This document shows, piece by piece, positions 1 through 64,000 of a stretch of 64,000 bases of DNA. The notes beneath the pieces were generated by a model. That model saw nothing but the letters and a program-made list of their open reading frames with translations. It was not told where the DNA came from and ran no database searches. Both the position numbers and the translations under genes were made by a program. The stretch comes from Desulfobulbaceae bacterium BRH_c16a (GTDB taxonomy: Bacteria > Desulfobacterota > Desulfobulbia > Desulfobulbales > Desulfocapsaceae), in the NCBI GenBank assembly GCA_000961725.1, contig LADS01000049.1, forward strand, positions 124,001 through 188,000. The letters run 5' to 3'. The stretch's first letter is position 1. Each line of letters begins with the position of its first letter.

Positions 1-470
1 GTTTCAGTGCGAACTCTTTTGGCAACGGAAAAGGATTTATGGAGCAGTTTATTCAGCAGGGGGCCGGTACAACCGAAATGGGAAGCATGACGATAGGCCT
101 CCTTCAGCTGGCCGAGAATCTGAGCCTCGCCGACCACCATCGAATCAAGACTGGCGGCAACCATAAACAGGTGGCGAACTGCTGCCTGGCCGGCAAACAT
201 ATATAAATAACGATGCCGCTCCTCACGGTCAACCCTGCCACCGAACAGAAAATCGATTACTTGTTCCTCAACGACGACCTCAGGATCGACAACGAGCAGC
301 AATTCAACGCGGTTGCAGGTAGAAAGCAGATAGTATTCGCGCAGACCGGAAATTTTTTTCAGCGCCGTGAGTGGTTCCTGGTAGCCGTTGGCCAGTGCAA
401 TTCTTTCACGTATTTCAACCGGGGTGGTTTTATGATTCACTCCCAGCAAAAGTATCTTTTCACCCGGCAT
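1..470 (-). CDS. hemA: Glutamyl-tRNA reductase, N-terminal part (runs off the window)
   Basis: HemA reduces glutamyl-tRNA(Glu) to glutamate-1-semialdehyde, the first committed step of C5-pathway tetrapyrrole synthesis. On the minus strand the start reads MPGEKILLLGVNHKTTPVEI, followed by STCNRVEL, which holds the catalytic Cys of the family. About 156 codons are present and the rest lies before base 1. The ATG at 470 overlaps the end of the upstream ccsB-like gene by 11 bases, so the two are probably translationally coupled, and a GGAGG stands about 10 bases upstream. The neighbours (CcsB, precorrin-2 dehydrogenase) fit a heme and cytochrome c maturation cluster. Identity is clear from the motifs; only the missing 3' part is unseen. 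Confidence 0.95.
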   Translation of the reverse strand, partial: MPGEKILLLGVNHKTTPVEIRERIALANGYQEPLTALKKISGLREYYLLSTCNRVELLLVVDPEVVVEEQVIDFLFGGRVDREERHRYLYMFAGQAAVRHLFMVAASLDSMVVGEAQILGQLKEAYRHASHFGCTGPLLNKLLHKSFSVAKRVRTE

Positions 471-1287
471 AACTGTGAAGTCCTCCCAGCAGATATGTTA
501 CGCCCCACAGGGTGAAAATGACCGATGCAAAACCTATGATAGCCATCACCGCCGCCTTCTTCCCGCGCCAGCCAACAGTCATACGTTGATGGAGCTGCAC
601 AAGATAAACGAACCAGGTGATCAGCGACCAGGTCTCTTTCGGGTCCCACTGCCAGTACGTTCCCCAGGCCTGTCTCGCCCAGATGGAGCCGGTCACGATC
701 CCGAGGGTCAAGAACACAAATCCGGTGGTAAGACAATGACGATTCAATTGATCGAGGGAATCAAGCGAAGGAAACCGTGCAAAAAAATACCCGAATTTCT
801 TATTCTTCAATTCTCTTTCTAAAAGCAGATACATAAGACCGCCACAGAATGCAAGCGACAGGAAACCGTAGGCAACAAGCGATACTCCGCCATGAATCGG
901 CAGCCACGCACTCTGCAGGGCCGGCAGCAAGGGAGTAATCTCTTTTGATGAAAAGGATGATATAAAAATGAGACAAAAGATATTGAGAGATGCAAAGGTA
1001 CCAAAATTCTTGACAGTATAGCGCCAGCGAAAAGAAAGGAAAGCCCAGGTTGTAGCCCAGGCGAAAAAAAACACAGCCTCGTGTTGCGAAGTGATCGGCG
1101 TATGACCTGCCTGAACATAGCGCGACACGATATAGGCCGTCTGCAGGATTCCCGATAGTAACAGAGTGATTCTGGCTACTTTCCGGACCTGTTCCTGTTG
1201 ACGGGCGAAATAAACAATATATGCGGCCGCCGCTAAAAAGGTAACTCCGAGGACAGCCGAAAAAAGGAGATCGCTTAATTCTTCCAT
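460..1287 (-). CDS. ccsB: Cytochrome c biogenesis protein CcsB/CcsA (ResC-like)
   Basis: Integral membrane heme handling protein of the System II cytochrome c maturation pathway, 275 aa. Hydrophobic helices cover most of the length. The tryptophan-rich WWD-type segment WGTYWQWDPKETWSLITW lies around residues 205-225 and is the heme-binding signature of the CcsA/CcmC/CcmF family. His residues flank it (ITSQHEAVFF near residue 68, LHQR after the motif). It sits upstream of hemA with an 11-base overlap and downstream of the precorrin-2 dehydrogenase, so heme synthesis and heme delivery share an operon. The partner ResB/Ccs1 is not in this window. The start MEELSDLL is the only good one. Confidence 0.9.
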   Translation of the reverse strand: MEELSDLLFSAVLGVTFLAAAAYIVYFARQQEQVRKVARITLLLSGILQTAYIVSRYVQAGHTPITSQHEAVFFFAWATTWAFLSFRWRYTVKNFGTFASLNIFCLIFISSFSSKEITPLLPALQSAWLPIHGGVSLVAYGFLSLAFCGGLMYLLLERELKNKKFGYFFARFPSLDSLDQLNRHCLTTGFVFLTLGIVTGSIWARQAWGTYWQWDPKETWSLITWFVYLVQLHQRMTVGWRGKKAAVMAIIGFASVIFTLWGVTYLLGGLHSYAG

Positions 1288-1353
1288 GATGTTGGGTATC
1301 CGAGCATACGGGAATAATTGTAAGAGAGATTCATGTCACCCACAACCTTTTTT

Positions 1354-2043
1354 TCAATATCCTGTTTTGTCGTGCTTTTCAAGAAATTGCCGCATCAATG
1401 CCACCGCGTCTATATCTTCAGGCAATTCGCGCAGAAGCAGCATCTGCAGTTCGAACCACTGAGCCTCAAGGATCAGATCGACAATCCCCAGATGCAATAA
1501 CCGGCGAAACAATTCGGCATGGGCCGCAGGATCATCTATCCTTGAGACCACCTGCTCCCTGACAAGCGAGAGTAAATCGACAACTGCGCCGTATTCCGGC
1601 ACGATTTCTTCTTCCAGTCGCTCCCTGATCTGTTTCGCTAAAGCGGGGCTGCCTCCTCCGGTAGAAATCGTAATCAGCATTTTCCCCCGCCTGAAATGTG
1701 CCGGAACATGGAAATCGCTTCCTTTTGGATCATCGGCACTGTTCAACAGAACGGTTGATTTTTCGGCCTCCTTCATAATCAAGGCCTGCACTGCGCGGTC
1801 ATCCGTCACCGCAAAGGCAAGATAACCACCCTGCAGGTCACCCTCGACATATCCCCTTCTCATCCATTCGATTTTTCTTGATTCCTCAAGTTTTTGCAAT
1901 TCCGGCTCCACCTCCGGGCTGATAACGCGAACCCGGCCGCCGGCCTGCAACAGCCCCTTGACCTTTCGAAGGGCGACCGGTCCGCCGCCTATTACCAGGC
2001 AAAGCCGGTCGGCTATTCGAATATTGATGGGATAGTACGACAT
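1354..2043 (-). CDS. Precorrin-2 dehydrogenase / sirohydrochlorin ferrochelatase-like (Met8/CysG N-terminal type)
   Basis: NAD-dependent oxidation of precorrin-2 to sirohydrochlorin, on the way to siroheme; in many sulfate reducers siroheme also feeds the alternative heme route. The 229 aa protein has an N-terminal Rossmann motif (VIGGGPVALRKVKGLL, residues 17-32), then NSADDPKGSDFHVPA and the conserved STGGGSPALAKQIRE near residues 125-142. The C-terminal helical part is longer than the minimal domain. It lies 66 bases upstream of ccsB and 27 bases downstream of a methyltransferase, all on the minus strand. There is no uroporphyrinogen methyltransferase domain, so it is not a full CysG. Whether it also inserts iron cannot be judged from sequence. 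Confidence 0.88.
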   Translation of the reverse strand: MSYYPINIRIADRLCLVIGGGPVALRKVKGLLQAGGRVRVISPEVEPELQKLEESRKIEWMRRGYVEGDLQGGYLAFAVTDDRAVQALIMKEAEKSTVLLNSADDPKGSDFHVPAHFRRGKMLITISTGGGSPALAKQIRERLEEEIVPEYGAVVDLLSLVREQVVSRIDDPAAHAELFRRLLHLGIVDLILEAQWFELQMLLLRELPEDIDAVALMRQFLEKHDKTGY

Positions 2044-2070
2044 GAGGGTTCCGAATTATTCAAGCAGGTT

Positions 2071-2766
2071 CTAATGGTTTTTACGACACAGCCGATTGAC
2101 GATTATGGTAATTTCCTTGCCGTCGCGAGTCAGAGTCTGTTTTTTCAATGAAATATCGAAGTCATCCTGAGCGATTTTCAAGAATTTCGGCAGACTTTGC
2201 CGAGTCGCATCATGGGCAAGAAAAATCATGCCGTCTTTTTTGAGATATTTTTTAAAAATGTTCAGCAAAGGGAAGAAAAATTCTTCCCGAAAGAGTATTT
2301 CTGCACCGATCAGCACATCAAAAAGGCCTAAATCCGGTGGATCCAGCCAGTCAAGGTGGACGAATTCGACGTCTTCAAGGCCGGATGCCGCCGCACTCAC
2401 CCGTTGAAAATCCATTATGATATCTTCATAATCACTGATGGTTACATCGTATCCGGCAGCTGCCGCAGCAAGACCAGGGGCGCCGAGTCCGGCCCCCAGT
2501 TCCAGCAACCGCTTCCCCGCAACCTCTTTTTGACCGCCGAGAACGTAGGCCAGGACCATAGCCGCATCCCACAGACGTATCCAGAAAGGAAATTCCGAAA
2601 CATCTGCGAAAGGATCCCTGCCGTCCAGAAATTCCTCAAGATCGGCTATCTTCAATAGCCTCAGCTTTTTTTCACCGATCTTCAGGCGATCGAAAGTGAG
2701 ACTGTACCTGGCCCGAATACGGTTGTAAATCTGCCTTTCCCTTTCGGGGAGAGTTCGTATATCCAT
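2071..2766 (-). CDS. Class I SAM-dependent methyltransferase (lysine methyltransferase / Nnt1-like family)
   Basis: Predicted 231 aa SAM-dependent methyltransferase resembling the Methyltransf_16 / METTL21-like group, many of which methylate lysines in proteins. The SAM-binding motif I is LLELGAGLGAPGLAAAAAG, followed by the acidic motif ISDYEDI and a post-motif VLIGAEILFREEFF. I chose the ATG at 2766 (MDIRTLPERERQ); an in-frame extension to 2874 would run back into the terminator hairpin. The ribosome binding site is weak. It is the first gene of the minus-strand group leading to hemA. The substrate cannot be predicted; a link to the downstream tetrapyrrole genes is only positional. Confidence 0.75.
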   Translation of the reverse strand: MDIRTLPERERQIYNRIRARYSLTFDRLKIGEKKLRLLKIADLEEFLDGRDPFADVSEFPFWIRLWDAAMVLAYVLGGQKEVAGKRLLELGAGLGAPGLAAAAAGYDVTISDYEDIIMDFQRVSAAASGLEDVEFVHLDWLDPPDLGLFDVLIGAEILFREEFFFPLLNIFKKYLKKDGMIFLAHDATRQSLPKFLKIAQDDFDISLKKQTLTRDGKEITIIVNRLCRKNH

Positions 2767-2872
2767 GATGCGATAATCCAAATGAGCTGATGCCCATTTT
2801 TTATTAAATTTAAGATCGGAATGACATCGAAAGGGGCGGCCGGAGAAAAACCGATCACACTCTCCTGGCCCC

Positions 2873-2909
2873 AAAAAAAAAGGTCAGCTGATCCGAAAAT
2901 CGGCTGACC
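2873..2909 (-). terminator. Rho-independent terminator of the small secreted-protein gene
   Basis: An 11-bp stem, GGTCAGCTGAT (2882-2892) against ATCGGCTGACC (2899-2909) with one wobble pair and a six-base loop, is followed on the minus strand by a nine-base T run (A run at 2873-2881). It lies about 35 bases past the stop of the small secreted-protein gene and separates it from the methyltransferase operon. Confidence 0.85.
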
Positions 2910-2943
2910 CGGGCAAAATACTGAAAAAAAAAGACTATGTCAA

Positions 2944-3150
2944 TCAACAACCCTCAACTGCGCCTTTCTTGGCACTTGCTACTTTAACCTTGTCGCCGGG
3001 AGCAAGTTTGTCGGCGTCTTTACACGTCATGGTAACCTTTTCACCCTCTACTGCGTCGACAACGCAATTCACTTTGGCAGCATAACCAAATCCCGCAACG
3101 CCCATCGCAAAAGTAAAAGCTACCACACAAGCTGCAATCTTCCTGTTCAT
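2944..3150 (-). CDS. Small exported protein of unknown function
   Basis: A 68 aa protein with a classic signal peptide (MNRKIAACVVAFTFAMGVAG, then FGYAA as probable cleavage site), leaving about 45 residues. The mature part has two Cys (VNCVV, TMTCKD) and a C-terminal Cys (VEGC), with alternating beta-like segments and many Lys/Asp. A strong AAGGAGA precedes the ATG. The gene has its own extended -10 promoter and a good terminator, so it is probably a monocistronic, well expressed periplasmic protein. I do not recognise the family. The disulfide handling TlpA-like gene 120 bases upstream is a possible functional neighbour, but that is inference. Confidence 0.75.
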   Translation of the reverse strand: MNRKIAACVVAFTFAMGVAGFGYAAKVNCVVDAVEGEKVTMTCKDADKLAPGDKVKVASAKKGAVEGC

Positions 3151-3195
3151 TCCGTTCTCCTTTTTTCTGGTTTGTTATTGGAGTCGAACTCCTAC

Positions 3196-3204
3196 ATTGT
3201 ATCA
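3196..3204 (-). promoter_or_regulatory. Extended -10 promoter of the small secreted-protein gene
   Basis: On the minus strand TGATACAAT gives an extended -10 element (TG, one base, TACAAT). A TTGAAA lies 19 bases further upstream, a little too far for a standard -35. The start codon is about 46 bases downstream of the -10. Confidence 0.4.
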
Positions 3205-3269
3205 CAAACTTTAGCTGTCATTTCAAATCATTGTATTTTAAATTAGATTTTAATGCAACCCCGGATCAA

Positions 3270-3770
3270 TCAGTTCATGAGACTGCGGATATCTTTTTCG
3301 AGAACGGCGTGATCTACGTAGCCGGTGTATTTCTTCACAACATTGCCTGCTTTATTGACCAGGAACGCGACAGGAATACCGTATATTCCGCCGAAATCGA
3401 CGGTGGTCTTTGACTGGGCGAGAAGAACGGGATAGTTGATGGCCTTCTTTTCGACAAACTTTGCAACAACGGCAGGCCCCTGCTGATCGACGGACATACC
3501 GATTACCGAAAAACCCGCTCCTTCCATCTCATTCTGCAATTTGACCAGAATGGGCACCTCTTCAAGGCATGGCGGGCACCATGTTGCAAAAAATGTCAAC
3601 AACAGGACCCTTCCTTTAAAGGAACTCGAATCGACTATTTTTCCGTCTCGCACATTCTCCAATGCAAATGACGGCATCTTGGTGGCCGCCTGGCAGTCTG
3701 CTTTCCACAACAATCCGGCCAGCGCCAGTGAGGCAAGCAGTCCGACCAAATATCTCTTTGTTTTTTTCAT
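3270..3770 (-). CDS. TlpA-like thioredoxin-fold protein, exported
   Basis: Membrane-anchored or periplasmic thiol-disulfide protein of the TlpA/ResA/AhpC-TSA group, 166 aa. An N-terminal hydrophobic segment (residues 7-25) serves as signal or anchor. The redox site is FFATWCPPCLEEVP near residues 60-74, and the cis-Pro loop is YGIPVAFLVNKAGNVV near residues 130-145. The ATG at 3770 has AGGAGC seven bases upstream; an overlapping TTG one codon earlier is less likely. Proteins of this type often keep apocytochrome cysteines reduced, which would suit the nearby CcsB, but it is transcribed apart from that gene. Confidence 0.88.
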   Translation of the reverse strand: MKKTKRYLVGLLASLALAGLLWKADCQAATKMPSFALENVRDGKIVDSSSFKGRVLLLTFFATWCPPCLEEVPILVKLQNEMEGAGFSVIGMSVDQQGPAVVAKFVEKKAINYPVLLAQSKTTVDFGGIYGIPVAFLVNKAGNVVKKYTGYVDHAVLEKDIRSLMN

Positions 3771-4075
3771 CAATCAGCTCCTGGGAAGATTTCAATATTG
3801 CTGTTGCTATGATATACTTTTGCGAAAAAATATTCCACTATCTTTGAAAGTCAATGCGGATACCCGCCGACACAGGAGAGGTCGGGATTATCGTAACTGT
3901 TCACCGGAAATGGCAAAATGCTCGCATACTTCTCAACCTGCTTATTTCCTTATTCCGGATTAATAGTATTGCGATCTGCTATGACCTAAGGCTATTATAC
4001 TCGGTCGTTCCTGCGCAGACGCTCTATTACATTTTCCCAGAAAGAGTGTTATAATGACACGTATCAAGGATTTTC
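3771..4075. other. Divergent intergenic region between the tlpA-like gene and surA
   Basis: About 305 bases without a credible gene; short ORFs here have no homology signal that I recognise and no ribosome binding site. It must hold the promoters of both divergent genes. The best plus-strand candidate is listed separately at 3969-3998. Confidence 0.6.
3969..3998 (+). promoter_or_regulatory. Candidate sigma-70 promoter for the surA-rodZ-recO group
   Basis: TTGCGA, an 18-base spacer and TATTAT. The predicted transcript start near 4005 leaves a 70-base leader before the SurA-like ATG. A second TATAAT near 4050 lacks a -35 and would start too close to the ribosome binding site. Confidence 0.4.
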
Positions 4076-5107
4076 ATGAAACTTTTATTTGTAGTATTGC
4101 AGATGAACACAAACATCTTCAGGCTGGCGTTACCATTATTTCTGTTCATCTTTCTTCTTCCGTGCAATGGCACAGCCGAACTCATCGACAAGGTTGTAGC
4201 TGTCGTCAACGACGAGGTGATCACTCTTTCCGAGGTTGAGGAAGAGGCAGCGAGAGCGTATCAGTCTCTTGGCAAGGAGTTGTCGGGAGATGAATTGCTT
4301 ACTTCCCTTGCAGAAGCCCGGGAAGCGACTCTCGATGCCATGATCGATCGTCGGCTCATCAACCAAAGGGCAAAGCTCTACAATGCTACTGTGACCGAAG
4401 AAGAAATCAACAATGCTTACGAGAACACACGAAGCCGCCTTTCCCTCGATCCCGTTGAATTCAGAAAAAAGCTGGCAGATTCCGGTCTTACCGAAGAACT
4501 CTACCGGAAGCAACTGAAGGACCAGATCCTGCAAAGCAAACTGGTCAGTTATGATGTGCGGGCCAAAGTAGTCGTCACCGAAAAGATGATTCAGGAATAT
4601 TATGAAAACCATTATTCTCCAAAAGCAGAGCAAGGAAGTTACTATTTGCTGCAAATGGGGTTCACCTGGAATCCGGATTCCGACAACCCTGAAAAACTTG
4701 CCGCCGCAAAAGAAGAAACCCGGAAGCGGGCGGAACGCGTCCTAGACATGGTGCGCAGCGGAGAGGATTTCAAAACGCTTGCCAAAAAATTCTCCGATCT
4801 GCCCTCTGCGGCTGATGGCGGTGATATCGGCATCTTACATCTGGATGACATGGCAACGGCCATGCGAACTGCAATTTCCCCTTTAAATCCTGGAGAATTA
4901 ACCGATATAATAGAAACATCGGATGGATTCCAATTTTTCAAGTTACTCTCCGGTGAAGAAAAAACCATCGCCTCTTCCTCCGCCTTTGAAGCGGTGAAAG
5001 AAGAAATCAGAGAAAAGCTCTATGAAGATAAGATGAGAGCGGCATATTCCGATTGGGTAAAAAAACTCAAAGAGGACGCCTTCATTCAAAAATTACACGC
5101 TCAATAA
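4076..5107 (+). CDS. surA: SurA-like periplasmic chaperone / parvulin peptidyl-prolyl isomerase
   Basis: A 343 aa protein that should help fold outer membrane proteins in the periplasm. The order is a hydrophobic signal segment (residues 10-32), a SurA N-domain starting LIDKVVAVVNDEVITLSEVE, then a single parvulin domain (about residues 188-295) containing GEDFKTLAKKFSDLPSAADG and GGDIGIL, and a helical C-terminus. E. coli SurA has two parvulin domains, so this is the shorter one-domain form common outside gamma-proteobacteria. AAGGA five bases before the ATG supports 4076; an internal ATG at 4103 is possible. It precedes the rodZ-like gene by 17 bases. Confidence 0.88.
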   Translation: MKLLFVVLQMNTNIFRLALPLFLFIFLLPCNGTAELIDKVVAVVNDEVITLSEVEEEAARAYQSLGKELSGDELLTSLAEAREATLDAMIDRRLINQRAKLYNATVTEEEINNAYENTRSRLSLDPVEFRKKLADSGLTEELYRKQLKDQILQSKLVSYDVRAKVVVTEKMIQEYYENHYSPKAEQGSYYLLQMGFTWNPDSDNPEKLAAAKEETRKRAERVLDMVRSGEDFKTLAKKFSDLPSAADGGDIGILHLDDMATAMRTAISPLNPGELTDIIETSDGFQFFKLLSGEEKTIASSSAFEAVKEEIREKLYEDKMRAAYSDWVKKLKEDAFIQKLHAQ

Positions 5108-5124
5108 ACTTCAGGATTACTAGC

Positions 5125-6027
5125 ATGACATTTCAATCTGCCGATATGGAAAACACTACCATCGGCGAACTCCTCCGGGAAACGAGAATCAAACGCGGAC
5201 TGGATCTCCTTGCAGTGGCAGAGGAAACAAAAATTTCGCCAAGAAATCTTCAGGCGATTGAAGACGGTAATTTCTCTACCTTGCCGGCGGAGGTTTTTAC
5301 CAGGGGTTTTTACATCATGTATGCCAGGATGCTCTCTCTTGATCCCGATGAAGTCCTGACAATGTATGGACTGGAAAGGAAAAAATCCCCCAAGACGGGT
5401 ATCCATACGACTCCGCCACCCAACCGACTGGCTCAGGATATGGCCAATATGGCCGAACGTCCGACCTCTTTGCCGTCTTCATATTTTTGTCTTGTTGTCT
5501 TTATTTTCCTCCTCTTCGGCGCTTTCCTCTGTTGGTACTTCAGCTGGAATCCGGCGTCCTTCCTTAGCGAGAAACTTCGCAGCCTTGAAGAGCCACAGAT
5601 TGAACAGGTAATGAATGAGGAGACGGAACAGGAGAAACCGGAACTCAATTTTGCGGCAGCGATGGCTGAAGCACCGCAACCTTTCGAGAAACGCAGTCTG
5701 TTCTCGCCCTCGACGGTTACCGCCGCCACTACCCAACCGATAGAATATCCAAAAGCACCGATGGGTGTCCCAGTTCAGCCAAGATATTCGGTCAATGCCG
5801 TGTTCCAGGAAGAAACCTCTCTGTCGCTGCAGATAGATGACCAGTCTGAACATACGCTCGCAGGCAAAAGCGGCGAGTCAATCACCTGGCATGCCGGTAA
5901 AAAAATTACCATTACTCTTCCAGGCGATACCAAAACCCGACTCACCTTGAACAATATCCCGGTCGAACTCCCTCAGGCAACAAACGACACAATACGCCTT
6001 TCCATTCCCGAAGACCTTCTGCGATAG
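5125..6027 (+). CDS. RodZ-like helix-turn-helix membrane protein (DUF4115)
   Basis: A 300 aa bitopic protein. A cytoplasmic Cro/C1-type HTH (GELLRETRIKRGLDLLAVAE to residue about 75, with the typical FTRGFYIMYARMLSLDPDEV extension) is followed by a proline-rich linker, one transmembrane helix (SYFCLVVFIFLLFGAFLCW, about residues 116-136) and a periplasmic beta-rich DUF4115 domain at the C-terminus. This is the architecture of the cell-shape protein RodZ, which binds MreB. The start at ATG 5125 has AGGA nearby; the longer frame from 5053 would overlap surA. It sits 16 bases before recO in a probable surA-rodZ-recO operon. Confidence 0.8.
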   Translation: MTFQSADMENTTIGELLRETRIKRGLDLLAVAEETKISPRNLQAIEDGNFSTLPAEVFTRGFYIMYARMLSLDPDEVLTMYGLERKKSPKTGIHTTPPPNRLAQDMANMAERPTSLPSSYFCLVVFIFLLFGAFLCWYFSWNPASFLSEKLRSLEEPQIEQVMNEETEQEKPELNFAAAMAEAPQPFEKRSLFSPSTVTAATTQPIEYPKAPMGVPVQPRYSVNAVFQEETSLSLQIDDQSEHTLAGKSGESITWHAGKKITITLPGDTKTRLTLNNIPVELPQATNDTIRLSIPEDLLR

Positions 6028-6043
6028 CCCGGGGACCTGGGCC

Positions 6044-6793
6044 ATGGAGACCGAGGCCATTGTTCTTGACTGCAGCGATCATGGCGAATCGGATGTCATC
6101 GTTTCGCTCTTCAGTCGGGAGGCCGGCAGACTCTCGGCAATAGCCAAAGGCGCTAAAAAAAGCAAAAGACGATTCGTCAACAAGCTGGAACTCTTCAGCT
6201 TTCTCCACGTCTCCTGTAGCCGGAAAAACACCGGGGATTTAGCCTTTCTCGCTGAAGCGGACCTTCTTGCGAGCTTTATGAATATCCGCCAGGATCTGGA
6301 ACTCTACTCGCTTGCTTCGGTAATCGGAGAATTTCTCCTGCTTGGCCTCAGTGAAGACGAACCGGACGAAAAAGTATTTCGCCTGAGTCTCTGGGCTCTG
6401 CACCACCTGGACTGCAGGCAGCAACCCAGGGCCATTCTCGTCCTCTTTCTTATTCGCTACTTTGATTATCTCGGATATCGCCCTGATCTGGAAACCTGCA
6501 GCATCTGCCAGACACCTGTAACAACGGAAAGACAGTATACCTTTCATCCGAACGGGGGAAGAATCATCTGTTCGGGCTGCAACCCGGAAAAATTCAGAGG
6601 AGGAGCGCTGTCACACGGCACCCTCAAGATCCTGAGGGCAGCGCAGGATAGTCCTCTGGAGAGATTGCACCGGCTGAAATTATCCGGCCCGATCCTGAGG
6701 GAGGCACTTTCCCTTCTCCATAACTACGGCAGAACCCTTTTTCAGAGGGATATCATTTCCTGGAAAACCATGCAGAAATATATCGGCGGGTAA
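6044..6793 (+). CDS. recO: DNA repair protein RecO
   Basis: RecF-pathway mediator that anneals ssDNA and helps RecR load RecA. The 249 aa length is normal. The N-terminal OB-fold begins METEAIVLDCSDHGESDVIV with the usual SREAGRLSAIAKGAKKSK. The zinc-binding site is C-S-I-C (near residue 150) and C-S-G-C (near residue 174). It closes the operon and converges on birA across a 112-base repeat-bearing spacer. Confidence 0.93.
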   Translation: METEAIVLDCSDHGESDVIVSLFSREAGRLSAIAKGAKKSKRRFVNKLELFSFLHVSCSRKNTGDLAFLAEADLLASFMNIRQDLELYSLASVIGEFLLLGLSEDEPDEKVFRLSLWALHHLDCRQQPRAILVLFLIRYFDYLGYRPDLETCSICQTPVTTERQYTFHPNGGRIICSGCNPEKFRGGALSHGTLKILRAAQDSPLERLHRLKLSGPILREALSLLHNYGRTLFQRDIISWKTMQKYIGG

Positions 6794-6795
6794 CA

Positions 6796-6892
6796 CATCG
6801 AAATCGGGATCGAAATCGGAACAGGCTGTTTTCAAGGCTAAGTGCAGGTCGATCCCGATCCCGATAGCGATAGCGATCCCGATAAAAATCAA
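6796..6892. repeat. Hexamer (ATCGGG/ATCGAA-type) inverted repeat between convergent genes
   Basis: The spacer between recO and birA has two blocks of six-base units: ATCGAA/ATCGGG on the plus strand at 6797-6820, and GATCCC/GATAGC units at about 6849-6888, in opposite orientation. The two blocks can pair across a 30-base loop. The position between two stop codons suggests a bidirectional terminator or a simple-sequence island; no long T run is present. Confidence 0.6.
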
Positions 6893-6905
6893 ACCAATAA
6901 ATGAC

Positions 6906-7823
6906 TCACTTGAGGTAACGGACCTCTCCGCTGTACTCGGTTTTGACAAAGCCATCGTCAAGACGGAGAATGAGACCGCCGGTTGCATCGAGCCCCAGGA
7001 CCTCCGCCTGATATTGCGGAGCGGTCATCACATCAAATCCGTAAATAATACGCCGGCCAATGGTATCGGAAAGATTTTGCCATCTTTCGAGCAGAAGATG
7101 CCGTCCTTGCCTGCCGGAAAACATTTCTCCGCTCAACTCCCGAGCCTCTTCATAATAAAGAAGTCCGAAATTCCACGCCAGCCGGGCAAGAAATACTGCT
7201 GTGAATTCGGTAATATCGACCTCTTTTCCAAGTACCTGCCGGAGACTGATTGCGGTATCGGCAAGTTCGGCGGGGAAGGCAGTGTTATTCAGGTTGATAC
7301 CGAAACCAACCAGGGCAAACTCCTCGCCATGGACAGGCTCGGTATATCCTTCGACCAGAAATCCGGCAAGCTTCCGTCCGCGGCAGAGGACATCGTTAAC
7401 CCAGCGAATGCTGCTCTCTGTCCCGCCGCATTCGCGCACCGCCTCGCAGCAGGCGACTCCAGTGGCTAAAGAAATGAAATTCCGCGACTGGGGCAGCAAG
7501 GTGGCGGCATGAATCATACAGCCCCAGACGCCTCCGAAAGGGGCGTGCCATGATCTGGTGAACCGGCCCCTGCACTGACTCATTGTATCGGCGAGGATTA
7601 CAGTTCCGTCGGCAACCGCACGGCCGGAAAGGGCCGAGGCATTGATTAGACCGCGGGCATGTTCCATCGCCCTCGGCAAAGAGGCATGGCTTTCGATTAC
7701 CGAGCCGACAATGGAGCCGTACCGGACAATGGACGCCGCATCGACTTCCGCCGCCATCCCGCCGGTCAACTCCCGGCGCAGATGCTGCAGCACGGCCTGT
7801 GGCGTTGGTATATTTTCTGCCAT
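6906..7823 (-). CDS. birA: Biotin--protein ligase (BirA, no HTH domain)
   Basis: Attaches biotin to a lysine of carboxylase carrier domains, via biotinyl-AMP. Family motifs are present: the nucleotide-binding loop CRGRFTRSW (usual GRGRxGRxW), WVNDVLCRGRKLAGFLVE (usual WPND and KxxGIL) and VGFGINLNN. The 305 aa chain has about 85 residues ahead of the catalytic core but no recognisable winged helix, so it is probably not a repressor. The start is uncertain: GTG at 7844 overlaps the upstream gene by 11 bases and ATG at 7823 does not. Natural substrates would be PycB (17459-19363) and perhaps the adjacent biotinyl-like protein. Confidence 0.85.
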   Translation of the reverse strand: MAENIPTPQAVLQHLRRELTGGMAAEVDAASIVRYGSIVGSVIESHASLPRAMEHARGLINASALSGRAVADGTVILADTMSQCRGRFTRSWHAPFGGVWGCMIHAATLLPQSRNFISLATGVACCEAVRECGGTESSIRWVNDVLCRGRKLAGFLVEGYTEPVHGEEFALVGFGINLNNTAFPAELADTAISLRQVLGKEVDITEFTAVFLARLAWNFGLLYYEEARELSGEMFSGRQGRHLLLERWQNLSDTIGRRIIYGFDVMTAPQYQAEVLGLDATGGLILRLDDGFVKTEYSGEVRYLK

Positions 7824-7833
7824 TACCACAGTA

Positions 7834-8490
7834 TCAATGGTCACTGTCCCAATCGGCCTTGACCTTGGTGATTATCTTCTGGATCAACGGCAGCTTTTCC
7901 GGAGCACACACACCGAGCAGCGGTGCCCCTTGTCCGACCGAAACCCCCGGCTTGAAATAGACGGAGTGGATGACACCACGTTCACCTTTGTAATAGACCG
8001 GCGTGTCCCTTTTCATCAGCGACATGGTCAATATTTCATCACCGGGCTCTATGGTGACGGATCTGGCGCCTTTCTTCTCAATACGGGACTGGATATCCAT
8101 GGCAAAGAAATATTTTGCCGATTCCGGCGCGGGAAAGAGCGACAGCACTTCCTTCAAGATATTCTCAATGATTTCTTTCTTTTTGAGAGGATGCCTGATG
8201 GTCATGAGCTTTTCTCCAGCTTCGACAAATTGACCGTCAAGCTCGGTGTTGATCTGCGACACAATACCATTCGTCTGCGCGGCAATGACCTTCAGATTCT
8301 GTTCCCGATCTATCTCATAGAGAGCTGTCCCTGGAATCTGCAGCCATTCACCGGCGGCAATCGTCACTTCCTGCCCTTCCACCACTTTAAACAGCACCCG
8401 GCCGGTATGAACGGCGAAAACGTCTACATAACCAAAAGGGTCTGATTTATATTTGCTCAACAATTCATCGAAATCTATTTCGTTTGACAT
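7834..8490 (-). CDS. Biotin/lipoyl attachment-like protein with an MKR variant site
   Basis: A 218 aa protein with two barrel-sandwich-like halves. The first (about residues 25-100) has the swapped hairpin pattern ending DGQFVEAGEKLMTI but no lysine at the tip. The second (about residues 140-195) reads ILTMSLMKRDTPVYYKGERG and ends GVSVGQGAPLLGV, closely matching a biotinyl domain (usually EAMKM at the tip) with Lys160 at the modified position and Arg instead of the second Met. A 24-residue tail follows. It is the first gene of a two-gene unit with birA. Whether Lys160 is biotinylated is unknown; it could be a decoy or a carboxylase accessory protein. Confidence 0.7.
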   Translation of the reverse strand: MSNEIDFDELLSKYKSDPFGYVDVFAVHTGRVLFKVVEGQEVTIAAGEWLQIPGTALYEIDREQNLKVIAAQTNGIVSQINTELDGQFVEAGEKLMTIRHPLKKKEIIENILKEVLSLFPAPESAKYFFAMDIQSRIEKKGARSVTIEPGDEILTMSLMKRDTPVYYKGERGVIHSVYFKPGVSVGQGAPLLGVCAPEKLPLIQKIITKVKADWDSDH

Positions 8491-8685
8491 ACCAACAACC
8501 TGTTTATCCTTTTATCTGATCAAACCGGCGGAGGGAAACCCGGTCCCGAACACCACACTTTTATATGCAAGTCTCTGGCAATACGTTTATACTGGGAGAC
8601 GTGATTCAAGGCAAGACCAATTTTCCCGGCCATTACCGGAAAACAGACGGTGATTCTTTGCCATTATCAGTACCAGACACCCCTC

Positions 8686-11070
8686 ATGAAAAAGAAACTT
8701 GTCCTCTTTTCCATATGTTCCGTTTTTTTTCTCCTCTGTTTCAGCATCCTTGCCCTGCTCCTTCCCTCTCTCTTTGAGCACTCCCTCCTGCCTCGACTGG
8801 TGCAGGACTTGCCTTTCGAAGTCAGGGAAGTGAGCCTTTCCCGGATTACCCCGTGGACAATCCGGGGCTCGTTCCTTTTCGCAGGCGATGACCAGCCGGG
8901 GATCGCCGCCCCGAAATTCGAACTGCATTACTCACCCGGCTCTCTGTTCAAAAGAAAAATCTCCACCCTGCTGGTCGATTCGGCTTCCCTCCATATCGAT
9001 CTGCAAAGCGGACGGCCGGCCATCCTCGGCCTGACGACAAAACCTGCAGCGACAAAGCAAGAACAGGCGGCGCCCGCCGGTTCTTTACCCTTTGCAGTTG
9101 AAAAGATAGTTCTGAAGAATGTTTCGCTGACCCTTCACCGGAGCGACAAGGAACAGGTCGCCTTCATAATCGACAGTCGATTGGCTTTAGCCTACCGGGA
9201 TAATCAGGGGGAAAGGGAGATCCTTCCCGCAACTCTTTCCGGTGAATTGACGGCGCGAGGTGCGCCGGCTTTTACCGCCGGACTTGAAGGACGGTCGACA
9301 CCAGACGGGTATGAAATGGACATCCGGCTGCAGATGCCGGACATCAGCGGGCTGGAAGGTATCTCCCCCTCCATGGCCGAACTGCAACCGGTCGGTCAAC
9401 TGAGCCTCACGGCACGGGTAACTGCAGCCGAATCGAACAGCAACATCGGCTACGATGCCACTGCAACACTCGACCGGTTCCATCTCGGCAACACCGGCTG
9501 GGCCGTGGAAAACCGCTCGCCGAACGAACCGGTCGCCGTACACATTGAGGGCAACCAGGACTCTCTTCGGTACAGTCTGGCAAAGGTCTCTCTGCTGGTC
9601 GGACCGCAAAGGAACGCCCTAGACATGTCGGGCGATTTTGCCCTCACCGAAGGTCGATTCAGCGCCGCTGCCGAGATCACTCCCGAAATGCATGGGCCAC
9701 CCCTTGCGGTCAGCATCCTGGGAAGCAGACAACCCGGTAAAATAGACCTCCGCTACGACCTGCAGGGTGAAGCTTTTACACTATCCGACGATTTCTCGCT
9801 GAGCTCTCTTGCCGCAGGCGGCGATATGACCATTGCCGGAACGACAGTAAGCGGAACCCTGGACGCTCAGCTTGAAAAAATCATAGCCAAAAAAGAAGAT
9901 ACCGTTCTTAAAGATCTCAAGCTGCATGTACCCTTTACCTATCCGCTGCCGCAAACCGCCGCACAAGGCACCCTCTCAATTGAAGAAATATTCTATCACG
10001 GCGTAAAGAGCGGCAGACTCATCACCACCTTTGCCCCGACCGCAACGGAGATTGCCTTCACCGGCCTGTTCACCACTCCTTTGGCGCCAAAGCTGCAACT
10101 CTCCTGCGACGGCAGGGCTGAAATGTCGTCCGATTTCACCCTCAGCTGCAACATCCCGGAAGTTGAAGTACGCTCCGCGTCGCTTGCGGAATTAGTGCAG
10201 ATACCCGAACTTTCTTTTGCCGGAAAACTCACGGCAAAGGGCGAGTTATCGGTTAAGAACGGTACGCCGGTCGGCATGATTCAGGCAAGCTGGCATGACG
10301 GCACTGCATCCTACGGAGAAACCTCCCTGGACCGGATCGATCTCGATGTTGTGTTCCCCCATCTGCCCCTGGTCCAGAGCAGCCCCAGCCAACTCTGTAC
10401 AGTCGGCTCCCTGAATTTCGGCAAAGTGAAAGTTACCGATGCAGAAATCCATTTTCGCGTGGAGAGCCTGGAATCCGTGTTCCTGGAAAAGGGCGGGTTC
10501 AACTGGTGCGGCGGCAAAGTAGACACCGCCGGCATCAGACTTAGCAGGACAATGGAGGCGGTGGAGACTACCCTTTACTGCGACCGGTTGGGTTTTACCG
10601 AACTGCTGAGCCAGTTTGGCGTGGACGATGCCGAAGGCGAAGGCTCGCTCAACGGTCGGCTGCCCATTACCGTCAGCCGGCATGGCATCGTCTTTGATGA
10701 CGGTTTTTTATTTTCGACACCCGGCAAGAGTGGTATAGTGCGCTTTCAAAACACCAAACAGCTGGCCGCAGGCATGCCCGACCTCGATCGGGCCGCATAC
10801 CTCGATTATTCGCTGAAGGCCCTGGAAAATTTTTCCTATAACTGGACCAGACTGACCTTCACAAGCGATAAAGACGATCTCCTGGTAAAGATGCAGCTTG
10901 ACGGGGAACCGGCAACTCCCCTGGCGTTTGGATACCGGGAAGGCCAGATAGTCAAAAGCGACCGGGGTCCGGGCATTCAGCATCCCATACAGCTGGATGT
11001 GAATTTTCGACTGCCGACGAAAGATATTTTCCGCTACGGGAAAAACATCCAATCCTTAATTGAGAAATAG
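8686..11070 (+). CDS. ydbH: YdbH-family intermembrane transport protein
   Basis: Large AsmA/TamB-like protein thought to form a lipid-conducting groove between inner and outer membranes. The 794 aa chain has one N-terminal transmembrane helix (LVLFSICSVFFLLCFSILAL, about residues 5-28) and then a long periplasmic beta-rich body without catalytic motifs, about 85 residues shorter than the E. coli protein. The ATG at 8686 (MKKKLVLF) is preferred over an upstream GTG at 8650. The order ydbH-ynbE-ydbL, with gaps of 5 and 28 bases, reproduces the E. coli operon and is the main support for the name. Confidence 0.85.
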   Translation: MKKKLVLFSICSVFFLLCFSILALLLPSLFEHSLLPRLVQDLPFEVREVSLSRITPWTIRGSFLFAGDDQPGIAAPKFELHYSPGSLFKRKISTLLVDSASLHIDLQSGRPAILGLTTKPAATKQEQAAPAGSLPFAVEKIVLKNVSLTLHRSDKEQVAFIIDSRLALAYRDNQGEREILPATLSGELTARGAPAFTAGLEGRSTPDGYEMDIRLQMPDISGLEGISPSMAELQPVGQLSLTARVTAAESNSNIGYDATATLDRFHLGNTGWAVENRSPNEPVAVHIEGNQDSLRYSLAKVSLLVGPQRNALDMSGDFALTEGRFSAAAEITPEMHGPPLAVSILGSRQPGKIDLRYDLQGEAFTLSDDFSLSSLAAGGDMTIAGTTVSGTLDAQLEKIIAKKEDTVLKDLKLHVPFTYPLPQTAAQGTLSIEEIFYHGVKSGRLITTFAPTATEIAFTGLFTTPLAPKLQLSCDGRAEMSSDFTLSCNIPEVEVRSASLAELVQIPELSFAGKLTAKGELSVKNGTPVGMIQASWHDGTASYGETSLDRIDLDVVFPHLPLVQSSPSQLCTVGSLNFGKVKVTDAEIHFRVESLESVFLEKGGFNWCGGKVDTAGIRLSRTMEAVETTLYCDRLGFTELLSQFGVDDAEGEGSLNGRLPITVSRHGIVFDDGFLFSTPGKSGIVRFQNTKQLAAGMPDLDRAAYLDYSLKALENFSYNWTRLTFTSDKDDLLVKMQLDGEPATPLAFGYREGQIVKSDRGPGIQHPIQLDVNFRLPTKDIFRYGKNIQSLIEK

Positions 11071-11075
11071 CACTC

Positions 11076-11273
11076 ATGATGCCTTTCAAAAAAATACTCG
11101 CCGGTGGCTGTATTGTGGCCGGTCTTTTCACCCTTACCGCCTGCACCAGCCATAAGGTTGAAATCCAGCCCCTCGAGATCAAACCGATTCATATCACCAT
11201 CGACGTGAATGTGAAGGTCGACAGAGCGCTGGATGATTTCTTCGGTGACCTTGATAATATCAAAAAGCAATAG
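11076..11273 (+). CDS. ynbE: YnbE-family lipoprotein
   Basis: A 65 aa lipoprotein. The signal peptide ends in the lipobox LTAC (Cys near residue 23), followed by TSHKVEIQPLEIKPIHITID, a repeated xPIxI beta strand that in E. coli YnbE assembles at the outer membrane end of YdbH. It starts 5 bases after ydbH stops and ends 28 bases before ydbL. ATG ATG are both possible starts. Confidence 0.85.
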   Translation: MMPFKKILAGGCIVAGLFTLTACTSHKVEIQPLEIKPIHITIDVNVKVDRALDDFFGDLDNIKKQ

Positions 11274-11301
11274 AAATCATAAACATAAAACGAGGTGCAC
11301 T

Positions 11302-11676
11302 ATGCCGAAAAACATCTTTTTCATATCCTTTTTGTATGTGTTCATGGCCTGCATTCTGTTTCTCGGATCGAACGTCCATTCGGCGTCGATCAAGGAGAAC
11401 ATGGCTGCCCGCATCCCGGCCATCAACACCCTGAAAGACCAGGGGATTGTCGGTGAAAACAGCAAGGGTTTTCTGGAGTTTCGCACCGGGGACCGGCAGC
11501 AGGAGGAGCTGGTGAATGCCGAAAACGGCGATCGCAGCTCGGTCTATGAGGCCATCGGCAAAAAAGAGGGCGCGCCTGCCGCCCTGGTGGGGGAGCGCCG
11601 GGCAAAGATGATTGCCGAGAGTGGCGCAGGCGGCCATTGGTTTCAAAAAGCCGACGGTTCCTGGTACCAGAAATAG
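11302..11676 (+). CDS. ydbL: YdbL-family periplasmic protein (DUF1318)
   Basis: A 124 aa exported protein; in E. coli YdbL acts as a chaperone limiting YnbE multimers. A signal peptide (FISFLYVFMACILFLGSNVHSA) precedes the conserved domain: RIPAINTLKDQGIVGENSKG, a central NAENGDRSSVYEAIGKKEG and the C-terminal GGHWFQKADGSWYQK. GAGGTG lies six bases before ATG 11302; the frame extends back to 11233 but that would overlap ynbE. Confidence 0.85.
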   Translation: MPKNIFFISFLYVFMACILFLGSNVHSASIKENMAARIPAINTLKDQGIVGENSKGFLEFRTGDRQQEELVNAENGDRSSVYEAIGKKEGAPAALVGERRAKMIAESGAGGHWFQKADGSWYQK

Positions 11677-11691
11677 CACGACCGTCCTGAC

Positions 11692-12429
11692 ATGACAGCT
11701 TCACCAAAGGATACCCTCTTCAAGGTCGATTCGATTCCCGAAGATTTTGTGTTCAACGAACGGGTAGTCGAGGTTTTTGACGACATGCTCGATCGCTCGA
11801 TCCCTTTTTACCGGGAAGTTATCGAAGCATCCGCCCAATTGCTCGACAGCATTTTAATACCGGGAGACACGCTGTATGATCTTGGCTGCGCGACCGGCAC
11901 CAGCCTTCTCGAATTCAGTCGATTGCTGCAGCACAAGCAGCTTGCCTTTGTCGGTATCGACAACTCGAACCCGATGCTCGACAAGGCGCGACTCAAGGCG
12001 GAATTGTATAAGAAGCAGGACAGGATCGCTTTTTTTCTCGAAGATATCACCGACTTCGATCATCCCGGAGCCGGCGGGGTCATCCTCAATTACACGCTGC
12101 AGTTCATCCGACCTCTGCAACGGGAGGCATTTCTCAAGAATATTTTCGATAACTTGAGGCCCGGCGGAATCCTCCTTATCAGTGAGAAGGTGATAAGCCA
12201 TGATCCTCGGCTCAATCGCGAATATATTGAGATTTATCACCGGTTAAAAAAATCCCGGGGTTACTCGGAGCTGGAAATCGCCAAAAAACGAGAGGCCTTG
12301 GAAAATGTCCTGATTCCCTTCTCGGTCGAGGAAAATACCGCAATGCTCGGCAAAGCGGGCTTTGTCTCGGTCGAAACCTATTTCCGCTGGTTCAACTTTG
12401 CCTCGTTTGTCGCGGTAAAACCATCGTAA
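11692..12429 (+). CDS. cmoA: Carboxy-SAM synthase CmoA
   Basis: Converts SAM and prephenate to carboxy-S-adenosyl-methionine, the donor for the wobble uridine 5-oxyacetic acid modification. The 245 aa protein begins with the family signature DEVFDD-like VVEVFDDMLDRSIPFY, has the SAM motif YDLGCATGTSLLEFSRLL, VGIDNSNPMLDKAR and LNYTLQFI. It starts 15 bases after ydbL and 13 bases before cmoB, so it may be cotranscribed with both. Confidence 0.95.
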   Translation: MTASPKDTLFKVDSIPEDFVFNERVVEVFDDMLDRSIPFYREVIEASAQLLDSILIPGDTLYDLGCATGTSLLEFSRLLQHKQLAFVGIDNSNPMLDKARLKAELYKKQDRIAFFLEDITDFDHPGAGGVILNYTLQFIRPLQREAFLKNIFDNLRPGGILLISEKVISHDPRLNREYIEIYHRLKKSRGYSELEIAKKREALENVLIPFSVEENTAMLGKAGFVSVETYFRWFNFASFVAVKPS

Positions 12430-12442
12430 TTCTCTTTCCTTC

Positions 12443-13405
12443 ATGAACTATCTTTCTCTCCTTCCGGGATCTGCGGACTCCGATGCGATCATCAGGGAAC
12501 ACTGCAGGCGCCGGGACTGGGTAAACCAGGACAAAAAAGGCTTCCTTCGTTACCGCAATCCCGCACTCCAGCTGGCCAAGTATCCCGCAAGACATGTCGA
12601 CTGTTCCGGCGAAACGGTGATAATCGGCCAAGCCGACGAAGTTGACGATCATGCTCGATTGTTGATTACCGAAAACCTCAAGGCTTTCATGCCCTGGCGA
12701 AAGGGTCCGTTTTCGGTGTTCGGCATCGATATAGACGCCGAGTGGCGCAGTGAACGTAAATGGCAAAGGCTGATCCCCGCCCTTCCCGACCTGAGCAATA
12801 AAGTTATTGCCGATATCGGCTGCAATAACGGCTACTATATGTTCAGGATGACAGCCGGAAAGCCGCGGCTGGTAATCGGCTTCGAACCATCGGTGCAGCA
12901 TTACTACTGTTTCAAGGCGCTCAACAGTATGGCCCGCTGCCCGTCACTCGATATAGACCTTTTGGGCGTCGAACATTTACCCCTTTTTGCGGCGTGTTTC
13001 GATGTGGTCTTCCTGATGGGTGTTATCTACCATCGGCCATCCCCCGTCGATACCCTGAGGGATATTCTTACCGCTTTAAAACCGGGCGGCTCGCTCATCC
13101 TTGAGTCCCAGGCCATCCCGGGAGAGTTGCCCATCGCTCTGTTTCCCGAGGAAACCTATGCCAAGGTGCCGGGCACCTACTTCGTGCCCACCGGGCCGTG
13201 TCTTGTCAACTGGCTGAAGAAGGCCGGATACATTGATATCGACCTCTTTTGCAGCCATCCCATGTCATCTTCGGAACAACGTCGAACGGAGTGGATGAGT
13301 TTTGAATCGTATGAAGACTATATCGACCGGAACGATCGGACACTGACTGTCGAAGGCTACCCGGCACCATGGCGGGTATTTGTCAGAGGACAAAAAAAAG
13401 CTTAG
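12443..13405 (+). CDS. cmoB: tRNA U34 carboxymethyltransferase CmoB
   Basis: Transfers the carboxymethyl group of carboxy-SAM to 5-hydroxyuridine at position 34 of tRNAs, giving cmo5U. The 320 aa length is typical. Visible motifs are KWQRLIPALPDLSNKVIADI, GCNNGYYMFRM (SAM loop), GFEPSVQHYYCFKAL and the MGVIYHRPSPVDTLRD loop. The acidic C-terminal segment HPMSSSEQRRTEWM is conserved in the family. It directly follows cmoA. Confidence 0.95.
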   Translation: MNYLSLLPGSADSDAIIREHCRRRDWVNQDKKGFLRYRNPALQLAKYPARHVDCSGETVIIGQADEVDDHARLLITENLKAFMPWRKGPFSVFGIDIDAEWRSERKWQRLIPALPDLSNKVIADIGCNNGYYMFRMTAGKPRLVIGFEPSVQHYYCFKALNSMARCPSLDIDLLGVEHLPLFAACFDVVFLMGVIYHRPSPVDTLRDILTALKPGGSLILESQAIPGELPIALFPEETYAKVPGTYFVPTGPCLVNWLKKAGYIDIDLFCSHPMSSSEQRRTEWMSFESYEDYIDRNDRTLTVEGYPAPWRVFVRGQKKA

Positions 13406-13433
13406 GATGCCGGCATCAAAAGAGTACGAGATA

Positions 13434-13462
13434 TTGCCTTTCCGTATAACTCAGGTTACACT
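13434..13462 (+). promoter_or_regulatory. Candidate sigma-70 promoter for the SLOG-like gene
   Basis: TTGCCT, a 17-base spacer and TACACT, four of six consensus matches in each box. It lies in the 105-base gap after cmoB, about 50 bases before the next ATG. Confidence 0.4.
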
Positions 13463-13510
13463 TGACCAAATTTCTGTTTTTTCTTTCTTCCTGACCTAAG
13501 GAGTCATTCA

Positions 13511-14062
13511 ATGAATTTGTCAAATTACACCCTCTTCAGCAGCGGCCTCAAAGGTGCCGAAGCATCCTTCGGTGAAACAGCGGAAAAGCTAGGCATCAAC
13601 GAGGTTGTCTACTCCTTTGACGGCCATAAACTTACCCGCGATAAAAATGTGGTGATCCTGAAGAAAGAACAGCTCGAACGTGGCGACATCAGTATGGAAC
13701 TTGCCTCACGCATGCTCAATCGCACATACTATGAAACCGATAAAATCAGAAAAGTTCTCCAAACCATCTTTCATATGGTCAACAGCGGCCACCAGGTATT
13801 TGTCATCGGCGCAATCCAGGAGGACGATTCGGTCAAAGGCGGCACCGGCTGGGCGGTGGAACTTGCCAAGATGTTCAATCGTCCTCTGCACGTTTTCGAC
13901 CAGCCTAAGAAAAAGTGGTTTACCTGGAAAAACGGCTGGCAGGAGGATTCACCGCGGATCGAATACGATACCTTCGTCGGCAGTGGAACCCGATATCTCA
14001 GCGATGCCGGGCGAGAAGCCATCGAAAAACTGTTTGAGGATTCGTTCGGCGACAAAATTTAA
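13511..14062 (+). CDS. SLOG-like Rossmann-fold protein of unknown function
   Basis: A 183 aa protein with features of the SLOG (SMF/DprA-LOG) nucleotide-binding superfamily: an N-terminal loop TLFSSGLKGAEASFGE, a central HQVFVIGAIQ strand, the glycine-rich GGTGWAVELAKMF (near residue 117), VFDQPKKKWFTWKNGW and a late FVGSGTRYLSDAG. The AAGGAG before the ATG is strong. SLOG proteins bind nucleotides or nucleotide-derived ligands, but the specific role is not known to me. It appears monocistronic, with its own promoter and a hairpin-rich 3' region. Confidence 0.7.
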   Translation: MNLSNYTLFSSGLKGAEASFGETAEKLGINEVVYSFDGHKLTRDKNVVILKKEQLERGDISMELASRMLNRTYYETDKIRKVLQTIFHMVNSGHQVFVIGAIQEDDSVKGGTGWAVELAKMFNRPLHVFDQPKKKWFTWKNGWQEDSPRIEYDTFVGSGTRYLSDAGREAIEKLFEDSFGDKI

Positions 14063-14078
14063 AAACTCCGACTTCACG

Positions 14079-14184
14079 AGGGGGTGACGATGAGTACCTT
14101 ACAGATTATTTTCGTTTATAAAAACAAGAAAATAATCTGCGAAAGGCACTTATGGTGCTTGGTCCTCACCCCCTGTCCTTTTTT
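14079..14184 (+). terminator. Composite multi-hairpin terminator or structured 3' element
   Basis: An outer 9-bp perfect stem, AGGGGGTGA (14079-14087) with TCACCCCCT (14166-14174), encloses a 12-bp perfect stem CAGATTATTTTC (14102-14113) with GAAAATAATCTG (14128-14139) and a small 6-bp hairpin (14144-14160). A six-base T run follows at 14179-14184. This is unusually elaborate for a simple terminator. Confidence 0.55.
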
Positions 14185-14216
14185 CACTCCGGCCATTCCC
14201 CCGCCCGAAATTTCAC

Positions 14217-14245
14217 TTGCTTTTAATTTTTCTGAACAATATAAT
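14217..14245 (+). promoter_or_regulatory. Sigma-70 promoter of the rhodanese selenoprotein gene
   Basis: TTGCTT, a 17-base spacer and a perfect TATAAT in an AT-rich tract. The predicted start near 14252 gives a leader of about 165 bases before ATG 14419. Confidence 0.6.
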
Positions 14246-14418
14246 TAAATTTAATAATTAAATACCGTACTGTTCCCACTTTTAAGCGGGGAAACAGAAT
14301 GGTAGAGGGCTTTGCTTGGGTTTCTGTTTAAGCATTTAAGATGATACTACCACAGCGTAGGATTGACTATCGGGAACAGATCACCCAATTCCTTTTTTTA
14401 ACAACAATGAGGTGGAAA

Positions 14419-15768
14419 ATGAAGAAGACGGTCCTAAAACTCGGCCTTGGTACCCTGCTGACAGCCAATGCGCTGATTCTCAGTGAGGCTTTTCTTCCCT
14501 TCACGGATGTGGTGCTTGCGGCGGATAAGGCAGCGGTAACAACTCCGGCGGAAGCAAAAACAGTCCAGGGAAAAATTGCAAATATATCGCAGAAAGCAAA
14601 AACCATCGCCCTGTCAACCCAGGACGGCGGATTTTTCCTCATGAAATTCACCGATTCGACAGTTTTCAAAGGTATGGATTCCGCGGCCGAGTTGAAGGAG
14701 GATGAAGCCATCATCGCCCTCTACACCGTCAGCGACGGCGAAAACATTGCCACCTCGCTGGAGAAAGATGTGGTGAAATTGCCCGAGGGCGCGAGGGAGA
14801 TAAAAACAGAAGAGCTTGTTGGACTGTTGTCTGATGACAAAACGGTAATTATTGACTCCCGGCCCGCTGAAAGGTACGCCGAGGGTCATGTTCCCGGTGC
14901 AGTTTCCATTCCTTTTTCCAAGCTTGTGACCATGGGCGAAGAAGGAGCGACACTTCTCAGCCCGTACAAGAACAAACACCTGGTCTTCTATTGTGGGGGG
15001 CCCACCTGAACTATGAGTCCAAAATCCGCCGGTCTGGCGAAAAAATGGGGTCATAACAATCCTTCAGTCTACGTTGACGGTCTGCCTGCCTGGAAAAAAA
15101 CCGGCAACAAAACAGTGCCGAGCATCGACCTTATTGCCGACGGCAATATTGTCCTGATCGACCTTCGAGCCAGAGCCGAGGCCGAAAAAGGTTTTATTCC
15201 AAGGGCCTACTCCGTCCCCTTCAGCGAATTGGAAGATGCTGAGGACGCCTTGCCGAAAGGCAAAGGCGCGCCGATTTATCTGTACTCCGATAATGATAAA
15301 GAAATTGCCGGCGCAAGTAAGATGTTAAAGGAATGGGGCTATAAAAACATCACCGGCTTTTACGGCGCACTTGCCGCCTGGACAAATGCCGGCAAACAGC
15401 TGCAGAAGGGACAGGCACTCATTGCTACCGATGACGCCCCCATCGCCTGGCAAAGAAAGCTTGGGACGGGAGAAATCAGCATTTCCGATTTCACCAAGTC
15501 ACTGCAGTCGGATTTAATCTTTGTGGTGGACGCACGCACCCCGGCAGAGTATGAATCCGGCCATTTCCCCAATGCAGTGAGTATTCCACTGGAGCAGATG
15601 AAGGCCCGGCTGGCCGAAATTCCAAAGGACAAGTTCATAGTTGTCCACTGCAAAACCGGAGGCCGAGGGGAAATAGGCTACAAAATGCTGAAAGATGAAG
15701 GCTATTCGGTAAAATTTCTCAACGCCGAATGCGAGTGTTCAACTTCAGGACAGTATGAAATCTGGTAA
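14419..15768 (+). CDS. Triple-rhodanese exported protein with predicted selenocysteine (TGA at 15007-15009)
   Basis: Read through one in-frame TGA, this is a 449-residue protein; without read-through it would split into 14419-15009 and 15013-15768, in the same frame. A signal peptide (KLGLGTLLTANALILSEAF) and an OB-like linker lead to rhodanese domain 1 (about 130-235, IIDSRPAERYAEGHVPGAVS). Its active loop reads YCGGPT, then Sec197, then TMSPKSAGLAKKWG; related proteins as I recall them have Cys at this place. Domain 2 (about 240-330) has lost its Cys (LYSDND). Domain 3 (about 355-440) keeps CKTGGR and ends in a C-E-C motif. GAGGTGG precedes the ATG at 14419. The second ORF alone has no ribosome binding site or signal peptide and starts in mid-domain. 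A SECIS-like hairpin follows the TGA. No sel genes lie in the window. A nonsense mutation is the alternative, though the continuing domain argues against it. Confidence 0.82.
15007..15053 (+). promoter_or_regulatory. Putative bacterial SECIS element with its UGA codon
   Basis: From the TGA at 15007, a hairpin CGCC (15027-15030), loop GGTCT (15031-15035), GGCG (15036-15039) begins 17 bases after the stop. A weaker lower stem, TGAGTCC (15014-15020) with GGGGTCA (15047-15053), can extend it. The loop matches the AGGUCU apical loop that SelB reads in E. coli fdhF, and the GGU lies 22-24 bases past the UGA, within the known bacterial range. Confidence 0.7.
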
Positions 15769-15823
15769 TAATCAATTTCTGCCTGCTCTCCCTGTTTCAT
15801 CCCCCCCTGGCATGATGAATCGC

Positions 15824-15855
15824 AAGGCCCGGAGATAACATTCCGGGCCTTTCCT
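15824..15855 (+). terminator. Rho-independent terminator of the selenoprotein gene
   Basis: AAGGCCCGGA (15824-15833) pairs with TCCGGGCCTT (15842-15851), ten base pairs with an eight-base loop, followed by a short pyrimidine run TTCCTTCTTC. It lies about 55 bases after the stop codon. Confidence 0.8.
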
Positions 15856-15903
15856 TCTTCGTATCCGCCACAGATTCGCCTTCGTTCATCCCCCCTTTCA
15901 TCG

Positions 15904-15932
15904 TTGACACCGGTTTCATAACGGCATATTCT
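15904..15932 (+). promoter_or_regulatory. Sigma-70 promoter of the cupin gene
   Basis: A perfect TTGACA, a 17-base spacer and TATTCT. The predicted start near 15939 is about 33 bases before the ATG. Confidence 0.65.
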
Positions 15933-15971
15933 TGTGGATAGGTTTGATCTCTTTCCATTCATTCAAGAGCC

Positions 15972-16454
15972 ATGAACTACACCAAATGCCACTTTGATTT
16001 CACCGATCTCCCCTGGCTGACCAGCCCACGACGGCAACTCGATCTGCACAGTGTCGCCATCGGCCTCATCAAGCTGCCGCCAAACGAAGGGTACACCTTT
16101 ACCCATCGGCACCGGAAACAGGAGGAGGTCTATCTGGTCATCGAAGGCAGTGGGCTTATCCTGGTGGATGACGACCTGCTGGAACTGACAAAAGGAGACG
16201 CCGTGCGTGTTTCTCCCGAGGCGAGGCGGGCCCTCAAAGCCGATAAAGAAGGATTGCTGGTGATCTGTGCGGGAGGAGTGGGCCACGGATACCCGGAAAA
16301 TCCGAATTCCCGCTACCTGATCGATGACGGCATCCCCGACTACGATGACATTCCGCCATGGTATGAAGGAAACAGCGAAGTCGTTGCCCGAAATGCCCGG
16401 TTAAAAAAACGCTGGCAGAAAACCCTGGCGAAAACAGAAGCTTCCGATACTTGA
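15972..16454 (+). CDS. Cupin-domain protein of unknown substrate
   Basis: A 160 aa single-domain cupin. The first cupin motif is FTHRHRKQEEVYLVIEGSG (near residues 37-55), giving two His and a Glu as likely metal ligands, and the second half reads LTKGDAVRVSPEARRALKAD. The later His of the second motif is missing, which is common in non-enzymatic or divergent cupins. The C-terminus is charged and probably helical. It has its own promoter between the selenoprotein terminator and the rhomboid gene. The function cannot be named. Confidence 0.75.
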   Translation: MNYTKCHFDFTDLPWLTSPRRQLDLHSVAIGLIKLPPNEGYTFTHRHRKQEEVYLVIEGSGLILVDDDLLELTKGDAVRVSPEARRALKADKEGLLVICAGGVGHGYPENPNSRYLIDDGIPDYDDIPPWYEGNSEVVARNARLKKRWQKTLAKTEASDT

Positions 16455-16459
16455 TTGTG

Positions 16460-16488
16460 TTGACGTTTTTGCACAAGACCTTTATTGT
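16460..16488 (+). promoter_or_regulatory. Sigma-70 promoter of the rhomboid gene
   Basis: TTGACG, a 17-base spacer and TATTGT in the 94-base gap after the cupin gene. The predicted start near 16495 leaves a leader of about 54 bases. Confidence 0.5.
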
Positions 16489-16548
16489 ACTTTTCCTTCA
16501 CCGGGTTGCGCTGAGACGGGGAATAAAATTTATGAACGTGGTGAATGC

Positions 16549-17400
16549 ATGTCGGAAAACAATACCTCCAGGGCCCAGCTCTGTCCAAGCTGCAGAAAGC
16601 TTATCAACAGTTCCGTCGCCCGCTGTCCCCATTGCGGCCTGAGAAGTCCCGGTTCCCGGTGGAAAAACACCTTGCTCTTTACCGGCGCAGGCGGCGGGCA
16701 ACAGATAGTCTCGGCGCTTATTGCCATCAACGCCTTCATGTTTGTTTTGTCTCTGGTTATCGATTTTCGCCCGTCAAGCTTCAATTTCAGCCCAATGGCG
16801 TTTCTTTCGCCAAGCAACCAGAGCCTCTTTACCCTCGGCGCGACAGGAACGATCCCCCTTTTTCAACTTGATCGCTGGTGGTCTCTGGTGACTGCCGGGT
16901 ATCTGCATGGCGGGCTGCTGCACATCGTCTTTAATATGCTCGCCCTGCGGCAGCTCGCACCGCTCGTGATCCAGGAGTACGGCCTGAACAGAATGGTGGT
17001 CCTCTACACAGTGAGCAGCATCGGCGGCTTTTTCATCTCGAGTCTTGCCGGGGTGCCGTTTACCCTAGGAGCCTCGGCGGCGGTCTGCGGCCTGATCGGC
17101 GCATTGCTTTATTACGGCAAGAGCCGTGGCGGAGTATATGGCCAGAACCTCTTCAGTCAGATAGGCGGCTGGGCTCTGGGTATTGCCGTGTTTGGCTTTG
17201 TGGTGCCCGGAATCAATAACTGGGCCCATGGCGGCGGGATGTTGACCGGAGCGCTGCTTGGCTATCTGCTAGGATATCGCGAGAGGAAAAAAGAGACGTT
17301 CAACCACAAGGTGCTGGCCATGGGATGCACGGCTATCACCCTGCTGGCCCTGGTATGGTCGTGTCTGATCGGCGTGCTGTTTCTCTTCTTCAGACAGTAA
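16549..17400 (+). CDS. Rhomboid-family intramembrane serine protease with N-terminal zinc ribbon
   Basis: A 283 aa polytopic membrane protein. Residues 12-30 form a zinc ribbon (CPSCRKLINSSVARCPHCG). The rhomboid core follows: HGGLLHIVFNMLALR (His and Asn of the oxyanion region), catalytic Ser in LGASAAVCG, and catalytic His in NWAHGGGMLTGALLG. A last hydrophobic helix ends the chain. Rhomboids cleave transmembrane helices of client proteins; the client is unknown. It converges with pycB. Confidence 0.88.
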   Translation: MSENNTSRAQLCPSCRKLINSSVARCPHCGLRSPGSRWKNTLLFTGAGGGQQIVSALIAINAFMFVLSLVIDFRPSSFNFSPMAFLSPSNQSLFTLGATGTIPLFQLDRWWSLVTAGYLHGGLLHIVFNMLALRQLAPLVIQEYGLNRMVVLYTVSSIGGFFISSLAGVPFTLGASAAVCGLIGALLYYGKSRGGVYGQNLFSQIGGWALGIAVFGFVVPGINNWAHGGGMLTGALLGYLLGYRERKKETFNHKVLAMGCTAITLLALVWSCLIGVLFLFFRQ

Positions 17401-17401
17401 C

Positions 17402-17437
17402 GAGCAGAACCCCTCGAAGGTCCTGCTCTCGTCTTTC
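17402..17437 (+). terminator. Hairpin between convergent rhomboid and pycB genes
   Basis: GAGCAG (17402-17407) pairs with CTGCTC (17423-17428), with an additional ACC/GGT inside. The T run after it (TCGTCTTTCC) is weak, so termination strength is uncertain. Confidence 0.45.
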
Positions 17438-17458
17438 CGGCTCAAGCCTCTCATCTGC

Positions 17459-19363
17459 TTATTCGTTTTTATCGATTTTCAGGATCTTGCCGCCGGGCTT
17501 GAGACTGTCGCCTTTTTTCGCGTAAACTGCGGTGACGATGCCGTCCATTTCACAGAGTATGGGAGTCTGCATCTTCATGGCCTCCATGATTGCAACTCTG
17601 TCGCCAACCAGCACTTCCTGCCCTTCTTCCACAGTTATTTCAACGATTTTCCCGGAAAACGGCGAGCGGGCATCTCCAGCCTTGGCAAGATCGAGAATCT
17701 CCTCCTTGCTGAGAAGCGGTGCCTCCCCCGGTTGCCCGACTTGCGGTTTAGCCTTGAAGTTGAAGATCGACTGGTGGTGGTCGACAATCAGATAGACACT
17801 GGTGTCGCCGGTATCGTTGACCGGGGTGGGACCGATTTCGATCATATGCTCCTTGCCGTCGTGATCCCTGAAGGCTAGATTTTCACCGATACCAAAGCCG
17901 CCTTTCCGGAAAAATATTGCCGGCGGCAGGACATAAACCTGCCCGTATTTTTCGACAAACTTGAAAAACTCCACCGCATCGTTGGGATGCTGCAGATACA
18001 GAATCAGCTGTTCGTCGGTCGGCTCGATCCCAAGCGATTCGGCCAGGGCATACCGTTCATGGGCGAGATCCATATCGGCGATTTCTTCCACCCCGCCCTC
18101 TTCCTCAAGTACCTTGCGCCAGTCGTCACCCAGTACTTTCTGATAGATCCACTCCTCCGGCCGGTAGAACGGAAAGGGACCGTACTTGCCGAGCAGCAGA
18201 TTGCGCAGATCACCGGACGGATTGCCGTAGCGTTCGCCGCCGAGGACATTGGCGACCGCCGTGGTCCAGAGTATCTGCGAGCCTGGGGTGACCGACCAGT
18301 AATTGCCGAGTTCTTTCTGCACCCGTGGCAGTTCCTTGTGCAGGATGTCGGGCATCCGGTCGAGAAATCCACCTTTTGCCGCCTGCTCAAGGCTTGAGCC
18401 CATTGCCCCGCCGGGCAGCTTGTGGATCTGCACGGTCGGCTGGAATCCCTTGATCTGCGACTCAAACTGGTCATAATACTGCCGCTGATCGCGGATAACT
18501 TCGGAAGTGCCGATCACTGCCTCTTCATCAAGCCCTACCGGCTCATAGCCATATTCTTTCAGGGTCTGCACCACCGTGAGCACCGGCGGCGGCCCGTAAA
18601 ATCCGCTGAACGAGGAGTCGGCCGCATCGACGATGGCCGCGCCGTTACGCACCGCCTCGACAATCCTGCCGACATCGTTGCCGTCGGTGTTGTGGCCGTG
18701 GTAGTGAATCGGAATATCGGCAAATTTCTGTTTCAAGGCATCGACCAGTTCACCGATCCTCTTCGGCGTGCCGAGCCCGCCGTGGTTCTTGATGCACAGG
18801 GTGATTTCCCGGCCGGTGACATCGATAATCTCCCCTGCCTTGGCGAGGTAATATTCATTGGTATGTTCCGGCCCGGTGGAAAAGCAGATACTGGGTTCAT
18901 TGAGCTTGCCGGCCTTGCCGACCTCCTCGAATACCGCGTACATATTGGGCACGTAGTTGAGGAAATCAAACGTTCGCCAGACATCGACATATTTGGCGAA
19001 TTCGCGCACGGTAAAGCGAATGACGTTCTGCGGGTAGGGCCGATAGCCAAAGAGGTTGACCCCTCTGCACAGGGTCTGGAACATGGTGTTCGGCATTTTC
19101 TCCCGCAGCTTTTTAAGCTTCAGGAAAGGATCGACTTGTTTCCGCAGTATATCCACATGAATCGAGGCTCCACCGGTAATTTCCAGTGAAAAATATCCGG
19201 CTTTGTCGCGATGTTCGGCGGCCAGCAGATCCGTGTGTAAAAGAATCCGGTTTTTGAAGTCGGACTGGGACTGATCACGGGCCGTGTTGGTAATAAAATA
19301 GCCTTTGGCCGTGCGCAGGGTTTTGATTATTTCTTTAACGGGAGTTCCCTGGATAATACGCAT
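17459..19363 (-). CDS. pycB: Pyruvate carboxylase subunit B (carboxyltransferase plus biotin carrier)
   Basis: A 634 aa subunit that carries biotin and transfers CO2 to pyruvate to make oxaloacetate. An HMGL-like TIM barrel (about residues 20-290; KNHGGLGTPKRIGELVDALK and HYHGHNTDGNDVGRIVEAVR hold the metal-binding His pair) is followed by a PYC_OADA region (QIHKLPGGAMGSSLEQA) and a C-terminal biotinyl domain with AIMEAMKMQTPI, biotin on Lys597. Oxaloacetate decarboxylase alpha subunits look similar, but no membrane beta/gamma subunits are present and pycA lies 36 bases upstream, which favours pyruvate carboxylase. AAAGGA precedes the ATG. Confidence 0.92.
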   Translation of the reverse strand: MRIIQGTPVKEIIKTLRTAKGYFITNTARDQSQSDFKNRILLHTDLLAAEHRDKAGYFSLEITGGASIHVDILRKQVDPFLKLKKLREKMPNTMFQTLCRGVNLFGYRPYPQNVIRFTVREFAKYVDVWRTFDFLNYVPNMYAVFEEVGKAGKLNEPSICFSTGPEHTNEYYLAKAGEIIDVTGREITLCIKNHGGLGTPKRIGELVDALKQKFADIPIHYHGHNTDGNDVGRIVEAVRNGAAIVDAADSSFSGFYGPPPVLTVVQTLKEYGYEPVGLDEEAVIGTSEVIRDQRQYYDQFESQIKGFQPTVQIHKLPGGAMGSSLEQAAKGGFLDRMPDILHKELPRVQKELGNYWSVTPGSQILWTTAVANVLGGERYGNPSGDLRNLLLGKYGPFPFYRPEEWIYQKVLGDDWRKVLEEEGGVEEIADMDLAHERYALAESLGIEPTDEQLILYLQHPNDAVEFFKFVEKYGQVYVLPPAIFFRKGGFGIGENLAFRDHDGKEHMIEIGPTPVNDTGDTSVYLIVDHHQSIFNFKAKPQVGQPGEAPLLSKEEILDLAKAGDARSPFSGKIVEITVEEGQEVLVGDRVAIMEAMKMQTPILCEMDGIVTAVYAKKGDSLKPGGKILKIDKNE

Positions 19364-19399
19364 TATAATTAATCCTTTAAAGTATAGAGAATCTGATCA

Positions 19400-20842
19400 T
19401 TACCTGGCAAAGGGGTTCTCTCTGCGATGCTGGAGTACGGCGACAAATCTCGCCAACTTGCCGACCTCGCTCGAATCCTCGTCATAATGAAAGATATGCG
19501 GATGGGTTTCGATATAGGAGGTATCGAAGTTGCCGGTGACGAAATCCTTTTCGTTGGCAATGTTCACATAAAACGGAATAGTTGTCTTCGGTCCCCTGAT
19601 GGCAAAGTTCTTCAGGCAGCGTTTGAGCCGCCCGACGGTTTCATCCCAGGTGAAGCCATGTACCGTCAGTTTCACCAGAAGCGAATCGTAGACCTCGGGA
19701 ATAATGTATCCCTGGTATACAAAGCCGTCGAGCCGGACCCCGAAACCACCGGTCGAACGGTAGACCGAGACCTTTTTTCCGCCTTCCGGCATGAAATCGT
19801 TTTTCGGGTCCTCGGCGTTGATCCGCACCTCAATGGCATGGCCGCGAATCTGCACATCGTCCTGGGTGAATGAAAGCGGTTTGCCGAAGGCAATATTAAT
19901 CTGGTTTCTGACGATATCGATGCCGGTGATCATCTCGGTGACGGTATGTTCAACCTGAACCCGGGTGTTGATCTCCATGAAATAATAGTTCATGTCGTGA
20001 TCGATCAGGAATTCCACCGTCCCGGCATTGAGATATTTCGCCGCCTTGGCGGCTTTCACCGCGGTGTCGCAGATCTCGTCGATCAGCTCCTTGTTTTTGA
20101 TCATGGAGGGAGCGATCTCGATAAGCTTCTGGTTGCGGCGTTGAATCGAACAGTCGCGGGTGCCGAGATGAACGGTATTGCCATGACTGTCCGCGAGAAT
20201 CTGAACCTCGACGTGCTTAGGGTTGACAACCACCTTTTCCAGATAGACGGAATCGTCGTTAAAAGCTGCGAGGGCCTCAGCCCGGGCAACCGGGATCTGC
20301 TCTTTCATCTGGCTGTCGGATTCGATCCTGCGAATACCCCGCCCCCCTCCCCCGGAGGTGGCCTTCAGCATGACAGGATAGCCATAGCGGGCCGCGAAAT
20401 CGAGGGCCTCGGCAACACCTTCCCTGCCCTGCCTGAGGGTGGCCGTGCCGGGGACCATGGGGATACCTGCTTCGGCCATGATCCTCCGGGCAACCACCTT
20501 ATTGCCGAGGTTGGCAATGATATCGGAGGTGGGGCCGATAAAGACGAGACCGGCTTTCTCGCAGGCTTTGGCAAAGAACGGATTCTCGGCCAGAAAACCA
20601 TATCCCGGATGGATGGCACAGGCCCCCGATCTCTTTGCGGCGCGAATGACCTTTTCGATATTCAGGTAGTCACTGCGGGGGCCGTCGCCCAGCAGGACAG
20701 CCTCATCGGCAATGCGGATGTGCCGGGACATTTCGTCGGGTGTTTCATACACGGCAATGGCTTCATAGCCGAGTTCCTGAATGGCCCTGGTCAGGCGAAT
20801 AGCAATTTCGCCGCGATTGGCAACGAGAATTTTCTTTTTCAA
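19400..20842 (-). CDS. pycA: Pyruvate carboxylase subunit A (biotin carboxylase)
   Basis: ATP-grasp biotin carboxylase, 480 aa, that carboxylates the biotin on PycB. It has KILVANRGEIAIRLTRAI at the N-terminus, AIHPGYGFLAENPFFA, the ATP-binding loop KATSGGGGRGIRR, RDCSIQRRNQKLIE and MEINTRVQVEHTVTEM. The start is TTG at 20842, with AAGGAG five bases upstream; no ATG is available nearby. The product is needed for anaplerosis and gluconeogenesis from pyruvate. The cell's biotin ligase gene is at 6906-7823. Confidence 0.93.
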   Translation of the reverse strand: MKKKILVANRGEIAIRLTRAIQELGYEAIAVYETPDEMSRHIRIADEAVLLGDGPRSDYLNIEKVIRAAKRSGACAIHPGYGFLAENPFFAKACEKAGLVFIGPTSDIIANLGNKVVARRIMAEAGIPMVPGTATLRQGREGVAEALDFAARYGYPVMLKATSGGGGRGIRRIESDSQMKEQIPVARAEALAAFNDDSVYLEKVVVNPKHVEVQILADSHGNTVHLGTRDCSIQRRNQKLIEIAPSMIKNKELIDEICDTAVKAAKAAKYLNAGTVEFLIDHDMNYYFMEINTRVQVEHTVTEMITGIDIVRNQINIAFGKPLSFTQDDVQIRGHAIEVRINAEDPKNDFMPEGGKKVSVYRSTGGFGVRLDGFVYQGYIIPEVYDSLLVKLTVHGFTWDETVGRLKRCLKNFAIRGPKTTIPFYVNIANEKDFVTGNFDTSYIETHPHIFHYDEDSSEVGKLARFVAVLQHRRENPFAR

Positions 20843-21280
20843 TGGAGCTCCTTGTATCGGGTCGACCCTTCCGGACCCGTTCCCGCATCATTTTTGTTTT
20901 TGTTTCCGGCTGCAGCGTACAAGTGAATTTTAATAAGTTTTGCTTGCCAAATCAATCAATAATATTTACCTATGCCCGCGACAAACTCTGCGAAAGGTCG
21001 ATGCCCACCGTTTACAGTTGACGAAACACGCCTTATCAGGTTATATATTGGAGTTTTGTCTGCAGATTCAAGAGGGACAAAAAAGAAACATCCCCTCCTA
21101 CTCGCCTGAAATGCACTGCGGGGCCTTGACGATCGCGCTCAGCATTGATTATGGTCCGAAAATCGCAGCATACATCGGAAAGAGCACGATATTATCCTTC
21201 TTTCCTTCTTCATTAGCCAGCACGTTATCTTCGACGACCATCGTCTCAATATAGGAAAAACTGCCAAAGGAAAAACTGCC
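20843..21280. other. Divergent intergenic region between pycA and carA
   Basis: About 438 bases with no gene that I can support; the open frame at 20940-21254 has no ribosome binding site and does not look like a protein family. It contains the carA promoter candidate (21018-21046) and a short CGGGTC/GACCCG hairpin near 20860-20880, in the leader of pycA. The remaining 230-base carA leader has no terminator-like hairpin or peptide that I can identify. Confidence 0.55.
21018..21046 (+). promoter_or_regulatory. Sigma-70 promoter, probably for carA-carB
   Basis: TTGACG, a 17-base spacer and TTATAT. The predicted start near 21053 gives a leader of about 230 bases. A weaker TTGACG occurs at 21126 without a convincing -10. 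Confidence 0.5.
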
Positions 21281-22402
21281 ATGAAAGCACTTATCGCCCT
21301 GGAAGACGGTACCACCTTTACAGGGCAATCATTTACCGGCCATGGTGAGGCTGTAGGTGAGATTGTCTTCAACACCTCCCTCAGCGGGTATCAGGAAGTT
21401 CTGACGGATCCTTCTTACACCGGCCAGATCGTTACCATGACCTACCCCTTGATAGGCAATTACGGGATAAATCCCGAAGACATGGAATCGGCGGCCGTTC
21501 ACCCCAGGGCGTTCCTGATTAAAGAATACAATGCCTATCCGTCAAACCATCGTTCCAGGCAAACCCTGGCAAGTTTCCTCAAAGAATTCGATGTACTCGG
21601 AGTAGAAGGCTTCGACACCAGGGCGCTGGTTCGGCACATCCGCTCCAAAGGAGCGATGAAAGGCATGGTTTCCACCAGAGACCTGGACCGGGAGTCTCTC
21701 GTCAGACGAGCAGGTGAATGGCCTGGCTTTATCGGTCGGGATCTGGTCAAGGACATCACCTGCAAAGAACCGTATGGCTGGGCGGACAACCATCCCGTCC
21801 CCGGCTCAAATTTCACCACCGCCCAGACCGGCTTGACCGATCCGTTCAAAGTGGTGGCCTTTGATTTCGGCATAAAGTACAACCAACTCAGGTTGCTTAC
21901 CGAAAAGGGCTGCCGGGTCCAGGTTGTTCCGGCAAACACCAGTGCCGACGCCGTTCTTGCCATGGCACCGGACGGGGTTTTCCTCTCCAACGGTCCGGGC
22001 GATCCCGAAGGGATCGAGGGCGTTGTCGACACCATCAGAGGACTGCTCGGCAAACTGCCGATTTTTGGTATCTGTCTTGGCCATCAAATGCTCGGCCTCG
22101 CCTATGGCGGCAGGGCCTATAAACTGAAATTCGGCCACCGCGGCGGGAACCAGCCGGTCAAGGATTTAACCACCGGCCATGTCGAAATCACCGCCCAGAA
22201 CCACGGCTTCTGTATCGACGTGGACAGCCTGCCGAAGGGTGAGGTCGAGGTAACCCATATCAATCTCAACGACAACAGCCTCGAAGGCATGCGTCATACA
22301 AAATTTCCGGCCTTCTCCGTGCAGTACCATCCGGAATTTGCTCCAGGTCCGCATGATGCAATCTATCTCTTTGACCGCTTCATCGACATGATGCGCAAAT
22401 AA
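21281..22402 (+). CDS. carA: Carbamoyl-phosphate synthase small subunit
   Basis: Glutamine amidotransferase subunit that passes ammonia to CarB for carbamoyl phosphate, used in pyrimidine and arginine synthesis. The 373 aa chain starts MKALIALEDGTTFTGQSFTG, the CPSase small-chain domain. The GATase1 domain follows, with FGICLGHQMLGLA (catalytic Cys265) and the late VQYHPEFAPGPHD His/Glu pair. FLSNGPGDPEGI is the oxyanion strand. It precedes carB by 75 bases. Confidence 0.96.
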   Translation: MKALIALEDGTTFTGQSFTGHGEAVGEIVFNTSLSGYQEVLTDPSYTGQIVTMTYPLIGNYGINPEDMESAAVHPRAFLIKEYNAYPSNHRSRQTLASFLKEFDVLGVEGFDTRALVRHIRSKGAMKGMVSTRDLDRESLVRRAGEWPGFIGRDLVKDITCKEPYGWADNHPVPGSNFTTAQTGLTDPFKVVAFDFGIKYNQLRLLTEKGCRVQVVPANTSADAVLAMAPDGVFLSNGPGDPEGIEGVVDTIRGLLGKLPIFGICLGHQMLGLAYGGRAYKLKFGHRGGNQPVKDLTTGHVEITAQNHGFCIDVDSLPKGEVEVTHINLNDNSLEGMRHTKFPAFSVQYHPEFAPGPHDAIYLFDRFIDMMRK

Positions 22403-22477
22403 CAGGCGCGGATCGCCGGCGGCAACACTTTCACCCGGATCGGGATAACCCATAACGACAGACACCACTGACAGATC

Positions 22478-25687
<3,210 letters not shown>

Positions 25688-25695
25688 TGCATGTG

Positions 25696-25758
25696 ACAGG
25701 GTAAGATAAATCGATTGCAGGCTCGACATTCTCATTTTCCGATTTATCTTTAGCCTGT
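25696..25758. repeat. Long inverted repeat in the carB-ftsH gap
   Basis: AAGATAAATCG (25703-25713) is a perfect inverse of CGATTTATCTT (25740-25750), and ACAGG/CCTGT extend it after a small internal loop. The 26-base loop includes CATTCTCA, which is complementary to TGAGAATG at 25805-25812. No T run follows, so it is not an obvious terminator. Confidence 0.5.
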
Positions 25759-25922
25759 GAATTCGTTAAGAACCGAGCCAGGAACATCCACCAAATTTGT
25801 GTTTTGAGAATGGTTCACCGACATATGATCGCAAATTTTTCCGGCATTGGTCCCGGTTTTGCGACAGTATTCGGAAAAAAACACAATGAACAATAACTAA
25901 CCAGGAGCCACCGGAGATCTCG

Positions 25923-27935
25923 TTGAATACCTTCTATAAAAATCTGAGCATGTGGTTGGTGATTGGTCTGACCATGATCCTTCTTTTCAATCTGTTCAAT
26001 AAACCCCAGGGCAACCAGACCTCTCTCACGTACAGTGAGTTTATGTCGAGTGTTCAAAGCAAAGCCATTACCCGCGTTATAATCAGTGGCGATGTTATCT
26101 CAGGCACTCTTCAGGACGGCAAACCGTTCCAGACCATCTACCCGACCAACGACACCGAACTCATTCCCATTCTGCGCCAGCAGGGCGTTGACATCGCGGT
26201 CAAGGAAACGCAGAAGGACTCCTGGATAATGACGATTTTCGTTTCGTGGTTTCCGATGCTGCTGCTTATTGGGGTCTGGGTTTTCTTCATGCGTCAGATG
26301 CAGGGCGGCGGCAAAGGCGGGGCTCTCTCTTTTGGCAAGAACCGAGCCAGGTTGACCGAACAAAGCGATAACAAGGTCACCTTCGCCGATGTTGCCGGTA
26401 TCGATGAGGCAAAAGAAGAGCTTGAAGAGATTGTCGATTTCCTGAAAGACCCGGGAAAATTCACAGCTCTCGGAGGTCGGATTCCAACCGGCGTACTTCT
26501 TGCCGGTGCCCCCGGAACCGGGAAAACACTCTTGGCCAAGGCAATCGCCGGTGAGGCTGACGTGCCCTTTTTCAGCATTTCCGGCTCCGATTTTGTCGAA
26601 ATGTTCGTGGGTGTCGGTGCCTCCCGGGTGCGCGATATGTTTGCCCAGGGCAAGAAAAACGCACCCTGCATTATTTTCATCGACGAGATTGACGCCGTCG
26701 GCCGTCATCGCGGGGCCGGCCTTGGCGGCGGTCATGATGAACGGGAACAGACCTTGAATCAGCTGCTCGTTGAAATGGATGGCTTTGAAAGCAATGACGG
26801 GGTCATTATCGTCGCGGCAACCAACCGTCCCGATGTCCTCGATCCGGCTCTTTTGCGCCCTGGACGTTTTGACCGTCAGGTAATAGTGCCGGTACCCGAT
26901 GTCGGCGGCCGTCAGAAAATCCTGGCGATTTATGCCAAGAAAACAAAAATGGCACTCGATGTCGATCTGGAAATACTCGCCCGTGGAACCCCTGGTTTTT
27001 CCGGAGCCGATCTGGAGAATCTGGTCAACGAGGCAGCACTCATGGCGGCCCGTACCGGAGCCAAGGAGATTACCCTGGAACTGCTCGACAAGGCCAAGGA
27101 CAAAATCATGATGGGGGCCGAAAGACGGTCCATGATCATCAGCGAAAAGGAAAAAAAGGTCACTGCCTACCACGAGGCCGGTCATGCTCTGGTAGCCTGG
27201 CTGCTGGCCGACACCGACCCTATTCACAAGGTGACGATTATTCCGCGCGGCCGTGCCTTGGGCCTTACCATGCAACTGCCGACGGACGATAAATACACTC
27301 ACTCCAAGACCTTTCTGGAGAATACCCTCTGCATCCTCTATGGCGGAAGACTGGCCGAAAAAATCGTTTTCAACGAGATCACCACCGGCGCCGGCAACGA
27401 TATAGAGAGAGCCTCTGCTCTTGCCAGAAAGATGGTTTGCGAATGGGGCATGAGCGAAGAACTCGGGGCGCTGACCTACGGCAAGAAAGAAGAGCAGATC
27501 TTCCTCGGCCGGGAGATCGGGCACAACCGTGATTTCAGTGAGGAGACCGCGAGACAGATCGATGTGGCGGTGAAGAAGATCATCGACGACGCGATGGCGA
27601 AAGTCACCTTGCTGCTGGAAGAGCACAAGGATATCCTGACCCGCATGAGTGAAGAGCTTTTGGAGAAAGAGACCATCGTCCTCACCGACATCGAACGGAT
27701 TGTCGAGGAGTTCAGACCGGGCAAGTACACCGCCCTGATCGAAAAGTCTAAACGCGACAGAAAACTCGCCTCCCGTAAAAGCGTAAAGCCTCCGGTGCCT
27801 GTCGGCGATCCGGTTCTGACCGACGATCCGGTTGAAGAAAAACCGAGCGAAACTGGAAATACGGAAACTGCGGGAACTCCTGAAACTGCGCCGGAAAAAA
27901 CCGATGATCCGCCTGCAGGGGCGGGACAGGCCTGA
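25923..27935 (+). CDS. ftsH: ATP-dependent zinc metalloprotease FtsH
   Basis: Membrane AAA+ protease, 670 aa. Two N-terminal transmembrane helices ([16 protein letters not shown] and the segment near residues 102-122) flank a small periplasmic domain. The AAA module has [34 protein letters not shown] and the second region of homology [20 protein letters not shown]. The zinc site is HEAGH at residue 417. The tail after residue 610 is an acidic Pro/Glu/Thr-rich extension. The start is TTG at 25923, with GGAG seven bases upstream, and gives the usual NTFYKNL N-terminus. The stop overlaps the folP start (TGATG). Confidence 0.96.
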
Positions 27936-28744
27936 TGACGGAAACCTGTATCAAAATCATGGGCATCCTCAATGTGACGCCCGACTCCTTCTCCGACGGT
28001 GGCAGCTTCGCTTCCTTTGAGGCAGCTCTCGCCCAGGCAGATCGACTGATTGAAGACGGCGCCGACATTCTCGATGTCGGCGGCGAATCCACCCGGCCCT
28101 TTGCCGCCCCGGTTTCAACCGAGGACGAATTGCAAAGGGTGATCCCTGTCATCGAGGCAGTTCGCAGAAAACACCCGGTCACCATTTCCATCGATACGAC
28201 CAAAGCCGTTGTCGCAAGAGAAGCCCTGCGAGCCGGAGCCAATATCATCAACGACATCTCGGCCCTGCGCAAGGATCCGGAAATGCTCTCGGTTGTCAAG
28301 GAGAGCGAGGTGCCGGTGATTATCATGCATATGCAGGGAACTCCTGCCGACATGCAGATTGAACCTCGTTATGACGATGTCGTCGCAGATATTGTCGATT
28401 TTTTTGCGGAAAGGATCAGCTGGATTACCAAAAACGGTGTCGCCAAAGACCGGCTGATCATCGATCCCGGTATTGGTTTCGGCAAGACGGTTCACCACAA
28501 TCTGTCTCTCCTGAAACACCTGGAGACCTTGTCGACCCTCGGCTTACCGGTACTCCTCGGCCACAGCCGCAAGCGATTTCTAGGAGAAGTGACAAAAATC
28601 TCCCGGGAAGTAGACCGGGATCTGGCCACTGCCGTGGCTTCGGCGCTGTGCATCGACAAGAATATTGCTATAGTCAGGGTCCATAATGTGGCCGCAACCC
28701 GCCAGGCCCTGATGGTTGCCGAGGCCATCCGCAGAGCCGCCTGA
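27935..28744 (+). CDS. folP: Dihydropteroate synthase
   Basis: Joins 6-hydroxymethyl-dihydropterin pyrophosphate with p-aminobenzoate in folate synthesis; sulfonamide target. The 269 aa TIM barrel has both family signatures, GILNVTPDSFSDGG (residues 10-23) and ADILDVGGESTRPFA, plus SIDTTKAVVAREAL, IIMHMQGTPADMQ and LLGHSRKRFLGE. It overlaps ftsH by one base, a pairing common in bacteria. Confidence 0.96.
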   Translation: MTETCIKIMGILNVTPDSFSDGGSFASFEAALAQADRLIEDGADILDVGGESTRPFAAPVSTEDELQRVIPVIEAVRRKHPVTISIDTTKAVVAREALRAGANIINDISALRKDPEMLSVVKESEVPVIIMHMQGTPADMQIEPRYDDVVADIVDFFAERISWITKNGVAKDRLIIDPGIGFGKTVHHNLSLLKHLETLSTLGLPVLLGHSRKRFLGEVTKISREVDRDLATAVASALCIDKNIAIVRVHNVAATRQALMVAEAIRRAA

Positions 28745-28777
28745 TACCGTACGCCCGACACCCCAAGATTTCCCCCG

Positions 28778-29269
28778 TCATGCTTCCCGGCGGACCAGGC
28801 AATATTCATCGAAAGTGATGAAGCGAAAAATATACGGGGTGCCGACAGCTCCGACGGCGATTATATCGCCGTCGTGCAGCTCTGCCGATCCACCCCTATC
28901 GTCGCCTCCTATATTCACACCCGCAATCTTGGTGCCACAGGCGCTGCCCCGGTCCACCAGAAAATAGCCGTTTTCTCTCTTTTCGATCTGGAAATGTTCC
29001 CTGGAAATATTCAGGCAATGCCCGCGGTCCACCAGATAGAGATCATTGTTGGGAGGACTGTCATCCTTTTTGAGACGTTCAATACGTTCCAGCCTGCCGT
29101 CTATTTTTGTTACCCTCGACTCTCTGCCGATTTTGTAAGGAAACCGGCTGATAACGATCAAATCGCCACGAAATAGGGTATGGGGAACAGCCCCTATCGT
29201 TTCCGGATTGAGCGCCTGCAACATTGCTTTCGGCAGGCTCTCGGCCAAAATAGTCAACTTATCATCCAT
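28778..29269 (-). CDS. FHA-domain protein
   Basis: A 163 aa protein whose C-terminal two thirds is a forkhead-associated phosphothreonine-binding domain: FPYKIGRESRV (conserved Gly-Arg), ISREHFQIEKRENGYFLVDR (Ser and His that contact phosphate and backbone) and SACGTKIAGVNI. The N-terminal 40 residues are hydrophobic-rich but not a clear membrane segment. It converges with folP and diverges from tex. The SrkA-like kinase at 57904-58911 is the only candidate kinase in the window, and nothing links them. Confidence 0.85.
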   Translation of the reverse strand: MDDKLTILAESLPKAMLQALNPETIGAVPHTLFRGDLIVISRFPYKIGRESRVTKIDGRLERIERLKKDDSPPNNDLYLVDRGHCLNISREHFQIEKRENGYFLVDRGSACGTKIAGVNIGGDDRGGSAELHDGDIIAVGAVGTPYIFRFITFDEYCLVRREA

Positions 29270-29390
29270 CTGTCCCTACCTGTTCAGTCTAAAAAATCTC
29301 CAGGAGACCTTCGCCTCCTCCTAACTCTTCATACCGGCAACATATCTTCTCTTTCGTTGAAGATCAAACAGTTTCTGAAGTCGGCGCCTC

Positions 29391-29419
29391 TTGCTTTCTG
29401 CCTTGCTCCCGGCTACTAT
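29391..29419 (+). promoter_or_regulatory. Candidate sigma-70 promoter for tex
   Basis: TTGCTT, a 17-base spacer and TACTAT in the 201-base gap between the divergent FHA and tex genes. The predicted start near 29426 is 45 bases before the tex ATG. Confidence 0.45.
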
Positions 29420-29470
29420 CAACCGAAATCCCTAAACGTATCTTCCTCTGCCATAGAATAAAAAACAGTC

Positions 29471-31600
29471 ATGACTTCTTCAGCAGCATATCGGCAACAG
29501 ATCGCCGGATTACTCAATCTCCGGGTGCAGCAGGTGGGCAACACCCTCGACCTGCTCCTGGAAGGCGGGACGGTGCCTTTTATCGCCAGGTATCGCAAGG
29601 AACTCACCGGGTCACTTGATGAAGTGGCTGTCGCCGCTATTCGGGAACACCATCAAAAACTCATAGAAATTGACAAGCGACGCGAAGCGATTCTCCTGAC
29701 GCTTACCAAAAATGAACTGCTCGACGATACGCTCCGCCGCCAACTTGGCGCGGCGGGAAGTCTCACCGAACTTGAGGATATCTACCTGCCGTTCAAACCA
29801 AAGCGGAAAACCCGCGCTCTTGCCGCCCGGGAGAGGGGGCTGGAGCCTCTTGCCGCCATGGTCGTCAAAGGCCAGCGCAATCTTCAGCCGGGTCTTTTTC
29901 TCGATCCCGAAAAGGGTGTTCATACCGAAGAGGATGCCTTGGCCGGGGCGAGAGACATTATCGCCGAAGACATCAGCGAGGATCAGCCGACCCGCGCCGA
30001 ACTGCGCCGCCTCTTCCACGAACAGGCAATCGTCGAGTCGAAAGCAGTGAAAAAGAATATGGCCCTGGGGGAAAAGTTCAGAGATTACTTCGATTGGCGG
30101 GAACCCGCGAACAAAGCTCCGGGCCACCGCTTGCTCGCCATGTTTCGCGGGGAGCAGGAAAAAATACTTTCCCTTGCCATCCGCCCGCCCGAGGAGAGTG
30201 CTCTTCGCCTCTTGAAAAAGCGTCACCTGCATGCCGGTCCATGGCAGGAAGAGGTGGCGAAAGCCATTGCCGACAGCTACCAGCGGCTGCTCGCCCCATC
30301 CATTGAGAATGAACTGACCGCTGCCCTGAAAACCCGCGCGGATGCCGAGGCCATCAAGGTCTTCGCCGATAATCTCCGCCAATTGCTGCTCGCCCCGCCC
30401 CTTGGTCAGCTCCGCGTAATCGCGCTCGATCCCGGATACCGCACCGGGGCAAAAGTCGTCTGTCTCGACGCCCAGGGAAAACTGCTGGATACCACCACCG
30501 TCTTCCCGACCCATGGCGGCAGACAACTGGACGAGGCGGGAAAAATCATTACCGGGCTGGTCGCCAAGCACCGGATCGAAGCCATCGGCATCGGCAACGG
30601 CACCGCCGGTCGGGAGACCGAGGAATTTATCCGGGGGCTCGGACTCGATGCCCGGATCATTATTACTCTCGTCAACGAGGACGGCGCTTCGATCTATTCT
30701 GCTTCGGAGAACGCCCGGTCCGAGTTCCCCAACCACGACATCACCGTGCGCGGGGCCGTGTCGATCGGCAGGCGCTTACAGGATCCTCTTGCCGAGCTGG
30801 TAAAAATCGACCCGAAATCAATCGGTGTAGGACAGTATCAGCACGATGTAAACCAGGCGGAATTGAAAAAAGGTCTTCAGGAGGTTGTGGAGAGCTGCGT
30901 CAACAGCGTCGGGGTCGAGTTGAACTCCGCAAGCAACGAACTGCTGACTTTTGTTTCCGGGCTTGGACCGACTCTGGCCGCAAATATCATCGACTACAGG
31001 AACAGCAACGGTCCCTTTGCCAACCGGCGCGAACTCCTGAAAGTCCCTCGGCTTGGCCCCAAGGCCTTCGAACAGTGCGCAGGTTTTCTGCGCATCCGCG
31101 GCGGCAGCAATCCCCTCGATGCCAGTGCAGTCCACCCGGAGAGATATCCGCTTGTCAAAAAAATGGCGGCGGATGCGGGAGTCACGATCGACACCCTGCT
31201 GCAATCCGAAGCCGTACGGCAAAAAATCGATCTGCATGGCTATATCGACGACTCGGTCGGCCTGCCGACCCTTACCGATATTATGGCCGAACTCTCCAAA
31301 CCCGGCAGGGATCCACGAAAATCCTTTGAACAATTTCACTTCGCCGAGGGTATCCACACCATCGAAGATCTGCGCGAGGGTATGCGGCTTCCGGCAATGA
31401 TCACCAATGTCACCAAATTCGGGGCATTTGCCGATATCGGCATCAAGCAGGACGGCCTTATTCATATCAGCCGGCTTGCCGACCGGTTCGTTAAAGATCC
31501 CGGCGAAGTGGTCAAAGTCGGGCAAAAAGTCGAAGTGCGTGTTCTGGAAATTGACCGGCAGCGAAACCGGATTGCCCTCTCCATGCGCTCAAAGGAGTGA
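29471..31600 (+). CDS. tex: Tex-family S1 RNA-binding protein
   Basis: Cytoplasmic nucleic-acid binding protein related to eukaryotic Spt6, implicated in transcription. The 709 aa chain has the Tex N-terminal helical region (LLLEGGTVPFIARYRKELTG), a YqgF/RNase H-like fold (VIALDPGYRTGAKVVCLDA), helix-hairpin-helix repeats (FVSGLGPTLAANIIDYRNS, LLKVPRLGPKAFEQCAGFLR) and a C-terminal S1 domain (residues 630-705, AMITNVTKFGAFADIGIKQD). Somewhat shorter than the 770 aa E. coli protein but complete. Confidence 0.94.
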   Translation: MTSSAAYRQQIAGLLNLRVQQVGNTLDLLLEGGTVPFIARYRKELTGSLDEVAVAAIREHHQKLIEIDKRREAILLTLTKNELLDDTLRRQLGAAGSLTELEDIYLPFKPKRKTRALAARERGLEPLAAMVVKGQRNLQPGLFLDPEKGVHTEEDALAGARDIIAEDISEDQPTRAELRRLFHEQAIVESKAVKKNMALGEKFRDYFDWREPANKAPGHRLLAMFRGEQEKILSLAIRPPEESALRLLKKRHLHAGPWQEEVAKAIADSYQRLLAPSIENELTAALKTRADAEAIKVFADNLRQLLLAPPLGQLRVIALDPGYRTGAKVVCLDAQGKLLDTTTVFPTHGGRQLDEAGKIITGLVAKHRIEAIGIGNGTAGRETEEFIRGLGLDARIIITLVNEDGASIYSASENARSEFPNHDITVRGAVSIGRRLQDPLAELVKIDPKSIGVGQYQHDVNQAELKKGLQEVVESCVNSVGVELNSASNELLTFVSGLGPTLAANIIDYRNSNGPFANRRELLKVPRLGPKAFEQCAGFLRIRGGSNPLDASAVHPERYPLVKKMAADAGVTIDTLLQSEAVRQKIDLHGYIDDSVGLPTLTDIMAELSKPGRDPRKSFEQFHFAEGIHTIEDLREGMRLPAMITNVTKFGAFADIGIKQDGLIHISRLADRFVKDPGEVVKVGQKVEVRVLEIDRQRNRIALSMRSKE

Positions 31601-31684
31601 AAGGCATTCCGGGCAGTTCCTCGTCTCGCCGGACAAAGTACAACAAAACGCCTTTTAAAATTGCCAGCGGGATGGTAGAACTGA

Positions 31685-32110
31685 ATGAACAAGGCAACCC
31701 AATACATCCAACACCCACACGGGCTCAGCATGACTGGAAAATCGACCTATTCGGTCCTCTATATTGAAGACAATGAAGCAAACCGCCTGTTGATCCAGCT
31801 GATCCTGGAACGCAAAGAATATCTCGAACTTTTTGCGGCAACCGATGGCAGAAGCGGCATTAAAGCGGCACAGGAAATTCTCCCGGATGTAATCCTCCTC
31901 GATATCTCCCTTCCAGACATGAACGGCTATGCCGTCCTTGCCGCCCTGCGCAATGACCCGGCTACACATCAAATACCTGTAATCGCCATAAGCGGCGAAT
32001 TCCCGCCACGGATACCTCGGGATGCCCCCTTTGTCTTTGAAAAGTATCTACCCAAACCCATCGAAATCGCCCCCCTTTATGAGGCAATAGACGAGTTCCT
32101 GCGACTCTGA
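31685..32110 (+). CDS. Single-domain response regulator (CheY-like)
   Basis: A 141 aa receiver domain with nothing after it. VLYIEDNEANRLLIQL supplies the acidic pair, VILLDISLPDMNG the phospho-acceptor Asp, VIAISGE the Thr/Ser position and YLPKPIEIAPL the Lys. Its output must be through a partner protein. An internal ATG at 31730 just before the domain is an alternative start. It lies 84 bases after tex and converges with rarD; the cognate kinase is not evident. Confidence 0.85.
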   Translation: MNKATQYIQHPHGLSMTGKSTYSVLYIEDNEANRLLIQLILERKEYLELFAATDGRSGIKAAQEILPDVILLDISLPDMNGYAVLAALRNDPATHQIPVIAISGEFPPRIPRDAPFVFEKYLPKPIEIAPLYEAIDEFLRL

Positions 32111-32129
32111 ACTTCCTTGCCTCTCAGGT

Positions 32130-33020
32130 TCAAAGTATCTTTTTCTCCTGCCGGAGGCGCCTGAAGATATTTTCCGCCATATACAGCCCCAGGGCGAGCC
32201 AGATGAAGAGAAAACCGACCATCCTCGCCCGGGAAAAATCCTCGCCATAGACAAAAACCCCGAGAACGAGATTGATGGAAGGGGCAAGATATTGCAGAAG
32301 CCCAAGTGAGGAAAGAGGGATTTTTTGCGCAGCATAGCCGAAAAGCAGCAGCGGGACGGTGGTAATAATGCCGGAACCGGCAAGCAGCAATGAACCGGAA
32401 AGACCGATGTGCCAGAAAGAGCCGCCTTGTCTTACCTCGAGTCCCGCCAGAAAGAGCAGGGCAGGAATAAAAACCACTCCGGTTTCCAGACACAGCCCAT
32501 CGAGAGGCGCCAGTTTATTCTTTTTGTGGAGCAGACCATAGACCGCAAAAGTAACCGCCAGGACTATGGCAATCCAGGGGAACTGACCATAGTAAAAGGT
32601 AAGATAGAGCACTCCAAAAGCCGCGAGCAGCAAGGCAACCCATTGGGCCGGCCGCATCCTCTCCCGAAAAAAAATCATACCGAACAGGACGCTTATCAGC
32701 GGATTGATGAAATAACCGAGGCTCGCTTCGACAATAAAACCGGCATTGACGGCCCAGATGTACAGCAGCCAGTTTACCGCGAGCAACAGCGAGGTGACTG
32801 TGAAGGTAATGAGATTTTTGCGCTCCCGGACTGCCTTTCGGAACACGATCTGCCTGCCATAAAAATACACCAGGCCAAGAGTCAGGAGCAAAGACCAGAC
32901 CATTCTATGACAGAGGATCTCGTAAGCGGGGACATCTTGCAGCAGTTTCCAGTAGGCGGGCAGCACCCCCCATAATACAAAGGCACCGGCCGCAGCCAGC
33001 ATTCCGTAGTATTTACTCAT
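32130..33020 (-). CDS. rarD: RarD-like EamA-family transporter
   Basis: A 296 aa inner-membrane permease with about ten hydrophobic helices in two EamA halves. The start MSKYYGMLAAAGAFVLWGVL and the motif AGFIVEASLGYFINPLISVL are typical of RarD, whose substrate is not established. The ATG at 33020 is chosen over an upstream non-ATG start at 33050. It converges with the response regulator. Confidence 0.88.
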   Translation of the reverse strand: MSKYYGMLAAAGAFVLWGVLPAYWKLLQDVPAYEILCHRMVWSLLLTLGLVYFYGRQIVFRKAVRERKNLITFTVTSLLLAVNWLLYIWAVNAGFIVEASLGYFINPLISVLFGMIFFRERMRPAQWVALLLAAFGVLYLTFYYGQFPWIAIVLAVTFAVYGLLHKKNKLAPLDGLCLETGVVFIPALLFLAGLEVRQGGSFWHIGLSGSLLLAGSGIITTVPLLLFGYAAQKIPLSSLGLLQYLAPSINLVLGVFVYGEDFSRARMVGFLFIWLALGLYMAENIFRRLRQEKKIL

Positions 33021-33106
33021 CGTTTTTCTCAATTGGATTCGGCCTCGCATCGGCGATCAGGCCGGGAGAACATTGGTGGTACGGAAGTTAACAAAGGAAA
33101 CGTTTA

Positions 33107-33880
33107 TCAAAGAAGAAGGCCGCTGGAAAGCCAGTAATACATGATATAGCCGCCGGCGCCAAGCAGGAGCAGCCCCGATACCTTCTGCACGTACGGCAGT
33201 ACCCGGCGCAGGGTTCCAACCACCACCCCTTCTTTGACCAGGGCTATTCCCAGGGTAAGCACCTGCATGACACTGCCCATGCCGAGAATGTAACCGGCAA
33301 ATTGCAGGATTCCCCCGGTAAAATCGCCGGTTGCCACGGAACTGCCGACAACCATAAGAAATATCGGCAAGGTACAGCTGAGGGAGGTAGCCCCGAAAGC
33401 CACCCCGAAGAGAAAATATCCGAAAATGGACATCTCCCTTGGATCACCAATTTTGCCGGCAAGATGCTGCATGAAGTGGAACGACAAGGTCCTGCCAAGC
33501 AGGATCCAGGTGCCAAGGAAGACCAGTCCCAGCCCGACCACAACAGCCAGCCAGGGCATCACAGCCATCAAAAATGTGCCCCCGGCCGACACAACAGCCC
33601 CTACCACGCCAAAGAGCAGGCCGAATCCGGCCGTCACGACAAAAGCTATCCAAAACGCCTTTGCCAAGCGGAACATTAATGATTTCTGGTGAAAATCCCG
33701 CTCTCTTCCGCCGAGATACAGGGAGAGATAGACCGGCAGCATGGCAAAACCGCAGGGGTTGACTGCCGATACCATTCCAGCCCCGAAAGCATACCCAAAG
33801 GGCAACAATCCGGCAACCTGACTGAGCCACTGACTTACTTCGACCTGCACATCGATCCCCTTCCCCATTCCATGGTTCAT
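33107..33880 (-). CDS. ccdA: CcdA/DsbD-type transmembrane electron carrier
   Basis: A 257 aa polytopic protein with six or seven transmembrane helices that passes reducing equivalents from cytoplasmic thioredoxin to periplasmic thiols, for cytochrome c maturation. Both redox Cys are visible: MVSAVNPCGFAMLPVYLSLY and GATSLSCTLPIFLMVVG. It would be the natural partner of the TlpA-like protein at 3270-3770 and of CcsB at 460-1287, although it is not next to them. The start is uncertain (ATG 33880, GTG 33895 or ATG 33868). Confidence 0.88.
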   Translation of the reverse strand: MNHGMGKGIDVQVEVSQWLSQVAGLLPFGYAFGAGMVSAVNPCGFAMLPVYLSLYLGGRERDFHQKSLMFRLAKAFWIAFVVTAGFGLLFGVVGAVVSAGGTFLMAVMPWLAVVVGLGLVFLGTWILLGRTLSFHFMQHLAGKIGDPREMSIFGYFLFGVAFGATSLSCTLPIFLMVVGSSVATGDFTGGILQFAGYILGMGSVMQVLTLGIALVKEGVVVGTLRRVLPYVQKVSGLLLLGAGGYIMYYWLSSGLLL

Positions 33881-33927
33881 ATCCTCATAAAACACAAAGA
33901 CAAAAAGCTCAAATCCGGCACGCCCTG

Positions 33928-36309
33928 CTACTCTCTGCTCCGGGCCAGATAAAAGTAACGATTCAAATCGAAAAGTCCAGCCTGAACCGGATCCACCGCG
34001 TCGAATGCCTGCTGAAAACGGTCATAGACCTCCCAGAAATCCTGCCTCGCTCGATTCACTCCGTAGTTGTCCAATTGCTCCATGGCCGCCGGACAGCCGT
34101 CAAAGTCTTTCAACATGGCTAAAAAATCGGGAAGTCCGGCGAGATCGACCTCGAAAAAATAGTTGGGATAGGATCCGACAAATCCCTCTATAAATGTGGC
34201 ATTATCCAGTTCGGGCCGGAGTCTTTGCTCCTCTCCGAAAAGAGTGGTTACATCGTCATGATGACGGTTGATCACTATGGAAAGATAAACATCCTCTTCT
34301 TCGCGCGGCGAAACCTTGATGCGAACATAGGCGAGGTTGGCGTTATGATCTTTTACGCGGGTAAAAAACGACACTCCCGGCATGGATATCGCCTTGAACC
34401 CTTGAATATAATCGTCGATGCTGCTGTACTTTGCCGGAACCGGGGGGTAATTCTCCCCTGCGCGAAGATAGTTTTTGTCAAACTGCATCGCCGCATCCGG
34501 GCGAAAACGGTTTTCCACCAGATATTCGATGAATTCCCTGTGAGGCATTTGACTGCTGAAGGGAAAACCGGCTTCCAGCTCCGAAGGAGTATAATTAATT
34601 TTATGCTTCTGCAGATCCATCCCGCCATACCACTCTTTCATCATCTCATACCGCCGGTTTTTCGGCATGAAATCGATGAAGTAGGTCTCGCCTTCCTGAC
34701 GCAGTTCATCCATGTAGACACGGGTGGAAAGCTGATGCAGTCCATCACCGTAGACATTAAACCCAGCGACGAGCGAGTAATAGATCCGTTCCAGGAGCGG
34801 ATAGTCCATTACCCAGATGGTGCCGGGAAGATTACCCAACGGCCCCCGATGCACCGAGGCGCTGTCGAAGTGGCGAAACACCGTCAGCAGCGGACTGTCC
34901 GTGGCCTTTTCTCCGGCCCAGATCGCTTCTGCGCCCGGCTCCCGATAGCGGTAATGGGATGCATAGTATTCCTGTCTTTTTTGCGCAAAGGCCGATGATT
35001 TCTGCCGATATTCCCTGCGCACGGTCGCTTTGGCCAGGCGCAACAGATTATCCTCCATCTGCGGCATCTCCAGCAGGTCGCCGTAGGTCCTGAGAAATCC
35101 CGGGTTCTGCACACTCAGGTCATAGTCCGGATCGAGAAAGATCAGCCAGAAATGATCTTGCACCACATTGAGAGCCACCTGTCCTTTACACACCGGCCCC
35201 CGAATAAAAGTCATGATGATGTAGTGGATATTGTCGAGAAGAAACCGGTACCTGGATTCAGGCGGGATCTGCTCAAACACCTTGAACGGGTTGCCGGCCG
35301 TTTTGGCTGCATAGCCGACCTGTTCCGGCGCAAGCAACCATTCGGGCTCGATGAACAATTCATGGAACCGCCGGTACTGGGCGTCGGAAAGATCAAAAAC
35401 CATATGGGTCTTATGGACGATGGTCGAATGAATTTTCCGGAATCGATAGAAGAACTTCTCTTCTTTGGGGTCATCATACGGCCGATCGGTTGCGATAACC
35501 ACAAGGGGTTGGTCGGATGGAGTACGGGAACGGACAAGTTCATAGAACTCGTTTTCGGGAGTGTCGAACTTGAGGTGGGCAAGGAAGAGGTGCTCATAGA
35601 GATACCTCGCGGTCATGGCGTGCTTGGCGTCGGGCGTGTTCAGGAATTTTTCCCACTTGGCGATCTCCTCCCGAACCGTCGCGGCAACAGCTTCGAGTTG
35701 CGCCTGTTGCTCGGGATCCGGCCCCTCCGCTCCCTGCATAAGCCAGCCCGCGATTGTTTTAAACTCGGCTTCCTCGAGCGGCGGAAAGCCAAAGGGCATT
35801 CCGCGGCTGGGGTGCTTCTCAAGATAGGCACTCAGTTCCTCCCCGGATTCGGCACAGGTAAGATCATCCGCCTCCGGGTAAAATGTATCGCCGTTCTTGA
35901 TGGGATTATGATTTTTCCAATCGAGCAAGTGCATCATCAGCGAGTTGTTCCGATTACAACCGGCAGTGTTCCGGGTCACACTGTGAAAGCCTTTCTGTTG
36001 CCATTCCAGGACGGTCTGGGCATCCGTGAACAATCGGGTCGGCTCCATCGTGTGCAGACGAGTCGAATTGTATACGGCCTTTTTGCTTGCTCCTCGTGCC
36101 AGACCCTCGAAGGAACTGAGTTTGAGTTGACAGGGCGAGTTATAGCAGCTGTGGCAGACCACACACCTCTTGACCAGAATGGGTTTGACCTCGGTCAGAT
36201 AATCGATTTTCTCAACAGGCGGGGAAAAAGTGACCGGCGGCAGCGCCTTGGCGACACAGCCGCACAGAACGAGGAGAAAGGACATAACAACGAGGTTACG
36301 AAAATACAT
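33928..36309 (-). CDS. cti: Fatty acid cis/trans isomerase (Cti)
   Basis: Periplasmic isomerase that turns cis unsaturated acyl chains of membrane phospholipids into trans forms, quickly rigidifying the membrane under solvent or heat stress. The 793 aa length fits the family. The N-terminus is an export signal ending LVLCGC, possibly a lipobox. A single c-type heme motif CVVCH lies near residue 49, with further Cys in HSCYNSPC. Cti-type segments include GMPFGFPPLEEAEFKTIAGW, TVLEWQQKGFHSVTRN and IMTFIRGPVCKGQVALN. Best known in Pseudomonas and Vibrio. Heme attachment would need the CcsB/CcdA system in this window. Confidence 0.9.
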   Translation of the reverse strand: MYFRNLVVMSFLLVLCGCVAKALPPVTFSPPVEKIDYLTEVKPILVKRCVVCHSCYNSPCQLKLSSFEGLARGASKKAVYNSTRLHTMEPTRLFTDAQTVLEWQQKGFHSVTRNTAGCNRNNSLMMHLLDWKNHNPIKNGDTFYPEADDLTCAESGEELSAYLEKHPSRGMPFGFPPLEEAEFKTIAGWLMQGAEGPDPEQQAQLEAVAATVREEIAKWEKFLNTPDAKHAMTARYLYEHLFLAHLKFDTPENEFYELVRSRTPSDQPLVVIATDRPYDDPKEEKFFYRFRKIHSTIVHKTHMVFDLSDAQYRRFHELFIEPEWLLAPEQVGYAAKTAGNPFKVFEQIPPESRYRFLLDNIHYIIMTFIRGPVCKGQVALNVVQDHFWLIFLDPDYDLSVQNPGFLRTYGDLLEMPQMEDNLLRLAKATVRREYRQKSSAFAQKRQEYYASHYRYREPGAEAIWAGEKATDSPLLTVFRHFDSASVHRGPLGNLPGTIWVMDYPLLERIYYSLVAGFNVYGDGLHQLSTRVYMDELRQEGETYFIDFMPKNRRYEMMKEWYGGMDLQKHKINYTPSELEAGFPFSSQMPHREFIEYLVENRFRPDAAMQFDKNYLRAGENYPPVPAKYSSIDDYIQGFKAISMPGVSFFTRVKDHNANLAYVRIKVSPREEEDVYLSIVINRHHDDVTTLFGEEQRLRPELDNATFIEGFVGSYPNYFFEVDLAGLPDFLAMLKDFDGCPAAMEQLDNYGVNRARQDFWEVYDRFQQAFDAVDPVQAGLFDLNRYFYLARSRE

Positions 36310-36428
36310 ATGCCCCTCATTCGATGAAAAATGAAGGCGAACTCGCCCGGGTAAATAACCGGAAGTGAACCTATCATCTTATTCAACCTCACGCAAGGAC
36401 ATTATCAGCCACGGTCGGATCACCGGAC

Positions 36429-36986
36429 TCAACTACGATGTTGTTTCAGGTTCTCCTCGGCCAGTACCACGAGACGGCAGATAAATTTGCGTGTCAGCTC
36501 ATAATTTTCGCGGAGCCGGAGGGGGGTGTTATCGATTGACCCGTAGGTCTCGTTAAAGAACCCGGCGATGAAATCGCCGTGCAGGTCGATCGATTTATTC
36601 AGCATAAGGGGGGCATTGTTTTGGATGTGAACCGGCAGCCGCTGCAGTTCATCGATGAAGGCTTGCTCCTTATTCGCCGCAAGAAGCATTTGTATCATGG
36701 CCCTGATCCCGCCATCGTTGACGTAGGAGGTAAACCGGGCAATATCATCCTCGGTCAATCGTTCGGCTCCGCCGAGAAACTTGACGATTTTGAAGACCAT
36801 GGCCACAAAATGGCTGCGGCACAACTCCTCGATATAGCCATGATGTGCCGTGAGTGCCCGGCCGGTCTCGGCCAGCAGCCAGTCATGCCGCATCGTCTCA
36901 AAACCGGGATAGACAGTATAGAGAGAGCGCAGGGCGTCCTGCTGCATCCTGGTTATTTTCGCATGGGCGGTAAAAGGATTGATCAT
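36429..36986 (-). CDS. Conserved-looking protein of unknown function
   Basis: A 185 aa soluble, probably all-helical protein starting MINPFTAHAKITRMQQDALR. No signal peptide, membrane helix or catalytic motif is evident; it has two scattered Cys. GAAGAGGG before the ATG supports 36986; the same frame extends to 37088 but would overlap the diguanylate cyclase. The 13-base gap to that gene suggests co-transcription and perhaps a role beside it, but nothing in the sequence shows this. Confidence 0.65.
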   Translation of the reverse strand: MINPFTAHAKITRMQQDALRSLYTVYPGFETMRHDWLLAETGRALTAHHGYIEELCRSHFVAMVFKIVKFLGGAERLTEDDIARFTSYVNDGGIRAMIQMLLAANKEQAFIDELQRLPVHIQNNAPLMLNKSIDLHGDFIAGFFNETYGSIDNTPLRLRENYELTRKFICRLVVLAEENLKQHRS

Positions 36987-36999
36987 GGTTCCCTCTTCT

Positions 37000-38748
37000 T
37001 TAATTTCGGACCGTCGAGTCAGTCGCAAAGCTGAAACATACTCTGTTTCGCCCGTTCCTTTTAGCCTCGTAGAGGGCATTGTCGGCACGGTTCAAAACGG
37101 GCTCAATCTGTCGATCGCTGCTCTGCCACTGGGTCCCGCCGATACTCACAGTGACCTGAATCGCAGTGCCGCCGCAGGTAACCCTCATCTTCTCTATTGC
37201 GATTCTCAGTCGCTCAGCCAGAAGGCTTGCCCCATCGTGATCCGTCTGCACCAAAACAACCCCGAACTCCTCGCCGCCCAGTCGCCCGAAAAGATCACTG
37301 TCGCGAAGGGCCGAGGAGATTATCCCGGCAAATGCTGCAAGTACTTGATCCCCGGCCTGGTGGCCGTAGTTGTCGTTGACGGACTTAAAATGATCAAGAT
37401 CGAAGACAAGCAGACAGAATGGCTGGCTATACCGATCGGCTCGCCGCAATTCCTGACCGAACAGGTTGAGAAAATGGGAACGGTTATATGAACCGGTAAG
37501 ACCGTCGGTTGTGGCCAGATGTTCGAGTTGCCGCTGAAGCCTCCTCGTCTCGGTGATATCCTCCTGAATGGCCAGAAAACCACTGATTACACCTGGTTTT
37601 TGCAGAATCGGCGAGATCTTGGCAGAAACCACATAATGGCTATTATCCTTTCGCCGATTAAGAAATTCACCGGACCAGACCTCACCTCCCAGAATCGTTT
37701 GCCAAAGATCCTTGTATACCTGGGGCGGAGTCTCGCCCGACTGGAAAACCCTGGGATTTTCTCCAAGAATTTCTGCACGCTCATAACCGCTCATCGCCAG
37801 AAATTTCGGATTGGCGTACTGAATTCTTCCGTCCACATCGGTAATTACCGCCGCAGAAGGACTCTGTTCAATTGCCGTAGAAAGAAGATTCACCGCCCGG
37901 TCGCTTCTTTCTTTTTTGGCCCTGATGACTGAAATGTGGAATGTACCTGCCGCCAGAGCCACAAGTCCAAGCGGAAAAACCCAGAACAAATGGGCATACT
38001 GCCGTAAAACCCAGATGTAGGAAAGTTCGGGCCGTTCCGAAGCAAGGGTGAGTTTTTGCGCGGATCGATCGGTTTTCAACCAGGAGCCGTCGATACCTGC
38101 GACGGCGGATCGATTTTCATCCCGTTCGGGAAATACCCGGGAAAGCCCGGCGAGGAGATGCCTGGCCCGATAGGTGATGAGGATCATGCCTCTCTTTTGT
38201 CCGGAACCGTCGAATACCGGGGTCGCCACACACATCCGGGGATTATTCTCAATCTCGGCCCTGTCGCTGTTGAAATCAAGCAGAGAGACCAGAATATCCC
38301 CTTTATCAAGACTCATTGTCGCTGGAACGGAATACATGTTTTGCGTATTCTGCGGGTTCTTTTCCGTCGCTTTTTCCGCCACCAGGACATTCCCGTCGAG
38401 AAAACGCACCTGATCGTATTTTTTATCGTCTTCGGCAAATAACCGAAGATGGTTGTTCAGGGTATTCCGCCTTGGTTCCGAAGGAGATTCGAGGTAGTCA
38501 AGAAGAGAGCCGCTGCCGGCCAGATTCATGAGATCGGAAGCGAGCATTTCCAGATCATGGCCGATGACAAACTGCACCTGCCGCAGATGGATGCGGTCCT
38601 GGTTTGCCACCAGCAAGGCGACTTTTTGGTATTCCAGCCGGGCGATCATACTGAAAACTACCAGGACGGCCAACAAACCGACCGGGAAATAGATCAAAAA
38701 TTTCCTGAGAACCTCACGTACAGTTGTTTTGGGAAAAAAATCAAACAT
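37000..38748 (-). CDS. Membrane diguanylate cyclase with PAS domain
   Basis: A 582 aa sensor that makes cyclic di-GMP from GTP. The order is a transmembrane helix (FLIYFPVGLLAVLVVFSMIA), an extracytoplasmic sensor of about 230 residues, a second transmembrane helix (LFWVFPLGLVALAAG), a PAS domain (AVITDVDGRIQYANPKFLAM) and a GGDEF domain. The active site reads FGRLGGEEFGVVL, and RDSD just upstream matches the RxxD inhibitory site, so product inhibition is expected. No EAL domain. The ATG at 38748 has a poor ribosome binding site; a TTG at 38766 is an alternative. Confidence 0.9.
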   Translation of the reverse strand: MFDFFPKTTVREVLRKFLIYFPVGLLAVLVVFSMIARLEYQKVALLVANQDRIHLRQVQFVIGHDLEMLASDLMNLAGSGSLLDYLESPSEPRRNTLNNHLRLFAEDDKKYDQVRFLDGNVLVAEKATEKNPQNTQNMYSVPATMSLDKGDILVSLLDFNSDRAEIENNPRMCVATPVFDGSGQKRGMILITYRARHLLAGLSRVFPERDENRSAVAGIDGSWLKTDRSAQKLTLASERPELSYIWVLRQYAHLFWVFPLGLVALAAGTFHISVIRAKKERSDRAVNLLSTAIEQSPSAAVITDVDGRIQYANPKFLAMSGYERAEILGENPRVFQSGETPPQVYKDLWQTILGGEVWSGEFLNRRKDNSHYVVSAKISPILQKPGVISGFLAIQEDITETRRLQRQLEHLATTDGLTGSYNRSHFLNLFGQELRRADRYSQPFCLLVFDLDHFKSVNDNYGHQAGDQVLAAFAGIISSALRDSDLFGRLGGEEFGVVLVQTDHDGASLLAERLRIAIEKMRVTCGGTAIQVTVSIGGTQWQSSDRQIEPVLNRADNALYEAKRNGRNRVCFSFATDSTVRN

Positions 38749-38892
38749 TGCTTTTGGTACCGACAACTCTCCAGAGCGAGAATTTATTGAGACAACGAGT
38801 AAAAAGGCAACGGTCGATATCCATAAAGTCTAACACATTGCCTGAAAATAAAAATGGCCCGCCTGCCGCTCTGAAAGGGGCAAATTCAGGGG

Positions 38893-39489
38893 CTAGAATT
38901 TCTCGATTTTGGTGCCTTTTGCCACACACAGCTCAGTTTCTTGACAACAGTTACCGACAACCCGCATCATGTTGAAAATCTCGAGAAACACCGGATCATC
39001 ATGCCCCAGGTCCCGCTCGGCCTTGTCCAGGAGTGCAGCGCCCTGCTGCAGGTATCCCCGCAGTTCTTCCATGAGTATCTTCCGTTTGCCATGCCGTTCC
39101 TTCTCGCGCACGAGCAACGGCAAAATCCTCTCGATTGAGTACTCGACCAGAGCGTCGCGCGGTGCATTGTACTGCACCGACACTCTTTCCAGATTTTCCA
39201 GGGTTTTTCGGGAGACTACGTATGTTTTGGCTATTCTCTGGGTTCTCTTGCCGAAATCTTCAACATCTCTGGCGATGATTTTCAATGCCTGAGTATCTTC
39301 AATGAGATGATCGAAAAGCGACTTCTGTTTTATTCCCAACTGCCCCGACAGGATACTGAGAGCATCGATGGAGCGCTCCGTCAATTTGAAGGTGGTCCGC
39401 ACCGACTGCCGCCCACGCAAATCTGCCGTAACCTCTTCCGAATACTCCAAGTCCATTAAATGATTATCTTTTTTTTCCATAGAATCCAT
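38893..39489 (-). CDS. Putative tandem ribbon-helix-helix-like protein
   Basis: A 198 aa soluble protein I cannot assign to a named family. Two segments look like ribbon-helix-helix units: RTTFKLTERSIDALSILSGQ continuing to FDHLIED, and AKTYVVSRKTLENLERVSVQ continuing to YSIERILPLL. Each has a basic beta strand followed by two helices. The C-terminal third is helical and charged with a Cys pair (VVGNCCQETELCVAKG). If the reading is right, one chain would supply the RHH dimer usually made by two. ATG 39489 is preceded by GAGGA. It diverges from the hydrolase gene and may regulate it or itself. Confidence 0.55.
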   Translation of the reverse strand: MDSMEKKDNHLMDLEYSEEVTADLRGRQSVRTTFKLTERSIDALSILSGQLGIKQKSLFDHLIEDTQALKIIARDVEDFGKRTQRIAKTYVVSRKTLENLERVSVQYNAPRDALVEYSIERILPLLVREKERHGKRKILMEELRGYLQQGAALLDKAERDLGHDDPVFLEIFNMMRVVGNCCQETELCVAKGTKIEKF

Positions 39490-39606
39490 AGTTCTTTCCT
39501 CTGGCACTATATATTACTTTTATATTTCAACTAATATAAGTAATATTCTATTATCGTCATCTTCCAGTTTATTATTACCATCTTCAGTAAGGAGATAAAT
39601 CAAAAA

Positions 39607-40152
39607 ATGAACGATATGCCAAAAGACTGCAGGAAAAAGGTACAAAACAGCCCGACGGATGCCAACAACGGACCCCGCAGCCTCATGCCGAAGATTTTCT
39701 TCCTGCATGGTCTTGATTCATCGGGACAAGGGACCAAAGGTCGTTTTTTTGAAAAACATTTTCCCCATATTCGGCGGCCGGACTTTTCCGGAACACTTGA
39801 AAATCGCCTCCGTCGACTGGAGGAACTCTGTGGCAACGAGCAAAACCTCATCGGCTCGAGCTTTGGCGGTCTCATGGCCGCAAGTTATGCGGTTGCCCGG
39901 CCGGGACAGGTCGATCGGCTGATACTTCTGGCACCGGCTCTGAACTTTGCAGAATACCGTCCCCCCGCCCGGAAGGTATCGATTCCATGCCTCCTGATAA
40001 TCGGCAGAAACGACACGGTAACTCCGCCGGATGTTGTCCTTCCGATGGCCGAAGCGACCTTTCACAACCTGGAGGTCCTGACCCCGGACGACGACCACTT
40101 GCTGCATAAAACCTTCATGAACCTTGAATGGGGCGACATTCTCTCGGTCTGA
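39607..40152 (+). CDS. Small alpha/beta hydrolase (YqiA/UPF0227-like)
   Basis: A 181 aa hydrolase-fold protein. FFLHGLDSSGQGTK is the oxyanion loop, IGSSFGGLMAASYA the nucleophile elbow (Ser of G-S-S-F-G), PCLLIIGRNDTVTPPDVVL gives the acid, and DDDHLLHK the catalytic His. The first 27 residues are polar and may be unstructured; an internal ATG (MPKIFFLHG) could be the true start. Esterase or thioesterase activity is plausible; substrate unknown. Confidence 0.8.
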   Translation: MNDMPKDCRKKVQNSPTDANNGPRSLMPKIFFLHGLDSSGQGTKGRFFEKHFPHIRRPDFSGTLENRLRRLEELCGNEQNLIGSSFGGLMAASYAVARPGQVDRLILLAPALNFAEYRPPARKVSIPCLLIIGRNDTVTPPDVVLPMAEATFHNLEVLTPDDDHLLHKTFMNLEWGDILSV

Positions 40153-40171
40153 GATCATCCAGTGACAGACA

Positions 40172-41212
40172 CTATCTGGGAACGTCCCAGCTCTCCCCGG
40201 CCGAGAGAGGGACGATCCTTCCCGCTGCGTCCCGATAATTGACCATTGCCTGCCGCAATGCGGCAAGAGGCTGATCATAGCCGGTATCGGCGAGGGGAAA
40301 GGTTTTATAATGGATGGGCAGGACCATCGGCCGCCCGAGGTCCTCAAAGGCCAGCAGACTCTCTTCGGGATTCATATGCCCGTAGGCCATAAACCAGCGC
40401 GGGTCGTAGTCGCCGATCGGCAGGATCGCCAATCTGAAATTCTGAAATTTTTGGCGCGCCGCTCGAAAATAGTCACCGTTACCATAGCCGCTGTCCCCGA
40501 CAAAATAAATATTTCCCCCCGGGGCCGTTATGGTGAATGCCGCCCAAAGTGCACGATTGCGGTCAAACACCCCTCTTGCCGACCAGTGATGCATGGGTTC
40601 CAGATGAACTTCGACCTCAGATGTAATCGGTACTCTTTCCCCCCAGTCGTAGGATTCCGTGGCAATGGCGGAATCATGGCCGGCAATAATGGCATCGTTG
40701 CCGAGCGGCATGATGATCCGGGGCCGATGCCCGGTCCAGAGCCTGGCGATGGTATCGAGATCGAGGTGGTCGTAGTGATTATGGCTGAGCAGAACGACAT
40801 CGATCGGCGGCAGATTTTCAAAGGCAATACCGGGCGGATGAACCCTTTTCGGCCCGAACCACCGGAATGGACTTGCCCTGGGAGACCAGACCGGATCGGT
40901 CAGGATGTTCACTCCCTGGGTTTGAATAAGCACCGTCGCATGACCTACCAGAGAAACTCGCAGGCGGTCCCCGGCAACCCGTTCGGGTGGCTGATCATAT
41001 GCCGGCAGTTCGCTGTATTCCGGCCAGAATTGCCTGTCTGCATTCAACCGCCACTTGAGAAAATCAACAAAATTCTTATCCATCGGTTTGCCGGGATTAA
41101 AAAATTTCCGGCCGTCGAAATGCTCGGTAACCGGTCCGGAATAATATTTTGCACATCCGCTCTGGAAAAATGCCGCAAAGCCAACAAAAAGTAAAATTGA
41201 AAGCAGTTTCAT
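40172..41212 (-). CDS. Metallo-beta-lactamase-fold lipoprotein (NAPE-PLD/UlaG-like)
   Basis: A 346 aa protein starting MKLLSILLFVGFAAFFQSGC, with a lipobox Cys, so probably periplasmic and membrane-anchored. The MBL core has VGHATVLIQTQGVNILTDP, the zinc motif LLSHNHYDHLDLDTI, FVGDSGYGNGDYF and LPIHYKTFPLAD. The large insert and the WSPRASPFRWFGPKRVHPPG segment resemble the N-acyl-phosphatidylethanolamine phospholipase D-like group. The longer frame to 41314 is unlikely, since GGAGGG precedes the ATG at 41212. Confidence 0.85.
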   Translation of the reverse strand: MKLLSILLFVGFAAFFQSGCAKYYSGPVTEHFDGRKFFNPGKPMDKNFVDFLKWRLNADRQFWPEYSELPAYDQPPERVAGDRLRVSLVGHATVLIQTQGVNILTDPVWSPRASPFRWFGPKRVHPPGIAFENLPPIDVVLLSHNHYDHLDLDTIARLWTGHRPRIIMPLGNDAIIAGHDSAIATESYDWGERVPITSEVEVHLEPMHHWSARGVFDRNRALWAAFTITAPGGNIYFVGDSGYGNGDYFRAARQKFQNFRLAILPIGDYDPRWFMAYGHMNPEESLLAFEDLGRPMVLPIHYKTFPLADTGYDQPLAALRQAMVNYRDAAGRIVPLSAGESWDVPR

Positions 41213-41411
41213 GCTTTCCCTCCCAACAGGTTTTCCGGGTGATACGCGAGGTACCGGAAGATCTTTCCGGCACCTCCGCAGAAATGATCCGTATTTCGTA
41301 AAAAAATAATGCATAGTCGGGTAATGTCATGGATTGCTGTTACATTTCCTGATAATGACAGGCAACTGCCGCGTATTATCAGGTAGGATACCGGGAAAAC
41401 ATGGTCCTACA

Positions 41412-41440
41412 TTGCCATATAAGGAAATCCGGCTTATTCT
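41412..41440 (+). promoter_or_regulatory. Sigma-70 promoter of the universal stress protein gene
   Basis: TTGCCA, a 17-base spacer and TATTCT; predicted start near 41447, about 31 bases before the ATG. It lies in the 265-base divergent region with the MBL-fold gene. Confidence 0.5.
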
Positions 41441-41477
41441 AAAAAAAGCGTATTTCTCAAACCCTCGATCCCGATGA

Positions 41478-42365
41478 ATGCCCATGAAAAAACACTTTCT
41501 CGTCACGATAAGCAACGATACGGAGAACCTTTACGGAGTGCGGTTTGCCTGTTCGTTCTTCAATATGCTGTCTGAGCATACATTAACCCTCCTGCATATC
41601 TGCAGACTGGACAGCAACGACATGAATAAGGCCTTAACCGAGATGTGGAGAGATCCCGATGACGATCTCAAGGACCAACTCCCTGTCGGCGCCAGGAGAG
41701 CCCTGGAGAAATCCAGGGAAATTCTCAGTCAATGCAGATTTACCATAGACCAGGTGATCACCAAAACGGTTGCCGAGCGATACGGCAAGGTAAACGACAT
41801 CCTTAGCGAAGGAGCTCAAGGACTCTACGATGCCATTATTCTGGGGAGGCGTGCGACGTACGCCCTGCAGTGGATGTTTGAAAAGCCGGGCGATGAAATT
41901 GCCCATGCGATGATCCGCGACAACTGCTGTCCGGCACCACTGTGGATCTGCCCCGAACCTGAGCAGGGCCGAAAAAACGTGCTGCTCTGTATCGACGGCT
42001 CGGAAAACAGTTTCCGGGCGGTTGACCACGTGGGCTATATTCTTTCAGCCCAGGACCACCACACCATTACCCTGTTCCGTGTTGAAATCGGCGGAGGGGA
42101 AGAATCGAACGAGCTTTTCAACAGAGCCGAGAGAATGCTTCATGAACATGGCATCGGTTCGGAACGAATCATCCGGAGCAGCACCTGGGGACTGACTGTC
42201 GCCGGAGCGATACTCGGCGAGAGCGACAAGGGCGGCTATGCGGCTGTTGCCGTCGGAATGCACGGGCAGGAGCACGGTCTGCTCAAGGATTACAATCTGA
42301 CTGGCGGAACCACGGCAAAACTCATCACCAAGATAGAAAAGGCCTCTCTCTGGTGCTGTCCATAG
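41478..42365 (+). CDS. Tandem universal stress protein (UspA family)
   Basis: A 295 aa cytoplasmic protein of two Usp domains. The first (residues 3-155) begins KHFLVTISNDTENLYGVRFA and includes YDAIILGRRA. The second (about 165-295) begins KNVLLCIDGSENSFRAVDHV and ends in VAVGMHGQEHGL followed by GGTTAKLITKI, near the usual ATP-binding GxxG-9x-G(S/T) pattern. Often induced by stress or growth arrest. Converges with the YkgJ-like gene 14 bases away. Confidence 0.85.
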   Translation: MPMKKHFLVTISNDTENLYGVRFACSFFNMLSEHTLTLLHICRLDSNDMNKALTEMWRDPDDDLKDQLPVGARRALEKSREILSQCRFTIDQVITKTVAERYGKVNDILSEGAQGLYDAIILGRRATYALQWMFEKPGDEIAHAMIRDNCCPAPLWICPEPEQGRKNVLLCIDGSENSFRAVDHVGYILSAQDHHTITLFRVEIGGGEESNELFNRAERMLHEHGIGSERIIRSSTWGLTVAGAILGESDKGGYAAVAVGMHGQEHGLLKDYNLTGGTTAKLITKIEKASLWCCP

Positions 42366-42379
42366 CTCGAGCCCCTCTC

Positions 42380-43042
42380 TCAAGCTGCCCGTCTTTTAAA
42401 TCGCGGAATGGGAAATACCGGCTTATCCGGCGGATGGTCGGGGTCGCTTTGCTCAACGGGCGGAGCCGGATCGGCAAGATCAAGAACCATTCCGACCTTC
42501 TGCAATGCTTCCCGCAAGGCGGTATTGACAGGCATCCGGGCAACACCAAGGCCCGGATGTAAGGCGGTGATGCGCAATCCGGCATCGCTGAAAAGCGGTA
42601 GGGAAATATCGCCGTCGTCCACGACCAGAGCACATGCTCCCGGGCCGGCGCCTTCTTTCATAATCCGGCACATGGCCAACCGGGCAATGCCGCCACGATC
42701 ACGATTGCCGGCAAAACCGAAGAGCCGGCAAACTACCGGCCGAAAGCGGTATTGCGAACATCCCCAGAGACCGGCCTCCGTGAAGTCGGATCGGTACAGT
42801 ATACATCGCCGCTCGTCACAGTCTTTTTCAAGCCGTTTAAGAATCAGCTCAGCCTGAAAGGTGCGAAACAACTCGAAGGCCAAGGGGATACACTCCAGAA
42901 CCGTCGCCTCGACCTTCTCCGATCGGCAGCAATGGCCACACCCCTGGGGACAGGTCAGTCCCGTCCGGGCTGCAAAATCAGCCACCGCCACATCAAGCCC
43001 CCGATACACCTCCAGAACCTGGAAGTCCAACTCCTGCAGCAT
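42380..43042 (-). CDS. YkgJ-family cysteine cluster protein
   Basis: A 220 aa soluble protein of the zinc/iron-chelating CxxxCxxC family. Clusters are LTCPQGCGHCCRSEKVEATV near residues 29-48, CILYRSD and WGCSQYRFRPVVCRLFGFAG. The spacing is characteristic of the metal-binding YkgJ domain, whose biological role is unsettled. The C-terminus is basic and proline-rich. A terminator separates it from the DUF2179 gene upstream. Confidence 0.82.
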   Translation of the reverse strand: MLQELDFQVLEVYRGLDVAVADFAARTGLTCPQGCGHCCRSEKVEATVLECIPLAFELFRTFQAELILKRLEKDCDERRCILYRSDFTEAGLWGCSQYRFRPVVCRLFGFAGNRDRGGIARLAMCRIMKEGAGPGACALVVDDGDISLPLFSDAGLRITALHPGLGVARMPVNTALREALQKVGMVLDLADPAPPVEQSDPDHPPDKPVFPIPRFKRRAA

Positions 43043-43075
43043 AAGGTTTTCCGCAATAGCGTATGTAGAAAGATG

Positions 43076-43098
43076 AAAAAACCCCGAAGAAAGTCGGG
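43076..43098 (-). terminator. Rho-independent terminator downstream of the DUF2179 gene
   Basis: On the minus strand CCCGA, a six-base loop and TCGGG (43083-43098) are followed by a T run (A run at 43076-43081). The stem is short, five pairs, but GC-rich. It ends the transcript from 43832 before the YkgJ gene. Confidence 0.6.
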
Positions 43099-43235
43099 AA
43101 AAAAAATGCCTGATATCGGCAAAGAGGAAGTAGATAGTTAAATGATTTTCGAGAAAATTGCAAGAAGAGCCTGAAATTCCATCCGGTATTGCCTTCCGGT
43201 CACGCCAGGCCTCGGCAAAAGCCGAAACATAAGGA

Positions 43236-43832
43236 TTATTTTCTGTTATTCCTCTGCCGCCATCCGCCGAGCGGCGTGTAGACCGGCTTTAAAATTTTAC
43301 TGACGTCCCTTGCCATCTCCACGACATAAAAGGCATCGGAATCGATTTCGTGCACCTTGGGAATCATCCATTTCAGGTCGCGACGCCGGCAGACAATGTA
43401 TAACTCGTTGACCGGACCATTCATGCCTTCCCCTTGGAAAATCGTAACCGGCTGCCTTCTGCTGCGAAAATCATCTGCCATCTTCTGCCCGTTTTTCTGG
43501 GTGAAAACTTTCAGGATGATCATGCCGAAGGCGAGTTTCTTCTCAACCAGGATGCCGACCACATTACCGGTGGCATAGCCCAGGGAATAGAAGATCACCA
43601 GGATCGGCATCTGACTGACCTGGTGAATCACCGTACTTACCACGGTAATCCAGATAGTAACCTCGAACACCGCCAGGCAGAAGGCGAGAACCGACCGGCC
43701 CTGCACGGTGACAATGGTACGGACGGTACCGATTGAGACATCGCAGATCCTGGCAAAGAAGACCATGAGACAGGTCAGCAGGACATTCAGGTCAAAAATG
43801 GTAGCAAGATCGGCAAAAGAGGGGAAATTCAT
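43236..43832 (-). CDS. DUF2179/UPF0316 membrane protein
   Basis: A 198 aa protein with three or four N-terminal hydrophobic helices (VLLTCLMVFFARICDVSIGT, VLAFCLAVFEVTIWITVVST, MPILVIFYSLGYATGNVVG) and a soluble C-terminal domain (QPVTIFQGEGMNGPVNELYI) that resembles the DUF2179 beta-alpha unit. Such domains can bind small nucleotides or regulators, but the role of this family is unknown to me. ATG 43832 (MNFPSF) is preferred over the longer frame. Confidence 0.78.
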   Translation of the reverse strand: MNFPSFADLATIFDLNVLLTCLMVFFARICDVSIGTVRTIVTVQGRSVLAFCLAVFEVTIWITVVSTVIHQVSQMPILVIFYSLGYATGNVVGILVEKKLAFGMIILKVFTQKNGQKMADDFRSRRQPVTIFQGEGMNGPVNELYIVCRRRDLKWMIPKVHEIDSDAFYVVEMARDVSKILKPVYTPLGGWRQRNNRK

Positions 43833-43934
43833 TTTAAAACTGCTCCAGCACGGCAAGATCAATTCGGCAAAACCACGACACGAGCACCATCCTAGCCTTT
43901 TTCCCCTTCGGGCTCAACAGTTAAATCCTGCCGA

Positions 43935-44729
43935 TCAGGTGAGCAGCAGGGAATCCATCGCCAGTTCTTCTCCCTGGGCCTTGTAGAAATGTTCCAGCAG
44001 ATCCTTGACGGTCAGATTTTCCTTCTCCGAACCCTGCAGGTCGAGCAGGACCCGGCCCTGATGCAGCATGAGCAGCCGGTTGCCGAAGCTTATGGCATGC
44101 TTCATGTTATGGGTGATCATCAGGGTGGTGAGTTTCCGGCCTTTGACGATCTCCTGGGTGAGACCGAGAATCTGTCCGGCGGTCTTCGGGTCGAGCGCGG
44201 CAATATGTTCATCAAGGAGCAGCACTTCCGGTTTGATCATCGTCGCCATGAGCATGGTCAGGGCCTGACGCTGCCCCCCTGAGAGCAATCCGACCTTGTC
44301 GAGCAGACGGTTTTCAAGCCCCAGACCGAGTTGTTTCAGCTCGTCGCGGAACCGCTCGCGGTCACGGCTCTTGACCCCCTTGTTCAATCCCCTTCTCCTC
44401 CCGCGCAGGCTGGCCAGGGCCATATTCTGCTCGATGGTCGCAGATGGACAGGTCCCGAGCAGAGGGTTCTGGAAGACTCTTGAGATAAGTCCCGCCCTCT
44501 TATATTCGGGCCAGCCGGTCACATCACTTCCGGCAATAGAAATCCGCCCGGAATCCGGGAAGAAACCGCCGGCGATACAATTCAGCAGAGTCGATTTGCC
44601 GGCGCCGTTGGAGCCGATCACCGTCACGAAATCGCCCTCGTCGAGCTGGAGGGTGATGTTGTTCAGGGCGAAGACTTCGTTGACACTGCCCTTGTGGAAG
44701 TATTTTATGATATTTTCTAGTCTGATCAC
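43935..44729 (-). CDS. ABC transporter ATP-binding protein (TrpX-type importer)
   Basis: A 264 aa ATPase: Walker A GSNGAGKSTLLNCIAGGF, Q-loop region SRVFQNPLLGT, signature LLSGGQRQALTMLMA, Walker B EVLLLDEHIAALDPKTA and switch His in MITHNMKHAI. It overlaps the permease gene by four bases. The three-gene set with permease and ABC_sub_bind-type binding protein matches predicted tryptophan/aromatic importers of Gram-positive bacteria and many anaerobes; the substrate is not proven. Confidence 0.9.
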   Translation of the reverse strand: MIRLENIIKYFHKGSVNEVFALNNITLQLDEGDFVTVIGSNGAGKSTLLNCIAGGFFPDSGRISIAGSDVTGWPEYKRAGLISRVFQNPLLGTCPSATIEQNMALASLRGRRRGLNKGVKSRDRERFRDELKQLGLGLENRLLDKVGLLSGGQRQALTMLMATMIKPEVLLLDEHIAALDPKTAGQILGLTQEIVKGRKLTTLMITHNMKHAISFGNRLLMLHQGRVLLDLQGSEKENLTVKDLLEHFYKAQGEELAMDSLLLT

Positions 44730-45613
44730 CGCGCAATGAGTCTCTTCTTGAGGTTGGGGGTAATTAAAGCGCCGATCACCAGAACAGCGGTAATGAGGTT
44801 CAGATCGCTTGGGTTGAAACGAAAACTGCCGAACTCAAGGCCTAGGGCAAGAGCGATGGCCAGGCGATAGACAATCGATCCGAGGAGGGCCGCGATAAAA
44901 GCCCTGGCCATGGTCTGACAGCCGAAAACCGTCTCGCCGATAATTACCGAGGCAAGACCTGCAACGATGGTGCCGATGCCCATGCCGACATCGGCAGCCC
45001 CCTGGTTCTGGGCAACCAGCGCCCCGCTCAGGGCAACCAGGCCGTTCGACAGCCCCACGCCCAGGATGATCACGGTGTGGGTATTGACCCCGAGACTTCT
45101 GATCATCTGCGGATTGTCGCCGGTAGCGAGTATGGCCTGGCCGATTTCGGTGCTCATGAACCAGATGATAAAACAGAGGACCAGACCAGCCATGGCGCCA
45201 AAAATCACCAATCCCGCATAATGCGCGGGAATCCCCAGACGGGTCACCGCATCGAATACCGTATCGACGCCAAGAAGGGCGACGTTCGGCCCTGCCATGA
45301 TGCGGATATTGATGGAATAGAGGGCGATCATGGTCAGAATCGAGGCCAGCAGGTGGAGAATCTTGAATTTGGTGTTCAAGACCGCCGTCACCATCCCGGC
45401 GACAAAACCACCGGCCACGGCCAGCAGCAGCGACAGATAGGGATCGACGCCGCTGGTTATCGCCACCGCCGAGATGGAAGCCCCGAGAGGGAGACTGCCG
45501 TCGACGGTCAGATCGGGAAAATCGAGAATCCGAAAAGTGAGATAGACGCCGATAACCATGATGCCGTAGACCAATCCCTGCTCCACGGCACCGAGAGCTG
45601 CATAGAATGTCAT
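44726..45613 (-). CDS. ABC transporter permease (BPD_transp_2, TrpY-like)
   Basis: A 295 aa inner-membrane permease with eight or nine helices, of the branched-chain amino acid/ribose permease family. GIMVIGVYLTFRILDFPDLT at residues 15-35 and DGSLPLGASISAVAI are typical of this subgroup. It ends overlapping the ATPase gene by four bases and starts 15 bases after the binding-protein gene. Confidence 0.88.
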   Translation of the reverse strand: MTFYAALGAVEQGLVYGIMVIGVYLTFRILDFPDLTVDGSLPLGASISAVAITSGVDPYLSLLLAVAGGFVAGMVTAVLNTKFKILHLLASILTMIALYSINIRIMAGPNVALLGVDTVFDAVTRLGIPAHYAGLVIFGAMAGLVLCFIIWFMSTEIGQAILATGDNPQMIRSLGVNTHTVIILGVGLSNGLVALSGALVAQNQGAADVGMGIGTIVAGLASVIIGETVFGCQTMARAFIAALLGSIVYRLAIALALGLEFGSFRFNPSDLNLITAVLVIGALITPNLKKRLIAR

Positions 45614-45628
45614 GATAATTGCCGGGGA

Positions 45629-46600
45629 CTACTGATAGATTTCCGTTGCTTTTTCGAGCAGTGCGGCCGGAGGTTCGATTCCCATCTGCCGGGAGTAGCC
45701 GGCATTGATATGCAGTTGCAGGTCTTCCTGGAACTGAACGGGAATATTCTCCGGCTTTTCACCGGCCAGAATTCTTTCGGCAACGGCCCCGGTCTGATAG
45801 CCGTGCTTATAATAATCAAATCCCATGGCGGCGACTGCGCCTCGTTTGACCGAATCGACATCGGCGGCAAAGATCGGCAGCTTATTCTGCACCCCGACTT
45901 TAATCACCGACTCGAGCGCGGAAACAATAGTGTTATCGGTCGGGATAAAAACGGCATCGACCCGGCCGACCAGGCTTTTTGCCGCCTGATACACGTCGGC
46001 GGTCTTTGAGGCGGTGGCCTCGACCGTTTCGAACCCGAGTTTGGTGCTCAGGGCTTTTATTGCCGCGATGGTTGCCTTTGAGTTGGCCTCACCGGCATTG
46101 TAGAGCAGACCGAGTTTTTTGAGGTCGCTTTTATACGCCAGAACCATCTTCATATGTTCCTCAATGGGCAGAAGATCGGACACTCCGGTTATCCCAGGAT
46201 CGGGTTTGGCCAGATCCTTCACCAGTCCCGCAGCCACAGGATCGGTCACCGCAGTAAATATGAAAGGCCGTTTGAGCTCTTCGGGAGCCTTGCTCAAGGC
46301 CTGGACACAGGTCTGGGCGGAAGGAGTGGCGATTGCCACCAGCAGATCGGCTTTCTCGCCGACCATCTGCTGGGCGATCTGGCTTGCCGTACCCATATTG
46401 GCCTGGGCATTATGGATGGAATAGGTTGCCTCGACGTTTTTTTCTTTCAGGTAATCCTGAAAGCCCAGTAAAACAGCATCGAGTGCCGGATGCTCGACGA
46501 ACTGGCTGACTGAGATGGTGGCGCCTTCTGCGGTGTTCCCCTGCAGATTGACGCCGACAAGTAACAACGCGGCCAGTACAGCCCTGGAGAGCTTTTTCAT
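45629..46600 (-). CDS. ABC transporter substrate-binding protein (ABC_sub_bind family, TrpX-like)
   Basis: A 323 aa exported binding protein: signal peptide LSRAVLAALLLVGVNLQGNT, then ISVSQFVEHPALDAVLLGFQ, VAIATPSAQTCVQALSK, FTAVTDPVAAGLV and KKLGLLYNAGEANSKATI, all typical of PF04392 proteins. No lipobox is seen. GGGAGG precedes the ATG, and this is the first gene of the operon. Tryptophan or tyrosine is the usual predicted ligand; a T-box or other leader was not seen. Confidence 0.9.
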   Translation of the reverse strand: MKKLSRAVLAALLLVGVNLQGNTAEGATISVSQFVEHPALDAVLLGFQDYLKEKNVEATYSIHNAQANMGTASQIAQQMVGEKADLLVAIATPSAQTCVQALSKAPEELKRPFIFTAVTDPVAAGLVKDLAKPDPGITGVSDLLPIEEHMKMVLAYKSDLKKLGLLYNAGEANSKATIAAIKALSTKLGFETVEATASKTADVYQAAKSLVGRVDAVFIPTDNTIVSALESVIKVGVQNKLPIFAADVDSVKRGAVAAMGFDYYKHGYQTGAVAERILAGEKPENIPVQFQEDLQLHINAGYSRQMGIEPPAALLEKATEIYQ

Positions 46601-46724
46601 CGTCTATTCCTCCCTGAATTAATTCTCTTTCATCTTGTGAATACAGTACTTCCGGTTCGAAAACTTCTAGCCGATAATTGTGGGAAGGTCAACGATGGTT
46701 TCACCCGACAGCCCCCGATGCCGA

Positions 46725-47498
46725 TCAAAAAACATCTTTCAACCGACGCAGTGCCGCAAACACCGAAAGAGGGTCAAGATCTTCGCCGAAAAACTTTTCG
46801 GCCACGGTTCTGATAATCTCCTCCTCCCCGCAACGCAGGAAGGGATTGGTTGCGACCTCGGCTGCAAGGGTCGAGGGGGTGGTCGCCTGGCCCCTGGCCC
46901 TCTGCTCTTCCACCAGCTCCCGGCGCGCTTCGCCCGCCTTATTGCCGGGCTCGACAAATCGGGCGAATTTCAGGTTATGGGCGGTATATTCGTGACCGAA
47001 GTACACCTTCGTCGCGGGCGGCAGGTTTCTTACGAGGCTGTTCAAGGCTTCGTGCATCTGTTGAGGAGTTCCTTCGAACAACCTGCCGCAACCGGCACCG
47101 AACAAGGTATCGCCGGTAAAGAGGTCGGTCCCGAACAGATAGCAGATACTGCCGGAGGTGTGCCCCGGGGTGTGGATGGCCTGTCCGGTAATTCTGCCGA
47201 TCCGGACGGTACCGCCGTCGGTAAGCGGAGAGTTGAAGCCGGGAATTCTCCGTCGGTCCACTTGATGACCATAGATATCCAAATCGGGAAACTCCTCCCG
47301 CAGATCATCAAGACCGCCGATATGATCGGCATGATGGTGGGTACAATAGACGGCTCGCAACTGCACTCCGGCAGACGCCACGGCGCACGAAACGGGATAA
47401 TATTCCGCCGGGTCGACGACTGCCGCAGTTCCGGTTTCTTCACAGATAATGAGATAGGAGTAGTTATCGAAGGAACAAGGCAACGTGATGATCTTCAT
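46725..47498 (-). CDS. Glyoxalase II-like hydroxyacylglutathione hydrolase
   Basis: A 257 aa MBL-fold hydrolase. The glyoxalase II metal motif is THHHADHIGG, followed by HTPGHTSGSICYLFGTDLFT, GDTLFGAGCGRLFEGTPQQM and FGHEYTAHNLKFA. The C-terminal substrate domain (NPFLRCGEEE) has the family form. It would hydrolyse S-lactoylglutathione or a related thioester. ATG 47498 (MKIITLPC) is chosen; the frame to 47552 adds residues not seen in the family. Confidence 0.88.
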   Translation of the reverse strand: MKIITLPCSFDNYSYLIICEETGTAAVVDPAEYYPVSCAVASAGVQLRAVYCTHHHADHIGGLDDLREEFPDLDIYGHQVDRRRIPGFNSPLTDGGTVRIGRITGQAIHTPGHTSGSICYLFGTDLFTGDTLFGAGCGRLFEGTPQQMHEALNSLVRNLPPATKVYFGHEYTAHNLKFARFVEPGNKAGEARRELVEEQRARGQATTPSTLAAEVATNPFLRCGEEEIIRTVAEKFFGEDLDPLSVFAALRRLKDVF

Positions 47499-47656
47499 AT
47501 CTTTCACCTGTAGCTGTTGGAAAAATACGGATAGGAGGAAAAGACACGGCACCGTGCCGAACGTGCCCAGACATTTCCTCGGCGTAGATGGTGACGATGC
47601 AGCTTTTCATGCCATCTTCCTGAAGATCATACACGTAAATGATGGCCCTGCTCCAG

Positions 47657-47724
47657 AAATAAAAAGCCCCGCATGCAGCTTTCGCCACATTGAGGGCACG
47701 AGCGAAAGGATTGCATGCGAGGCT
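47657..47724 (-). terminator. Strong terminator of the zraP-like gene
   Basis: On the minus strand AGCCTCGCATGCA (with a bulge) and CTTTCGC pair with GCGAAAG and TGCATGCGGGGCT, making a stem of about 20 pairs with a 16-base loop, followed by TTTTTATTT (47657-47665). A smaller hairpin GGAGCCGT/ACGGCTCC at 47765-47786 lies closer to the stop codon. Confidence 0.8.
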
Positions 47725-47798
47725 GAAGGGAAGCCCAGGCCGTTGTCAAAAAACCATGGCCTGAGGAGCCGTAACGAAACGGCTCCCGATCTGAGTTG

Positions 47799-48287
47799 TT
47801 ACTGTTGGGGCGGAGCAGTCGTCTCCGGGTTGTTATCCATCCCCTGACCCATGCCGGGACCACCCATTCCGCGTCCACCCATCTTTCCCTGGCCGCCCAT
47901 CATGCGTCCCAGGTATTGCGATACCCCTGCCGCTTCGGCTTTTTCGTGCAGTTCGGTTCGCAGGTCGAAAAGCTCGCCTGCGACTTTCGCCACTGCCTGG
48001 GCATCGGGGTTGTCACTTCTCATCAGAGCTTGTTTTTCTGCCCGTTTCATCGCCATCTGCTTATGCAGGGCCTGATTGTCCTTGAAAAATTTGGTGATTT
48101 TCGCTTTGGTATCGGCATCAAGCTGCTGCATCATTTGTCCCATCATCGGTCCCTGCATCATCGTCTCCTGCATAGGACAGTCTCCATTGAAGCCGTATCC
48201 GTGCCCACCTCTGCCCCAATTTGCCGAGGCGACGGTTGCCATCGAAAGACCGGCGATAAGTGCGACTGCTACGATTTGCTTTTTCAT
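47799..48287 (-). CDS. zraP: ZraP/Spy/CpxP-like periplasmic metal-stress protein
   Basis: A 162 aa exported protein: signal peptide (MKKQIVAVALIAGLSMATVA), then a His/Met-rich start (WGRGGHGYGFNGDCPMQETM), a helical core with QLDADTKAKITKFFKDNQAL that resembles the LTxxQ-type Spy/CpxP repeat, and a glycine- and methionine-rich C-terminus (MGGQGKMGGRGMGGPGMGQG). ZraP binds zinc and acts as a periplasmic chaperone. AAGGAG precedes the ATG. A sigma-54 promoter upstream and a strong terminator make it a single-gene transcript, as in E. coli, where zraP is ZraR/sigma-54 dependent. Confidence 0.82.
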   Translation of the reverse strand: MKKQIVAVALIAGLSMATVASANWGRGGHGYGFNGDCPMQETMMQGPMMGQMMQQLDADTKAKITKFFKDNQALHKQMAMKRAEKQALMRSDNPDAQAVAKVAGELFDLRTELHEKAEAAGVSQYLGRMMGGQGKMGGRGMGGPGMGQGMDNNPETTAPPQQ

Positions 48288-48721
48288 TTTTGTTCTCCTT
48301 GATTGTGATTGGCTGTCATGAACAGCGTGTTTACCTTGTTCATTCCGCGGCGACGCGATCCAACTCGTTTCTGCCGTTATCCTTTGTTATAGGTAAAGCA
48401 ATCAGGATGCCATACTCTTGACATTCTATTATATAGTTGTTTTTACGTTCTAAAATAACCACCATCACCACAAATTCAAGTCAGGAAAAAACTTCACCCG
48501 CGTAAGAACTACCCACACGGCTGAAGAGATGAGGGTAAAATGTTCCCACATTATGCTTTGCCTGAAATTTCCGCCGACAATTCCAGATCAAAAGACTATG
48601 CAGAAATTGGTTATGATGCCTGGACTTCACGATGACAACGGTGCTATTCTTGAATTCAGAATACCCCCGCATATATTTGTCGCGATTTTTGCCGGCACCA
48701 TGTTTTTTTCCGGAGGCGTAA
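48288..48721. other. Divergent region between zraP and the hybrid histidine kinase
   Basis: About 434 bases. It holds the sigma-54 promoter of zraP (48397-48412) and an imperfect inverted repeat, GTTGTTTTTA (48436-48445) with TAAAATAAC (48451-48459), that might be an activator site. The open frame 48529-49062 shows no family features and lies out of frame with the kinase; I do not call it a gene. Confidence 0.5.
48397..48412 (-). promoter_or_regulatory. Sigma-54 (-24/-12) promoter of the zraP-like gene
   Basis: On the minus strand TGGCATCCTGATTGCT matches the consensus TGGCAYRNNNNTTGCW at all defined positions except one. The expected start near 48386 leaves a leader of about 100 bases to ATG 48287. 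Confidence 0.7.
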
Positions 48722-51052
48722 ATGAAGACAAAGATATTGTCCCCGGGACGACCCTTTGCAAACAGGACAGTTTCTACAGCCTCCCTCATGAGCCGAAGTC
48801 CCTTCACCAGGATCTCTGCCGAAGGACTCAACGAACGCCTGATCGTTATCATCGCCATCACCTGGATTGCCGTGATCGCTCTCTCGCTTGCCTGGAACCG
48901 GCATCAGGCCGGCAAGTCCTCGGTGTCGTTTGCCAAAGCCCAGGCCCGCGCCTCGTACGAAAAAGATCTCGTCTACCGGAGATGGTCAGCCCTGCATGGC
49001 GGGGTCTATGTCCCTGCAACAGAGGCAACCCCCCCGAATCCATACCTGGCCCATCTCCCTGACCGGGATCTTGTCACCACCGGCGGCAGACAGCTGACTC
49101 TCGTCAATCCGGCCTATATGACCCGCCAGGTACACGATCTGGGCCGGGAACAATATGGGATTCAGGGGCATATCACCAGTGACAGGCCACTTAACCCCGA
49201 TAACCGTGCCGACCCATGGGAAACCGAGGCTCTCAAATCGTTTGTGACGGGAACTGAAGAAATTGTTTCCATGCAGACAACGGAGGGAAAGCCCTATCTC
49301 CGGCTGATGCGCCCGCTGGTCACCGAGAAGTCCTGCCTCAAATGCCATGCCGCCCAAGGGTATACAGAGGGCGACATCAGGGGAGGCATCAGCGTCACTG
49401 TACCTTTTTCGACCTATGCGGAAACAGCCGGGGAACAGCGGATGGTTCTGCTGTTCGCCCATCTGCTGATTGGCGGTCTCGGTCTCCTTGGCCTTTGGAA
49501 AGGCAATACCATCCTGCGATCGTCGCAGGCTGCTCTCTCGAAAAGCGATGAGCGGCACGTACGCATTCTTCAGACAGCCATGGACGGTTTCTGGGTGATA
49601 GATTCCCAGGGCCGGATTGTCGAAGTCAATCAGACCTACTGCCGCATGACCGGCTACAGCGCCAGGGAACTGCTGACCATGAAAGTTTCGGAACTTGAAG
49701 CAGTGACCGGCGATTCCGCCAACGGCATGCAAAAAATCGAGACCCGCGATGAGGGCCGCTTTGAGTCCCGGCACCGCCGCAAGGATGGGACAACTTTCGA
49801 TGTTGAAATCAGCATCCAGGATAAATCCGCCACAGACGGTCAATCGGTTGCCTTTCTGCGTGATATCACTGAACGTATCAACGCCGAACGGGAGAAGAAA
49901 AATCTCCAGCTCCAGCTCCAGCATGCCCAGAAATTGGAAGCCATCGGCACCCTGGCCGGAGGCATTGCCCACGATTTCAACAACATCCTCGGAGCGATTC
50001 TTGGCTATGCGGAAATGGCCAGGGACGACTGCCCGGCGGAATCGATGCTCGAGCACGATATCGACCAGGTCATCCAGGCCGCGAATCGAGCCAAGGATCT
50101 GGTAAAACAGATCCTTGCCTTCAGCAGGCAGGCGAAAACCGAAATAATCCCCCTGCAGCCTGGAATCATGGTGACTGAGACCCTTAATCTGCTTCGTTCT
50201 TCCCTGCCTGCGACCATTGCAATTGCCCAGGATATCGACAGGGATGCGGGTCCGATTCTCGCCGATCCGACGCAGATCCATCAAATCCTCATGAACCTCT
50301 GTACCAATTCTTTCCATGCCATGGAAGATATGGGCGGAACACTTTTTGTTTCCGTGAAGAGCGTGGCATTTCTCCGGGAAGATCTTGTCAATGTGCCCGA
50401 TATCCAGCCCGGCCCCTTCGTCCAGCTCACCATCAAGGATACCGGTTCAGGTTTTCCTCCCGAGATACGAGACAGGATCTTCGACCCCTATTTCACCACC
50501 AAGGAGGCCGGCAAAGGGACCGGCATGGGGCTTGCCATCGTCCATGGCATTGTCAAGAGCTACGGAGGATTCATAACCTGCGACAGCCAGCTCGGGCAAG
50601 GCACGATTTTTCGAATCAACCTGCCGATTGCGGAGGAACAGGATCTGCCGGATGTCCAGCCGCTTGAACCGATTCAGCTTGGCACCGAGCGCATCCTCTT
50701 TATCGACGACGAGGAATTTCTCATCGACATGAGCCGGAACATGCTGGAAAGACTTGGATATAAAGTAACGGTACGGACAAGCAGCCTTGAAGCGCTCCAT
50801 ACTTTCAGGAATCAACCTGAAATGTTTGATCTGGTGATCACCGATCAAACGATGCCGGGCATGACCGGCATCGATCTGGCCCGGCGAATGATGCAGATCC
50901 GCCCGAAGGTGCCGATCATCCTGTGTACAGGCTACAGCCCCCTCATTTCCGAGGAAAAAGCCAAGGCCATGGGAATCAAGGGCTTCGCCCTGAAGCCTCT
51001 GTCTAAAAGCTCGATCTCGGCGATAATAAGAGAGGTGCTCGACGCCGAGTGA
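48722..51052 (+). CDS. Hybrid histidine kinase with Tll0287-like heme sensor, PAS, HK and receiver domains
   Basis: A 776 aa membrane sensor kinase. The order is a transmembrane helix (LIVIIAITWIAVIALSLAW, about 40-58), a periplasmic DUF3365/Tll0287-like domain (about 60-240) with one c-type heme motif C205-L-K-C-H, a second transmembrane helix, PAS (about 280-400), HisKA with phospho-acceptor His417 in GIAHDFNNILG, HATPase_c (GSGFPPEIRDRIFDPYFTTK, GTGMGLAIVHGIVKSYGG) and a receiver domain (LFIDDEEFLID, VITDQTMPG, LKPLSKSS). GGAGG precedes the ATG. Heme-bearing periplasmic sensors of this type may read redox, NO or CO. Confidence 0.9.
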   Translation: MKTKILSPGRPFANRTVSTASLMSRSPFTRISAEGLNERLIVIIAITWIAVIALSLAWNRHQAGKSSVSFAKAQARASYEKDLVYRRWSALHGGVYVPATEATPPNPYLAHLPDRDLVTTGGRQLTLVNPAYMTRQVHDLGREQYGIQGHITSDRPLNPDNRADPWETEALKSFVTGTEEIVSMQTTEGKPYLRLMRPLVTEKSCLKCHAAQGYTEGDIRGGISVTVPFSTYAETAGEQRMVLLFAHLLIGGLGLLGLWKGNTILRSSQAALSKSDERHVRILQTAMDGFWVIDSQGRIVEVNQTYCRMTGYSARELLTMKVSELEAVTGDSANGMQKIETRDEGRFESRHRRKDGTTFDVEISIQDKSATDGQSVAFLRDITERINAEREKKNLQLQLQHAQKLEAIGTLAGGIAHDFNNILGAILGYAEMARDDCPAESMLEHDIDQVIQAANRAKDLVKQILAFSRQAKTEIIPLQPGIMVTETLNLLRSSLPATIAIAQDIDRDAGPILADPTQIHQILMNLCTNSFHAMEDMGGTLFVSVKSVAFLREDLVNVPDIQPGPFVQLTIKDTGSGFPPEIRDRIFDPYFTTKEAGKGTGMGLAIVHGIVKSYGGFITCDSQLGQGTIFRINLPIAEEQDLPDVQPLEPIQLGTERILFIDDEEFLIDMSRNMLERLGYKVTVRTSSLEALHTFRNQPEMFDLVITDQTMPGMTGIDLARRMMQIRPKVPIILCTGYSPLISEEKAKAMGIKGFALKPLSKSSISAIIREVLDAE

Positions 51053-51074
51053 GGGAGTGGGTAACTTTTTGTCC

Positions 51075-52334
51075 TTAAAATTTCCGAATCCGGCAATAGG
51101 TTTCACGGGTTAAAGAGACCATTACCACAGACAGCGCGGCGCTCAGCAGAAACCAGATGAAGGCCGAAGAGTATGCGGTACTGTTGTATACTCTTGCCCC
51201 ATTCAGCAAAACACCATCCCAGTGAGAATCGAGGATTCTCCCCAGCACCGGCTGCATTATCGCGGCAATACCGAGTACCGACATATTGACGACACCTCCC
51301 GTTGCGCCGGATGCTCCCGGGTGATTGACCTCTCTTGCAAAAGCAAAGCCGATGATGACCGCCCCGGAGGTAAAGCCGATAGCTGCCAGAAGCGGGTAAA
51401 GCAGGGTATGGGGCAATGGGATAAAGAGAAAGACCGCCCAGAGGATGGTCATGAAAACCACACTGATCAGATAAGGCATTTTGCGCAGACTGAGTCGATC
51501 CGACAATGCCCCCAGCAGCGGTCCGCCCATGGCCCAGGCAACAAGCATGGTCGAAGTAAGCATTGCAGCCTGGGACCGATCCAGGCCATACACCTGGGTC
51601 AGATACGGAACTCCCCAGAGGCCTGCGAAGACCAGGACCGGCGCAGTTGAAAAACCACCGGCAAAGAACAGCAGCCAGGTATCCTTTTTTGCAATCACCG
51701 ATTTGAGGGCAGTACCGGCGGGAAGGTTGCCATTCTCCTGGACCGAGGCGTGAGCATGGCTCGAATATCCATATTCGCTCGGATCGTCGCGGACAACCAG
51801 CCAAATGACCACCGCCGTAATCAACGTAATGACGCCGCTGATCGTCATCGCCGTCCGCCAGCCTATTCCCGCGACCGCTTCCGAGAGCGGAACGCCTGCC
51901 AGCACTCCGCCGATATTGCCGAACACCAGGGCGACACCGGTGACGGTTGCAAATTTATTGGTCGGAAACCAATGGGCGGCCAGTTTCATGCAGGTGACAA
52001 AGGCAACTGCAACCGAGGCCCCGACCAGGAATCTGCCTGCATAGGCGAACCAGATGTTCGCCCCCCAGGCAAAGGTCAGAATCCCAACGCCGGTAAAAAT
52101 GCAGGCGTATGTACTGAGCCGGCGAGGCCCTATCTTGTCGGCCAGCAGGCCGCTGGGAATCTGCATTATCGCATACGAATAAAAGTATGTCGCCGAGAGG
52201 TTGCCCATCAATGCGCCGCTGATCCGGAAATCGCGCATCAGTTCATCCACCATGACGGCGGGGGCCATGCGTTGAAAAAAGCCAAGAAGATACAGCATTG
52301 CCACCAGGCCCCACATAAGCCAGCCCAGCCACAT
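51075..52334 (-). CDS. Major facilitator superfamily transporter
   Basis: A 419 aa inner-membrane carrier with about twelve helices. It opens MWLGWLMWGLVAMLYLLGFF; the MFS loop 2-3 motif is seen in GLLADKIGPRRLSTYA, and its second-half counterpart in GALSDRLSLRKMPYLI. The sugar-phosphate/OPA-like flavour is suggested by the N-terminus, but the substrate is unknown. The start is uncertain: ATG 52334 is chosen, and a TTG at 52394 extends the frame by 20 residues without a ribosome binding site. Converges with the hybrid kinase. Confidence 0.82.
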   Translation of the reverse strand: MWLGWLMWGLVAMLYLLGFFQRMAPAVMVDELMRDFRISGALMGNLSATYFYSYAIMQIPSGLLADKIGPRRLSTYACIFTGVGILTFAWGANIWFAYAGRFLVGASVAVAFVTCMKLAAHWFPTNKFATVTGVALVFGNIGGVLAGVPLSEAVAGIGWRTAMTISGVITLITAVVIWLVVRDDPSEYGYSSHAHASVQENGNLPAGTALKSVIAKKDTWLLFFAGGFSTAPVLVFAGLWGVPYLTQVYGLDRSQAAMLTSTMLVAWAMGGPLLGALSDRLSLRKMPYLISVVFMTILWAVFLFIPLPHTLLYPLLAAIGFTSGAVIIGFAFAREVNHPGASGATGGVVNMSVLGIAAIMQPVLGRILDSHWDGVLLNGARVYNSTAYSSAFIWFLLSAALSVVMVSLTRETYCRIRKF

Positions 52335-52415
52335 CGGAGAATAGTTCTTCAAATCTGATAACCGCCTGAGATTGAATGGATGAGTTCTGCACAATCGACG
52401 GCTTTGTTTGCCGTC

Positions 52416-52838
52416 TCAAGAGGTTTGACCGTCCCTGTCGATATCCCGGTGAAAGACCGTCAGGTCCACCGGTTTTCCTGCAAGAAAGCCGGCGATTTTC
52501 TCGACAACGGCAACCGACCTGTGCCGGCCTCCGGTGCAGCCGATTGCGATACGCAGAGTCTTCTTGTCGGCGGCAAGGCTCTGGTCGACGAGAAAATCCA
52601 GCAGGGCAGCGAGATGCTGCCACAATTGCCGACCGGCTGCGCTTTCCAAAACATAACCGGCGACATCTGCCTCTTTACCTGTCCGCGGCTGAAGTTCCGG
52701 CACCCAGTGGGGATTGGGCAGAATACGCACATCCCATAGATAATTAACGTCAACCGGAGGACCGTACTTGAAACCGAACGAAAACACCACCACCTTCAAC
52801 TGCCGTTCCGTACCCATACCGGTATTTTCCATTGCCAT
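52416..52838 (-). CDS. Standalone RapZ C-terminal domain protein
   Basis: A 140 aa protein equal to the C-terminal half of RapZ (YvcJ), without the N-terminal P-loop ATPase. Typical segments are VVVFSFGFKYGPPVDVNYLW, DVRILPNPHWVPELQ and the phosphate-binding IAIGCTGGRHRSVAVVEKIA. In E. coli RapZ this half binds the small RNA GlmZ and glucosamine-6-phosphate. An isolated copy may bind an RNA or a sugar phosphate. The start is ATG 52838; a GTG at 52874 would overlap the nitroreductase by 11 bases. Confidence 0.82.
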   Translation of the reverse strand: MAMENTGMGTERQLKVVVFSFGFKYGPPVDVNYLWDVRILPNPHWVPELQPRTGKEADVAGYVLESAAGRQLWQHLAALLDFLVDQSLAADKKTLRIAIGCTGGRHRSVAVVEKIAGFLAGKPVDLTVFHRDIDRDGQTS

Positions 52839-52863
52839 TGTCTCTGCTCTTATAAAAGCCTGT

Positions 52864-53778
52864 TCATTTCCCACTTGCCGGTCTGAGAATCCTTGGAGTA
52901 ACGACCCTGCGGCCGGCCAGTCGATAATAGGTTACCGCCGGAACCCCAAGGGCGATGACGCTGTAGATTTCCTCTGATGGCGGGATCGCCATTTTCTCTT
53001 TCATCGCCGGCATGCGACGCATTGCCTCCACCGCAAAACCGATCAGACAGCTGCCGAGTCCCATGGCATGGGCCGCCAGCAGGATATTCTGGGTGGCAAG
53101 CAGCGCATCCTCCGCCGGACAGCTGGCGTCCTTCCGGCCGGTGACCAAAATAGCCGCGGTAGCGCCATGAAAGAGCCGGTCTTTCCCCTCCTCGTCCCAC
53201 TCCCGCAACGCTTCGGCAACGGATGCGAAATAGTTGCGATAGTAAAGCCCCAGGCTGTCGCCGGATGTACATTTTGCCAGCCAGCGAACAAGCGGATTTG
53301 CCGCCAGCCGGTTCAATCTGCGGTAATAGCCGGCAACCATTTCGCCAAGCACCAGCAGATCCTCCCTTACGGGCAGAATGATAAAGTTCCAGCCCTGGCT
53401 GTTGGTGCCGGAGGGCGCGGTGGTGCCGATCTTCACCAGATCGACAAGCGCCTCGAGCGGCACGGCCTGCTGCCGATACTTCCGGCAGGAACGGCGGGAG
53501 CGCATCAGGGCCACCAGTTCCGGACCATTCGTTTTTCCCGGCGCCACCGCCTCCATCTTCTCCGTCATGGAAACCAGCCCCAGCTGCAGAGGCTCCCCCG
53601 GCAGAACAACGGCGTCTGCCGGACAGACCGCCCGGCAGTGCCCGCAGAGCAAACAGCCGGGACGGGTGTACTCCGCCCTGCCATCCACCAGAGTGATCGC
53701 CCGGTCCGGACAGATTGCAGTACAGACGCCGCAACCCGTGCATTTTTGCCGATCAATGATTACCTGTTCCGTCAACAT
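52864..53778 (-). CDS. Ferredoxin-nitroreductase fusion protein
   Basis: A 304 aa flavoprotein. The N-terminal 60 residues hold two 4Fe-4S motifs (CTGCGVCTAICP and CLLCGHCRAVCP), then a nitroreductase/FMN domain: MRSRRSCRKYRQQAVP, APSGTNSQGWNFIILP, LLATQNILLAAHAMGLGSCL and IYSVIALGVPAVTY. The iron-sulfur unit can feed electrons to FMN directly, as in similar anaerobe proteins. Its electron acceptor is unknown. ATG 53778 is chosen over TTG 53793. Confidence 0.9.
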   Translation of the reverse strand: MLTEQVIIDRQKCTGCGVCTAICPDRAITLVDGRAEYTRPGCLLCGHCRAVCPADAVVLPGEPLQLGLVSMTEKMEAVAPGKTNGPELVALMRSRRSCRKYRQQAVPLEALVDLVKIGTTAPSGTNSQGWNFIILPVREDLLVLGEMVAGYYRRLNRLAANPLVRWLAKCTSGDSLGLYYRNYFASVAEALREWDEEGKDRLFHGATAAILVTGRKDASCPAEDALLATQNILLAAHAMGLGSCLIGFAVEAMRRMPAMKEKMAIPPSEEIYSVIALGVPAVTYYRLAGRRVVTPRILRPASGK

Positions 53779-53874
53779 TTTTAAGCTACCCAATTACTAA
53801 CCGGTGGTGTATGAACAAGTCCCGCAATTCCAGAATGACGATAGCCCCTTTTGTCCGGAAGTGACACCATAAAA

Positions 53875-55290
53875 ATGACCGTTTTCCTTAAAACCATGTG
53901 GCGGAAAAACCACTACCGCGAAGTATTGAGAATCTGCCTGCCGCTCGTCCTCAGCCTGTCGGCGACAACCCTGATGGAATTCACCGACCGGATTTTCCTC
54001 GCCAACTACAGCATCGACGCCATCTCCGCAGCTCTGCCGGCCGGCATCACCTCGTATCTCCCCATCGCCTTTTTCGGCGGTGTCGGCGGGTATGCCGGGG
54101 TGTTTATCGCCCAGTATACCGGTCGGGGCGATGGGCAGAAAATCGGCAACGTGCTCTGGCAGGGAATACATTTCTCCCTTGCATCCGGCTTCGTCCTCTG
54201 GTTGTTGGCGATTTTTGCCACCAAACCCCTCTTCGCCCTCGCCGGTCATCCGCCTGAAGTTCGAGTGCTTGAAGAAATCTATTTTTCCATTCTCTGCAAA
54301 GGCGCCGTTCTCCATGTGGCGATGATCACGCTTTCCACATTTTTTACCGGCCGGGGGATAACCAGACCGGTAATGGTTATCACCTTGCTCGGCGTCTTCG
54401 TCAACATTCCTCTCGATTACGCCCTCATCTTCGGCCATTGGGGGCTGCCGGAACTGGGCATCCGAGGCGCCGCTCTCGCCACGGTGACCGCCTGGGGCGT
54501 CAATGTCGTCTGCCTCGCGGCACTGATCTTCACCAGGGCCAACAATCGCCGTTTCGGAGTCTTCAGCCATTTTCGCTTTGACCGGGAGATCTTCCTCCGG
54601 CTCATGCGTTTCGGCATCCCCGGCTCACTCCAGTTCACCATGGATATCCTGGCGTTCACCCTGTTTATTCTGCTGGTCGGCCGTATCGGCAAAGTCGAGC
54701 TCGCCGCCACGAACATCGTCCTTTCCATCAATGCCCTGGCATTCATGCCTTCCATGGGCGTCTCGCAGGGGGTAAGCGTTCTGGTCGGCCAGGCCCTGGG
54801 CAGACGCAATCCAAAACGTGCCGGCGAATATGTGGGCAGCAGCTGTCATCTGCTGCTGCTCTACATCCTGGCTATCGATCTGGTGTTTATCTTTGCCCCG
54901 GACCTCGTGCTTTCGCCCTTCCTTGCCTCAAACCCGGACGATGCCGCCGCCGTTTCAGCCATCGCCGGAAACCTGCTGCATATCGTCGCAGCCTATCTAT
55001 TTTTCGACGCTTTGTACATGGCTTACAGCGGCGCACTGCGAGGGGCGGGCGATACCAGATTCATGATGCTGGCCCTCGCCGTGGCTTCTCCTTTATGCCT
55101 GGTGATACCGGTTTACATCGGCGTGCAATACCTGCAGATTACCATCGCCACTGCCTGGCTCTGGGTGCTCTTTTTCGTCACCGTGCTGTTTGTCCTCGCC
55201 GCTTCGCGCTTTCGCCATGGAGCCTGGAAAAAAATGCTGGTCATTGAGGACGAGAAGGTAGAGCCACCGCACCTTTCAGCCGGCGGGTAA
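53875..55290 (+). CDS. MATE-family efflux transporter
   Basis: A 471 aa antiporter with twelve helices in two MatE halves: MEFTDRIFLANYSIDAISAA, GVGGYAGVFIAQYTGRGDGQ in the first and FMPSMGVSQGVSVLVGQALG in the second. MATE proteins export cationic drugs or flavonoid-like compounds with Na+ or H+. The start is ATG 53875; a TTG at 53851 is possible. Its 3' end overlaps the opposite MFS gene by 50 bases. Confidence 0.92.
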   Translation: MTVFLKTMWRKNHYREVLRICLPLVLSLSATTLMEFTDRIFLANYSIDAISAALPAGITSYLPIAFFGGVGGYAGVFIAQYTGRGDGQKIGNVLWQGIHFSLASGFVLWLLAIFATKPLFALAGHPPEVRVLEEIYFSILCKGAVLHVAMITLSTFFTGRGITRPVMVITLLGVFVNIPLDYALIFGHWGLPELGIRGAALATVTAWGVNVVCLAALIFTRANNRRFGVFSHFRFDREIFLRLMRFGIPGSLQFTMDILAFTLFILLVGRIGKVELAATNIVLSINALAFMPSMGVSQGVSVLVGQALGRRNPKRAGEYVGSSCHLLLLYILAIDLVFIFAPDLVLSPFLASNPDDAAAVSAIAGNLLHIVAAYLFFDALYMAYSGALRGAGDTRFMMLALAVASPLCLVIPVYIGVQYLQITIATAWLWVLFFVTVLFVLAASRFRHGAWKKMLVIEDEKVEPPHLSAGG

Positions 55291-56401
55291 AAAAGAAGGC
55301 GAGCCCGATCATAACCAGGAGCTGCACCAGGAAGGCCTGCCAGCCGTAGCGCTGGAATACCGCCCCCGGCAAGACCGACCCGAGTGTTCCGCCGGTGTAG
55401 TAGAAACAGATATAGAGCCCGTTGGCTATCGCCTTGTTATCCTGGGCCAGCCTGTTGACTAACCCGGACAAGAGCGAATGAGCGGTAAAAAGCCCGGCGC
55501 AGAACACAAACATCCCGAGAAACATCACCGTGTAGTTTTCGATCATAAAAGACAGGGTTCCGAGCGCAAAAACCAGGATTCCCGCCCCGATGGCATCGGC
55601 CTCATTACCGAATCGCCTGATTATCCGTCCGCTGTTGAGGGAAACCAGAATCCCCATGCTATACCCGAGATAGAGCAATCCCACGCCTGCTTCCCGCGAT
55701 GCCGGATTGATTATTTTGAGCTCGAAGGGAAGAAAATTCATCAGTGCGGCAAAAACAAAAAACAGGCAGAAGATCGAGGCGTAGAGCCACAGGAATTCCC
55801 GGGCCTTCAACAATGCGATTATTTCGGTGGGCTTCGGCCGGGCGTATTTCAGCTTGGCATCATGAGCCATTCCTTTCAACAGATAGCAGTTCAGCAGCAG
55901 AAGCAGGCCGAGGGCAAAAAAGAAAAAACGCCAGCCGAACAGATCGGTGAAAATTCCCGACAGGAAGCGGCCGAGAAACCCGCCCAGAATGGTTGCGGCA
56001 ATATAGGCGGCGATGGCATGCTGCACCTTTTCCCTGGGCGAGGTGTAGCTGATATAGCTCATCAGCGAGGTCAGAATGGCCGGAATCATCAGCCCCTGGA
56101 CGCACCTGATCGCCAGCAGGCTGAAGTAGCTGTCGGCCATGGCAAAAAAAAGTTCGAGAACGCCGAGAAAAAAAAGAGCCCAACGGAGCATTACCTTGGC
56201 GGAAAAGGATTCAAGAAGATACCCGTAGACCAGGGGAGCAACGCCCAAGGGTGCCATCATCAAAGTGGTAAAGAGGATCGCCTGAAAATTACTGAGCTGG
56301 AACTCGCTCTTAAAGAGAGGCTGTATCGGCTGCGCCGCATAGAGCGAGCAGAACGTCACAATGGTGGCAAAGTAGAGGTATTTGATGGAGGAATCGGTCA
56401 C
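55241..56401 (-). CDS. MFS transporter (YnfM-like)
   Basis: A 386 aa twelve-helix carrier. ATIVTFCSLYAAQPIQPLFK at the N-terminus and the SGIFTDLFGWRFFFFALGLL segment are typical of the arabinose-efflux-like YnfM group. The start is GTG at 56401; there is no ATG before residue 48. It ends inside the 3' end of the MATE gene on the other strand. The direction of transport and the substrate are unknown. Confidence 0.85.
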   Translation of the reverse strand: MTDSSIKYLYFATIVTFCSLYAAQPIQPLFKSEFQLSNFQAILFTTLMMAPLGVAPLVYGYLLESFSAKVMLRWALFFLGVLELFFAMADSYFSLLAIRCVQGLMIPAILTSLMSYISYTSPREKVQHAIAAYIAATILGGFLGRFLSGIFTDLFGWRFFFFALGLLLLLNCYLLKGMAHDAKLKYARPKPTEIIALLKAREFLWLYASIFCLFFVFAALMNFLPFELKIINPASREAGVGLLYLGYSMGILVSLNSGRIIRRFGNEADAIGAGILVFALGTLSFMIENYTVMFLGMFVFCAGLFTAHSLLSGLVNRLAQDNKAIANGLYICFYYTGGTLGSVLPGAVFQRYGWQAFLVQLLVMIGLAFFFTRRLKGAVALPSRPQ

Positions 56402-56461
56402 GGCATGCTACCGAAGAGCATAGCTGATATGAAGAGCCTTAGAGCGTTAGCGAGTATCTTG

Positions 56462-56854
56462 TCAGCTGGATAATTTCTCGAGAAGCTCCTGCATCGCCGC
56501 CAGATCGAAAGGCTTGGCAATGACCCCGGCAAAACCGTAATCCTGATAATTTACCATGATCGGATCGCTCGAATAGCCGCTTGAGACAAAAACCTTCGCC
56601 TCCCTGTCGATGGCGAGGATTTCGTTGATAGCGTCCTTTCCACCCATGCCGCCTGGAATGGTGAGATCCATGATTACTGCGGCATATCCCTGCCCGGCTT
56701 CTTTCTGTTTTTTATATTCTTTTACGGCATCCGCTCCGTTTGCCACCCAGGCGGCAGCAAACCCCAGAAATTCAAGCATCTGACAAGCTATTTCCCCGAC
56801 CATATCCTCATCATCCATGATAAGGATTTTCTTTTTTTGCTCATTCTTCTGCAA
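56462..56854 (-). CDS. Single-domain response regulator
   Basis: A 130 aa CheY-like receiver: ILIMDDEDMVGEIACQMLEF, AAVIMDLTIPGGMGGKDAIN (phospho-acceptor Asp in IMDLT), VFVSSGYSSDPIMVNY and VIAKPFDLAAMQELLEKL. This form, with SSGYS before the late Lys, is common in receivers fused to PAS-type hybrid kinases. The start is TTG at 56854, with AAGGAG six bases upstream. It lies 60 bases downstream of the MFS gene. The hybrid kinase at 48722-51052 is one conceivable partner. Confidence 0.85.
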   Translation of the reverse strand: MQKNEQKKKILIMDDEDMVGEIACQMLEFLGFAAAWVANGADAVKEYKKQKEAGQGYAAVIMDLTIPGGMGGKDAINEILAIDREAKVFVSSGYSSDPIMVNYQDYGFAGVIAKPFDLAAMQELLEKLSS

Positions 56855-57082
56855 GGGCTGCTCCTTTCAAGACCGAAATGATCTGGCACGAATTTCTACT
56901 CCCTGTAGTATGCCAAAATAAAAATCAAACAGTCAAGCAAATTACCGAAGATATAACAACAACATCTCAATTCCCTGTTTTTCCCGACTGTATTTGCAAG
57001 TATAGTAAAATTGTCTGGCAACAATAAGACTTCCGCGTACTTTTGGCAGTGTAACCCGCCTTTAACGAATGGAAAAACACCC

Positions 57083-57889
57083 ATGTCCGATATCTCAGAT
57101 ATTCACGATCTGATGGTCCATAGAGACTATTGGAACGACCTCCTTGTCGAAATTGTCGATAACGGCGACCACCGTTCCCTCTATTTCGGTTCCCGTCAGC
57201 TGCAGAGCCGAATGTCTCTCAGCCGCCCCCACGAACTTGTCCTCTCCTACACCTGGTATATGGCCGCAGCCCTGTTGATCCTGCCCGAGCCGACGAAAAT
57301 CCTCATCATCGGTATCGGTTCCGGTTCGTTCATCCGATTCTTTCACCACCACTTCCCGGATTGCCCGATTGATGCCGTAGACTACTCGCAACATGTCATC
57401 AATATTGCCAGAGGCTATTTCCACCTGCCGGAAAGCGACCGGATAGCTGTGCACTGCCAGGATGGTTTCCGGTTCCTCAAGGAAAACAGCACCGGACAAT
57501 ATGACCTGATTCTGGTCGATGCCTTTGACGATCTGGGGATGGCTCCCACCATTTACGGACGACCCTTTTTATCACTCTGCCGGCAGCATCTCACCGAGAA
57601 AGGCGTCCTCAGCTGCAATCTATGGAGCGATGATGAGGTCCGGTACCGGGAGATCCGAACAATCCTGGCAGACCATTTTACAGGCTCTCTGACTCTTCCC
57701 GTCCCCGACCGCGGCAACATTGTTGCCCTGGCAATGCCATGTCCCGTTCCCTGGACGAGAATCTATTTAAAAAACAGGCGGTTCGAGCAACTCTCCAATC
57801 GCTACGCCATCAATTTCAAGCAGCTGGCAAGAGTCATAAAACGAAACAATTTAAGCCTCACCGAAAGACTGATCGCCAGACTGAGTTAG
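57083..57889 (+). CDS. Spermidine synthase-like methyltransferase-fold protein
   Basis: A 268 aa Rossmann-fold protein of the SpeE-like group. The nucleotide-binding motif is KILIIGIGSGSFIRFF, followed by DAVDYSQHVINIARGYFHLP and YDLILVDAFDDLG, where spermidine synthases have catalytic Asp. The N-terminal beta domain is short. It may be an orphan aminopropyltransferase or a methyltransferase. No polyamine genes are near. ATG 57083 is chosen over the longer frame from 57011. Confidence 0.78.
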   Translation: MSDISDIHDLMVHRDYWNDLLVEIVDNGDHRSLYFGSRQLQSRMSLSRPHELVLSYTWYMAAALLILPEPTKILIIGIGSGSFIRFFHHHFPDCPIDAVDYSQHVINIARGYFHLPESDRIAVHCQDGFRFLKENSTGQYDLILVDAFDDLGMAPTIYGRPFLSLCRQHLTEKGVLSCNLWSDDEVRYREIRTILADHFTGSLTLPVPDRGNIVALAMPCPVPWTRIYLKNRRFEQLSNRYAINFKQLARVIKRNNLSLTERLIARLS

Positions 57890-57903
57890 TACCTTAGAAA
57901 AAA

Positions 57904-58911
57904 CTACAGTACATTCCCCAAAGAACGAGAACCCTTGGCAATTCTCTCGCGTTGATCGACAAGGTCGGCAATTTCCTTCTGCCAGTATTCCCTTGAACCG
58001 AAACCGTCGATTGCCCTGGTCAGACCATCCTCTGCCACCTGATGAGCGCACCAGGCCATGTAATGGATATAACGCATCGCCCTGAGCGGCTCGATCAGCT
58101 TGAGGGTCCGACGATCGAAAGGCCGGAAGGTTTCATATCCTTCAAGAAAGAGATCGAGTTCGACAAAGGCTTCGTCGACCTCACCGGGCAAGAGCATCCA
58201 GATATCCTGGACCGGTGGCCCCATCGCCATATCATCGAAATCGATGAGGTAAAAGGATTCGCCCGGGCGGAAAATTACGTTGGAAAAATGACAGTCCCCG
58301 TGAATCCTGATCATGCCGGAGGCCGGAAAGAGCGGGCCGATATCGGCGATTATCCCTAACCCCGCCTCCTTCAGCGGCTTTTTCAGATCCTCCGCCACAC
58401 AGGGTGACTGCAGCAGATAATTGAGCTGGTCGAGGGTCGAGCGGCGCGGCTCCATCACAATCCTGTGCTTTGCCTTGGCAGCCTCCCCGACCTTGTGGAC
58501 TCTGCCCAGCAGGCGGCCAAGCTGAAGCCACTGGTCCTCGGTGAATTCGTCGACGCTCCGCCCGCCACACTTTTTGAAAACACTGAACAGCAGGTTGTCG
58601 CTTTCAACCAAGGTCCCGCCGCCCGGCAGCATGAGGGGGGCCACAACCGGTATCTCCTGGCCTGCCAGGTCGAGCAGGAACCTGTGCTCATCGAGGATGG
58701 CCTCTTTCGTCCACCGACCGGGCCGATAGAATTTCACCACCAGGCGGACACCCTCCCGGGTTTCTATCTCAAAGACCCTGTTGATATAACTGTTCAGGGG
58801 ACGAAACAGATTGTTGCAGCGAACCCCCATTGCCTTTTCCACAAGATTCAGCACCTTGTCCGGCCCAAGTTCTTGAAATCCGCCTGCTTTGTCTTTCTGC
58901 TGAACAGCCAT
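57904..58911 (-). CDS. srkA: SrkA/RdoA-like serine/threonine kinase
   Basis: A 335 aa aminoglycoside phosphotransferase-fold kinase, like E. coli SrkA (YihE), which protects cells against stress-induced death. RVFEIETREGVRLVVKFYRP holds the ATP lysine, IRIHGDCHFSNVIF the catalytic Asp and Asn, and YLIDFDDMAMGPPVQDIWML the metal-binding Asp. AAGGA eight bases before ATG 58911 supports this start; ATG 58920 is possible. It converges on the SpeE-like gene 14 bases away. Confidence 0.85.
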   Translation of the reverse strand: MAVQQKDKAGGFQELGPDKVLNLVEKAMGVRCNNLFRPLNSYINRVFEIETREGVRLVVKFYRPGRWTKEAILDEHRFLLDLAGQEIPVVAPLMLPGGGTLVESDNLLFSVFKKCGGRSVDEFTEDQWLQLGRLLGRVHKVGEAAKAKHRIVMEPRRSTLDQLNYLLQSPCVAEDLKKPLKEAGLGIIADIGPLFPASGMIRIHGDCHFSNVIFRPGESFYLIDFDDMAMGPPVQDIWMLLPGEVDEAFVELDLFLEGYETFRPFDRRTLKLIEPLRAMRYIHYMAWCAHQVAEDGLTRAIDGFGSREYWQKEIADLVDQRERIAKGSRSLGNVL

Positions 58912-59157
58912 TTCACTCATCCTTATCAATTCATACCTGAGACCGAGATGTTCTCGCAACACCTTTACGGCACTCCGGCGTCAAGCCGGAATCAAGTATC
59001 TCAAAGGTATATAGTAAACGGCAAAATGGAATGTTGAAACAACTGTTTTGACGCCTTCATGCTTTTTGGATTACAAATGTTGTACAGAGGGTCCCAGGCG
59101 GTGTATGGTCACCCCGAAACACATCAATTATCCTCAACGGGACATGCCACCGCAACA

Positions 59158-59958
59158 ATGAGTCAACGATCGTCACATGCAGCCATCGCGCCTCCCGCCC
59201 TCATGAGTGGCGGCTACTGCAGAAGATGCGCGGGGGAGCACCGGCTTGGTCCCGGCAACACCCTCGACTCCTGCCGGGAGCTGATGCGCTTTTTCGCCGA
59301 CCGCGGGACCATCGATCTGCTGTCGACTCGCCCCTCCCCCGACCCGGCTCTGTCCACTGCTTGGCTTTTCGGTCAGGCGCGAGGCAAAATGTTCGGCGTG
59401 ATGGAATGTCTGGCGCCGGATGGAAGTACGGTTACCCTGCGGGCATTTTCCGGTCAGTACAATGGACTCTGGCTGGTGGAAGGCTGGGTGCCGCCGCTTT
59501 TTGATGTCGATGAATTCAATGCCCTCTGCACCGACACCGAATCCCGCGTCAAGGAGCTCGGCCGGGAAATCGATTGCTGCAAACCCCAGTCCGACGTGTG
59601 GCTGGCGCTGAGAAAACAGCGTCGACTGCTCAGCCGGAATCTGATGCAGGAGATCCACAGCCTCTACCGGGTGACCAATTTCCGGGGAGAAACGGTTCCG
59701 CTCGCCGAGGCCTTTATCGGTACCAACGGCATTCCCACCGGAGCCGGCGACTGCTGTGCTCCGAAACTGCTGAATTACGCCGCAAAAAACCGGCTGCGGC
59801 CAACAGGGCTCGCCGAGTTCTACTGGGGCAGAGAAAACCGCTCGGGCAGCCGCCGGCATGACTCGTTCAATTCGCCCTGTGCGGAAAAATGCCGGCCCAT
59901 CCTCGGCTTCATGCTCTGCGGCCTGATCGGGTGCGATTTCGAAAAGGAGACTCAATGA
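59158..59958 (+). CDS. RluA-associated N-terminal domain protein (unfused)
   Basis: A 266 aa protein corresponding to the N-terminal half of long RluA-type pseudouridine synthases. Family features: YCRRCAGEHRLGPGNT at the start, GQARGKMFGVMECLAPDGST, LRAFSGQYNGLWLVEGWVPP and GTNGIPTGAGDCCAPKLLNY. The Cys pairs suggest metal binding. It overlaps the synthase gene by ATGA. The start is uncertain (59059, 59158 or 59203). In other bacteria both halves form one chain; here they are separate genes, probably a complex. Confidence 0.72.
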   Translation: MSQRSSHAAIAPPALMSGGYCRRCAGEHRLGPGNTLDSCRELMRFFADRGTIDLLSTRPSPDPALSTAWLFGQARGKMFGVMECLAPDGSTVTLRAFSGQYNGLWLVEGWVPPLFDVDEFNALCTDTESRVKELGREIDCCKPQSDVWLALRKQRRLLSRNLMQEIHSLYRVTNFRGETVPLAEAFIGTNGIPTGAGDCCAPKLLNYAAKNRLRPTGLAEFYWGRENRSGSRRHDSFNSPCAEKCRPILGFMLCGLIGCDFEKETQ

Positions 59959-60644
59959 CAGCGCTGAGTCCTTTAGGAAAAGCCCACAACCACCTGCCCT
60001 TCAAGCAATACGGCGAGATGGAAATCCTTTACCGGGATGAGGCGATTGTAGTGGTCAACAAGCCGGGCGGCCTGCTGGCCGTTCCCGGACGCGGCCCGGA
60101 AAAGCAGGACTGCGTCACCGCCAGGCTTCGCCGTCTGTTCCCTGCCATGATCCCCCAACCGGCTGCCCACCGGCTGGATGTCTACACTTCAGGGCTGATG
60201 GTCTGCGCCATGACTGCCGAGGCACACCGCACCCTCTCCCTGCAGTTTGCCGGCAGAGAAATCCGCAAGCGATATATCGCCTTAGTCTCAGGTATAATAG
60301 CGGGAGACAGCGGCGAAATCCGTCTGCATTTCCGCCTCGACCCAAACAACCGCCCTTTGCAGATTCATGACCAGGAATACGGCAAGTTGGGAATCACCCA
60401 CTGGCGGAAAATTTCGGTTGAACAACAAAACACCAGGCTCGAGTTTACCCCGCTCACCGGCCGCACCCATCAACTCCGGCTGCACGCCGCCCACCCCCTG
60501 GGACTCGGCGCCCCCATAGTCGGCGACAGCCTCTACGGCACCGGCCGCGATGGCGACAAGATGATGCTCCATGCCACCTTCCTCCAGTTCCGGCATCCGC
60601 TTACCAGGGAAATAAAAGAATTCAACTCTCCCCCGCCGTTTTAA
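59955..60644 (+). CDS. RluA-family pseudouridine synthase
   Basis: A 229 aa synthase that should convert a uridine in rRNA and/or tRNA to pseudouridine. The N-terminal strand IVVVNKPGGLLAVPGRG, the catalytic motif AHRLDVYTSGLMV (Asp), RYIALVSG and LTGRTHQLRLHAAHPLGLGA are all present. AAAGGAG precedes ATG 59955, which overlaps the stop of the previous gene. The absence of an S4 domain fits the RluA/TruC type. Confidence 0.92.
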   Translation: MTALSPLGKAHNHLPFKQYGEMEILYRDEAIVVVNKPGGLLAVPGRGPEKQDCVTARLRRLFPAMIPQPAAHRLDVYTSGLMVCAMTAEAHRTLSLQFAGREIRKRYIALVSGIIAGDSGEIRLHFRLDPNNRPLQIHDQEYGKLGITHWRKISVEQQNTRLEFTPLTGRTHQLRLHAAHPLGLGAPIVGDSLYGTGRDGDKMMLHATFLQFRHPLTREIKEFNSPPPF

Positions 60645-60770
60645 GCCGGGAGCTCGGGGGAGTACCTGGGAATAATCTTGCTCAAATTGAACGGACAGGA
60701 TAAGGTTTCACTCCTGTTAACGACCTGATCAGGGGGCTGAAGCACTTACACCTTTTCCTTCTTGCGCACC

Positions 60771-61871
60771 ATGTTCATCACCAAAAACAGGCGACCATTC
60801 CTGCTGTTCGTTCTCCTCGTTATCTCGCTTGGATCTTTCCTGATCAGCATTACGCTCAATATACTGCGACACGATCTCCTGCAGGTGAATGAGCCCCTGC
60901 ATTCTTCCCTTGAAGCTTTTGGCGGTATGGCGGCAGTTTCAATGGCGCTGCTTCTCCTTCAGCTGCATAAGGATGCTCACCGGAAAAAAAGGGAGTATTA
61001 CCTGTTGGCCATGGGCTTTTTCATGATGGGAATTCTCGACACCTGTCATGCGGTCTCGACCTTCGGCTACGGCTTTATTCTGCTCCGCAGTCTCGCCGGG
61101 TTTTTCAGCGGCTGCTGGTTTGCCATGGTTTGGCTTCCCGGGATGTATTCATATATTGAAAGCAAGAAATCAATGCCCTGGCTGACGGTCTGTATTTCCC
61201 TTGTGACAGGTGTGTTGATCCTCAAGTATCGTGAATACTTTCCTTTAATGATACAGGACGGAAACTTCACCCCTTTCGCAATAATCATCAACCTTGTCTC
61301 CGGAGTTCTGACATTCTCCGCAGCAGTCTATTTCTTCCGCGAATTCCTGCGTACCAGCGAAACAGAGTCGTTTTTGTTCACCTGCATGCTGCTTCTCCTG
61401 AGCTTGTCGGGACTGGAATTTCCTGTTTCAGTGGCCTGGAGTGAAGACTGGTGGTTCTGGCATGTCCAGCGGTGTCTTGCCTATACCGTGGTTTTTTACT
61501 ACATGTTCAAGACGTATCTCAGAGTGAGCGAAGAACTGAAAAAATCCAACGAGATGCTCGAAAAACGGATTGCCGATCGTACCGCAGAATTAACCGACGA
61601 AGTTGCCGAGCGCAAGCGATACGGAAAGGAAAGAGATGAAGTTATTCTTGAGTTGAAGGATGCGCTTGGCCAGATCAAAGTATTGACCGGTCTGCTGCCG
61701 ACCTGCGCCGCCTGTAAAAAGATACGGGACACCGAGGGGCAATGGGTACAGATGGAAACCTACATTCAGGCCCATTCCGACGCCAGATTCACCCATGGCA
61801 TATGTCCGGGATGCGCCAAGGAATTATACCCGGATATATATGACAAGCTCTTTCAGAGTAAAGGAGCATAA
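60771..61871 (+). CDS. Seven-helix membrane sensor with cysteine-rich C-terminal tail
   Basis: A 366 aa protein. Seven or eight transmembrane helices (residues 10-250) resemble MASE-type input domains. A coiled coil follows (SEELKKSNEMLEKRIADRTA to about residue 300) and a Cys-rich tail: LTGLLPTCAACKKIRDTEGQ then HGICPGCAKELYPD. This tail, with paired CxxC, recurs in deltaproteobacterial signalling proteins at the place of an output domain. No kinase, GGDEF or EAL domain is present. ATG 60771 is chosen; a TTG three codons earlier is possible. Confidence 0.75.
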   Translation: MFITKNRRPFLLFVLLVISLGSFLISITLNILRHDLLQVNEPLHSSLEAFGGMAAVSMALLLLQLHKDAHRKKREYYLLAMGFFMMGILDTCHAVSTFGYGFILLRSLAGFFSGCWFAMVWLPGMYSYIESKKSMPWLTVCISLVTGVLILKYREYFPLMIQDGNFTPFAIIINLVSGVLTFSAAVYFFREFLRTSETESFLFTCMLLLLSLSGLEFPVSVAWSEDWWFWHVQRCLAYTVVFYYMFKTYLRVSEELKKSNEMLEKRIADRTAELTDEVAERKRYGKERDEVILELKDALGQIKVLTGLLPTCAACKKIRDTEGQWVQMETYIQAHSDARFTHGICPGCAKELYPDIYDKLFQSKGA

Positions 61872-61964
61872 AATAAACTTTATGCCGCTGGCAGCTGCTG
61901 CAGGTGTATCGATCGCTGTCCGGCTGGGCTCCAATCCTTCATCGGCTATTGCCGCAGGTATTGA

Positions 61965-62597
61965 TTATTGCGGGATGTGTCCGTAACTTTCCTTCGGGAC
62001 CGGGATAAAATCTTTACCGCCCGGCATTTTCCAAAAAAGCTTGAGGGCAGAAGTTCCCTTACGCTGAAAGTATTCGACGGTAACCGGCACCCATCCTTCT
62101 GCGGCTATTTCAATGTGAGCAAGGTTGGATAATCGATCGGAGTGCTGCTGCGGATCGCTGATGGCAAGCTTATCGTCGATAACCACAATAACACCGTCGT
62201 TTGAAAGGGCCTGCATTTGGTACCGGCCCGGTTCGGGAAACAACAAGTACCCCTTCATACTCATCGCGACACCCTGTCTGGTTCCGCTGCCAAAAACTTC
62301 ACCATCGCCGAACTGGTGATTTAACTGAACGACAGGTTCACCTTTCATAATTTCAAACTCATTCTCTTTCATTTGCTTGAGATACCCAAGGTCGCGCTTA
62401 AAAAAGTTTAAATAATAGGTAACCGCTAAACCCGGCTGCATGATTTCCGGTGTGATTTTTTCGGCGGTGATGTCTCCAATTGTAATTGGAGTCTGTTGAG
62501 TCTCCCCAAGCTTCTCCGGTTCCTTTGCATATGCTGAAAAAGCTAAAATCGAGAGCAGCATCAGTGTCATAAAAGTGATGGCAAATTGCGATTTCAT
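61965..62597 (-). CDS. PA14-like exported protein
   Basis: A 210 aa exported protein. The signal peptide FAITFMTLMLLSILAFSAYA is preceded by a strong AGGAG before ATG 62597. The mature part looks like a PA14 domain: LAVTYYLNFFKRDLGYLKQM, YLLFPEPGRYQMQALSNDGV, IVVIDDKLAI and EIAAEGWVPVTVEYFQRKGT. PA14 domains often bind carbohydrate. It ends 94 bases from the convergent sensor gene. The ligand is unknown. Confidence 0.8.
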   Translation of the reverse strand: MKSQFAITFMTLMLLSILAFSAYAKEPEKLGETQQTPITIGDITAEKITPEIMQPGLAVTYYLNFFKRDLGYLKQMKENEFEIMKGEPVVQLNHQFGDGEVFGSGTRQGVAMSMKGYLLFPEPGRYQMQALSNDGVIVVIDDKLAISDPQQHSDRLSNLAHIEIAAEGWVPVTVEYFQRKGTSALKLFWKMPGGKDFIPVPKESYGHIPQ

Positions 62598-62736
62598 GAT
62601 TTCTCCTGGAATTTGATAGGCTGGCTGTGAAATTTGTTTTACATTAATCACTCTATGAGGAAGCCGGTATATCGAAAAGGGAATAATCGGGGAAGGCCGG
62701 ATTTAAAAACTACATTGAACAAATGGAGGAACACCT

Positions 62737-63639
62737 ATGACTCTTCGTCGTATCGCCAAGATTTTTAAAAGTCGGCCCACCATCGAAGGTGCCGGCGTTC
62801 ATCTCAAACGTGCCTTCGGCTATTCCCAGGTTCCTCAGTTCGACCCGTTTTTAATGCTCGATGACTTTCATGCCGACGATCCCGACAAATACCTGCCCGG
62901 CTTCCCCTGGCATCCGCACCGGGGGATGGAAACCATCACCTATATCCTTGAAGGCCGCGTCGAACATGGCGACAGCATGGGCAACTCAGGGGTGATCGGT
63001 GCCGGCGATGTGCAGTGGATGACTGCCGGCAGCGGCATCATCCACCAGGAAATGCCCAGGGAGAGTCCCACCGGGACCATGTGGGGCTTCCAGTTCTGGG
63101 CCAACCTTCCGGCCAGCCATAAAATGATTGCCCCCCGTTACCGGGAGGTTAAAGCTGCCGAAATTCCGGAAGTTTCGACGGCACAAGGCGTACAAGTCAA
63201 AGTTGTCGCCGGCGAGGTAGCCGGGGTGAAAGGTCCGGTGGGGGATATCACCATCGAGCCGGAAATGCTCGATATCACAGTATCGGCAGGAACTGTGTTC
63301 ACGCATGCATTGCCGGCCGGCCACACCGCCTTTGCCTATATTCTCGACGGCGAGGGGTATTTCGACGACCGTCGGGACGCCTATGCCTACGAAATAGCAG
63401 GCCATGGCTGGACCGACCTGGAGCGCAGGTGCGTTTGTCAGCATGAGACGGTGGTACTGTTTGAGCATGCCGGTGATACTGTGCAGGTTACGACAACGGA
63501 CCAACCCGTTCGATTCCTTTTTGTTTCCGGAAAACCGCTCAAGGAGCCGGTAGCCTGGTACGGACCGATCGTGATGAACACCCAGGAGGAATTGCGGGTC
63601 GCCTTCGAGGAATACAAGCTTGGCACATTCATAAAATAA
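62737..63639 (+). CDS. Pirin-family protein
   Basis: A 300 aa bicupin. The N-terminal cupin has FLMLDDFHADDPDKYLPGFP, WHPHRGMETITYILEG (two metal His), HGDSMGNSGVIGAGDVQWMT and SGIIHQEMP (His and Glu). The C-terminal cupin includes FAYILDGEGYFDD. All four expected metal ligands of the first cupin are intact, so iron binding and possibly quercetinase-like activity are feasible. AGGAGG-like GGAGGAACACCT precedes the ATG. Confidence 0.92.
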   Translation: MTLRRIAKIFKSRPTIEGAGVHLKRAFGYSQVPQFDPFLMLDDFHADDPDKYLPGFPWHPHRGMETITYILEGRVEHGDSMGNSGVIGAGDVQWMTAGSGIIHQEMPRESPTGTMWGFQFWANLPASHKMIAPRYREVKAAEIPEVSTAQGVQVKVVAGEVAGVKGPVGDITIEPEMLDITVSAGTVFTHALPAGHTAFAYILDGEGYFDDRRDAYAYEIAGHGWTDLERRCVCQHETVVLFEHAGDTVQVTTTDQPVRFLFVSGKPLKEPVAWYGPIVMNTQEELRVAFEEYKLGTFIK

Positions 63640-63831
63640 AATGCTGCCATTTACTTAACACTCCACAAGTCTGCCTGAGCGACGCCAACGAAAAAAGAAT
63701 CATAAATGTTTATTCTCTGTCCCAAAAATGATAAAGGATGAGGTGTTTATTATGTAGGGAACTCATCATTATCGTATCGAGCCTGAAGTGTTCATTGTAT
63801 GAGGTGTCAATTTTGAAGGCCATAGCATAGG

Positions 63832-64000
63832 ATGTCCCTGATCTGCGACAATGTTGCTTTCACCTATCCCGGAGCACAACACCAGCTCTTTGATGGTGTG
63901 TCGTTTCAACTCACGGCACCGGGATTTCATTCGTTCTTCGGCCCTTCGGGGGTGGGTAAAACCTCTCTTGCGAAAATCATCACCGGCGACATCGAAAGAT
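63832..64000 (+). CDS. ABC transporter ATP-binding protein, N-terminal part
   Basis: The first 56 codons of an ATPase that runs off the window. It starts MSLICDNVAFTYPGAQ and has the Walker A motif FFGPSGVGKTSLAKIITGD. The remaining motifs lie beyond base 64000. No transported substrate can be inferred. The 190-base gap before it shows nothing but two copies of ATGAGGTGT (63738 and 63799). Confidence 0.85.
   Translation, partial: MSLICDNVAFTYPGAQHQLFDGVSFQLTAPGFHSFFGPSGVGKTSLAKIITGDIER

Follow-up and report, generated by a model that had tools for sequence, protein, structure and literature searches.

The locus studied here raises the question of whether an in-frame TGA ends one protein and separates it from a second, or is read as selenocysteine (Sec) within a single protein, and what a rhodanese-like protein might do with selenium at that position. 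It lies on the plus strand of the window, the whole 64,000-nucleotide stretch of DNA that was analysed, as do all features described below. Two open reading frames, 14341-15009 and 15013-15768, share one frame and meet at a single TGA (15007-15009), and an ordinary list of open reading frames splits the gene in two. An earlier note had proposed that the two belong to one selenoprotein with a signal peptide and three rhodanese domains, the second frame alone starting in the middle of a domain. The analysis bears out this architecture: the frames are separated by that one TGA, a signal-like N-terminus can be read, Pfam finds three rhodanese stretches, and position 15013 falls inside the first of them.

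The joined coding sequence (14419-15768) encodes 449 residues followed by TAA. The listed frame starts instead at 14341; the sequence AGGTGG at 14410-14415 stands just 5' of ATG 14419, which opens a signal-like stretch, MKKTVLKLGLGTLLTANALILSEAFLPFTDVVLAADK (14419-14526, read from the sequence alone, with an approximate end), and the relatives from the same genus (L097-L103) begin alike, with MKK or MKR. The 449-residue protein is probably exported. A small N-terminal domain without a Pfam match (14560-14781, approximate bounds) precedes three stretches matching Pfam Rhodanese (PF00581; E 5.6e-44, 149.2 bits against a gathering score of 22.2). Domain 1 (14809-15099, seen in the best Pfam stretch, 157-253 of P0001, and in the alignment) carries the loop Y-C192-G-G-P-T-U197-T-M-S. 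The Cys192 codon at loop position 1 occupies 14992-14994, and the UGA at 15007-15009 corresponds to residue 197 at loop position 6, five residues past the cysteine as the earlier note had counted, within a UxxS motif (U197-T-M-S200). Domain 2 (15124-15408, approximate bounds) has a degenerate loop, YSDNDKE, with no cysteine. Domain 3 (15487-15738, approximate bounds), supported by the conservation of CxxGxR and by relatives in the PDB, has the canonical loop C411-K-T-G-G-R, with the cysteine codon at 15649-15651. The canonical CxxGxR is thus present in domain 3 only, domain 1 has Sec at the position of the loop arginine and domain 2 lacks the loop cysteine, in agreement with the one degenerate and one canonical site described before. 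The tail, AECECSTSGQYEIW, contains a C-terminal cysteine pair, C438-x-C440 (15730-15738).

Relatives were sought within the phylum. Of 395 genomes searched, 107 have at least one match at E <= 1e-10, in many cases a lone rhodanese domain; the window gene aside, 49 matches are listed at E <= 4e-20, and 48 of these were followed as a first set, the one skipped being a match in G145 that adjoins another match. The motif C-x-G-x-x-U-x-x-[ST] with TGA as U occurs in 34 of these 48 loci, in three of them in domain 2. A search of the order covered 257 genomes, 162 of which have a match at E <= 1e-40, and this frequency speaks against the earlier description of the three-domain form as unusual; within the window's own genus, eight other genomes have a match at this threshold and at least six have none. 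From the order search 29 new loci were read as a second set, with TGA at the site in 22 and cysteine in seven, and one contig scan with the single protein, reaching beyond the phylum, gave one locus. Fragments L090, L091 and L096 were excluded from the protein alignment (L091 and L096 were kept for the hairpin comparison), as was L117 from the resulting set of 75 rows. Two of these rows, L018 and L097, come from one genome (their first 300 residues are identical), so that 74 rows are distinct.

In the column of residue 197, the place at which the earlier note had suggested aligning homologues, 52 of the 75 rows have Sec, 20 have cysteine and three another residue. The expectation that related proteins carry cysteine there thus holds for 20 of the 23 rows without TGA, and in the cysteine relatives the frame runs continuously across the site. 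That dozens of genomes have TGA in one and the same alignment column is far beyond chance. L097-L103, seven relatives that share the genus code of the window, carry TGA at this very site; this excludes a sequencing error and settles the doubt, raised earlier, that resequencing might turn the codon into TGT or TGC. Contamination of the genome bin stands at 6.01%, and a contaminating contig or a sequencing error at the TGA could be imagined on this account; the identical codon in those seven relatives and across the phylum refutes this with independent genomes, and the remaining chance of such an artefact is negligible.

The bases following the TGA can form a stem-loop of the bacterial SECIS (bSECIS) type at 15012-15055, with an upper stem of 4 bp (15027-15030 paired with 15036-15039), an apical loop GGUCU (15031-15035) and 21 nt between the UGA and the loop. 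The published bSECIS model, as given in the review PMC13188914, describes an apical loop of 3-9 nt, an upper stem of 4-16 bp, a G in the first two loop positions and a distance of 16-37 nt from the UGA, and the hairpin of the window satisfies these constraints. The 54 bases from the TGA onwards fold with -16 kcal/mol (z -2.85 against 200 dinucleotide shuffles). An Rfam scan of the 64,000-nt window gave no match at the gathering threshold.

Comparison among relatives ties the hairpin to the codon. In a first comparison, every one of 36 Sec genes combines the 4-bp stem with a G in its first two loop positions, and none of the 10 cysteine genes has a stem at that position; in the second set the stem is present in 22 of 22 Sec genes and in one of seven cysteine genes. 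Two-sided changes occur at two stem positions among the 36 Sec genes: position 20/32 is C-G in 28, G-C in five, T-A in two and T-G in one, and position 23/29 is C-G in 33, T-A in two and A-T in one. Of 35 Sec genes, 27 retain a full 5-bp stem, whereas 2000 resamplings of synonymous codons gave 3.6 on average and never more than 11. Folding energies alone separate the two groups weakly (mean z -1.66 for the 36 Sec genes and -1.10 for the 10 cysteine genes, mononucleotide shuffles). For L092-L094 the hairpins compared are those of a TGA in domain 2. The single exception in the second set, L106, is a cysteine gene that keeps a 4-bp SECIS-type stem with the loop GGCAT, and probably represents a recent change from Sec to cysteine.

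The genome of the window contains the machinery for Sec insertion, which the earlier note had proposed to look for as selA, selB, selC and selD; all four were found. The selA and selB matches exceed their cut-offs, selB as an open frame of 658 amino acids. The tRNA-Sec (selC) scores 72 bits and is called tRNA-SeC with anticodon tca by ARAGORN; a second match, at 47.3 bits, is barely above the cut-off of 47. Three selD matches exceed the cut-off (on contigs C36, C49 and C71), each with one in-frame TGA, and a motif scan of selD for the position of this TGA gave only unconvincing matches. Two of the three score identically, though the stretches, as retrieved, are not identical. Co-occurrence with selA was considered as a means of telling Sec from cysteine genomes and does not discriminate: selA is present in all 42 family genomes tested, of which 32 have the TGA and 10 lack it, and likewise in 18 of 20 genomes without a match in the phylum search.

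Both parts of the gene are maintained by selection. Across 21 pairs of seven sequences (the window gene and L098-L103), pN/pS ranges from 0.21 to 0.44 before the TGA (counted from residue 61) and from 0.17 to 0.38 after it, many pairs being close to saturation at synonymous sites; purifying selection acts on both sides of the TGA. A stop followed by a restart, yielding a pair of proteins, was considered and rejected, as the restart codon is not conserved: two codons past the TGA (15013 in the window) ATG is found in 33 of 57 Sec genes and TTG in one, and 23 have none of ATG, GTG and TTG. More generally, the UGA might insert no Sec at all and end a truncated protein, the second frame being a gene of its own, the product of a restart or a pseudogene. 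The ATG at 15013 would suit such an arrangement, and a terminated product may exist beside the full-length protein, but the continuous frames of the cysteine relatives, the 23 Sec genes without a start codon at that place, the SECIS-type hairpin, the selection on both sides and the Sec machinery together make this reading very improbable. Since the machinery, the homologue column, the RNA hairpin and selection all agree, we regard it as close to certain that the UGA at 15007-15009 is read as Sec by SelA, SelB, SelD and tRNA-Sec, as directed by the predicted hairpin downstream.

The family shows a conserved division of its loops. Domain 3 has CxxGxR in 74 of the 75 rows, Cys192 of domain 1 (loop position 1) is cysteine in 73, and domain 2 lacks both cysteine and Sec in its loop in 72. 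At least two cysteines occur within the last 22 residues of 52 rows (51 of 74 without the duplicate genome). A heme-c attachment site, recognised by motif only, lies just before the equivalent of the small N-terminal domain in 23 of the 75 rows, as CxxCH in 19 and as CxxxxCH in four more; the window protein has no heme-c motif near its N-terminus. In four proteins (L065, L066, L068 and L076) CxxxxCH replaces CxxCH, possibly as an unusual way of attaching heme c to a rhodanese selenoprotein. A start resembling a lipobox was found in 21 of 75 rows with a crude pattern.

On a quick maximum-likelihood tree, built with the Sec column left out, the heme motif needs one change and the distribution of Sec, cysteine and other residues at least 12, indicating that Sec and cysteine have often been exchanged between close relatives; L059 with Sec and L062 with cysteine are one such pair. 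Three of the 75 rows have neither residue at loop position 6 of domain 1. In L092 (7850-8833), L093 and L094, domain 1 has cysteine, and it is the loop of domain 2 that bears Sec, at the equivalent position (CGGYGU and CGGLGU), likewise with a SECIS-type hairpin: by the alignment, Sec has changed domain in these proteins. The genome of the window also encodes a second triple-rhodanese paralogue with TGA (G000:C17:14241-15452, in L049), which is distant (36% identical) and has CVEC where others have the heme motif.

Gene neighbourhoods were examined with profile scans of 17 neighbour proteins of relatives and seven of the window, and with searches for ExtM and PhsA in 43 genomes; four further places from the order search served for neighbourhoods only. 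Upstream of the window gene lie cmoA, cmoB and an unnamed gene of 183 amino acids, followed by a gap of about 350 bases, and downstream a possible terminator is followed by a cupin gene and genes resembling pyruvate carboxylase. The possible intrinsic terminator (15824-15851) has 11 pairs, seven of them G-C; a terminator consensus scan of 13900-16000 gave six sites, with a mean of 3.7 (sd 1.9) in shuffles. The 183-residue frame (13511-14062) has no Pfam or NCBIfam match and is found upstream in four of seven genus relatives, and a long A+T-rich palindrome (14101-14138) stands between it and the rhodanese gene. Of the seven genus relatives, five retain the cmoA/cmoB side and five the pyruvate-carboxylase-like gene. 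This context was weighed as a clue to function and set aside, as the conservation of cmoAB, the 183-residue gene and the pyruvate-carboxylase-like gene in the genus names no partner.

Elsewhere in the family, a gene for a PhsA/PsrA-like molybdoprotein lies within 4.5 kb of the family gene in six of the 48 first-set loci (L057, L082, L083, L088, L089 and L096). These neighbours score as PhsA below the cut-off, that of L057 scoring better as QrcB, and they are accompanied in places by an NrfD-type gene (by Pfam, L082) or an Fe-S partner (L083). No PhsA/PsrA-like reductase gene is nearby in the 20 second-set loci and the window (0 of 21). The 43 genomes (about 154 Mb) contain 244 PhsA-profile matches at E <= 1e-30; 60 among the matches listed reach 1e-100, and the curated PhsA cut-off is exceeded in none of the 43. 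From this background about 0.9 (1e-30) and 0.2 (1e-100) of the 48 loci are estimated to have such a neighbour within 4.5 kb by chance, against six and five seen. Four of the loci belong to one cysteine clade, which leaves the link with support from just two or three lineages.

That clade, with the cysteine form beside PhsA-like genes, also coincides with ExtM of the selenite/tellurite cluster. ExtM exceeds its cut-off in four of the 43 family genomes, which are exactly L082, L083, L088 and L089; extM lies on the same contig as the rhodanese gene at 8 kb in L082, 11 kb in L083 and 0.4 kb in L088, and on another contig in L089. With the PhsA-like genes, extM within about 11 kb gives three of these four loci surroundings that combine sulfur and selenite reductase genes. 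Proteins resembling ExtM but scoring below the cut-off are present in 15 further genomes, none near a family gene, and none was found in the genome of the window. A link of the window gene itself to sulfur or selenium respiration would be by analogy only.

The function that these features suggest is a matter of more tentative judgement. Our leading reading, to which we give slightly less than even weight, is that the protein is an exported selenoprotein acting as a relay that handles persulfides in periplasmic sulfur (or selenium) chemistry. Domain 3, through its CxxGxR loop, would accept sulfane sulfur, supplied by polysulfide or thiosulfate, and form a persulfide on Cys411, from which the sulfur would move to Cys192 of domain 1. 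The selenol of Sec197, standing in place of the loop arginine, would then attack the Cys192 persulfide, releasing sulfide (or handing the sulfur on) and leaving a Cys192-Sec197 selenenylsulfide. A periplasmic donor would re-reduce this bond, perhaps via the C-terminal cysteine pair and, in the CxxCH branch, perhaps via heme c; domain 2 would be structural. A loop arginine drives thiosulfate decomposition in RDL2, according to PMC8533005, and its replacement therefore suggests another chemistry in domain 1. The relay steps draw on analogy with TsoB, BH2092, Pcar_0429, Sud and a selenite reductase operon, which are compared below. In favour of the relay stand the conservation of CxxGxR in domain 3 and of Cys192 in domain 1, and the PhsA/PsrA-like neighbours of six first-set loci; against it stand the absence of such neighbours from the second set, the chance background of PhsA matches and the three rows with neither Sec nor cysteine at loop position 6. 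The AlphaFold model made from the window protein plus L018 (mean pLDDT 42, pTM 0.29) is too poor for a fold search or for tracing a path from domain to domain. A more specific version, which we think rather unlikely, sees in this phylum-wide exported three-rhodanese family a Sec-based persulfide (polysulfide) reductase, with domain 3 loading the sulfur, the Cys/Sec pair of domain 1 cutting it off as sulfide, and electrons arriving from the fused heme c in one branch and from the C-terminal cysteine pair in much of the rest. If true, periplasmic sulfur or selenium respiration would have a branch that depends on Sec.

The main rival to the relay is a purely redox role, in which Cys192 and Sec197 would serve, on a rhodanese scaffold, as the site of a thiol:disulfide (or peroxide) oxidoreductase and carry no sulfur. 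CxxxxU does resemble a redox pair, a related rhodanese selenoprotein with UxxxxU is annotated as DsbD fusion-like, the heme-c motif of 23 rows and the C-terminal cysteine pair of 52 (each of 75) speak for it too, and a review expects redox functions for most such selenoproteins (PMC9312934). The sulfurtransferase loop retained by domain 3 in 74 of 75 rows, and the sulfur-reductase-like genes adjoining some relatives, lead us to consider this role unlikely, if still a serious contender. Next comes a role in handling selenium itself: the protein might bind selenium derived from selenite as a perselenide and serve selenite reduction, detoxification or selenium delivery. The presence of ExtM over its cut-off in exactly the four cysteine-clade genomes, 0.4-11 kb away in three, points in this direction, and PMC5877670 cites a selenium-substituted rhodanese as a possible delivery intermediate. 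The signal-like N-terminus would nevertheless place the protein outside the cytoplasm in which Sec is synthesised, the ext link is confined to one cysteine clade with no ExtM-like protein in the window's genome, and selA is kept in all 10 tested genomes whose family gene lacks TGA (nine with cysteine, one with aspartate), all of which renders a selenium-handling role improbable. The persulfide relay thus remains our preferred working reading. The conserved layout, in which domain 3 has a canonical loop and domain 1 a Cys/Sec loop, electrons may enter through a heme-c motif or a C-terminal cysteine pair, and close relatives show natural swaps between Sec and cysteine, makes the question of why a sulfurtransferase would need selenium directly testable, and points to a possible place for selenium in periplasmic sulfur metabolism.

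Rhodanese selenoproteins as a class have been predicted before, as the earlier note had surmised. The passages of the reviews PMC13188914 and PMC9312934 name such forms, among them a form 1 with UxxS, represented by WP_010941598.1 and credited in PMC13188914 to Zhang and Gladyshev 2005. The window protein shares with form 1 the Pfam Rhodanese match and Sec in UxxS (U-T-M-S in the window, U-V-L-S in other relatives) and probably belongs to this class; by their motif, sequences with YCxGFRUVLS such as L069 are probably orthologues of WP_010941598.1. The review descriptions differ in that those passages are silent on the number of domains, the loop position, heme and the tail. The predicted proteins are named in the literature passages with no tested function, and the literature search, outside which most subscription papers lay, found neither a tested function nor any description of the three-domain layout, the loop-arginine replacement or the heme branch; queries on CXXXXC rhodaneses returned nothing, and those on rhodanese-heme fusions only a paper about another protein.

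Neither the window protein nor any of the eight relatives scanned reaches the cut-off of an NCBIfam model. TsoB (NF045694) is a rhodanese/DsbD fusion-like selenoprotein whose rhodanese region matches domain 1 (the window at E 8.4e-16, L092 at 1.6e-34) and which likewise has Sec inside a six-residue loop (UxxxxU); the window protein differs in having cysteine at loop position 1 and three rhodanese domains, and its 57.2 bits against a curated cut-off of 805 set it outside that family. The CxU rhodanese-related (seleno)protein rhodanese_LYCAU (NF041203) shares the rhodanese domain and has a known Sec-containing form; here the window protein scores 55.5 bits against 115, and its motif is CxxxxU, not CxU. 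Membership in ExtH (NF040901) was rejected as well (12.6 bits against 200).

Several systems are comparable in chemistry or setting, by description and not by sequence. Sud of Wolinella succinogenes is a single-domain protein not known to contain Sec. Like the window protein as predicted, it is a periplasmic sulfurtransferase, described in PMC3397948 as binding polysulfide and carrying the sulfur chain. SrrE and SrrF are rhodanese-domain proteins encoded in a respiratory selenite reductase operon whose reductase is TAT-exported (PMC12481199); the window gene, unlike theirs, is not beside such an operon. The solved rhodanese BH2092 (PDB 3nhv and 3o3w; 126 and 144 residues, one domain) is, on the other hand, related to domain 1 by alignment (E ~1e-8), its C-W-G-P-A-C loop (CxxxxC) having cysteine in place of Sec. 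The same chemical steps as in the relay suggested here have been proposed for Pcar_0429 of Pelobacter carbinolicus, a multidomain rhodanese enzyme likened by description and with no Sec mentioned in the passages of PMC3543383: a rhodanese persulfide, its relay, disulfide formation releasing sulfide, and re-reduction.
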